Source: an uncultured Methanomicrobiales archaeon
Lineage (GTDB): Archaea; Halobacteriota; Methanomicrobia; Methanomicrobiales; Methanospirillaceae
Length of the DNA stretch: 36,883 nt
Assembly (NCBI GenBank): GCA_903819595.1
Contig: CAIJED010000226.1
Location: forward strand, 1-36,883
Direction: 5' to 3'
The notes under the pieces are model-generated. The model was not told the origin of the DNA, searched no databases, and was given only the letters and a program-made list of their open reading frames with translations. Below are positions 1 through 36,883 of this stretch, in pieces. The position numbers and the translations under genes were made by a program. The stretch's first letter is position 1, and each line of letters begins with the position of its first letter.

Positions 1-111
1 ATCAGCAACCTTCCGTTCGTAACTATCAGCCCCCGGTCCTATTGCCACCATGTTGTTGACGTCAAAAAAATGGTCTGAAATTGTGAGGTTTGTGTTTTTA
101 CATGATTCTTT
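1..111 (-). pseudogene. DinD-like protein fragment, cut by the IS66 element and by the window edge
   Basis: Read on the minus strand from the inner edge of the IS66 element, the frame is open for all 37 codons to the window's left edge. It carries the segment SDHFFDVNNMVAIGPGA, which resembles the DinD (DNA-damage-inducible protein D) region that precedes the RYACYLIAQNG block; that block would lie outside the window. In E. coli DinD inhibits RecA strand exchange; the archaeal role is unknown. No matching N-terminal half is visible on the far side of the element (1689 onward), so the gene seems to have lost its 5' part. An internal ATG at 51 could allow a short product. Family assignment is from memory of the motif. 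Confidence 0.5.
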
Positions 112-1688
112 GTAACTGTTCAGCCTGATGTTTGAGACAAGGCGGGAATAAATGGTTTGGCGTCAAATGCATCAGTAATCGATGCGAGAACCGATCTACC
201 ATTTTTTCTTACTGTTGAAATGTATCCTCTGATCCGACAGAACCAATCAGCACCCTCTTCACTTCGGAAGGTACCGGAAATTTTCTGCTGGACCTTCATC
301 ATACGGATATCTCGTTCGGCCTGGTTGTTATCGAATGGGATCGAGAAATCATACATAAACGCCAGAATCTCCGTTGGGTAACGCTCGAAGCGGTCAAGTA
401 GATTCTTCGGCGTCGATTGCTTCTTTCGACCTCGTTTACCCCCTGGTCGTATATCTTCTGTCACAGGATTTTCCTGTTTTCCTTGTTCAATTATTCTGGC
501 ATATCGTAACTCAAAGTCAGCAATTTGCTCTCGGCTTATTGAGGATAATTTCAGTTTGGCAGAATCCACGACTTTTTTGATTTCATGGATGAGTTCGTTC
601 ATCTGATCACTCCAGATCTGCCCAAAATTTTCTGATATTCCTGTTAGTTCTCGAATAAGATGGGCATTGCAGAGGGCATGGTGACAATCGTAATGGAAAT
701 ACGTCTTCCAGCAATCATGAACCATAGTACCTTTGAATGCAGGTAATATCTGCAATTCATCAGTTCCCTCTTTTCCACGTGTTTTATGGTGCCCGTACCA
801 TGTCAGAAGTGCAGTACTCGCTACATGCAACCAATGTCGTTTGGCAGTAACCCGAAATCCCGTTTCATCTACATGCAAAACCGGTGCTCTTGTTAGGGCT
901 TGCTTCACAATCTTGTCATAGTCCGCCAAGTTATTATTGCAGTTTTTCAATGCCAGGGCTATTGTCGCCTTACTAATGGATAATCCGAATACGTCGGAGA
1001 AAAGTTCGCAAATCCGTTCATATGGGATTAACTGGAAAACGCTGAGATACACCATCAGGGTTTTCAATATTTGCCCATATTGCACCGGATGCTCCACACC
1101 ATCTGGAAATTTTCCACGGTTATGATATCCACAATGAGGGCACTGTTTGTGTTCTGCCTGATGTTCTGTTACAGCGACTGTAATCGGTTGCGTGTCATAG
1201 ACTTGCCGCCGTTCTAATCCGATTACCGGAACAGATTCTAATGATTCTCCGCATCCTTCGCAGGTAGTTACTTTATGTGAAATTGTCTTATCAGGATTAT
1301 CCACCATTTCCAATGTGCGCCCAACATGTCCTCTTTGACCTCCTGCGGGTCGGTTTCCCTTCTTCCGCTGACTTTTTTGTGATACAAAAACATCGCTGGA
1401 TGGTGGTTTACTGCTGTTCTTACTGGTCTGGTTCAACCGAGCTTCCAGTTCTGTTATGCGAGCTTCAAGTTGAGCTATTCTGGCTTCGTATGTTTCAATG
1501 AGCGCGATTATTTCATCAGGATTTGTCTGACACAGAACCCTTATTTCTGCACGCTTTAGAGACATTTCGCTTGAATAATAGATATTCTCTTATTATATAA
1601 AGATCTAGCGGTATATGGGGCTCTATTTCTAAATTGAACCACACAAATGAGTTAGACAAAAATTATTGATTGATGGCTGAACAGTTAC
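112..1688 (-). mobile_element. IS66-family insertion sequence (single transposase ORF, 1577 bp)
   Basis: The ends are perfect 14-bp inverted repeats: GTAACTGTTCAGCC at 112-125 and its reverse complement at 1675-1688. Both start with GTAA, as is usual for IS66 ends. One transposase gene fills the element, without the small tnpA and tnpB genes of classical IS66, so it resembles the ISBst12-type subgroup. The transposase stop codon lies inside the left repeat. The flanking 8-mers (GATTCTTT on the left, TGCATTTT on the right) are not an obvious target duplication, which suggests a rearrangement or deletion after insertion. Confidence 0.88.
120..1565 (-). CDS. IS66-family transposase (TnpC-like)
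   Basis: This 481-residue protein is a full-length IS66 transposase. Order of parts: N-terminal leucine-rich coiled coil (about residues 25-48), the SSKPPSSD segment (51-58), a zinc-binding region with CEGC (102-105) and CPHC (142-145), then the DDE catalytic domain. Candidate catalytic residues are D233 (HVDETGF), D284 (MVHDCWKTYF) and E418 in DNNQAERDIRMMK, followed by the family-typical SGTFRS segment. No internal stop or frameshift is seen, so it may be active. Start is the ATG at 1565. It is the only gene of the element. Confidence 0.93.
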   Translation of the reverse strand: MSLKRAEIRVLCQTNPDEIIALIETYEARIAQLEARITELEARLNQTSKNSSKPPSSDVFVSQKSQRKKGNRPAGGQRGHVGRTLEMVDNPDKTISHKVTTCEGCGESLESVPVIGLERRQVYDTQPITVAVTEHQAEHKQCPHCGYHNRGKFPDGVEHPVQYGQILKTLMVYLSVFQLIPYERICELFSDVFGLSISKATIALALKNCNNNLADYDKIVKQALTRAPVLHVDETGFRVTAKRHWLHVASTALLTWYGHHKTRGKEGTDELQILPAFKGTMVHDCWKTYFHYDCHHALCNAHLIRELTGISENFGQIWSDQMNELIHEIKKVVDSAKLKLSSISREQIADFELRYARIIEQGKQENPVTEDIRPGGKRGRKKQSTPKNLLDRFERYPTEILAFMYDFSIPFDNNQAERDIRMMKVQQKISGTFRSEEGADWFCRIRGYISTVRKNGRSVLASITDAFDAKPFIPALSQTSG

Positions 1689-2231
1689 TGCATTTTAAAG
1701 ATAACTGGTGAAAGTATCAGGGATTTTGGCAAAATCGGGTGTTCTTCTTATTACTTCTCCATCCCTGGACCTGATCATTCAGAAGAAGTTTTCGCAGCCC
1801 TTGTTCAGCTTCCGGCGCCCTTCAGGCATGTGAACATCCTCACTGACATGGTGGTCACGTCTGTGGAGAAGGATCATGATACGAGCCGGAGAAGATGCCG
1901 GAATACTTTTTTTCAACCGGGAGAAAACCCTGGCGCTTTCTATGGATATTGCCTCTTTATCGGCACGTACGGAACTTCTCCTTATAATCTGCCCGGAGTG
2001 CAAAAGAATAATTATATATATGGGGGAAGCAAACTTCCTTCTACCAGAGGAGTAACCCGGACCACTCCTGATAGTTCGAATCATGGAACATATCAGCCCA
2101 TTCACCTCTCCAAAGGGCCTCCTCTGATGATAACTTCTAACCCGGGAATTGCAAGAAAATCCGAGTAATTCCCGAAAGGAAAAAAAATTATGAGGAAATG
2201 ATATTTCGTTCACAGGTAAGGTGGAAATTTA
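1689..2231. other. Gap between IS66 and amt
   Basis: This 543-base stretch contains one candidate small gene on the plus strand (1876-2055, listed separately). A TATA-like ATTATATATA lies at 2011-2020, about 210 bases before amt. Just before amt there is an A-rich stretch (2179-2190) and a Shine-Dalgarno AGGTGG (2219-2224). No remnant of the DinD-like gene's 5' half could be recognised next to the element. Confidence 0.5.
1876..2055 (+). CDS. Possible 59-residue protein, unknown
   Basis: The ORF starts at ATG 1876 with a good Shine-Dalgarno (GGAGAAGG at 1865-1872) and ends with TAA at 2053-2055. The translation looks protein-like: a hydrophobic helix (ARTELLLIICPECKRIIIY) follows an amphipathic segment, and a CPEC pair sits near residues 39-42. 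No family is recognised. It could be a free small protein or a remnant of a larger sensor-like gene. Support is only the ribosome-binding site and composition. Confidence 0.33.
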   Translation: MIRAGEDAGILFFNREKTLALSMDIASLSARTELLLIICPECKRIIIYMGEANFLLPEE

Positions 2232-3440
2232 ATGGCAATCGATACTGGATCAACGGCCTGGCTCCTGGCAGCCACGGCATTGGTAATGCTCATGACGCCC
2301 GGTGTAGGATTCTTCTACGGTGGGCTGGTACGCAAGAAAAATTTTATCTCGATGATTGCGCTCTCAATCCTCGCATTCGCTCTCGTGAGTATCCAGTGGG
2401 TACTGATTGGTTATTCGCTGGCATTCGGTGGAGATACTAGCGGTGTCATCGGGAACCTCTCAAACGTGGGTCTCGCAGGAGTGGGGCTGGACGCCGGACC
2501 CTATAGTCCCGCAGTTCCGGGGTTACTGTACATGGTCTTCCAGCTCGTCTTCGCCACTGTAACGATGGCAATTCTAACATCGGCAATGGCTGAACGCGTA
2601 AAATTATCATCATTCATCGTATTTGCGGCGCTGTGGACGACACTGGTGTATGATCCCCTCGCACACTGGGTTTGGGGCGGTGGCTGGGCACAACAGATGG
2701 GGGCCCTTGATTTCGCCGGCGGTACGGTGGTTCATATCAGCTCCGGTTTCGGGGCATTGGCCGTGGCACTTGTCATCGGATCCCGTGCAGGTTATGGCAA
2801 GTACATGATGGAGCCGCACAACATTCCAATGACGCTACTTGGGGCCTCATTACTCTGGTTTGGCTGGTTCGGGTTCAATGCCGGTAGTGCAGTCGCAGCA
2901 AACGGTCTTGCCGCCAATGCCTTTGTCGTGACGAACACGGCCGCTGCCGCTGGTGCCCTGGCCTGGATGTTTGCCAGCTGGTACCATGGTAAACCAAGTT
3001 CTCTTGGTATGGTATCAGGAGCAATCGCCGGACTTGTCGCGATTACGCCGGCATCAGGGTATGTTACGCCGATGGCGTCAATTGTTATCGGTGTCGTTGC
3101 AGGTCTGATATGTTATAGCGCAATGCTCTTCCGTATGAGGAAAGGTCTCGATGAAAGCTGTGACGCCTGGGCAGTCCATGGTATGGGCGGTCTCTGGGGA
3201 GCGCTTGCCACAGGTATATTTGCTGCAGCCGCGATCAACGGGTCTTCCGGGCTTCTTGAAGGAAATGTCCACCAGTTTGTTGTAAATGCAATTGGTGCCT
3301 TTGCCGCACTGATATACGCGTTCGGAGTCACGTATATCCTTGCATGGCTGGTTAACCGGTTCATGGGTCTACGTGTATCCGAAAATGAAGAATACGTAGG
3401 ACTTGACATTTCCCAGCATGGAGAACGTATCAACGTATGA
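2232..3440 (+). CDS. amt: Ammonium transporter Amt
   Basis: A 402-residue membrane protein of the Amt/MEP/Rh family, which moves ammonium or ammonia across the cell membrane as a trimer. The twin pore histidines are H168 ([10 protein letters not shown]) and H316 ([10 protein letters not shown]). The phenylalanine gate residues F107 and F215 and the conserved D141 (YDPLAHWVW) are also present. It has about 11 hydrophobic segments and no cleavable signal peptide. Start is ATG 2232, preceded by AGGTGG 7 bases upstream. glnK follows 10 bases after its stop, so the two are almost certainly co-transcribed and GlnK should bind the cytoplasmic pore entrance. Length is normal for archaeal Amt. Confidence 0.95.
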
Positions 3441-3450
3441 GGTGAACCAG

Positions 3451-3780
3451 ATGCAAAAAATCGAAGCAATTATAAAACCAGAACGGTTTGAATTCGTAAA
3501 AAAAGCACTTGAGGAGAATAAAATATACGGGCTGAACGTTTCAGAGGTAGAAGGACGTGGAGACCAGAAAGGGATCGTGCTGCAGTACAGGGGCGGGGAA
3601 ATAACTGTCGACCTCATTACAAAGTGCAAAGTGGAAGTCGTGGTGAAAGACAAAGATCTCCAGATGATCCTGGACCTCATCATCAAAGCTGCACGGACAG
3701 GAAAAATCGGGGACGGGAGAATATTCGTATCTCCTGTCACGCAATCAATCCGCGTAAGAACGGGGGAAATTGAAGAATAA
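3451..3780 (+). CDS. glnK: Nitrogen regulatory PII protein GlnK
   Basis: A 109-residue PII protein that reads ATP/ADP and 2-oxoglutarate and blocks Amt when nitrogen is sufficient. The first PII signature region (GLNVSEVEGRGDQKG), the T-loop and the second signature TGKIGDGRIFV are all present, as are basic residues near the C terminus (IRVRTGE). The start is ATG 3451: it is preceded by GAGGTGA (3439-3445) and gives the standard PII N terminus MQKIEAIIKP; the ATG 48 bases upstream lies inside amt. At the usual T-loop tyrosine position (51) there is an isoleucine (GGEITVD), although Y46 is kept, so uridylylation at Tyr51 cannot occur. Confidence 0.95.
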   Translation: MQKIEAIIKPERFEFVKKALEENKIYGLNVSEVEGRGDQKGIVLQYRGGEITVDLITKCKVEVVVKDKDLQMILDLIIKAARTGKIGDGRIFVSPVTQSIRVRTGEIEE

Positions 3781-4382
3781 TTACTACTCTCCCCATTTTT
3801 GAAATATCCTGAGTAATCACAACGTCAAATTTCCTGAATACCTGGACCTCATTGCTCGTAGACTCGACCGCTGTCCAGGAAATTCATTCATTGCAGGCAA
3901 TATCAGTCCCGGAGTTTTTCCCGTTTTCATGGCCACCCTGATCATTCGTGGCCGTTGGGGCATCATTTTTTACCATTCGTGTACAGTGGTGCCGAATCGC
4001 AGTAATGCGGGCGAAAAGACTGTTAAAGAGGTTGTATCTTCCCGGGGCATCGTGAACCCGTTATACAGGTGTGTATCCAGAAGGGATCCGTGTATGGTGA
4101 GCGTAGAAACGTCCCGTGATTGTGGGGCGGGTCAAACGGGTAAGTTATACATATATACTTGCAGGTAGAACAGTTCTTCTATCCATCGTTGGCCGGCTTT
4201 TAAAACGGGCATGAACCGAAAGGAACGTTCACACCAGAAACCATGAACACTTCGGTTCCTAATCTGGATGTATTGGGCAATGCTTAAGCATTTACAACAG
4301 GAAATTCATAGGTTGATAATCTCCTGACAATGGAGAAATTCACAATAGTATCACAAATCAGAACCCAGGATTGAATCGTTCC
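3781..4382. other. Gap between glnK and receiver-GAF gene
   Basis: About 600 bases without a convincing gene. A strong TATA-like element TATACATATATAC is at 4146-4158 and may start a transcript with a leader of about 200 bases ahead of the receiver-GAF gene. Within that leader is an 8-bp inverted repeat, GAACCGAA (4213-4220) and TTCGGTTC (4251-4258). A 79-codon plus-strand frame at 3929-4168 has no ribosome-binding site and unconvincing composition. Confidence 0.4.
4146..4158 (+). promoter_or_regulatory. TATA-box candidate upstream of receiver-GAF gene
   Basis: TATACATATATAC in a moderately GC-rich gap. If used, transcription would begin near 4180, leaving about 200 bases of untranslated leader before ATG 4383. 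Confidence 0.35.
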
Positions 4383-5297
4383 ATGTACTCCATACTCTAC
4401 GTAGATGACGAACCCGATCTCCTCGAGATCGGGAAAATTTTTCTTGAGAGGTCGGGCACGTTCCATGTTGATACCATGGAATCTGCAATCCTGGCATTGG
4501 AACGGATCCGGAATTCTTCCTATGATGCCATCATTTCAGACTACCAGATGCCGCAAATGGATGGAATCGCATTCTTAAAGGAGATTCGCCATGAATATCC
4601 GGACCTTCCTTTTATTATCTTTACCGGGAAGGGAAGGGAGGAGGTGGTGATTGCGGCACTCAATAACGGGGCAGATCATTACCTTCAGAAAGGCGGTGAA
4701 CCAACTGCCCAGTTTGCAGAACTTGCCCACAATCTCAATCTTTCAATAGAGCGGAGGCGATCAAAAGAGACGATCATTCATCTGAACCGGATATATTCTA
4801 TGGTTTCAAGAATGAGCAAAGCCATGGTCAACATCGGCGACCGGTCTGAATTCCTCAATGAAGCTTGTAAGATCGGTGTCGAAGAGGGCAAATTCCTGAT
4901 GACATGGATAGGGATGCTGGACTTTCAGACACACATGATACATCCTGTGGCTGCCTGCGGGTACGAGGAAGGTTACTTAAGCCTTCTTACTATCAGTGTG
5001 GATAACGTCCCCCAGGGAATGGGACTGAGCGGGATGGCTGTACGGGATGGGCACCCGACATTTTCAAACAATATCCAGACCGATCCCAGAATGGCAACAT
5101 ATTGGGGTGAAGCAGAAAAACGGGGATATCATTCTTCGGCGGCAGTTCCAATAAAAAACGGGAAATATTTTGTCGGTGTGATGAGGTTCTACTCGGGCGA
5201 AATTAATTTTTTCAATGAAAAGGAGATCAACCTCCTCCAGGAGATTGTTGATAATATCTCCTTCGCCCTTGAAATGCAGGAAAAACGGATGTTATAA
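4383..5297 (+). CDS. Receiver-GAF signalling protein
   Basis: A 304-residue soluble protein. The receiver domain (about 1-115) has the acidic pair D8-D9, phospho-acceptor D53 (ISDYQMPQMDG), T81 (FIIFTGKG) and K103 (YLQKGG), so it should be phosphorylatable. A short linker (115-145) leads to a GAF domain (about 148-298) that would bind an unknown small ligand. There is no DNA-binding, kinase or cyclase output, a pattern common in Methanomicrobiales, where such proteins probably pass signals to other kinases. No partner kinase is adjacent. Start: ATG 4383 is preferred over the in-frame TTG at 4371, because the AGGA at 4367-4370 directly abuts that TTG. A close but truncated paralogue of its receiver is at 10551. 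Confidence 0.88.
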   Translation: MYSILYVDDEPDLLEIGKIFLERSGTFHVDTMESAILALERIRNSSYDAIISDYQMPQMDGIAFLKEIRHEYPDLPFIIFTGKGREEVVIAALNNGADHYLQKGGEPTAQFAELAHNLNLSIERRRSKETIIHLNRIYSMVSRMSKAMVNIGDRSEFLNEACKIGVEEGKFLMTWIGMLDFQTHMIHPVAACGYEEGYLSLLTISVDNVPQGMGLSGMAVRDGHPTFSNNIQTDPRMATYWGEAEKRGYHSSAAVPIKNGKYFVGVMRFYSGEINFFNEKEINLLQEIVDNISFALEMQEKRML

Positions 5298-5316
5298 TGC
5301 TTATCTCCCGGCATCA

Positions 5317-5340
5317 TAACCCGGTATTTTTTTACCAGGT
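5317..5340 (+). terminator. T-run terminator after receiver-GAF gene
   Basis: About 30 bases after the stop codon, seven T (5327-5333) sit between GGTA and TACC. T-rich tracts are the usual archaeal termination signal. Confidence 0.45.
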
Positions 5341-5569
5341 CAAAACAAAGGTAAATAGTCACCTTTTCTCTCCCAATCCGGACCTATGATTCCTGGCCGG
5401 CATGATTTATTACACAGACCGCTCCTTCCCGACACAGATACCGTGATTACCAGGAAGTAGCGGGGAGCCGTTCAACGCCGTTGTCAACGTGAATAGTTCC
5501 GGAAGACAGGCAGAGTCCGGAAAAGTCCATGGACCTGAAAAAATAGTACTGTTGTGGACCGCCCGGGAA

Positions 5570-5788
5570 TTATTTGCCGATCTCATTTAGAGTTCCTTCG
5601 TGCCCACGAATAGCATTCTGACTGGTCGGTCTGGGGGAAATGGCCTTTTTGTGGCGATGCCTGCGGATGAGTACCAGTTCAACCCGCCAGTCCAGCCCCG
5701 TTATTGTTCCAGTCATTGACGACCACAGGGTCTTGTGCGGTTGCCTTTTCATGAGCGCTAATCGCTTTTGTATCGTTACCTGCCCCAT
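5570..5788 (-). CDS. Doubtful 72-residue basic ORF
   Basis: The frame begins MGQVTIQKRLALMKRQ and is rich in Arg, Lys and His. The only support is a Shine-Dalgarno-like GGGAGA about 5 bases before the ATG. No motif or family is recognised. It lies between two convergent genes and may be a remnant or chance frame. Confidence 0.2.
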   Translation of the reverse strand: MGQVTIQKRLALMKRQPHKTLWSSMTGTITGLDWRVELVLIRRHRHKKAISPRPTSQNAIRGHEGTLNEIGK

Positions 5789-5859
5789 TACATTCTCCCG
5801 GAATGGTATCCGGGTCCGATTATTTGTCAGGTTTTACTATCCTGGTCCTTTCGTGGTGG

Positions 5860-6396
5860 TCACTTCGCCCGGGCTTTCTCTATCACGCTCCGGGCAAACT
5901 CTTCCGCATTCATGAGGTCTTCTGCATTCGGTCTGCCCTTGTTCAGTCCACCAAAAAACGCTAGGAAACTATTCGTGTTGAAACCCCTGCAACCAAATTC
6001 ATCAATAATCGTATAACCTTTGGACTGCAGTTTTTCCCTGAGCGAAGTGTGATTTTGTAACACAAATTCCCTGAATCGTTCTCCATCATACAGGATGGGC
6101 GGGACCCCGCAGGTCGAGAAGATGAATGCCTTCCTGTTGTCCGCCTGTGGTAGTTTATCGACCAGGTCGAGGAGGGATTTGTGGTGTTTTGCACCGTATA
6201 TTCCTGAACCAAAGCCTACCATCTGATAATCCCCGATCTCTTCCGGGTTGACCTGCTGCGGTGTTGTTACCGGTGCATCAAGGACTTTTGCGATGACATG
6301 AGCGACCTTCTCTGTATTCTTGTGATGATAGGAGAACACCACGACCAGCGATTTTACCGGTACCGTATCCCCGGTTTCATCTCCTCTCGTTTCCAT
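5860..6396 (-). CDS. Flavodoxin-family protein
   Basis: A 178-residue flavodoxin-like electron carrier or FMN-binding reductase. The FMN phosphate-binding loop is visible at residues 21-28 (FSYHHKNT), followed by the typical GFGSGIYGAKHHKSL segment (61-75) and the second FMN loop STCGVPP. The C-terminal part (EFGCRGFNTN, then GGLNKGRPNAED) resembles the methanogen flavodoxins annotated from genomes. Start is ATG 6396, with GGAAGGT 7 bases upstream. The frame stays open 97 codons further upstream, but that part has no family similarity. It is transcribed alone, convergent with the receiver-GAF gene. Redox partner unknown. Confidence 0.85.
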   Translation of the reverse strand: METRGDETGDTVPVKSLVVVFSYHHKNTEKVAHVIAKVLDAPVTTPQQVNPEEIGDYQMVGFGSGIYGAKHHKSLLDLVDKLPQADNRKAFIFSTCGVPPILYDGERFREFVLQNHTSLREKLQSKGYTIIDEFGCRGFNTNSFLAFFGGLNKGRPNAEDLMNAEEFARSVIEKARAK

Positions 6397-7142
6397 TTTT
6401 TTAACCTTCCAATTGAATTCTCTCATGGCAGACCCGGGAGCGATTGGAGATGGTTTGAATCCTTTCCCGATCAACCAGACCGTCATCACCTTTTCCAGCA
6501 AGGCTATCCGGAAGAGCGATAACGTTTGCGGATCGTTGACGCAAAGGTTTTTGCTGATGTTGAACCTCGCCAACAAGCCTGCTGTTCGCCGCCGTATGGT
6601 TGCAGCGGGACCCCCAACCTGATCACCACCGTAAAATGTGTTTTGTCTGCAACAATAGCCATTGGTAGAGGACAAAGAAAATTGCATCGCCTGATTGACT
6701 GCGATCCTGCGAAAAAAACAGATGTGACAATTGCGATGATGTTTTATCAGGGGAAGAATGGGACTGATCGTTCACCCTGACAAAGAACAGATCTCATCTG
6801 ATCTCTTCTGTTGTAACCCCCCGTTTTTCCCGTACATCCGGAAACTGAATAAAAAATAGACCAAAAATGAAAGAACAACCCCTCTATCCGACACTTGTAT
6901 GCATCGATGGGATCTACTTACAGATCAGAACTGGTCGATTAAATACGGTACCAGCCCCAGACAGAAAATTTCTAAAAAAATCTTTCTACGCATAGAGTGT
7001 GGGGATTAATACGATTAGCACCTTATTTTTCGAATTGAACGAATAACGAATCATGATACCGGGAATCAAAAACAATACAGGGATATTTTTAAGAAGGAAA
7101 AACGCTAATGGTAATCATCCAAAGGCGTAGTGAGGTGATTGT
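6397..7142. other. Gap upstream of flavodoxin and the Lys-rich gene
   Basis: A divergent gap of about 750 bases. A 43-codon plus-strand frame at 6867-6998 has no ribosome-binding site. AT-rich sequence at 7000-7110 likely carries the promoter of the small gene at 7143 (GGGATATTTTTAA near 7080). No remnants were recognised with confidence. Confidence 0.4.
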
Positions 7143-7280
7143 ATGCCAACGAGTAAGAAACAACTGGTAAAGCTGAACCAGGCAAAGAAGGTCAAGGCGG
7201 AAGAGCTCTCGAAGCAGGCGGCTGCGGGTAGCGAGGATGCCAAGAAGAAGCTCAAGAAGCTTGAGAAAAAGATCAAGTGA
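7143..7280 (+). CDS. 45-residue Lys-rich small protein
   Basis: ATG 7143 follows GAGGTGAT with ideal spacing, and TGA is at 7278-7280. Roughly a third of residues are Lys, with many Ala, Leu and Glu; the heptad-like order (QLVKLNQAKKVKAEELSKQA, then AKKKLKKLEKKIK) predicts one long amphipathic helix. No cysteines and no signal peptide. The composition suggests nucleic-acid or ribosome association, which is inference only. I know no named family. A T7 tract lies 20 bases after the stop. Confidence 0.72.
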   Translation: MPTSKKQLVKLNQAKKVKAEELSKQAAAGSEDAKKKLKKLEKKIK

Positions 7281-7300
7281 TCTACCTGGAATTTCAGAGC

Positions 7301-7307
7301 TTTTTTT
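7301..7307 (+). terminator. T7 terminator after Lys-rich gene
   Basis: A run of seven T beginning 21 bases after the TGA at 7280, the standard archaeal termination signal. Confidence 0.5.
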
Positions 7308-7403
7308 GTCATCCTTTTCACGTTACTGTTCAACGGACATCGCGATGGAATCCGTAACATGCTCGTAATCGGAGTGGAGCGGAAGACTCATTTTTTTCAG
7401 ATT

Positions 7404-7586
7404 TCAAAAATTATCCGGCCTCCTGCAAGGTAGTGGAACGCCCAGGAGGTTGATCTGTCCGGACGTGAGGACCTCTTCCATGGGACCTACAGTCATCAGT
7501 CCCGAGCTTTTGCCCGGGGCCTTCCCGCCGTTGATGACCGCGTTGAGATCCGGGCTCATGATCTGCCGGTCTTCTACCCTGGACAT
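7404..7586 (-). pseudogene. Possible gene remnant in the 7281-7673 gap
   Basis: This minus-strand frame has strongly G/C-biased third positions like the real genes and reads smoothly (MSPDLNAVINGGKAPGK, then MTVGPMEEVLTSGQINLLG). It has no ribosome-binding site and is shorter than any family I can match. The frame also stays open upstream of the ATG for about 35 codons. It is most likely the tail of a decayed gene. The rest of the gap is unremarkable. Confidence 0.22.
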
Positions 7587-7673
7587 AGACGTGTTGGCAC
7601 AGGAGAAGGAACGGGGTGTAAGGGGCCCGGGAAACCTTCTTCTCCACCTGATCTCTAACAGTGATCAGACACC

Positions 7674-8117
7674 ATGGTTACCAATATATCAGCGGACCCG
7701 GACCGTCTCCGGATGGACGATATTCAGTGCATGCTTTCAAAGACATACTGGAGCCCCGGCATCACGAAGGACGAGATCATGCAGGGAATCCTGAATTCCG
7801 CGCTCGTTGTCGGGGCGTACGATGCCGAAGGGCGGCAGCTCGGGTTCTGCCGGGTTATCTCCGACAAGACCCGTTTTGCGTATCTCCTTGACGTGATCGT
7901 TGCAGAGGACTGCCGGAACCAGGGTATCGGGCAGGCGATGGTCAGGTTTGCCGTGACGTACCCGGAATTACGGGACGTGTACCAGTGGCTGCTGAAGACG
8001 AGCGATGCGCACGGGGTGTATGGGAAGTGTGGTTTTGCTCCCCTTGAGGACCCCGGATGGTGGATGGGACGAATGCGGCCAAGGTCGGAGAGGGGTGAGG
8101 GGACCTTTGGGACCTGA
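7674..8117 (+). CDS. GNAT-family N-acetyltransferase
   Basis: A 147-residue GNAT protein, which transfers an acetyl group from acetyl-CoA to an amine on an unknown substrate. The acetyl-CoA pyrophosphate loop R-x-x-G-x-G is seen at residues 81-86 (RNQGIG) after the beta strand LLDVIVAEDC. The segment YQWLLKTSDAHGVYGKCGF is the usual motif B that leads to the Y/F-xxxGF turn. Start is ATG 7674; the ribosome-binding site is weak. Single gene, no clear operon partners. Confidence 0.88.
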   Translation: MVTNISADPDRLRMDDIQCMLSKTYWSPGITKDEIMQGILNSALVVGAYDAEGRQLGFCRVISDKTRFAYLLDVIVAEDCRNQGIGQAMVRFAVTYPELRDVYQWLLKTSDAHGVYGKCGFAPLEDPGWWMGRMRPRSERGEGTFGT

Positions 8118-8544
8118 TCCAGTACCATGAGGAACGGAGAGTTTTTTTAAAAGAGTCGTTACATATTTGTATCGCAAATTCAGGGTTACCAGAGACCTCT
8201 CTGATAGAAGGTCTGATCTCTTTTACCCCGATAACGGTGCAAAGAACAGGCCCCGATGATCTGAAAAATCAGGAGGTGGCTACACCTCCCGGCCCTTTCT
8301 ACGCCCCGAAGGGCCACTACCACTCTGTCCGAAACCTGCATTAACACCCGGGGAACCCGTCACCCTGGAACATACCAGGGATCCTCGATTTTTGAATAGG
8401 TATCCGGAAAATTGATGGGGACATACTTCCATGAGGAGTGCAGACCGGCCGGGTAATTTCGGTTGTCCCCCAGGTTTTCCATCTTAAAAAATCAGGGATT
8501 GACGGAGGAGTGATCCTGCTTCAATGAGTCTGTGCCATCACCCC
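8118..8544. other. Convergent hairpin-rich gap
   Basis: 427 bases between the ends of the GNAT gene and the Cache lipoprotein gene. No coding frame is convincing, but at least five short perfect inverted repeats cluster between 8190 and 8380 (see the ncRNA entry). A T7 tract at 8142-8148 probably terminates the GNAT transcript. Confidence 0.6.
8185..8395 (+). ncRNA. Candidate structured RNA or hairpin cluster
   Basis: Successive perfect inverted repeats: CAGAG/CTCTG (8190-8203), overlapping and excluding AGACCT/AGGTCT (8193-8214); CTGA/TCAG (8261-8272); GGAGGTG/CACCTCC with a GCTA tetraloop (8272-8289); GGCCCTT/AAGGGCC (8291-8315); and CCCTGG/CCAGGG (8363-8380). A TATA-like ACATATTT is at 8161-8168 and a T5 tract at about 8389-8393, so a transcript of about 200 bases is possible. 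Strand is inferred from these two signals. It could instead be the palindromic end of a lost IS200/IS605-type element. Confidence 0.28.
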
Positions 8545-10215
8545 TCACTTCCGATCGGCATAGATACCGGACCCCAAAAGCCATGTATCATCAACCGGTG
8601 CAACATAGCAGAGTTTCAGCCCGTCCTTCCCTGTGTCCGGGTTGAGATAATCGACGTACAGGAACCCTCCGCCATGCGTTGCAGCAGAGATCTCCCAGGC
8701 AATAATCTTAACTCCGTAGGGGTCAGAAAAATTCATCTGGTTTGAACCGACCATTTCCGGCTGGAACGGGAGTGCGAGTGTCGTCCCGTTATTGTCATAA
8801 GCAAAGATATACCGGCTCCCGTTGGCAAAACTACCATTCCGGTCGTTGAAATCGGCGATCGCTTTTGCAGCTCCGTTCACCTTTGCGTACTCACCGGCCT
8901 GCTTCACCCTCCCGACGAGTACGTCCCGTTCCGTGGTATTAAATCCGGCAGACAATTCCGGCAGGTAGACACCCGCCCCGACGAACCACTGGTTGTCAAC
9001 CGGGATGACGGTTGAGAACTTGAACTCCTCCCGGTACTGATCTTCGGGGTTCGGGTAGATGTAGTAGAGGGAGCCACCGCCATCACGGGCGACCTCGACC
9101 ATCCTGTCCATAAATTTCACCCCGTTGGGATCGGAGATTCCTGTCCGGACGGTCCCGAGCAGGCCAGGCTGGTAGGGCAGGGCGAGCGTTGTCCCATTCA
9201 TATCGTACGCGAATACGTAGAGGCTCCCTTTATTGAATGTCCCGTTCTGGTTGTTAAACTCCAAAAGTGCCGATTCCCTGCCGTGTTCTTTTGCATAGGC
9301 TGCCGCCTCCTTTACAAAGCTGGCAAGATTTGCGGAACTGGCACCTGGTATCTCACCCGTGGTTGCCGGCGTTGAAGTCGCGTTCACTCCGGCGTTGCTT
9401 CCGTTGCTGGAAACAACCACTCTCCACCTGGCACCGTCGATCCCTGCCGTGTCCCAGGCCGCAATCCTGGTAATGTTTCTGTTCAGGTTGTTGTCGTGCA
9501 GGGTGTAGGCCCCGGTACCGGATGGCTCTGCCATGATCCGGCTGACTATCTCATGCAGGGCAGGATCCGCATATCCGGGGTCAGCAAAGAGATTTCTGCC
9601 AACCTCGTCCTTCTGCCCGTCGTAGAGGATCGTCCCGTCGGTTTGTATGACCCACACATCGTAGTCTGTCCCATTGGTCGCCTTTTGGATATGCCTGTTG
9701 AGGAAGGCCTCCGGTGTGTAGGTGATATCAGTATAACCAAGATACTCTCCAGATGAGGAAAAAACAGGGGAACTCTGCGAGATCCCGGTGAACCCTTCTG
9801 CCATACGGAAGACTCCGCTGACGACCGGTAACCGATCCGTATTCGCTTTCTGGACTTGTGGCTGCCAGCTTAAGTTTGTTCCTACCACCCCTGCGTAGTT
9901 TTCAGGGACCACGGTCATGATCATGCCATCCCGTGAGATGACCAGCGACGAGACCGCCCACGGGTAGTGCAGCAGGTTTTTTTCCAGGACCGCCTCAGCT
10001 TTCTGACCTGACAGGCCTGCCGTGGAGAGGGCAAGGGAATTGTTCAGGACTCCTGCTTTAAGATCACCAAGGCCCGTGTCGATGGAATCGGCCAGTTGTC
10101 CTGCAACTACCTGCATTTGTGCGGTTTTTGGATCTGCCGACGTCTGTGCACATCCCGCCAGCGACAGGGATGCTGCCAGGATGAAAAGAATCACTATCAA
10201 GGGGACTACTTTCAT
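8545..10215 (-). CDS. Exported lipoprotein with Cache sensor and two repeated Cache-like domains
   Basis: A 556-residue protein with a lipoprotein signal (hydrophobic stretch 5-19, lipobox LAGC with Cys22), so it should sit on the outer face of the membrane. Residues about 30-270 look like a double-Cache (PDC) ligand-binding domain (VWVIQTDGTILYDGQ near its distal half). Two repeats then follow, about 295-425 and 428-553, each with the pattern AxxYAKxxG...FNxxNGxFxxGSxYxFAYDxNGTTLALP and a late ...P..DxWxxGxGxY. They correspond to single-Cache (Cache_2-like) domains. There is no membrane-crossing kinase or chemoreceptor part, so it can only capture ligands or present them to a partner. It is divergent from the truncated receiver gene. 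Confidence 0.85.
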   Translation of the reverse strand: MKVVPLIVILFILAASLSLAGCAQTSADPKTAQMQVVAGQLADSIDTGLGDLKAGVLNNSLALSTAGLSGQKAEAVLEKNLLHYPWAVSSLVISRDGMIMTVVPENYAGVVGTNLSWQPQVQKANTDRLPVVSGVFRMAEGFTGISQSSPVFSSSGEYLGYTDITYTPEAFLNRHIQKATNGTDYDVWVIQTDGTILYDGQKDEVGRNLFADPGYADPALHEIVSRIMAEPSGTGAYTLHDNNLNRNITRIAAWDTAGIDGARWRVVVSSNGSNAGVNATSTPATTGEIPGASSANLASFVKEAAAYAKEHGRESALLEFNNQNGTFNKGSLYVFAYDMNGTTLALPYQPGLLGTVRTGISDPNGVKFMDRMVEVARDGGGSLYYIYPNPEDQYREEFKFSTVIPVDNQWFVGAGVYLPELSAGFNTTERDVLVGRVKQAGEYAKVNGAAKAIADFNDRNGSFANGSRYIFAYDNNGTTLALPFQPEMVGSNQMNFSDPYGVKIIAWEISAATHGGGFLYVDYLNPDTGKDGLKLCYVAPVDDTWLLGSGIYADRK

Positions 10216-10550
10216 AGAATTCGTATTGCTGTTGCATCACGATGAAGATTGTTACCCGGTGTGGTGCAGCCTGGGATGGTGGTCTCCTGGTGTGGGTTTA
10301 CCAGGTGGGGGTAGAATAGTCGCAACACGGGTTTTCTGATCGCGTATGCGACAATCCAGGCTGAATGAGGAATGTCCCGGACCGGAATGCTGTGGACCTG
10401 ATCTTCTTCCCCGCCGTATATCCAAACGTTTTCCGGCATCAGTCTTACGGGTCGGCTTACTTCTTCCTGGTGACGGGGACTGCATCGACAGAAGAGCAAT
10501 GATAAAAACCGGTATATATACGGGATTTCGAGACAATGGTGTGGTATTAA
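10216..10550. other. Divergent promoter region
   Basis: 335 bases between the Cache lipoprotein (minus) and the truncated receiver (plus). A TATA box TATATATA (10513-10520) serves the plus-strand gene. No clear TATA box is seen for the minus-strand gene, and no coding frame is convincing. Confidence 0.5.
10513..10520 (+). promoter_or_regulatory. TATA box of truncated receiver gene
   Basis: TATATATA about 30 bases before the TTG start at 10551; a second TATA-like stretch (10567-10573) lies just before the ATG at 10578. Confidence 0.5.
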
Positions 10551-10838
10551 TTGAGTAAACGCCCAAATATATATCGAATGCCTGCTGTTTGTCGTGTCCT
10601 TTATGTTGATGATGAGCCGGGTCTTCTTGGAATCGGAAAGCGGTTCCTTGAGAAAGAGGGGGCATTTGCTGTTGATACTCTTACGTCGGCTGTCGACGCA
10701 CTGGAGAGTTTGAAAACCGAACGGTATGATGTCATCATCTCCGATTACGAGATGCCGGAGATGGATGGCATTGGATTCCTCAAACAACTGAAAACATCGG
10801 GAAATTCCACACCGTTCATCATCTCACACCATGCATAA
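10551..10838 (+). pseudogene. Truncated response-regulator receiver
   Basis: 95 residues from a TTG start (or 86 from ATG 10578). The receiver has the acidic pair D20-D21 (LYVDDEPGLL) and acceptor D65 (ISDYEMPEMDG) but breaks off at TPFII, just before the conserved Thr and Lys of the alpha4-beta5 face. Its sequence closely resembles the receiver of the receiver-GAF protein at 4383, so it is probably the stump of a similar receiver-sensor gene after a deletion. What follows (10839-11100) does not continue the domain in any frame. It may still be transcribed because its TATA box is intact. Confidence 0.72.
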
Positions 10839-10961
10839 TTCGAATATAACAGGACCGGATAATGATTCATATCTGGATGATCAGCCCGGAAAAAAGATCA
10901 TTGGAAATTTGAGTGCCATAAAAAACCAAAAGACCCTGAATGCCTGCCCCTCAACCTGTCC

Positions 10962-11087
10962 ATGATGTGGCTGATGGTTGACATGTTTTCTGTTCATTAC
11001 CTGCTCGCGAAAATGTGTGGTATTTCAGTTGGTTTTTTATGGAACTATTATGGGCAAAGCACAATTACATTCAGAAAAACCAGATGA
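10962..11087 (+). pseudogene. C-terminal remnant of a GtrA-family membrane protein
   Basis: The 41-codon frame reads VHYLLAKMCGISVGFLWNYY followed by TFRK, which matches the last membrane helix and the N(F/Y)-x-x-TFR end of GtrA-like domains. These are found alone or fused to dolichol-phosphate-mannose synthases and act in export of lipid-linked sugars. The three preceding helices are absent. It lies directly behind the truncated receiver, so a deletion probably joined two unrelated genes. Confidence 0.45.
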
Positions 11088-11455
11088 TGGGAGTAGGATC
11101 CGGTTTCGGGGTTTCCCGGTGCGATGAATATATTCAACTGGTGAAAGAGGGTAAGGCGGAGGAGCCTGACAGCATGGTTTATACTGAACATGAATCACCG
11201 TGCATGCCAGAACCGATCAAATTTTCGATTACAGAGATCCTTATGAAGAGCATACGGTTCTGTTGTCGCTCCAATTAAAATGGAATATCCTCCCGGTACC
11301 TCCGGGAAAACCCTGCAGAAGTCCCCAGGTACTGTTCAGGGAACTGTTCATCTACCGTTCAATTGAGCCAGACATATTCACACCTGTTCATCTCATCGTT
11401 CGGGTGAAAAGTAATCACATTTATTTCAATATCCCAATTCTGTATACACATATCA

Positions 11456-11773
11456 ATGGACCCTGCGAGGTACGCAGACGTTGAGTTCTACGTGGAGGAT
11501 ATCATTGTAGATCTCCAGGAGACCAGATCCTCCTGATCATTCTGGCGAAGGACATGGACGAAGAGACGGAACAGAATCTTTTCGGAAGAACATCGCGAGG
11601 TATTCCCGTATCTCATGAAGGGCGTGAACCACGCTGTTTCAGTTCAGACCGTTGATCCATTGGGCAACATCTTCTGCGAGGTGGGATCGGACCGTGATGG
11701 AAGGGTCCTGAACATTATCTCTCTCAAATTCCCCCGGCCTGCCCCTCGCCAATGTGTATATCCAATCTGGTGA
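11456..11773 (+). pseudogene. ORF of unknown family broken by two frameshifts
   Basis: Three frames join smoothly. Frame 1 from ATG 11456 (MDPARYADVEFYVEDIIVDLQ) runs to TGA 11534; frame 2 takes over near 11517 (GDQILLIILAKDMDEETEQN); frame 3 takes over near 11580 (EEHREVFPYLMKGVNHAVSV, then DPLGNIFCEVGSDRDG) and ends at TGA 11771-11773. Together they give a protein of about 105 residues with protein-like composition in each part. Family unknown. TGTATACACATAT just before the ATG resembles a TATA box. It is either a pseudogene or affected by sequence errors. Confidence 0.45.
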
Positions 11774-11862
11774 AATACTATTGTTGACAAGATGACGGCG
11801 GAGTGCTCCGAAACCGTGATGCTCTTTCCTGTTATCGGTCAGGGTTGCCTGCATTGAGTATA

Positions 11863-12555
11863 ATGCCCAAAGGGTGGAATGGTCACTTGAATTTCCGGAT
11901 AATCGCGTTTATTAAGAATAATCTCCCCCTGGGAAACCGCTTATCTGAATTCTTCTACGGAGTGATGATGGTCGTTGTCATCACCGGTCTTATCAATAAC
12001 GGTCTGCCCCCCACGACGAGCACGCTCCGCCTCCTGCTGGTTGCCGGACTGACCGTCAACCTGATCTGGGGGACCATCGATGGGGTTACCTCAATGTACG
12101 GGGGACTGGTAAACCGTGCGGATTATTACCGGATCGCCAATGCATTCCGGGAGGACCGGGCCTGTCCAGAAAAAAGAGAGGATGTCAGGAGATCTCTGCA
12201 GGGCACCATCGTTGAAAACCTGGATGTGGAAGCGCAATCAGCAGTGATCGAGATGATTGGTGACGGCGAACCCGTGACCGGGCAGAAATTCCCCGCGTCC
12301 CGTATGGACTGGAACGTTGCAATTGCCACCATCATTATCGATTTCGTCCTCGTCTTCCCGGTTTTGCTCCCCTATTTCATCATCGATAATGTCAGGTGGG
12401 CCGTATGTGTATCTCATATGATTGCCATTATTCTCCTCGCTGGTGTCGCGATCGTCTGGGCTAAAAATCTCGGTCTTAATTCTATCAAAGCGGGAATTAT
12501 CATCGCCCTGATCTCATTTGTCGCGATATACTCCACCTACCAGATTGGATGGTAA
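11863..12555 (+). CDS. Multi-pass membrane protein, possibly VIT1/CCC1-like
   Basis: A 230-residue protein with about five hydrophobic helices: two near residues 28-48 and 57-77, a soluble loop of about 70 residues (FREDRACPEKREDVRRSL...), then three near the C terminus. The segment LSEFFYGVMMVVVITGLIN and LIWGTIDGVTSMYGGL resemble a group of archaeal membrane proteins distantly related to the VIT1/CCC1 iron/manganese transporters. I am not certain of that link. Start: ATG 11863 is chosen because the upstream codons from 11803 are unlike a membrane protein N terminus. It stands alone. Confidence 0.7.
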   Translation: MPKGWNGHLNFRIIAFIKNNLPLGNRLSEFFYGVMMVVVITGLINNGLPPTTSTLRLLLVAGLTVNLIWGTIDGVTSMYGGLVNRADYYRIANAFREDRACPEKREDVRRSLQGTIVENLDVEAQSAVIEMIGDGEPVTGQKFPASRMDWNVAIATIIIDFVLVFPVLLPYFIIDNVRWAVCVSHMIAIILLAGVAIVWAKNLGLNSIKAGIIIALISFVAIYSTYQIGW

Positions 12556-12745
12556 CCGGGAACCCCGGTCACGAGGCTGGACTCAGGACCCTCCCCCGGA
12601 TAGCCGGCTAACGAAATTGCCCGGTTTTTCGGAAGCCCGCAGTGGTGGAGAGGATACGGTGGGACCAATTGGAACAGGTGATGAATAAGCTCCGGGTCTG
12701 TCATCAGGTCCTTTCTATCATCTGGCGATGTTCATATTTTTGTTA

Positions 12746-13549
12746 TTATTCCAGGCCGTACTTCTGTTTCAACTGCTCCCAGTACGGGTCCTTCATCAGC
12801 TGCAGAAGCCCGTCATCAATCGCCGCCAGCAGTTCCGGGTCGGTCTTCCGGACGGCAATAGCAATCTTCTCCTGTGACGGGATGGTCCCGATAATGACGA
12901 GTCCCCCTCCCGATATCGCCCGCTGCTGGCCCGCGGACTGGATAACAGAAGCATCGATCGTCCTGTTTTGGAGGTCCCTTGTAAGGGTTGTACTATCCGG
13001 GTACAGGGAAAGGTTGAAAGCTGGCATCTTTCCGGTCTTGATGAGAGTATCATTCACCCAGTCCACCTCATTTGTCCCCGACTGCCCCCCGATCCGGAGC
13101 CGGCCGTCATAAAGGTCCTGCATCGTGATCGTGGAGCCTTCCCGGGCGGCAATGCTCATGTTCACCGTATAATACGGCTGTGAGAAATTCACCCGAGCCT
13201 GCCGTTTCTCCGTAATAGTCATCCCCGAGGCGATCATATCGATCTTCCCTGCTTCCAGTAAGGAAATGGCGTCTTCCCAGGGAACTCCGACAAATTCTAC
13301 CTCGAATCCTTTTCGTTCGGCGATCCATCGGGCCGCGTCGATATCAAACCCGGAAATATTCCCCCCGGAATCCTTTGAAGCAAACGGTGGGAAGTCTGCG
13401 TCTACACCAACGAGATAGTGCGGTCGTACATCTGTCGGGGTAACGGTGGCCTGAATCGGTGCGGGGGCTCGCGGTGCGGATATGCACCCGGCAACGATCA
13501 GGAGTAACAAAACGAGGGCAATCAGTACAATAACCTTTCTTGTCATCAT
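12746..13549 (-). CDS. Amino-acid-type solute-binding lipoprotein (SBP family 3)
   Basis: A 267-residue exported lipoprotein: hydrophobic signal (6-19) and lipobox VAGC with Cys22. The mature part is a family-3 periplasmic binding protein: VGVDADFPPFASKDSGG, GFDIDAARWIAE, GVPWEDAISLLEAGKIDMIASGMTIT and FSQPYYT are all standard. Such proteins bind polar amino acids or similar ligands. No ABC permease or ATPase gene is near, so it may pair with a remote transporter or act as a ligand sensor. Start: one of the paired ATGs at 13549/13546; no clear ribosome-binding site. Confidence 0.9.
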   Translation of the reverse strand: MMTRKVIVLIALVLLLLIVAGCISAPRAPAPIQATVTPTDVRPHYLVGVDADFPPFASKDSGGNISGFDIDAARWIAERKGFEVEFVGVPWEDAISLLEAGKIDMIASGMTITEKRQARVNFSQPYYTVNMSIAAREGSTITMQDLYDGRLRIGGQSGTNEVDWVNDTLIKTGKMPAFNLSLYPDSTTLTRDLQNRTIDASVIQSAGQQRAISGGGLVIIGTIPSQEKIAIAVRKTDPELLAAIDDGLLQLMKDPYWEQLKQKYGLE

Positions 13550-13782
13550 ATAATTCAATGAAGGTGTAGATGATTGACATTTGCGGTCTGGCTTACGAGA
13601 ATGGCTGGTCAACATTGTCGTCCGCAATTGCCAGGGTGTCGGTCCCATGGAGTTATCACTGGCAGGTATCGCCCATGAATGGCTGAGTAACAAAAAATCA
13701 GTGATAAATGAGATTCGCAGGGGATGGGACCCCGAGCTTTATCCCCGGACAACCGCAACAGAAAGTTACGGGAAGTTACAGA

Positions 13783-14574
13783 ATGGACCAGTGGGATGAG
13801 ATCCGGGGAGCAGTACTCTATTTTTTGATCGTGATCGCGACCTGCATTACGTTTGGGGCAATTCTTGTGGTGATCCATGAATTTATCCACAGCACGACCG
13901 CGTATCTCCTGGGTCACATGCACAGTCCCCTGGCAATCGTCTGGGGGAACCCGATCACCCTGGACGGCTGGGATGAAGGGGTCTCCTATTCCACCATGTT
14001 CAACGCGGGGCAGGGTACTGATGCAGCCATCATCGCCGTCATGCCGCTCCTCTTTCATGCGGTTATCGTTATCGTGGGGATCTATCTTCTCCTGTCTGCC
14101 GCACTGGTCCGGAAAAAGTGGTTGTTCCATCTCGTATTCTGGCTGGTCATCGTCAATTTCATGGAACTGGTGGCATATATGCCGGTGCGGGCGTTCTCCC
14201 TGCATGGTGATATCGGGAACTGCAACCACGGTCTCGGGCTGAACCCATGGCTGCTCTTTCTGGTCGGCACTCCCCTCATCCTGCTCGGGCTGTATTACCT
14301 GTACGGACGTGTTCTGCCCCGTATGAATGTGGTTGTCGCCGGAGAATCGCGTCTTGTACGGTACGTGATCCTCGTCTTCTCCATATTCTACCTCTTTGTA
14401 TTCCGGGGTAGTATCCATAATGTACTCACCTTCGCTCCCAACATGGAGTGGCTGACCCTGCTCTTCGGATATGTAGCATTCGTGGTAATCCTGTATGCCT
14501 GTCAGCCGGGGTCGCGTTGGATCACTGCGGCAGAGAAGCAGTTTACAAAAGAGATGAGCGGTGGAGCGCCGTAA
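13783..14574 (+). CDS. Polytopic membrane protein with HExxH motif (M50-like, DUF3267-like)
   Basis: A 263-residue protein with about six membrane helices. The first helix runs into HEFIH (residues 32-36, with a further His45), the zinc-binding HExxH signature seen in site-2-protease-like proteins. It is followed by GNPITLDGWDEG (55-66), and a third conserved-looking block ELVAYMPVRAFSLHGDIGN in the middle of the protein might supply further ligands. The classical S2P C-terminal LDG helix is not evident, so proteolytic activity is unproven. ATG 13783 is preferred over 13708 because the extra 25 residues are not helix-like. Divergent from the solute-binding protein gene. Confidence 0.72.
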   Translation: MDQWDEIRGAVLYFLIVIATCITFGAILVVIHEFIHSTTAYLLGHMHSPLAIVWGNPITLDGWDEGVSYSTMFNAGQGTDAAIIAVMPLLFHAVIVIVGIYLLLSAALVRKKWLFHLVFWLVIVNFMELVAYMPVRAFSLHGDIGNCNHGLGLNPWLLFLVGTPLILLGLYYLYGRVLPRMNVVVAGESRLVRYVILVFSIFYLFVFRGSIHNVLTFAPNMEWLTLLFGYVAFVVILYACQPGSRWITAAEKQFTKEMSGGAP

Positions 14575-14667
14575 TCTTTTAACAAGCCAAAGTCAGATCA
14601 ATGATATCCCCATTGCCCATCGAAGGTCCCGGGAATGGGGACACGGGAATACCTGTGATATCGACTC

Positions 14668-14692
14668 ATACCGAAAGATACGGTATTTTTTT
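14668..14692 (+). terminator. Hairpin plus T7 terminator
   Basis: ATACCG (14668-14673) and CGGTAT (14681-14686) form a stem with a 7-base loop, followed directly by seven T. It ends the transcript of the HExxH membrane protein gene. Confidence 0.55.
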
Positions 14693-14921
14693 GCCAACAA
14701 TGAACGGGTCGTCAAAGGATGCAGGACCATCGAAACCTGACACAAATCATGGATAGAACGTCAAATCCGGGGAGAAGAGGGCCGGTGGACAATCCGGATG
14801 CATCAGGTATCCTGGATTTTTAAATGAAGGATAAACGAAATCAGAGACTGTGGCAGATCTTACCCGCAGTTATTCAAACCCGTCGCTCTCAACGACTGCT
14901 CCCCGGGAGGAATGATTGATA

Positions 14922-14930
14922 ACATATAAA
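14922..14930 (+). promoter_or_regulatory. TATA box of SpoIIE phosphatase gene
   Basis: ACATATAAA; transcription would start near 14955. It overlaps the ATG at 14930, which therefore cannot be the start codon, and supports ATG 15053. Confidence 0.55.
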
Positions 14931-15052
14931 TGATGGCCCGTGGTGTTCTGTATCATAGAAAATCCCGGACCCGGGGTGAAGGATCTCCATGGTTGCAGGG
15001 TTTTCGTATTCGCAGGGAATGGTGTGATATCCTGACTAAAGACCCCGCAGGT

Positions 15053-16741
15053 ATGCCAAAAAATCCAGAGAGGGTGCCGACCGGCTCCCTTGCCACAAGG
15101 CTGATGATTGCATTCCTGATACTGTCTGTCATCTCGTTTGGTATCATCGGCTACCTTGCGGTCTTTGCCATGAACGGTATCGGGGCCACGGCAGAAAAAA
15201 ACAGCAATACACTCGGTAAGATCGCAGTGAATGACAGCGTCACTGCACTCAGCCATATGGGTGAAGAGCAGATCAGGGAAAAGGCATTAGACGTTGCGGA
15301 CGAGATGAAAATCTATCTTGATGCACACCCTGGCCTCTCCGGTGAGGAGATAGGAAAAGACCAGGACCTGTACCGGATCGCAGTTCAGCCTGTCGGAAAA
15401 ACAGGATACACATGTGTATACGAGAAAGGGACTGCGATCATGCGGTTGCACCCGAACAGCCAGCTGACAAACTACGATATGCGGAACCTCAAAAACACGT
15501 TACCGTCCTGGTGGAAGATCTTCGGCCCCAGCCTGTCAGGTAACATTTCAGGGGGATATTATGACTGGATCGAGGCTGACGGCAGTACACGGCAGAAATT
15601 TATGTACATGGTCCCGGTAGAAGGTACTTCCTACATGGTGGCCGCAACCACCTATATCGATGAATTTACCGCCCCGGCAAAGGACACCGAAGCGATGATC
15701 GCCGGTGCTACAAAGAATGCCACCGATATGATCCGCACGACGATCGACAGGACCGTGGTCCTTTTCGGCGTTGTCTTCCTGGTGATCCTCATCGGGGTCA
15801 TGTGCATGGTCTTTCTGATCTCACGGAAGATCACCAAACCTCTACGGACATTGAAAAATGGGACGGAGATCATCGGCGCAGGGAATCTTGATTACCAGGT
15901 TGATGTCCGGTCCGGGGACGAAATCGAACAGCTCGCGATCGCTATCAACAGGATGGCCCATGACCTGAAGGAGTACATGAACCGTTTTGTCGAGGCAAAC
16001 GCTGAGAAAGAGAGGATCGAGAAGGAACTCGATATTGCGAGGGGTATACAGCAGAGCTTCCTGCCCGATTTCCCCCCTGAAATCGAGGGAATGGATATCG
16101 CCGGCCTTTCCCTTCCTGCACGGGAGGTGGGTGGGGACTTCTATGATTATATCCCGCTCCCTGATGGCCGGTGGGGGTTAGTGATTGCTGATGTTTCCGG
16201 GAAAGGAGTCCCGGCGGCACTGTACATGGGAATATCAAGGACGCTTGTCAGGGCAAATGCTGCCACCCACTCATCAGTTTCCGGTACGATCTGCAGGGCA
16301 AACGACATGATCACAGAGAGCGATCATTCATCCATGTTTGTCACCCTCTTCTACGGTGTCCTCGATGTGGAGGAGAAAACATTGACCTACGTCAGTGCCG
16401 GCCATAATCACCCGGTCATGCTCAAGCACGGGTCTACCGATACGATACTCCTGAAGGCAGACGGGATTGCCCTCGGAGTGATACAGAATATCCGGCTCGA
16501 AGAGCAGAAAATCCAGCTCGACAGCGGGGATATCCTCATCCTCTACACCGACGGAGTGACCGAGACGATAGACCGGGCTGAACAGGAGTTCGGGGAAGAA
16601 AGGCTCACGGTGCTCGTCCAGGAGAACAGCCATCGTTCCTCTTCAGAATTGGTTGAACTGATAAAAGATGAGGTGATCCGGTTCAGCGAGGGACAGGCGC
16701 AGTTCGACGATATCACGCTTATGATCTTAAAAATCCTGTAG
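15053..16741 (+). CDS. Membrane sensor protein phosphatase (Cache-HAMP-SpoIIE/PP2C)
   Basis: A 562-residue transmembrane signalling protein. Helix 1 (about 16-40) is followed by an extracellular Cache-type sensor (about 45-225), helix 2 (about 232-255), a HAMP domain (SRKITKPLRTLKNGTE onward), a coiled coil (ANAEKERIEKELDIARGIQQSFLP) and a SpoIIE-type PP2C phosphatase. Metal-binding aspartates are D362 (GGDFYD), D380 (ADVSGKG) and D552-D553 (FDDITL). It should dephosphorylate Ser/Thr phosphoproteins, such as anti-sigma-factor-antagonist-like partners, in response to an outside ligand. No STAS or anti-sigma-like gene is adjacent. ATG 15053 is chosen because the TATA box overlaps the earlier ATG 14930. 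Confidence 0.9.
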   Translation: MPKNPERVPTGSLATRLMIAFLILSVISFGIIGYLAVFAMNGIGATAEKNSNTLGKIAVNDSVTALSHMGEEQIREKALDVADEMKIYLDAHPGLSGEEIGKDQDLYRIAVQPVGKTGYTCVYEKGTAIMRLHPNSQLTNYDMRNLKNTLPSWWKIFGPSLSGNISGGYYDWIEADGSTRQKFMYMVPVEGTSYMVAATTYIDEFTAPAKDTEAMIAGATKNATDMIRTTIDRTVVLFGVVFLVILIGVMCMVFLISRKITKPLRTLKNGTEIIGAGNLDYQVDVRSGDEIEQLAIAINRMAHDLKEYMNRFVEANAEKERIEKELDIARGIQQSFLPDFPPEIEGMDIAGLSLPAREVGGDFYDYIPLPDGRWGLVIADVSGKGVPAALYMGISRTLVRANAATHSSVSGTICRANDMITESDHSSMFVTLFYGVLDVEEKTLTYVSAGHNHPVMLKHGSTDTILLKADGIALGVIQNIRLEEQKIQLDSGDILILYTDGVTETIDRAEQEFGEERLTVLVQENSHRSSSELVELIKDEVIRFSEGQAQFDDITLMILKIL

Positions 16742-16878
16742 GGTGGAGCCACGGGACCATAATATCCCGGCAATTGGGCAGAACGGGTCTGATAATTCCC
16801 ATGGGTCACCAGGTGATCCCGAGGGTCCCGGAATAGAAAATTCCTTCCCTGCGTGTTTGTTTTTGGAAAATGAACGTC

Positions 16879-17607
16879 CTATTTTGTTGCTACGAGTACT
16901 TTGAACCATTCAAAACCTTCCAACGGGTGGACTTCCACGTTCTTAAACCCGGCATTTCTGCATAATCTTTCCCACTGACCAAATCCGATGCTGTACTCAC
17001 CATCATTCAGGATATGCTTCTTTCCATTGTCATACATCCTTTCAAATGCCTGTACGCCTCCCTCTTTCATGGCGAGTTCAAATTCCTTTGTAAGGAAATT
17101 CAAAATTCCCGATAATCGTACGGGGTCATCCGGTTTTCCCGTTGTATCCAGATCGATTTCACCAAGAATGAATCTCCCGCCTCCGTTTACAGAGGTAAAA
17201 AATTTTTTGATGACCGGTTCTTTAAATTTCACATGATGCAGTGCAACCGTCGCGGCGATGATATCAAACTGATTGGATCCAAAATCCATATCCTCTGCCG
17301 ATTTTTCAATGCAATGAATGTGTCCGGCCAGGTTGCACAGTTCAATCTTTTCCTCGAAAATCCTGAGCATTTGAGATGAACTGTCAATTGCCGTGATATT
17401 GCAATCTGTTTTATTCAGGAATTTCAGCGACAGCAGGCCGGTTCCGCAACCACTATCGAGGACCTGGTCATTCCTTTTTACCCCTGATACCTTGACGACC
17501 AGATCAAGAAGTTTATGGTGTCTCTTTACTTTTCCAAGAGTATTGTCATATTCGTTCGCCCAATCCCCAAACCACTCCCGATTATCCTTGCTAACATGTT
17601 CCATCAT
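16879..17607 (-). CDS. Class I SAM-dependent methyltransferase
   Basis: A 242-residue Rossmann-fold methyltransferase. SAM-binding motif I is LDSGCGTG (residues 50-57), the acidic residue after beta2 is D75 (ITAIDSSSQML), and motif III-like FDIIAATVALHHV follows. The length and the C-terminal FGQWERLCRNAGFKNVEVHPLEGFEWFKV fit the UbiE/type-11 group acting on small molecules; the substrate is unknown. Start is the ATG pair at 17607/17604, with GGGAAAG just upstream. It is convergent with the SpoIIE phosphatase gene. Confidence 0.87.
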   Translation of the reverse strand: MMEHVSKDNREWFGDWANEYDNTLGKVKRHHKLLDLVVKVSGVKRNDQVLDSGCGTGLLSLKFLNKTDCNITAIDSSSQMLRIFEEKIELCNLAGHIHCIEKSAEDMDFGSNQFDIIAATVALHHVKFKEPVIKKFFTSVNGGGRFILGEIDLDTTGKPDDPVRLSGILNFLTKEFELAMKEGGVQAFERMYDNGKKHILNDGEYSIGFGQWERLCRNAGFKNVEVHPLEGFEWFKVLVATK

Positions 17608-17884
17608 CTTTCCCTTATTCTTACTGACACGTTATACTACCGTTGTAGTGTTTTTCCATCGTATAGGACCGGGTCGTTGAGATTAATCATCAATATCCGT
17701 AAGGCAGAGTTTCACCTCTCGTTCAAACACCGATGACCCCGGAGAGCACATCCACGGGAACACTGGTATTAAGAATATCTGGTGACCAGGCCTGCCTGTT
17801 CTCGCCGGTTTCATTTTGACCTCCGTAAGTTCAAAAGTAATTGCCTTCACAGATTCTACCAAGGGGCAGAATGTGGAAAAACAA

Positions 17885-18030
17885 ATGCCTGACAGAAAAC
17901 AAATTGTGGACCTGTCCGAATTGAACGGATCGAACCAACGAACAGCCCGGGAACCGATGATTTCCAGGAATACTATTCAGAAATATGTTCATCGGACTGC
18001 TGCCCTTCGTAACAGCCTGGTCCCGACCCA
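17885..18030 (+). pseudogene. Remnant of a transposase N-terminal helix-turn-helix
   Basis: From ATG 17885 the frame reads MPDRKQIVDLSELNGSN and then QRTAREPMISRNTIQKYV. This is close to the N-terminal helix-turn-helix of IS21-type (IstA) transposases, where the pattern is I-x-x-L-...-S-x-R-x-I-A-R-x-L-G-I-S-R-N-T-V-R-K-Y. After about 45 residues the similarity stops and the frame runs into the end of the opposite gene. It is therefore only debris. No inverted repeats were found around it. Confidence 0.45.
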
Positions 18031-18065
18031 CTTCATCTTTTATCTGAATGATGATGAGAAATTAT

Positions 18066-18779
18066 TTATTTCTGTTTTACCCGCCCGTGCGGGCATACCC
18101 AGAGGCACATGCCGCAAACCGGTACGCCTGTTCGCTTCTCTACTGCCTTGAAAAAACGGTCGCAGGCAGCAGCATCGAACCGGGCCTCCCGGGGCTCATC
18201 TTTGTCGAATTGCTGTCCGGTAAACGCCTGCACCGGGCAGACATCCACGCAGGCATGGCATTTATTGCACCTGTTTTCCATGGGTGTCCCGGTTGGGGCA
18301 AGGGGTGCATCGGTCAGCACGGTCACCCACCGGACCCGTGGCCCGTGGTCAGGAGTAATAAGGAGGCAACTCCTGCCAATCCACCCGAGACCGGCGAGAT
18401 GAGCTGCAAGTTTCTGCGAGAAGGGCCCGCAGATCCGGGTGTCATCTATTCTCATGGATGCAGCGATCGGCAACGCGTTGTATCCTGCACCCTGCAGCAC
18501 ATTTGCTACCCGCAGTGCCATCTGGTCGAGAGCTGCATTCACGACATCGTAGGCATGGTGCCGGTAGAGCAGACCGGCAACGTTGCGTTCCTGTTCAGGC
18601 AGCAGTTCCACGAGGGTGTCGAGGAGGGTGATACCCATCGTTATCCCGGTCGGGTACGCGGCAATTTTTGGTCCGCTCTGTGAAAGAATAAAATCCCGGG
18701 CCCCGGACAGGTCCGCGATACCAAAATAATCTGCCCCGAGCGATTCTGCGAGTGACTTAATGACATTCCCGGTATCCAT
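18066..18779 (-). CDS. Ferredoxin-type double [4Fe-4S] protein, QueG-like
   Basis: A 237-residue protein. The C-terminal region binds two [4Fe-4S] clusters: CNKCHACVDVCP (Cys171, 174, 177, 181) and Cys206 plus CGMCLWVCP (Cys222, 225, 229). The N-terminal part, with GLGWIGRSCLLITPDHGPRVRW, resembles epoxyqueuosine reductase (QueG) and the reductive corrinoid activators. It is shorter than bacterial QueG, lacks HEAT repeats, and the corrinoid-binding residues cannot be judged. A role in corrinoid-dependent reduction is inference. Start ATG 18779 follows AGGAAA. Confidence 0.82.
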   Translation of the reverse strand: MDTGNVIKSLAESLGADYFGIADLSGARDFILSQSGPKIAAYPTGITMGITLLDTLVELLPEQERNVAGLLYRHHAYDVVNAALDQMALRVANVLQGAGYNALPIAASMRIDDTRICGPFSQKLAAHLAGLGWIGRSCLLITPDHGPRVRWVTVLTDAPLAPTGTPMENRCNKCHACVDVCPVQAFTGQQFDKDEPREARFDAAACDRFFKAVEKRTGVPVCGMCLWVCPHGRVKQK

Positions 18780-18892
18780 ACTATTTCCTGTACCATGTAT
18801 GTTGGAATGTCATAGGTAATGAAAGGTGAATGGGCCCCCGGGCCCCAAATGTGGCCCTGATGATGATTCACACAAAGATGATTCGATAGAAC

Positions 18893-18900
18893 CATATAAA
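18893..18900 (+). promoter_or_regulatory. TATA box of DUF3303-like gene
   Basis: CATATAAA, 37 bases before ATG 18937; start of transcription expected near 18920. Confidence 0.5.
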
Positions 18901-18936
18901 ATATTAAAATTTACTTACACAGTGGTGGAAAGAACA

Positions 18937-19236
18937 ATGATCTACGTCGTGACGCTCACACACCCTCCGGAGCTGTGCCTTGCAAGGGAGGAATTTGCAG
19001 CTGAATTTATGCGATGGTACGAAGGAATGAACGATCTGGCCAGGAAATGCAACATCACGGTACTTGGATCGTATACGTGCCCGAATGAACACGTGTTCTA
19101 CTTCATTCTCGAAGCGATTGATTACAAATCGATTACCGGATTCTTCTCTGGGGTTATGCTCACGAATCATACCGGACGGATCTCTCCTGTCATTACGCTC
19201 AAAGAAAGCGTTGATATCATTAATCAGGGAAATTAA
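18937..19236 (+). CDS. 99-residue alpha/beta protein, DUF3303-like
   Basis: A compact protein beginning MIYVVTLTHPPELCLAREEF. The pattern of a short beta strand, THPPE, long helix, then VLGSYTCPNEHVFYFILEA resembles the DUF3303 ferredoxin-like fold widespread in archaea. Function unknown. ATG 18937 has a GGTGGAA ribosome-binding site and sits 37 bases after a TATA box, whereas ATG 18826 lies upstream of that box. The C-terminal ITLKESVDIINQGN is typical of this group. Confidence 0.72.
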   Translation: MIYVVTLTHPPELCLAREEFAAEFMRWYEGMNDLARKCNITVLGSYTCPNEHVFYFILEAIDYKSITGFFSGVMLTNHTGRISPVITLKESVDIINQGN

Positions 19237-19367
19237 CAGGTATCCGTTTGAACCTTTCAGCCCGGCCAATGGCATGCAGGGAATATACCACTCCATAACG
19301 GACCGATGACCCTAGTGTCCCGAGGGTATACTCCACCAAAAACCAATGCAGACAATCTCCCTTGTTT

Positions 19368-19375
19368 TTTATATC
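19368..19375 (+). promoter_or_regulatory. TATA box of META lipoprotein gene (possible leaderless transcript)
   Basis: TTTATATC ends 23 bases before ATG 19398, and no Shine-Dalgarno precedes that ATG, so transcription probably starts at or near the A of the start codon. Confidence 0.45.
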
Positions 19376-19397
19376 ACGACGTTCTCTCTCCTTACGT

Positions 19398-19946
19398 ATG
19401 AAAACTCTGACCGCTTGCGTAGTCACCTGCATCGTGCTCATCGTTCTGATGGCCGGGTGTACCAGTCAGCTCGCCCCGAAACCCTCAACCCCGGGCACCA
19501 GTGCGGTACCTGTGACAATTAACCCAACTCCTGTGCCTGCCCTGGTCCCTGATCCATCCCTTGTTGGTACATGGTACCTTACCATGATGACCGGGCCGGG
19601 GGGTGTCGCTCTTACTGACGCGATGAGCCCTCAAATTACGTTGGTTTTCACCAATCAATCCAATGTCATCGGGTTCTCGGGCTGCAATAATTATCATGGG
19701 CACTATACCCTGGCCGGTCAGGTCCTCCCTGATGGGAACGGGATCACCATCGGCCCACTCGCCTCCACCACGATGTATTGCGCCAACGGCACGAATACCG
19801 AGATGACGTATCTTGAGGCCCTTCCGGCTGCAAAAACCGTTACACTGAGTACAAAACAGGAATTGACGATCAGGGATAACCGGGGGTATACCTTTGATTT
19901 TCAGAAGACCCCTTTTAGTGCGACCTTCGTGCCAAAGGGGTTCTGA
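19398..19946 (+). CDS. Lipoprotein with META (HslJ-like) domain
   Basis: A 182-residue exported lipoprotein: signal 1-20, lipobox MAGC with Cys21, then a Pro/Thr-rich linker (PKPSTPGTSAVPVTINPTPV). From residue 55 it is a META domain: LVGTWYL, then VIGFSGCNNYHGHY, TMYCANGTNTEMTYLEAL and LTIRDNRGYTFDF, all hallmarks. META domains in HslJ-type proteins are surface-exposed and linked to stress tolerance; the ligand is unknown. Start ATG 19398 is favoured over 19362 because it gives a clean signal peptide and lies just after the TATA box. Confidence 0.87.
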   Translation: MKTLTACVVTCIVLIVLMAGCTSQLAPKPSTPGTSAVPVTINPTPVPALVPDPSLVGTWYLTMMTGPGGVALTDAMSPQITLVFTNQSNVIGFSGCNNYHGHYTLAGQVLPDGNGITIGPLASTTMYCANGTNTEMTYLEALPAAKTVTLSTKQELTIRDNRGYTFDFQKTPFSATFVPKGF

Positions 19947-20183
19947 CAGATCTTATTTTTGGTTCCGCGAGATATCCCACTCTTACGATACGCATCAATG
20001 GAAATGACGCTTACTCATGCCATGGGACGAGATGCGATACCGTTCCTCGCGAAAAGATCTCCAGCTGACGACGTTTTTACAGCGGCAAAATATTCCAGGA
20101 CGAATGAAAACACACAAGTTTCCTGGTTTATTGGATTTGCATCTCTTTCGAAGTAAGGTTTCGGGTGGGAAGGTCCTCCCGGT

Positions 20184-21410
20184 TCAGGGGGAGGGCACCT
20201 TATCAGGCATCACATCATCGATATGCACGAGCGTACTGTTCTGAATCTTCATCAGGGTGACCATTTTTACCGGAATATGGGAATTGCCGGTATAGGTTAG
20301 GTTGCCTGTTACACCCGTATAGTGCGTAACATTTGCCATCCCACCCGGGAACGCGGACGGGGACCCAGAATTCATAATCGCCTCTGCCACAATCATTACG
20401 GCGTCGTACCCAAGACCGGCAAACGGGACTGCGGAGCTGTGGTATTCCTGTGCGTACCGTGTCATGAAATGTTGTTGTTTTTTATTTCCTGTTGCAGGGT
20501 CAAACCAGGTATGGGTAGTGAAGTATACGTTATCAACCCCCGTTGCGCCACCCGTGAGGAGGGTGGGGGCATCATAGCCATCTCCACCCATGATTGGGAC
20601 CGTAAATCCGGCATTCCGGATCTCCCGGATAACCGGCTTTGCATCGGCCCATGTCTCGGCTGAAACAAAAACAATGTCCGGTGGCGGGAATAGTCTGGAG
20701 AGGTTTGCAATCTGGGACGAATAACCGGTGTCCGCGCTGTGGAACGTATCCACCTTCTGCACCGTTCCGTTCAGATCAAGGAATCGCGTCATGAAATAAC
20801 TGGCAAGGAGCGTGGGGTATTGCTTATCGGACTCGTAGAGGACGTATGCATTCTTCACCTTCAGGGTTCCGGCTGCGTATTCGGCACCAGCTGCCGCCTG
20901 GGTATTATCACCCATGCAGGCAAGATAGAGGTAGTCCGGAACCTGCTCAGGAAGACGGGGAGATGTGGCACCGGATGTGACGAAGTACACATTTTTTAAC
21001 GCTGCGGCCTGCGCTGCAGGAAGGGCATGGTCAGGGTTCGAAAGCCCGATAATAACAGGGATAGTACCGGAACCTGCCAGTTCAGTGGCTCCTGCAACAA
21101 CCGCACTGGTATTGGATTTCCCATTTACGATGACGAGTTCGACAGGCTTCCCATTGATCCCTCCCTGTTCATTGATCTCCTTCACCGCAAGTTTTGCGCC
21201 CTGCATCGAGGGGACATCAAACGTTGCCTCTGACCCTTCGAGATTGTAGACCGCACCAATCCGGATGGTTTCATTGTCGGATTTTTGAGGAGACAGGGTC
21301 CCCGCAGAGGTACCGGTTTGCAGAGATGAGGTACAGCCCGCAAAGACGACAGTAGCGAGGACAAAAAAGATAAGACTAACAAGATGGATATGAGCCCTGC
21401 GATTTTTCAT
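20184..21410 (-). CDS. Branched-chain amino-acid-type binding lipoprotein (Peripla_BP_6)
   Basis: A 408-residue exported lipoprotein with lipobox FAGC (Cys26). The mature part is a type-I periplasmic binding protein of the LivJ kind: IRIGAVYNLEGSEATFDVPSMQGAKLAVKEINEQGGINGKPVELV at its start, ending with a MVTLMKIQNSTLV strand. It probably binds a branched-chain amino acid, amide or similar ligand. No livHMGF permease or ATPase genes are adjacent, so it is an orphan here. ATG 21410 is chosen because the 28 residues upstream (from 21494) are not signal-like. Confidence 0.88.
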   Translation of the reverse strand: MKNRRAHIHLVSLIFFVLATVVFAGCTSSLQTGTSAGTLSPQKSDNETIRIGAVYNLEGSEATFDVPSMQGAKLAVKEINEQGGINGKPVELVIVNGKSNTSAVVAGATELAGSGTIPVIIGLSNPDHALPAAQAAALKNVYFVTSGATSPRLPEQVPDYLYLACMGDNTQAAAGAEYAAGTLKVKNAYVLYESDKQYPTLLASYFMTRFLDLNGTVQKVDTFHSADTGYSSQIANLSRLFPPPDIVFVSAETWADAKPVIREIRNAGFTVPIMGGDGYDAPTLLTGGATGVDNVYFTTHTWFDPATGNKKQQHFMTRYAQEYHSSAVPFAGLGYDAVMIVAEAIMNSGSPSAFPGGMANVTHYTGVTGNLTYTGNSHIPVKMVTLMKIQNSTLVHIDDVMPDKVPSP

Positions 21411-21536
21411 AAAGGATTCGTTATTTTGCCGGTGAACATTCATTCGTACCGATCCCCAGACATTCAGTTGATCGGGAGCCATTCCCTTCATCACGCCTTC
21501 CTGCGGTGTTCGTCTTTTTTTTAGTAAACCGCCGGT

Positions 21537-21785
21537 CTACAAACCCAGGAGCTTCTTCTTGGCGGCGGTGAATTCTTCGTCTGACAGGACGCCCGAGTTT
21601 TTCAGATCTGCCAGTTTTTGTAACTGTGCAATCGTCGCATCATTCATACCTGGGGAGGCCGCCTGTGCATCAGCTGCCTTTTGTTGGGCTTCAGCAGCTC
21701 CCTGCTGTTTCAGTTCCCCGGCTTTCGCAGCCTGTTTCTGTCCCATTTTCATTCCTGCTATCAGCATTAATCCTCTTCCTCTCAT
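21537..21785 (-). CDS. SHOCT-domain protein
   Basis: 82 residues. The C-terminal 30 (LQKLADLKNSGVLSDEEFTAAKKKLLGL) are a SHOCT domain, a short helical module involved in oligomer formation. The rest is Ala/Gln-rich (QKQAAKAGELKQQGAAEAQQ), a likely coiled coil, after a short hydrophobic MLIAGM stretch. ATG 21785 starts one base after the TGA of the DUF6325-like gene and has AGGTGG upstream, so the two are translationally coupled. It probably acts together with that protein. Confidence 0.87.
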   Translation of the reverse strand: MRGRGLMLIAGMKMGQKQAAKAGELKQQGAAEAQQKAADAQAASPGMNDATIAQLQKLADLKNSGVLSDEEFTAAKKKLLGL

Positions 21786-21786
21786 T

Positions 21787-22251
21787 TCAGACACCACCTT
21801 TCAAATTGAGCTGTTGCTCTACACTCCTGATTATTTCGGGGGGGATACGACCCATATCAACCACTTTAGCTCCCGAATTGAGGGCCGCCTCCTTGAGATG
21901 GACCGCCCAGGTATTTTCGTATAAAAGAATAGCCGCAGAACTGTTATTCGGCAATACTGCAGCAATTGCTTCAATATCATCAATTGAGAACCATTCGCTG
22001 GCTTTCCCTGCGAATGCGCTGAACGCATCTCCCGCGACCCCTCCAAGGTGCTTTGCTTCAGTAATCACGACGTTGCCTTTCTGGTCCTTTACGACGAAAA
22101 CAAGGTCAATTACGCGAACGATACCATTTTTCTCCAGTCTGGCAAGTTCAGGGGCCATCTCCCCGTTAAACTTGTTTCCCGGAAATTCGACTACCAGGTA
22201 GTCTACCGGACCCATGATCCGGCCAGGTTTCTGAGGGACATTTGTCGTCAT
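21787..22251 (-). CDS. DUF6325-like protein
   Basis: 154 residues, with MGPVDYLVVEFPGN at positions 13-26, then ELARLEKNGIVRVIDLVFVVKDQKGNV and a terminal SVEQQLNLKGG, which are the conserved parts of DUF6325 (formerly grouped with DUF1269). Members often sit next to a SHOCT-domain gene, as here. No enzyme motif is seen; the GADAFSAFAGKASEWFSIDDIEA region suggests a two-domain alpha/beta protein with a possible regulatory role in membrane or envelope stress, which is speculation. Confidence 0.85.
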   Translation of the reverse strand: MTTNVPQKPGRIMGPVDYLVVEFPGNKFNGEMAPELARLEKNGIVRVIDLVFVVKDQKGNVVITEAKHLGGVAGDAFSAFAGKASEWFSIDDIEAIAAVLPNNSSAAILLYENTWAVHLKEAALNSGAKVVDMGRIPPEIIRSVEQQLNLKGGV

Positions 22252-22435
22252 GCAGCTCCCGCCATGTAACTCCCAATCTGAAGGAGTCTATAGTAGTAAC
22301 TACCTGCCTGACAGGGTAATAATCCTATCGAAGCCTCTGCCATGACCTGGGACCTGGAGGTCCAATCACTCTCGGTTGTAAAATAATTTATCGTAAAAAT
22401 GAAATCCGGGAAAACCGGGTGTATTTTTCGCTGCT

Positions 22436-22684
22436 TCACAACCCAAGGAATTTAAAGAGTCCATAAACCAGAAAGGCTGGCCAGAAGATCGCCTTGAATA
22501 GTCCGATGAATCCGGCCCATACGCTCGCAGACGTAGTCCAGTAGTAATACAGTGCACCGATGAAGCCCAGCACATAGATTGCACCTCCACTCCCGTGGCA
22601 ATGGATCTGTTTTCCCCATGTACACATGGATTTTTGCCAGTCTTTCGTACACTGTTCTGTTGTTTCGTTCTCCATGTCATTCAT
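22436..22684 (-). CDS. Small two-helix membrane protein
   Basis: 82 residues. A hydrophilic head with three Cys and two His (QCTKDWQKSMCTWGKQIHCHG) is followed by two hydrophobic helices (about 34-48 and 54-82: AIYVLGFIGALYYYW and FIGLFKAIFWPAFLVYGLFKFLGL). The GGAIYVLGFIGALYYY...FKAIFWPAFLVY pattern is that of a widespread uncharacterised family of small membrane proteins. The Cys/His head could bind metal, but that is inference. Start ATG 22684, with an alternative ATG at 22675. Confidence 0.8.
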   Translation of the reverse strand: MNDMENETTEQCTKDWQKSMCTWGKQIHCHGSGGAIYVLGFIGALYYYWTTSASVWAGFIGLFKAIFWPAFLVYGLFKFLGL

Positions 22685-23060
22685 CGTGACTGATGGTTAT
22701 CGTGGAGACAAGTTCAACTTTTCTGTGGGTGATGATAATGGGGGTGATATGGAGCGTGACTGCCGAAATATCACAGTATTTTTCAAAATAACCCCGCTGC
22801 CTGCAATTTTACAGGCCCCGCCGGAAAAAAGGGAAAAGGATGCCGGTAAGATGGGGATTGCCATGGATCATCTGGTCCGATTTATGTCCGACACCGAAGG
22901 GATAAAAAAACTGTTACAGGGAGATGGATCCAGTCTGCAGCAGGATATAGGTGGATACTCCACCCAAGTGCCTGAAAGAAAAAAAACTGGAATTGACACG
23001 AATTAACACTCTCCGACTGACATCCCCTATATATATCGAAAATTTTAGAATTGTAAAAAA
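22685..23060. other. Gap upstream of small membrane protein
   Basis: 376 bases. A strong TATA-like TATATATAT is at 23028-23036; on the minus strand it could drive the small membrane protein gene with a leader of about 320 bases. A plus-strand frame (22626-23006) overlaps that gene and looks non-coding. Confidence 0.4.
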
Positions 23061-23852
23061 TCAGGCGTGTAGTTTTCCTGAGAAAATATGGACCGCGTGG
23101 CCTTCGAGGATGACGCGGTCACCATTTAGTTTCACGCGGACCGACCCTCCCCGGGCCGAACACTGGAAACCGACCATCTCTGTCTTTTTTAATTTCTCTC
23201 CCCAGTAGGGCGCAAGGCAGCAGTGTGCCGAACCTGTCACCGGATCTTCCGGCACGCCAATGGATGGTGCAAAGAACCGGGAGACGAAGTCGATGTGCGG
23301 GAGATCGGAACCCGCCGTGACGATGATACCCCGGGTCCGGATCGCGGTAAGGGCGTTGACATCTGGTTCGATGCTACAGACATCATCCGCCAGTGGCAGT
23401 TCCACTAAAATATCGAACCGGTTCCGGCCGGTATATACCGGCTCTACTCCAAGCGCCCGGGCAAGACCGGGCACCGGCATGGATGGGGCCGCCGGTTCTC
23501 CCGGGAAGTCCATGCTGATCCAGTCTTCGTCCTGCCTGATGACCAGTGGCCCGGAGAGAGTCTCAAAAGTGATCGGCTGGTCAGGGCCGACACGACCGGT
23601 CTTCCAGAGAACCGATGCGGCGGCGAGTGTCGCATGGCCACATAGTTCCACTTCCTTATCAGGCGTGAACCATCGCAGGTTCCATGCTGAACCTTTGGGA
23701 AAGAGAAACGCAGTCTCGGAATGTTTCAGTTCAGCTGCCACCTGCTGCATCCATGCCGCATCGGCCGGACCATCCGGGATACAAACGCCCGCCGTGTTGC
23801 CACTGAACGCGGCGCGGGTGAAGGCATCAACGAGGTGAAGTTCTGCTTGCAT
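23061..23852 (-). CDS. PhzF-family isomerase/epimerase-like protein
   Basis: 263 residues of the diaminopimelate-epimerase fold as in PhzF. The conserved FSGNTAGVC segment, the catalytic-region Glu in ELKHSETAFLFP, CGHATLAAA, and VPEDPVTGSAHCCLAPYW are all present. PhzF-like proteins isomerise small acids; the substrate of archaeal members is unknown. Length is slightly below the usual 270-300. ATG 23852 is preferred because the TTG at 23885 gives an extra 11 residues without family similarity. Single gene. Confidence 0.9.
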   Translation of the reverse strand: MQAELHLVDAFTRAAFSGNTAGVCIPDGPADAAWMQQVAAELKHSETAFLFPKGSAWNLRWFTPDKEVELCGHATLAAASVLWKTGRVGPDQPITFETLSGPLVIRQDEDWISMDFPGEPAAPSMPVPGLARALGVEPVYTGRNRFDILVELPLADDVCSIEPDVNALTAIRTRGIIVTAGSDLPHIDFVSRFFAPSIGVPEDPVTGSAHCCLAPYWGEKLKKTEMVGFQCSARGGSVRVKLNGDRVILEGHAVHIFSGKLHA

Positions 23853-24233
23853 GGACGAGAGATTGCGTGCCGGTACGTATAACAATTCTGGTGATAAACC
23901 AGTCTTCGCAGGTGCGATGATTTTAGTATCCTGCGATTGTTAGTCGTGTGATATAAAAAATGCGTTATTCAGGCCGGGATATAACAAGGAATGACCAACA
24001 GACCCGATTCTCAGTGCATGTATCCGAACGCCAGATATTCGGATAGAGTAACCATTTCGACCTGATACGTGACTAACCGGGATATCCCAATCCACCAAAA
24101 AAATGAAGAAACAGGGTATTAAGAAGAGTAAATAAGCAAATTTGAATCAGCCGGTGACAGGATTAAAAGTTTTATCCCCTTTTTGGGGTAGTGAAGGACG
24201 GATATCGCACCAACTGACTAGAAGCATTTTTTT

Positions 24234-24437
24234 CTACGGCACTGAATTTTTCACATTCATGATATCGTTTAAATCGGCATGAACCGGATCGACCGTGGAT
24301 ATCCGCATGTTATAGGTTGCTTTACCAGTATCTGACTGCTGGTTTTCCCTCATCGCATCCGTTAGATGGTCCATAGGGTGGTGTGTGATAGATCGTGTTT
24401 TATCGTTGTTACCTGTATCATGGTAAAGAACAATCAT
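24234..24437 (-). CDS. Doubtful 67-residue ORF
   Basis: A hydrophilic frame (MIVLYHDTGNNDKTRSITHH..., His and Asp rich) with an A/T-rich stretch about 35 bases upstream that could be a TATA box. It has no ribosome-binding site and no recognised family. It may be a leaderless small gene or noise. Confidence 0.22.
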   Translation of the reverse strand: MIVLYHDTGNNDKTRSITHHPMDHLTDAMRENQQSDTGKATYNMRISTVDPVHADLNDIMNVKNSVP

Positions 24438-24648
24438 TAAAGGCAGTCGTGTTTTTTTTAATGACTTTATTGTATCGTAGTTTAAAGTTTGTTTCCCACT
24501 GCATTCTTTTCCCTGTCAGGGCCTGTTCTGTCTTTCTTCCACTACCAGCACCTGGGTACTCCCAGATCAGTTGCATCCGGTTCGCCGGGCTTTTACAAGG
24601 ATAGGTGACTAAAACGATGAAAATTCCCGAACAAGGTGTTTTAGGAGA

Positions 24649-24656
24649 CTATATCT
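24649..24656 (+). promoter_or_regulatory. TATA box of zinc-ribbon gene
   Basis: CTATATCT about 37 bases before ATG 24693. Confidence 0.35.
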
Positions 24657-24692
24657 TGTAACGTGCCATGGATACTGATAGCGTGATAATGA

Positions 24693-24833
24693 ATGGAGCC
24701 AGGGAATGATTACCGGATCGTACAGGTACGGTGTTATGTCTGCGGTGCACCGATGTTGATCCGGGTACGGGTAAATGAACAGCCGCCCGCTTATATCTGC
24801 AATGAATGTACCATGGTCAACCAGATGATGTGA
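24693..24833 (+). CDS. 46-residue zinc-ribbon protein
   Basis: ATG 24693 to TGA 24831-24833 encodes a tiny protein with two CxxC pairs: CYVC (residues 14-17) and CNEC (36-39), separated by PMLIRVRVNEQPPAYI. This is the classical four-Cys zinc ribbon with a beta hairpin between the knuckles. It is probably a nucleic-acid- or protein-binding adaptor. Support also comes from the TATA box 37 bases upstream and a GTGAT stretch before the ATG. Standing alone, its partner is unknown. Confidence 0.62.
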   Translation: MEPGNDYRIVQVRCYVCGAPMLIRVRVNEQPPAYICNECTMVNQMM

Positions 24834-24903
24834 CCCATAGGGTTGCACATGAGACCGTTCATGGCAGTTCAAAAAAAATGCGGGGGGGTCATTCGGAGGA
24901 CGC

Positions 24904-25054
24904 ATGGGAAGTGAATGGGAGGTTTCACCCTGGATCTTCGCAATGTGCGTGATGCCGCCCCCCCATGAACAAATCGTCTCTTTATGACCTCCTGAATCAA
25001 TTAATCCGGCTGACCTCCTGTGATACCTGGCCGGGTGGAATGAGATCCGGATGA
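24904..25054 (+). pseudogene. Possible small gene frameshifted at a run of seven C
   Basis: ATG 24904 has an excellent ribosome-binding site (GGAGG at 24895-24899) and reads MGSEWEVSPWIFAMCVMPPP into C7 (24958-24964). In that frame it ends at TGA 24985, but in the next frame the sequence continues with a protein-like stretch, MNKSSLYDLLNQLIRL and TSCDTWPGG, to TGA 25052. Deleting or adding bases in the C7 run would join both into about 49 residues. Family unknown; it could also be two chance frames. Confidence 0.27.
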
Positions 25055-25073
25055 GATACGAATGGGGACCGGG

Positions 25074-25710
25074 TTACCCGTTGAAATTATGGTAGTCATA
25101 GCAGTTACGGATAAACTCCTGCTTCCGGTGTGCACTCGCGTTCAGCGGAGGTTTGAGGTACCCGACCTCCGGGGTCTGCAGGGCCGGGCAGAACGGGCAG
25201 AGGGCCGCATCGACATCGTTTGCTTTCTCCCGGACCGGGCAATAGTACGCCCCGTCGATGACTTCCACCGTGTCCCCGCCTGGAAACGACATCCCGACCG
25301 GGTGTCCGGGGAGTCCCTGCACGAACATGCAGAACCCTGCGAGCAGGTATTTTAAGAACTGAAGTCTGACCTCATCCTCCCCCCCCGGACGAGCACTGTG
25401 CCGCGACCATCTTCCAGTAATCACCGGTATCCGTCGCAAGGAACTCCCTCATACGGGTGAAATTTTTCAGTTCCTGCATTCGCCGGAGGGCCTGGTAAGT
25501 CCCGTGAAGGTGGCCGGTGATCGCCTCATTGAGGTTTTCCCGATATTCAGGGCTGATGTCCTGGACCATACCAGAGAAATTCCACCGAATCTGCTGGAGG
25601 TCGTTTGGTGAGTATGTCATAACGATGGCGACAATGGCCTGCCCGATCTCCCCGTTCGTCTTTTTCGACCAGAGTGCTGAGCATTCACGTCCGATCTGTC
25701 TGCGGTCCAT
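25074..25710 (-). pseudogene. DUF2115 (UPF0305) protein, frameshifted at a run of eight G
   Basis: Two minus-strand frames make one protein. From ATG 25710 (GGAG 8 bases upstream) frame 1 runs through FLATDTGDYWKMVAAQCSS into a G8 run (25379-25386) and stops; frame 2 continues EDEVRLQFLKYLLAGFCMFV to TAA at 25074. Seven G instead of eight would give a continuous 211-residue product. The HPVGMSFPGG, YYCPVREKANDV and CPFCPALQ segments are typical of DUF2115, a methanogen protein family of unknown function. The run may be a sequencing error, a real loss of function, or phase-variable slippage. Confidence 0.75.
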
Positions 25711-25862
25711 AAAGGTAACTCCGTGTAGGGGGAAGTGGCATATTCTATTGAGCCAATTTCTCCCAAGTCTGATATGTGATCATTGGATCCTACTGGTTTT
25801 CAGGTACACCAGAAATAGTGGTCCGTTCCGCCCCATAAAAGAAATGCAGAATAATGATGTGG

Positions 25863-26180
25863 TTATGATAATACCGCGGTATGTTTCCCGGTTACTTCGT
25901 AGACTGTTAATTCTGTGGGTGCGGTCATCCACGCGGCCGATTTTGAAAAATGTTCCTTCATGTGCGGGGTGGCGAGATGATCATCAAGGTGTTTCCGGCT
26001 CTCCCACTCTTCACAAAAAATGAACTGCCCATCATGGAACGTATCTGAATGGAGTTCATACCGGGTACATCCGGGTTCTGACAGGACCAGGGGGATAATC
26101 CGGGCCACCTGGTCCGTAAAGGTCTGGCAATGGTCCGGGTGAACATAACACCTGGCTGCAACAAGTAACATACCTACCAT
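25863..26180 (-). CDS. Antibiotic-biosynthesis-monooxygenase-type (ABM) domain protein
   Basis: 105 residues with the dimeric ferredoxin-like ABM fold: MLLVAARCYVHPDHCQTFTDQVARII, SEPGCTRYELHSDTFHDGQFIFCEEWES, HLATPHMKEHF. Such domains bind or oxidise small quinone- or heme-like ligands; the substrate here is unknown. An ATG three codons downstream (26171) would give the more usual N terminus. CCTATATGG just before the ATG may be a TATA box, giving a nearly leaderless transcript. Confidence 0.85.
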   Translation of the reverse strand: MVGMLLVAARCYVHPDHCQTFTDQVARIIPLVLSEPGCTRYELHSDTFHDGQFIFCEEWESRKHLDDHLATPHMKEHFSKSAAWMTAPTELTVYEVTGKHTAVLS

Positions 26181-26352
26181 ATAGGATTCAATTCAGGAAA
26201 AAGTACCTGATTCCTGCAGGGGCAATAGAAAAATGACCCAAAATGGGCCGGCACCCAAAACAAGAATAGATCCTTCCTGTCCATATCGGTTTTCGGTGAG
26301 CGACCAACATCCGGCCCGAAGAAATCGGGATCCTCCCGCCATAGTAAGGTGA

Positions 26353-27339
26353 TTACTGTTTCATTTTGTCCTGAAGTTTAGCCCGGCTCGCCACAATATC
26401 CGGTTGATCGGGCATGATCAGAAGCGCCTTGTCATACGAAGCAAGGGCATCGACATTCCGGTCCAGCTCATGAAGGGCGTTTCCGCGGTTAAACCATGCA
26501 GCGACATCATCGGGGTCCAACTCGATCGCTTTGTCGAAAGACTCGATTGCGTTCTCGTACTGTTCAAGATTGGCAAGGACAATGCCGCGGTTATTCCAGG
26601 TAGGGGAACTGGATACGTCATATTCGAGTGACTTGTCGTAGGATTCGACGGCCTCTTCATAGCGCCCGAGTCCGTCAAGCGCAATACCCCGGTTGCTCCA
26701 TGCCCCGGAATGATCGGGTAGGATTTCGAGGGTTTTTTCAAAGGATTCCAGCGCTTCTTCATATCGTTCGAGCCCGTCAAGCGCGATACCCCGGTCATTC
26801 CACGTTTCGGCATCATCGGGGTCTGTTTTGAGAGCCTTGTCGTAGGATTCGACGGCCTCTTCACAGCGCCCGAGTCCATCAAGTGCGTAACCGCGGTTGC
26901 ACCATAAAGTGGGATCATCGGGGTCGATTTTAACCGCATGATCGTAAGATTCGACACCCTCTTCATAACGGTCGAGTTTTACCTGCACGAGACCCAGGTT
27001 GTTCCAGGCGGCAGATTTACCGGGGTTGATTTTGATCGCTTTATGATAGGATTCGATGGCCTCATCGTTCCTTTCGAGTTGGTCCAGGGCGAGACCGCGG
27101 CTGTTCCAGGCGATGTATGAATCGGAATCGGTTTCGAGTGCCTTGTCAAAGGATTCGATGGCTTCTTCATGCCGTTCAAGTTCATTCAGCGCGGTACCGC
27201 GGTATAACCATGCAATGGATAAACCGGGATCGGCAGCAATCGCCTGATCGTATGAGTGGACGGCCTCATCATACTGACCATTATTGTAAAAATCTACACC
27301 TTCGTTTATATACAGGATCTGTTTTGGTAACTTTTTCAT
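26353..27339 (-). CDS. TPR-repeat protein (nine repeats)
   Basis: 328 residues made of about nine tandem 34-residue tetratricopeptide repeats, recognisable by the recurring (A/T)W-x-N-R-G-x-A-L-x-x-L-x-R-Y-E-E-A-x-E-S-Y/F-D-K-A-L-x-x-D-P-D-D. They start near residue 8 and fill the protein, ending QDKMKQ. No enzyme domain, signal or membrane helix, so it is a protein-binding scaffold. The repeats are also similar at DNA level, about 102 bp apart. Start is ATG 27339 with a weak CAGG upstream; ATG/GTG near 27378 is less likely. Partner unknown. Confidence 0.9.
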   Translation of the reverse strand: MKKLPKQILYINEGVDFYNNGQYDEAVHSYDQAIAADPGLSIAWLYRGTALNELERHEEAIESFDKALETDSDSYIAWNSRGLALDQLERNDEAIESYHKAIKINPGKSAAWNNLGLVQVKLDRYEEGVESYDHAVKIDPDDPTLWCNRGYALDGLGRCEEAVESYDKALKTDPDDAETWNDRGIALDGLERYEEALESFEKTLEILPDHSGAWSNRGIALDGLGRYEEAVESYDKSLEYDVSSSPTWNNRGIVLANLEQYENAIESFDKAIELDPDDVAAWFNRGNALHELDRNVDALASYDKALLIMPDQPDIVASRAKLQDKMKQ

Positions 27340-27987
27340 GATCTGCCTGAACTGTGATAGAACAATGCAGTACATCACCGTTTCGATCTGTTATCTGTTA
27401 TGGTCAGGACATTCAGCGAGCAGTCTCCTGGGAAATGCCATTGTTACGATACCCGGGAATTAGTAACCCCGGCAATTCATTGTACACCAGGTTTAGCTGA
27501 TCAATTCTCACAAGCGCGTACTATCATACCACCATCTTCGCGTCAGCCTCTCTCCTGACCGTTTAAATCGCCCGCGTTTGCCTCATTTCCATCTCAAGTT
27601 CAGAATCCTGCTGTTATAGCGATTTCATCCAAATTCAAACCAAAATATGCCCTATTCTGGTCCTGTCATGATCAGGATCATGGAAAGGCCACATATTAGC
27701 CCTGGAACCGTCAGGGGGGGCCGGTCCTGAGGCTCCTGGCATTTCTGGTCTGCTGATAACGTGGCTCCTGTTGCTACGGCATATCTTTCGGACCTTGCAA
27801 CTGTGATTGCCACTGATGGAAGGATCTGCAGGGGGTGCTCTTTATTTTCAATTCGGATCATCGGCCTGAAAAATTCATCACAACCATTTTGATCCATTCA
27901 TACCAATAGTACTCACAATGGTCTGGTGGTATGTAGGAATACCTCATATGTTGAAAATTTCCGGATCTCCGGTAACATTATTGGTCT
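27340..27987. other. Divergent gap before histidine kinase
   Basis: 648 bases with one weak coding-like minus-strand frame (27652-27897). No terminator or clear promoter stands out, though AT-rich sequence (27945-27965) precedes the kinase. Confidence 0.4.
27652..27897 (-). pseudogene. Possible decayed coding fragment, 81 codons
   Basis: The frame MDQNGCDEFFRPMIRIENKEHPLQILPSVAITVARSERYAV... has protein-like composition in its first 55 codons, and the FRPMIRIENKE...LQILPSVAITV part weakly recalls the end of a diguanylate-cyclase-type domain. That resemblance is not reliable. The last 25 codons look random. No good ribosome-binding site is seen. Confidence 0.25.
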
Positions 27988-29748
27988 GTGGCATATTCGG
28001 ACGTAACTGAAGCAGGTGGTCCCTTGATCTTTTTTACTGCATTCGTCGCCTTCTGTCTCTTTTCATCGTTCATGACCCTGGCCCTCGGTATCTATGTATT
28101 CGCAAAAAATCCGAAATCGACGGTCCACCAACTGTTTCTCCTCATTATGCTGTCGGCAACATACTGGGCATTCGGGGAGTATTCTCTCTGGCAGGCCCCT
28201 GACTACAACGCATTCCTGTTCTGGCTGAAGGTGAGCTCTTTCTGGCCGTTAACCTGTGCGTTCACGCTCCATTTCATCCTCTCATGTACCGGTAGTACGC
28301 ACCCGGGCAGGAAATGGTCACAGGTAGGGCTCGCATTCATCTATGCCCCTGCGGTCATTTTTGCATTCGCCGAGATCGGATCCTCCATGGTCCATACCGT
28401 GCAATTCCTGCCCGGGACCGGGTTTGTATATGAACCCGTCGTGGGAAGCCTGGTCTACCTGGCAGAGACGGCATACATCCTGATCCTTATGGGTGCGTCA
28501 GTCCTTGTTGCCGTTTCTTCATGGTGGAGGGCAGAACGGGAAATGTACAGGCGCCAGTACCGGCTGCTCACTGCCGCCCTCGTGGTGGTCATCTGTTTTG
28601 GCACACTGTCCGGGGTGCTATTGCCGTTCTTCGGGATCTACCTCCCCAACCTGGTATTTATCGGGATTGTCCTGTTTTCTCTGATCATCACGTATGCGAT
28701 CCAGCGGTACGAACTGTTTACCCTGAGTCCCTGGACCGCCGCCCTGGATATTGTCAGGACCCTCCCGGACGGGCTGATCATCGTGGATATGGAAGGACGG
28801 ATCATCATGACAAACGCAGTCGCGACTTCCATATTGAATGTGAAAGAGGAGGGCCTTACCGGACACCGGATGGAGGAGTTCATTTCAGACCGGGAGGTCT
28901 CAATGATCTGGCAAGAACTCCTGGAAAACGGGCATCTGTCAGATATGGAGTTCTCCACCGGAGAAGAGAACGGAAAAGTAGTAAGCGTCGCAGGCACTCT
29001 TATCCGGGACCCCATGGGGGAGCCTGCCGGGGCAGTCCTGATCCTCCGGGATATCACGCGTCGGAAAGAGTCAGAACAGACCCTGCGGCTGGCGAACGAG
29101 AAACTTTCACTCATGACGCGGCTGACACGTCATGATATTACCAATCTGGTTACCGCACTCTGGGGCTACCTCGAACTCATGAAAGATCATCGGGCAGATC
29201 CTGGTGGAGAAGACTACCTCGATCGTTGCCTGGACCTGACAGAGAAGATCACCCGTCACCTCCGTTTCTCCAGGGATTTCCAGGACATTGGTGTCTACAA
29301 ACCTGGCTGGCAGTCGCTCAGAACAATGTTTTCAAAGGCGATCAAAGACCTTCACTGCGTGGACATCGAAATTATGACGGAAATTGACCCGGTTTGTGTC
29401 TATGCCGACCCACTCGCCTACAAGGTCCTCTATAATGTGCTTGAAAATGCCATCCGGCACGGTGGACACGTCACGCGAATTACTATCTCCACCCGGGAGA
29501 CCGATCAGGGGTGCATCGCCCTGTTGATCGAGGATAATGGTATCGGCGTTAAGTATGAGGTCAAGGAGAAGATATTCGAGCACGGGTTTGGGGACCACAC
29601 CGGAATCGGTCTTTCCCTCTCACGGGAGATTTTAGCGATCACCGGGATCTCCATCACGGAAACGGGTGAGCCTGGAAAGGGGGCCAGGTTTGAGGTCAGC
29701 ATCCCGGCGAGGGCCTGGAAAAAGCAAAAAGACAAAGTTGAGAAATGA
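27988..29748 (+). CDS. Membrane histidine kinase (7TM-PAS-HATPase)
   Basis: 586 residues from a GTG start. The first 245 residues hold about seven membrane helices of the histidine-kinase 7TM type, a likely sensor for a membrane-soluble or outer ligand. A PAS domain (about 255-370: LPDGLIIVDMEGRIIMTNAVATSILN) follows. The phosphorylated histidine is H382 (LTRHDITNLVTALWGYLEL), a typical archaeal H-box. N-box N487 (NVLENAIRHG), G1 D516 (IEDNGIGV) and G2 (GDHTGIGLSLSRE) complete the ATPase domain. No receiver gene is next to it; it might signal to the receiver-GAF protein, which is inference. Confidence 0.92.
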   Translation: MAYSDVTEAGGPLIFFTAFVAFCLFSSFMTLALGIYVFAKNPKSTVHQLFLLIMLSATYWAFGEYSLWQAPDYNAFLFWLKVSSFWPLTCAFTLHFILSCTGSTHPGRKWSQVGLAFIYAPAVIFAFAEIGSSMVHTVQFLPGTGFVYEPVVGSLVYLAETAYILILMGASVLVAVSSWWRAEREMYRRQYRLLTAALVVVICFGTLSGVLLPFFGIYLPNLVFIGIVLFSLIITYAIQRYELFTLSPWTAALDIVRTLPDGLIIVDMEGRIIMTNAVATSILNVKEEGLTGHRMEEFISDREVSMIWQELLENGHLSDMEFSTGEENGKVVSVAGTLIRDPMGEPAGAVLILRDITRRKESEQTLRLANEKLSLMTRLTRHDITNLVTALWGYLELMKDHRADPGGEDYLDRCLDLTEKITRHLRFSRDFQDIGVYKPGWQSLRTMFSKAIKDLHCVDIEIMTEIDPVCVYADPLAYKVLYNVLENAIRHGGHVTRITISTRETDQGCIALLIEDNGIGVKYEVKEKIFEHGFGDHTGIGLSLSREILAITGISITETGEPGKGARFEVSIPARAWKKQKDKVEK

Positions 29749-29958
29749 GGCCATTTTGGAATTGAAGATCCCGGTTGCGTGGGGCCCCTCACCCGGACAA
29801 GAAGAAAAAAATGGAGCATTATTGGCAGGACATGGGCCAGGATGACACTGGCTTTTGTCATTTCATTCATTTTCCCCAGCCATTCTAAAGAGCGCCGTAG
29901 TAGAGAAACAGGTGAAGATCCATTCATCGATAAAAAAAGGGAAAGCCAACCGGGATGG

Positions 29959-32055
29959 TCAGTTCGCCTGCGACACGTTAATACCGAGACGCTGGTATAA
30001 TACCCCCACACCCGGTTTTGTCCCTAGGAAATTATAGAGGAGGGTGTTCCCGTTTTCCATGTTGCCTTTAGAAAGGATCTCCTGCCGGAATTTCATTCCC
30101 AGGGTCTGGTTCGTCATCCCGTCCCTCTTGAATTCATTGACGATATTGAGTGCATATACCTTCGACCAGAGATACCCGTAATACCCTGCATCGTAACCGC
30201 CCATGAGATGGCCGAACGAGGCGGGCTGGTGTGTCCCCGCAAGGGGTTTCATTCCCTTTATCTCCTCGTATGTCCGGAACCAGACTTCCGTCGTATTGAC
30301 CGGCCCATCGGCAGAGTGGAACCTCATGTCCTCCAGTGCGTAGGCCAGCTGACCGCTGTAATAACTCCCGATTCCAACATCCCTGGCTGCGATGACCCGG
30401 GTGAGGAGTTCCACCGGGATCTTCCGGGAGGTATTCGTATAGTGGCCCGAGAGTGATTCCAGGACCTTGGGGTCCCACACCCATTCCTCCAGTGTCTGCG
30501 AGGGGGTTTCTACGAAATCCTGCTCGACGCTCGTCCCTGAAAGAGTGCCGTAGGGTGCCCTGGTCAGGAGGTCATGCATCGCGTGGCCCGTCTCGTGGAA
30601 CATCGTTTGCATTTCATCAGGGGTCAGGAGGGAGGGAGTATCGCCGTTTGGGGCGTGGAAATTCCCCATAATCGAAACCACTGGGACTGTATACGTGCCA
30701 TTCTTCATCCTCCCCTTCTGAAGGGTGGACTCGGCGAAATGCCCGTACTTCCCGTCCCGGGGGTAGGGGTCAAGATACAGGTATCCTATTGTCGAATTGT
30801 CGGATTGGTTACTGACGCGGTAGAGCCATACTTCCGATGACCAGACCGGGGCACCGTTCACCTTATCGAACCGGATCCCGAACAGGGTCCCATATGTCGA
30901 GAACAAGCCTTGCAGGACACCGTCCAGGGGGAAGTACTCCCTGACTTCATCGACATCGTAGGTATACTTCTCCTTCCGTTGTTTCTCCTGCAGGTACACG
31001 ATATCCCATGGGTCGACAGCGATTGCTTTCGGATCGAGGCTTTTCCTGATAGCGAGAAGGCCACCCAGCTCGTCACGGTTCTTTTCAACAAGTGGCCCTT
31101 TCATGGCAGAGAGAAATGCCATCACCGTGCTGGTATTCTCTGCCATCCTGCCGTCCAACTGGTAATCAGCCCAGGTTTTATACCCCATTTCCCGTGCGAT
31201 CTGCTCGCGAAGGACGATCGCTTCTTCCAGGAGGGAGATGTTCGTTTCAGCCTGGCGGTTCAGGTCAGTGGCATACATTTTCTTTCGGGTCTCATTGTTC
31301 TCTGCATACGTCATCACTGCGAGGTAATCCGGGTATTTCAGGGTGAGAATGTAGGTACTCCGGTTTGTCATGTTGAACGTGGCAAGTGATGAGGCCGGGA
31401 CACCATTCAGCTCTTCTGCAGTGAACTCAAGCGTGGTATTGTCGTTATTTAAGTTGGCCGTGAACTGTGACTCCAGCCCGCTCAGGTCTGTCTTCAATGC
31501 CCTGACCCGTGCAAGCCGGTCCTCTGGCAGGTTAAGCCCGTTGTGTTCAAAATTCCTGATGGTCACATTGTAGAGGCGCGATTCATCAGTGTTCCGTGGG
31601 ACCTGGCCCTTCATGGCATTATACAGGTCACGCCGGGTATACATGTCAGTTAAGAAGATGCTGGTTGCCTGTTCGGTTGCCATACCTTCCGCAGAGATTC
31701 CAGGATCCGGGTAGACATACCCCATTAGGATGAGCGGCTGGACGGTGTCCATGTAATCGGTTGTCACGCCGTCGAATGCAAGGAGCGTGTTTTCGAAGGT
31801 GCGTTGTCCAGGCGGAATGGCAGCAATCCTATTGAGAGAGGCATTGACCTGCTCTATTGCCGTGGTGTTAATCCGCGTAATTTCACCCGGAGCATAGTGT
31901 GCCTGGATTGGCCCAACAGAATTTGGGGTGACGTTCACAGGCGGGATAGTCGGCGCGCTGTTCTGTAGGCATCCTGCCACGAGAATGATGATTACAAGGA
32001 GGGCCACCACCGGCACGAGGGAATACAGGAGCATTACGGGAGGTTTTGCAGGCAT
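29959..32055 (-). CDS. Exported M3-family (thimet oligopeptidase-like) lipoprotein
   Basis: 698 residues. N-terminal hydrophobic segment (about 8-28) and VAGC with Cys29 mark a lipoprotein, so it should cleave peptides outside the cell. The zinc site is HETGH (H487, E488, H491), and E516 in DFVETPSQTLEEW is the likely third ligand. FHAPNGDTPSLL and the C-terminal FGHLMGGYDAGYYGYLWSKVYA segment (substrate-binding His/Tyr) are standard for M3 peptidases. Most M3 members are cytoplasmic, so a lipoprotein signal is noteworthy. Start is ATG 32055; there is no obvious ribosome-binding site. Convergent with the kinase gene. Confidence 0.92.
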   Translation of the reverse strand: MPAKPPVMLLYSLVPVVALLVIIILVAGCLQNSAPTIPPVNVTPNSVGPIQAHYAPGEITRINTTAIEQVNASLNRIAAIPPGQRTFENTLLAFDGVTTDYMDTVQPLILMGYVYPDPGISAEGMATEQATSIFLTDMYTRRDLYNAMKGQVPRNTDESRLYNVTIRNFEHNGLNLPEDRLARVRALKTDLSGLESQFTANLNNDNTTLEFTAEELNGVPASSLATFNMTNRSTYILTLKYPDYLAVMTYAENNETRKKMYATDLNRQAETNISLLEEAIVLREQIAREMGYKTWADYQLDGRMAENTSTVMAFLSAMKGPLVEKNRDELGGLLAIRKSLDPKAIAVDPWDIVYLQEKQRKEKYTYDVDEVREYFPLDGVLQGLFSTYGTLFGIRFDKVNGAPVWSSEVWLYRVSNQSDNSTIGYLYLDPYPRDGKYGHFAESTLQKGRMKNGTYTVPVVSIMGNFHAPNGDTPSLLTPDEMQTMFHETGHAMHDLLTRAPYGTLSGTSVEQDFVETPSQTLEEWVWDPKVLESLSGHYTNTSRKIPVELLTRVIAARDVGIGSYYSGQLAYALEDMRFHSADGPVNTTEVWFRTYEEIKGMKPLAGTHQPASFGHLMGGYDAGYYGYLWSKVYALNIVNEFKRDGMTNQTLGMKFRQEILSKGNMENGNTLLYNFLGTKPGVGVLYQRLGINVSQAN

Positions 32056-32357
32056 GAGGATCAGATACTACTCCCTCTGGTGTGATGGAAAATAATCCCT
32101 CTGTTGTGTTATCATCACCCCACTCCTGCAGATGTGGCAGAAATGGCCCAAATGACCCCTTACCGATCTCCTGGCGGACCAGGTTGCCCCTCAACGGCTG
32201 TTCTGTCCAGACGAACTCTTCTGCGAAACCTGCCTACGGTAAAAATGGTCGGGAGATTCGAAGGGCTTCTCATTTCCCCTGTCATCCGGCTCCGTTCAGT
32301 TTATGCCATGCGGCACTAACACTTGAATAAATTAAAAAAATCTACCGGAGCAAACTG
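32056..32357. other. Divergent promoter region
   Basis: 302 bases between the M3 peptidase and CMD genes. TGAATAAATTAAA at about 32323-32335 is the probable TATA box of the CMD operon. Nothing else is recognised. Confidence 0.45.
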
Positions 32358-32783
32358 ATGAACATCGAGAACCAGAAAGCATGTGATGATTTCCTTTCCA
32401 ATGCAGATGCAATCAGCGATGATATCCTGGCCGAAACTAATGAGATGCTGGGGACCATGCCGTTCATCCTGCCAGTCCTCAGGGAAAGATCCGAATATTT
32501 TGCCCTCTCTTCGCTCGCGGATGAGATGGTCTGCCGGCCGAAGCACCTGTCCCCGAAGACTGCTGAGCTGGTGGCACTGGCCGCAGCTGCAGGAACGGGT
32601 GCAGAATTCTGCATGAAAGTACATATCGGAGCTGCAGCAAAAGAGGGGGCCAGCCGGGATGAGATTTACGATACGATCCTGATCGCGGCACTTGTCGGGA
32701 AGACCCGTGTCCTCGCACCGGCACTCCGTGAGCTGTGCGAAGTATATCCCCTGGATACCACAGGTGAACAGGGACCACGATGA
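32358..32783 (+). CDS. Carboxymuconolactone-decarboxylase-family (AhpD-like) protein
   Basis: 141 residues of the all-helical CMD fold: FALSSLADEMVCRPKHLSPKTAELVALAAAAG, then TGAEFCMKVHIGAAAKEGASRDEIYDTILIAALV. AhpD relatives use a CxxCxxxH site for peroxide or disulphide reduction; here the first Cys of that site is Ala and only Cys84-x3-His88 remains, so AhpD-type activity is unlikely. Start ATG 32358 has GGAG 7 bases upstream. The stop overlaps the ATG of the amidohydrolase gene (ATGA), so they form an operon and probably share a pathway. Confidence 0.88.
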   Translation: MNIENQKACDDFLSNADAISDDILAETNEMLGTMPFILPVLRERSEYFALSSLADEMVCRPKHLSPKTAELVALAAAAGTGAEFCMKVHIGAAAKEGASRDEIYDTILIAALVGKTRVLAPALRELCEVYPLDTTGEQGPR

Positions 32784-34041
32784 GACCAATCCTCATCCGT
32801 GCCGGGAATTTCTGGGACGGGATATCAAAAAAATCTCTCGGGCCCCGGGAGATCCTGGTCATTGGAGAGACTATTGCGGAGATCGGAACAACCGTCAGCG
32901 AGCCGGCAGGAGCAGAGATTATCGATCTTTCTGGTCATACGGTCACGCCCGGGTTCATCGACTGCCATGTCCACCTCACTCTCCGACCTGAGCTGCTCGG
33001 CAGTTTCTGGAGTTATTCGCCCTCTTATTAGGCCCTTCTCGGTGCAAAAGCGCTCAAAAAACTTCTCATGAATAGTTTTACTACTGCACGGAACTGCGGG
33101 GATATGGACCCCCATGGGTTTACGGTCTGTGACCTTATAAACTGGCCACCGAACGGGGGTTCATCCCAGGTTCACGGCTGGTCTGCTCAGGTTACATGAT
33201 CTCCTCCCCGGGAGGCCATATGAATGCAATGCTCTCGCTTGCCCCGGATAGTCGCCCATGGGAGAACGGCCTTGCAGACGGATCGGATGAGATCCGTAAA
33301 GTGGTACGGAACGAGATAAAACACGGTGCCGAGTGGGTGAAATATGCTGCATCGGGTGGCTTCTCCACCGCGGGCGATGACCCCACGCAGGTCACCTATA
33401 CCCAGGAGGAGATGGATGTGCTTGTTGCAGCAGCCAGGGATTTCAACAGGCCCGTGGCGGTCCAAGTCTTTGGGGACGAGGTGATTAAAAGGTCGGTCCT
33501 TGCCGGGGTAAGATCTGTTGAGCATGGGAGCATGGTCTCGAAAGCAACTGTATCGCTCATGGAGGAGAAAGGCGTGTATCTCGTCCCAATGATGCTCATG
33601 GCGACACACCCTGCCCGGATGGCTGATGATGATACCGTATGGCAGGCACTCGGTTCCCCGCCGCATATGCGGGTAAAAGTGCGGAAATATCGTGATGCTC
33701 TCGTTGACGGTGCAAAGAACATCGCATTGAGTGGCGTGAATATAGCGTTCGGGACTGACCTCGGCATCTTCTCGTATGGATTGAACGGTGCCGGGGAGTT
33801 CCAGGAGATGGTAAAGAATGGAATTACCCCGGAACGGGCGTTAAGGGCGGCAACGAGCGTGGCAGCAGAGCTCCTGCAGCGGGATGACATCGGGATCCTT
33901 CTGCCCGCTCGAAACGCAGATATTATCGCCATGCCGGCCGACCCGTTCGACGATATCACGGCTACGGAAAGAGTGGATTTTGTGATGAAAGGGGGGACAG
34001 TCGTCCGTAGAAATGGAGTTCCCCTGGTGGAGTCTTTCTGA
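32780..34041 (+). pseudogene. Amidohydrolase gene broken by an amber codon and a frameshift
   Basis: The frame starts at ATG 32780, overlapping the CMD stop, with PGFIDCHVHL (H63, H65 of the metal-binding HxH). An in-frame TAG (33029-33031) interrupts it at codon 84; the same frame resumes with ALLGAKALKKLL and TTARNCGDMDPHG up to about 33136. There one base is missing, and the frame from ERGFIPGSRLVCSGYM continues through ISSPGGHMNAM, KYAASGGFS, SVEHGSM and a Asp-containing FGTDLG to TGA 34039. The restored protein of about 420 residues is an M38 amidohydrolase (imidazolonepropionase/prolidase-like). It is not functional as read unless TAG is read through and the frame corrected. Confidence 0.82.
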
Positions 34042-34136
34042 CGGGAGGGGGAAAACTACCCTGGCTCCTTTCTCTCTAACCTTTGGGGCTGCCTTTTTTC
34101 CTCGTATCCTGGCTTCGATATCCAGGGTGTGAAATG

Positions 34137-34145
34137 TATTTATAC
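34137..34145 (+). promoter_or_regulatory. TATA box of zinc-ribbon protein gene
   Basis: TATTTATAC, about 60 bases before ATG 34203, implying a leader of about 35 bases. Confidence 0.45.
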
Positions 34146-34202
34146 TGCAATCGACAGTCTCTTTTACAAGATCATACGCCGGACTGGGAGTTGGAAACCA
34201 AA

Positions 34203-34598
34203 ATGACAAACGATAATAATTTTAAGGCTGACAAAGCCGCATATGATGCGGCAAATGCCTCAGCGCATACCCTGTCAAAAGATGCAGGTGTGAAGGGACA
34301 GAAAGGTTCGGATGAAGAGAAAACCGATATCCACAAGTCTGGTACCGGAGATTCAAAGATTGGATCGCATACCGCCGGGGGAGATGGAACGAAGGCCCGG
34401 GTGGACTATACCTGCCCCCAGTGTGGAAAAACCAGCCTTCACACCGAATTCCCTGACCAGTATGAAACATGGGTCAAATGTCAGTCATGCGGATTTTTTA
34501 TGGGGATGAGTCATGATGACTGGCACCGCATCGCGAACAGTCCCAATATCAATGAAAAAATCAGGAGGATGGCGGGTAAACAGGGAAAACTGACTTAG
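34203..34598 (+). CDS. 131-residue protein with C-terminal zinc ribbon
   Basis: The first half is polar and probably disordered (ADKAAYDAANASAHTLSKDAG then Gly/Ser/Asp/Lys-rich, to about residue 60). A zinc ribbon follows: CPQC (about 70-73) and CQSC (about 94-97), with GKTSLHTEFPDQYETWVK between. It ends with a helical tail INEKIRRMAGKQGK. Function unknown; such ribbons bind nucleic acids or proteins. ATG 34203 is chosen for the GGAGTTGG upstream and the TATA box at 34137. Confidence 0.72.
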   Translation: MTNDNNFKADKAAYDAANASAHTLSKDAGVKGQKGSDEEKTDIHKSGTGDSKIGSHTAGGDGTKARVDYTCPQCGKTSLHTEFPDQYETWVKCQSCGFFMGMSHDDWHRIANSPNINEKIRRMAGKQGKLT

Positions 34599-34621
34599 TG
34601 CAGGTCCGTAAAAGGGATACC

Positions 34622-34746
34622 ATGAAAAGGTATTGTGACAGTTTTTGCCATCCGTCATTCCCTGTTATTACGGGAGTAGAACCTGCAAAGCCTGTGTCCG
34701 GGATGTTCTGATGGTCCAGGGCCGAATGTTCACGGCTCAATTTTAA
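34622..34746 (+). pseudogene. Possible small four-Cys protein with a frame break
   Basis: ATG 34622 (AGGGAT upstream) reads MKRYCDSFCHPSFPVIT. Near 34672 another frame continues with SRTCKACVRDVLMVQGRMFTAQF to TAA 34744-34746. One extra base would give a protein of about 41 residues with CxxxC and CxxC pairs, a plausible zinc finger. The join is inferred; both halves are too short for certainty. Confidence 0.28.
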
Positions 34747-34767
34747 AAAATAATTGTGGATGATAAT

Positions 34768-35061
34768 TTACACTTCGAGGTCTGCCTCGATTGGACCGAC
34801 AACACCGGCGGCGAAGTTATAGACAAATGCCCAGATCGCGCCGCCGATGAACCCACCGATCAGTCCAAGGATGATGGCGAACACGAGGATGAGACCCGCC
34901 CCCAGTCCTGCCATTGGGAACATGGGCCCGGCGACTGCTCCCATCATTGCCACCACGGCCGCCATGATGATCCCTTCGATCAGGCCAAAGACCAGTCCCA
35001 AAATTGCTCCAATTTTTGCGACACTCATCACGTTTAAGGTTTTAACTTTGTATAGGGTCAT
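34768..35061 (-). CDS. Small membrane protein of a common methanogen family
   Basis: 97 residues: a polar head (MTLYKVKTLNVMSVAKIG), two Gly/Ala-rich hydrophobic stretches (about 18-55 and 58-88), then IEADLEV. The VMSVAKIGAILGLVFGLIEG...GGFIGGAIWAFVYNFAAGVVGPIEADLE pattern recurs in methanogen genomes; function unknown. Start ATG 35061 has an excellent GAGGTGA ribosome-binding site, and a TATA box (AAAATATACC, 35111-35120 on the minus strand as GGTATATTTT) lies upstream. Confidence 0.82.
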   Translation of the reverse strand: MTLYKVKTLNVMSVAKIGAILGLVFGLIEGIIMAAVVAMMGAVAGPMFPMAGLGAGLILVFAIILGLIGGFIGGAIWAFVYNFAAGVVGPIEADLEV

Positions 35062-35110
35062 TTTCTGTTTTCACCTCATCTGATAAGCAAGGATGAACAG
35101 ATCCCGTATT

Positions 35111-35120
35111 AAAATATACC
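35111..35120 (-). promoter_or_regulatory. TATA box of small membrane protein gene
   Basis: Minus-strand GGTATATTTT, about 50-60 bases before ATG 35061. Confidence 0.5.
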
Positions 35121-35199
35121 GATTTGATTCTACTGAAGATACCGGGATCTTAAAAGAAGAGCAGTCCTGTAATGTATTGAAACCGGACACAGAACGATT

Positions 35200-35550
35200 T
35201 CAGGGAGACAACGCAGCAGGACTGTGCCAGACTTCAACCGGGCCCTCGTAGTGACGGGGCAGGTCTTCGTATGATTCGACATATCCGAACTCCGCGAGAA
35301 TATGCTGCATAATGGACGAAGGTTTCACGATCCGCACGTCATACCCTTCGGCGATCCACTGCCTGATAAGGTTCTGGGTATTTCCTTCATTTTTACACCG
35401 GGATATAATATAGTAGAGATACAGGCGGGTGTCGTTGTAGAGCTCCAGCCAGCCGGAGAATAATTCCTCTGTAAATCCGATCTTGTCCCCTTCAGCAGTC
35501 CCGGTTTCAATGCGTTCCGGGATTATCTGATCATGTAAAAGATGTTGCAC
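35200..35550 (-). CDS. 116-residue protein of unknown function
   Basis: GTG start at 35550. Composition is protein-like, with a helix-rich middle (LYNDTRLYLYYIISRCKNEGN) and the segment IRQWIAEGYDVRIVKPSSIMQHILAEFGYV. That last stretch loosely recalls the C-terminal end of WYL-domain regulators (GxDVRVVxPxxL), but the N-terminal helix-turn-helix and WYL core are absent, so it may be a remnant or an unrelated small protein. No clear ribosome-binding site. Confidence 0.5.
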   Translation of the reverse strand: MQHLLHDQIIPERIETGTAEGDKIGFTEELFSGWLELYNDTRLYLYYIISRCKNEGNTQNLIRQWIAEGYDVRIVKPSSIMQHILAEFGYVESYEDLPRHYEGPVEVWHSPAALSP

Positions 35551-35903
35551 GGTAGTATCAAGATGCAGGGTACAGGAAAATAGGTATCGGTGTAACCATA
35601 CGGCTGGACTGAACGGATACCATGTTCAGATCCACGCAAAAACCGCCACGGTGCCGGACCTCTCCCTGAGCGAGTCGGTTTCTTAAAAATTGGATGGGAA
35701 CCGGCCTGATAATACGATGGTTCATGAGCAGCCGAAGGGGTCTTGTTGTCGGGCACAACGCCGCGGTTCCCCATTCCGGCCGGGCCATCGCGCAACAGTA
35801 TAAGGCCCTCTGGTCCTGCACGCTTGTTGTGACCGGCCGGGTATTCGACTATCATGATGTCGGTACGACGGGGGAAGTGGGGAATTCCAGGGTCGGCTCC
35901 CGG
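35551..35903. other. Gap between unknown ORF and methyltransferase
   Basis: 353 bases on the transcribed minus strand of the neighbours. Several overlapping short frames are open on both strands but none has a ribosome-binding site or recognisable motif. Confidence 0.4.
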
Positions 35904-36575
35904 TTAATTCTCCCCATCCTGGCGACCCCGGGTATCTGTTGATTTCCGGGCATAGATATACCTGAGCCGGTGGGTGTGCCGTCCCTCTTCGCCATGCTCT
36001 TCCGGGTCTTCCATCATGCCGGTTGCCAGGATCTCCAGGCTACGGAACTCCGCTGCCAGGTCATCATTGGAATAATAATGGACCTCACGACCGGGCCTGC
36101 TCTCGAAGGTGTTCTCCTCGACCTGTCTGCCGGTGCCGTAACTGGGTTCCTCATCGGAGAACACGACAAAGAACATCACTCCGCCGGCCTTCAATTGCTC
36201 CAGGCACCGCCGCAGGAATGCTGCCCGGTCATTTCCCCGGAAGAGGTGAAGGACATTGAAGCAGTAGATACCGTCGTACATCGAGTCATCGAAGGGCATA
36301 TCCAGTACTGACCCCTGGTGATACCGGACGTCCGGCGTGCTTTCCCGTGCAAGAGTCACCGCGGTCATCGAGACCTCGATACCAGTGACCTGGAAACCTG
36401 CCCGGGTAAACGCCCCGGTATTGCGGCCATACCCGGAACCCGGGACCAGTACTTCGTGTACTCCGGCTTTTTTAAAGAGATCAATCGCGTACGTCGCCGT
36501 TCTGCTGGGGGTATCGCCCCAGATCTTCCCTTCCTCGCAGAAACGCTCCTCCCAAAACGTGTTCACCAGATACAC
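35904..36575 (-). CDS. Class I SAM-dependent methyltransferase
   Basis: 223 residues from GTG 36575 (a second GTG at 36566 is possible). SAM motif I is VLVPGSGYGRN (residues 42-51), the acidic residue after beta2 is E67 (VTGIEVSMTAV), and SVLDMPFDDSMYDGIYCFNVLHLF is motif II/III. Beginning FWEERFCEEGKIWGDTPS is typical of a group of tellurite-resistance/thiopurine-type methyltransferases. Substrate unknown. It starts 10 bases after the stop of the next upstream methyltransferase gene, so both are probably one operon. Confidence 0.88.
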   Translation of the reverse strand: MYLVNTFWEERFCEEGKIWGDTPSRTATYAIDLFKKAGVHEVLVPGSGYGRNTGAFTRAGFQVTGIEVSMTAVTLARESTPDVRYHQGSVLDMPFDDSMYDGIYCFNVLHLFRGNDRAAFLRRCLEQLKAGGVMFFVVFSDEEPSYGTGRQVEENTFESRPGREVHYYSNDDLAAEFRSLEILATGMMEDPEEHGEEGRHTHRLRYIYARKSTDTRGRQDGEN

Positions 36576-36585
36576 CCCGGCCGGA

Positions 36586-36883
36586 TCATGCCACGGTAAA
36601 CAATGCTGCCCGGCTTAATGAGATGTGAGGGTGACTAGTGAGCTCAAACCCTGCACGCAGGGCCTGCTGCACCGTATCATCAAAGGCAGCTACTGATACA
36701 TGCCATCCCGGCTCCACGACCAGGTATGTTCCCGCAGGTTCAAGGAGGTCATGGACTTCCGCCAGGAATGCGTTCTGGTCAGGCACTTCATGGACCATGT
36801 AGAATGAAAGGATGAAATCTGCTTTTTCGGTAACATTCAATCGGGCCGGTTCACTCTTGTGAAACTTGATCCGCGGGGTAAGG
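36586..36883 (-). CDS. SAM methyltransferase, C-terminal part (gene continues past right edge)
   Basis: Only the last 98 or so residues are in the window; the reading frame is open to the edge (TPRIKFHKSEPARLNV at its inner end). FILSFYMVHEVPDQNAFLAEV and LLEPAGTYLVVEPGWHVS are the motif II and III regions of a class I methyltransferase. The N-terminal SAM loop must lie outside the window. The ATG at 36840 is internal. It shares an operon with the methyltransferase that follows. Confidence 0.8.
   Translation of the reverse strand, partial: LTPRIKFHKSEPARLNVTEKADFILSFYMVHEVPDQNAFLAEVHDLLEPAGTYLVVEPGWHVSVAAFDDTVQQALRAGFELTSHPHISLSRAALFTVA

Follow-up and report, generated by a model that had tools for sequence, protein, structure and literature searches.

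A DUF2115 gene split over two frames at a run of eight G in a Methanomicrobiales archaeon, perhaps the result of recent slippage in a redundant copy

In an uncultured Methanomicrobiales archaeon, one gene of the DUF2115 family (PF09888) is split over two reading frames at a run of eight G. The gene lies in a window of 36,883 nucleotides, the whole stretch that was analysed, which is contig C226 of the draft assembly G000 (3,151,758 bases in 401 contigs; 96.78% complete and 1.57% contaminated). Within DUF2115 it belongs to the subfamily NF002175, and in this methanogen it is an additional copy. On balance we favour, with modest confidence, a real and recent slip in a redundant copy, which would make the gene an early pseudogene. 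A search of the literature on DUF2115 and UPF0305, which we take to be another name for the same family, found no paper.

The features are collected in Table 1. On the + strand the run reads CCCCCCCC, that is, eight G on the - strand. The frame that opens with the ATG stops right after the run and gives a product of 112 residues that ends in SSGGGG; the 3' frame, one base off, runs on as GGEDEVRLQFLKYLLAGFCMFVQGLPGHPVG... and ends with NFNG. The 3' piece contains conserved stretches, CPFCPA and NFNG, and the family match in its open frame starts past the run. Both pieces lie above the Pfam gathering cut-off of 25 bits (47.3 for the 5' piece and 104.6 for the 3' piece); with NF002175 they reach 112.8 and 205.6 bits, and neither half alone meets the NCBIfam cut-off of 373. 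The sequence-only reading had held that the gene is broken exactly at the run, and the Pfam profile bears this out, with model positions 2-91 before the run and 95-162 after it. Its arithmetic, by which seven G would restore the frame, is likewise correct, since the two halves are one base apart. The break falls mid-gene, at about codon 109 of 211, in a variable linker. Three cysteines that are invariant in an alignment of 26 (C157, C171 and C174 in the numbering of L036, a congener's gene) are found in the 3' piece only and are absent from the 112-residue product.

Table 1. Positions of the split DUF2115 gene, its neighbours and some broken gene copies elsewhere (G, genome; C, contig; L, locus; window positions unless a contig is named).
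Feature	Position	Strand	Basis or remark
Eight-G run (eight C on +), reading-frame change	25379..25386	-	Sequence; frame change also in codon-usage parses
DUF2115 5' piece, 112 aa, ATG start (25710), TGA right after the run (stop 25372)	25372..25710	-	PF09888 2-91, 4.2e-12; NCBIfam NF002175 22-125 of 228
Open frame with DUF2115 3' piece (ends 25074)	25074..25439	-	PF09888 95-162, 9.6e-30; NCBIfam NF002175 128-228 of 228
Possible ribosome-binding site, GGAG, 8 bases upstream of ATG 25710	25719..25722	-	Sequence; putative function
Upstream neighbour, antibiotic biosynthesis monooxygenase (ABM) domain protein	25863..26180	-	No match in relatives' neighbourhoods, E 1e-20
Downstream neighbour, PhzC-PhzF family	23061..23885	-	No match in relatives' neighbourhoods, E 1e-20
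CheW copy with eight-C break (L217)	G000:C208:2460-3160		
Broken extra DUF2115 copies (L190, L196 and L194; L191 and L197)	G031:C2, G028:C1 and G003:C22, in this order; G035:C2 and G022:C21 for the other two		

A run of eight G is not unusual in itself, as the window holds one where a mean of 4.03 is expected from dinucleotide shuffles. What goes beyond chance is the joining of two halves of one family at the run. A reading as two separate genes with coupled translation is rejected because the pieces fit consecutive stretches of one model, both in Pfam and in NCBIfam. The window gene is like the proteins of the DUF2115 / NF002175 family (PRK01022.1-2) in that its halves match consecutive parts of the family's models, but unlike them it is split over two frames. 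The structure model of L036 has a mean pLDDT of 74.5, with 51 of its 211 residues below 50, nearly all of them from residue 160 on; a Foldseek search of this model against the PDB at E up to 0.001 gave no match. A profile search gave only a match at 0.002 to a circular tendon repeat protein and one at 0.52, neither of them informative, and a search for repeats around the window gene brought nothing useful.

Relatives were gathered by scanning genome contigs with the 3' piece. This gave 60 loci, of which 58 match the read-through protein in one frame over at least 169 of its 211 residues and were compared. The other two, L093 and L095, cover only the 3' end (51 and 49 residues) and were left out of the tree and the counts; L095 begins at a contig end and L093 does not, the latter being a truncated 3' remnant of 51 residues within a contig (L093:8001-8153). 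In all 58 relatives the matched stretch is free of stops. Eight G were found at the site in none of the 58, only in the window genome. The longest run of G or C there is seven in L082, six in L039 and L040, and five or less in the other 55, and the equivalent of the run is a variable, gap-prone linker. Set against these unbroken relatives, the window gene as assembled carries one frame break, the kind of disabling lesion by which frameshift pseudogenes are recognized.

The two halves of the window gene look as if they had been under constraint until recently. By Nei-Gojobori counting on a codon alignment, dN/dS between the window copy and L036, L037 and L039 is 0.23-0.41 before the run and 0.12-0.16 after it, only somewhat above the values for L036 against L037 and L039 (0.26-0.30 before and 0.07-0.10 after). 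For the window copy against L039, this corresponds to a dN of 0.172 and a dS of 0.51 before the run, and 0.068 and 0.57 after it; for L036 against L039, the figures are 0.144 and 0.55 before, and 0.045 and 0.68 after. At 61 near-invariant positions (at least 95% conserved) the window copy departs three times (L to I, M to I and R to Q), and the other rows of the alignment between zero and five times. In Tajima's relative-rate test with L043 as outgroup, the window copy is significantly faster than L039 (25 v 10), with no significant excess over L036 (21 v 17) or L037 (22 v 16). No lesion was found in the window copy besides the indel. Low dN/dS and few departures at near-invariant positions thus suggest that the coding sequence on both sides of the run was kept until recently. 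Constraint of this kind is compatible with a lesion of very recent date, with an error in the sequence or with a gene that is on most of the time, but not with old decay.

Elsewhere in the same genome, contig C98 carries a whole, more distant DUF2115 copy. Furthermore, residues 1-88 of another copy are found at the very end of C179 and residues 87-211 at the very end of C134. The orientation and the residue numbers of these two pieces agree with one gene across a contig gap, so that together they presumably form one whole gene, and its linker frame is open. Entered in the tree separately, each of the two pieces groups with L036. The gene adjoining the C179 piece, of the Prismane family (PF03063), is 97% identical over 236 amino acids to a partial gene beside L036. 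The window copy branches just outside its congeners (98/83 for the clade of the others, 99/86 for the clade that includes it), and its end branch of 0.22 is the longest of the clade, those of L036, L037, L039 and the C134 and C179 pieces being 0.017-0.074. When 12 window genes were compared with the DUF2115 neighbourhoods of the relatives at E 1e-20, ten were without a match and two had matches of at most 44%. In view of this tree placement and of a neighbourhood with few counterparts, the window gene is an extra copy, either relocated or acquired. As to a possible foreign origin of contig C226, its M3 peptidase has matches in three of ten relatives searched, the best being 65% identical and that in the sole congener having one 52%.

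Genes of the Prismane family, which presumably takes in the hybrid cluster proteins, are found beside DUF2115 or a few kb from it in L125 (on C179 of G000), L036, L090, L075, L056 and L049. Their proximity in several genomes possibly reflects a functional link. An IS66-type transposase lies near the left end of the window (120-1565, - strand).

Other gene copies in these methanogens are also broken by changes of frame. In at least five of 40 relative genomes, DUF2115 is present both in unbroken form, once or more, and as an extra copy broken by a change of frame. In two of these copies, L190 (G031) and L196 (G028), the frame changes fall within the same variable region as the window break, where inspection by eye found no G/C run longer than five. 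In the remaining three, the frame changes elsewhere or at several places, by eye at a run of seven A in the copy on G035:C2. ThiC has a third copy in G001 (L157, on C56) that is broken at an eight-G run and a third copy in G003 (C22:28844-30055) that is frame-broken, and each of these genomes has two unbroken copies. A heavily decayed DUF2115 copy (L194) is situated on the same contig as the broken ThiC copy of G003, at a distance of about 11 kb. Aligned copies of CheW have, at the same place, seven C in G003:C7 and G001:C47 and eight C in G000:C208. The CheW copy on G003:C119 (L211), which reads CCCCCTCC, likewise has one extra base there and, according to Pfam, is split over two frames. Since the run is interrupted in this copy, the miscount of an eight-run is no explanation for it, and a miscount in a run of five would be needed; the insertion at this C-rich site therefore looks real in G003:C119. 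The extra base of G000:C208 at the same place may stem from the same event or from another. Two CheW copies of G000, on C360 and C182, have long open frames, and those on G000:C267 and G003:C400 have frame changes elsewhere in the gene.

The general picture is that genes are duplicated and copies then decay by way of small indels. Spare copies are not the only ones to break, however, because Epimerase_2 has no whole copy among its matches: all eight in G000 fail to cover the family within a single frame, and one of them is at a contig end. The Epimerase_2 (UDP-GlcNAc 2-epimerase) matches in L100 (G000:C85), G000:C120 and G000:C353 are partial and in several frames. The window itself contains a broken amidohydrolase gene (32780-34041, + strand), in which a TAG stands in frame near 33030 and the frame changes near 33137; an unbroken paralogue, 54% identical, is present on G000:C205. 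A literature search on frameshift pseudogenes in Methanoregula found one paper, the accessible part of which is unrelated.

The trustworthiness of long runs in the assembly was assessed from the assembly itself. In its 3.15 Mb there are 29 G/C runs of eight or more, and 12 of these lie within a single open coding frame extending 90 bases or more beyond them on each side; long runs are therefore often recorded in frame. The codon-usage parse had placed 14 of the 29 in frame; on re-checking, 12 proved to be well inside a frame, while L109 is close to a frame start and L123 is where a contig ends. With a simpler scan of flanking coding potential, three frame changes were seen among the G000 runs: the window DUF2115 gene, Epimerase_2 on C85 and CheW on C208. 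The Epimerase_2 split is supported by Pfam (profile positions 178-245 and 243-319); in CheW, positions 35-135 score well above the cut-off and positions 1-40 reach 20.2 bits, just below 23.5. For DUF2115 and CheW a copy in open frames exists elsewhere in the genome, for Epimerase_2 none. In the relatives, the parse gave 12 runs in frame and no break among 20 for G014, 14 and one among 20 for G001, and 10 and none among 21 for G003, where the runs are the first ones listed, neither all nor random, and the in-frame counts are parse output only. These break counts are lower bounds, because the parse missed the breaks on C85 and C208; the single one that it detected in G001 is that of ThiC. Breaks at long G/C runs are thus a minority. 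Systematic miscounting of homopolymers in the G000 assembly is unsupported, given the 12 of 29 runs that are well inside one open frame, and occasional miscounting may still occur.

An occasional error of this type is the main rival to a real slip: the cells would carry a run that preserves the frame, and the draft assembly would have one base too many. We regard this as possible, though unlikely. The assembly is a draft in 401 contigs, and the DUF2115 family seems hard to assemble in it, since the other copy falls on contig ends. The read-through protein is also well kept, with three of 61 near-invariant positions changed and a dN/dS of 0.12-0.41 against three congeners. The GeneTack survey, in the part of it available to us, holds that singleton (unclustered) frameshifts with BLASTP validation should be sequencing errors and not genuine indels (PMC3711429), and this expectation speaks for an error here too. 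Against an error stand the 12 long G/C runs recorded in one open frame in the same assembly, and the CheW copy of G003, where a base gained in an interrupted run points to a real C-run insertion in the genus. It seems improbable, on the other hand, that strand slippage varies the run length in the population and so turns the window gene on and off. In some bacteria genes are indeed switched by G/C tracts of similar length, the window gene resembles such contingency genes in that the length of a G tract inside it decides the frame, and the constraint on both halves is what would be expected of a gene that is often on. However, unlike in phase-variable contingency genes, the tract is neither conserved nor recurrent at the site among the 58 relatives (no eight G, and at most seven in L082 and six in L039 and L040), and the gene has no known contingency role. 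The run sits in the middle of the gene, in a variable linker, and the genome has a further copy in open frames. For these reasons switching is unsupported; the sequence evidence makes it unlikely without refuting it. A survey that covers 99 prokaryote genomes, in its accessible part, reports that poly(A) and poly(T) tracts lie nearer to the 5' end of genes and that poly(C) and poly(G) tracts do not; it notes an excess of poly(A) or poly(T) tracts of 8 and 9 bases for just one of its 18 archaea, Candidatus Methanoregula (PMC2831843). A wider version, in which slipped-strand switching truly occurs in this archaeon and the runs in extra CheW and ThiC copies of the genus betray a generally high slippage rate, with duplicates flickering on and off, appears quite doubtful.

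Hardly probable at all is a recoding of the eight-G gene, by which slippage of the polymerase or the ribosome on the run would yield some full-length protein. A G homopolymer is slippery in principle, and the 3' half is constrained. However, recoding sites are normally conserved and this run is missing from the relatives; judged from the sequence, the usual -1 ribosomal shift would enter the wrong frame and a +1 shift would be required. In the 3' frame, moreover, the first ATG past the run comes about 18 codons on, within the conserved part. A conserved programmed frameshift is rejected: all of the 58 relatives under comparison keep a single frame and lack the run, and a conserved slippery site with a frame transition was found in none of them.

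The reading that we prefer remains that of a redundant copy hit by a recent slip. It is favoured by the break at the run, the unbroken relatives, the other copy in open frames, the neighbourhood with few counterparts, the long end branch of the window copy and the broken extra copies of DUF2115, CheW and ThiC. The G run may have expanded in a Gly-Gly/acidic linker, where the copying machinery would have slipped once, with the gain of one G. The product would thereby have been shortened to 112 residues, with loss of the conserved Cys/His-rich half, and the extra base would be truly present in the cells and fixed. This loss would be tolerated because another copy in open frames remains. Several observations weigh against an early pseudogene: both halves still look selected, no further lesion is seen and the near-invariant positions are mostly kept; the rate excess is significant only against L039; Epimerase_2 is broken without a whole spare copy; and L190 and L196 break in the same variable region as the window gene. 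The window gene is like a frameshift pseudogene of a duplicated gene, which in the terms of the GeneTack survey (PMC3711429) would be a singleton caused by a recent indel or a sequencing error, in having a single transition with profiles on both sides and no conserved frameshift site, the eight-G break being seen in one genome only. Unlike the usual frameshift pseudogene, it has one lesion and is still constrained, so that it would be very young if real. Among the three explanations originally offered, namely switching, sequencing error and decay, decay of a redundant copy is thus the best fit, and nothing was found that supports switching.

The window gene should accordingly be annotated as a frame-broken additional copy and not as a switch. 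If reads showed mixed lengths of the run, the case would gain real interest as slipped-strand switching in an archaeon. The wider weight of the case is modest: in these methanogens, small indels, in part within G/C runs, have broken extra copies of DUF2115, CheW and ThiC.
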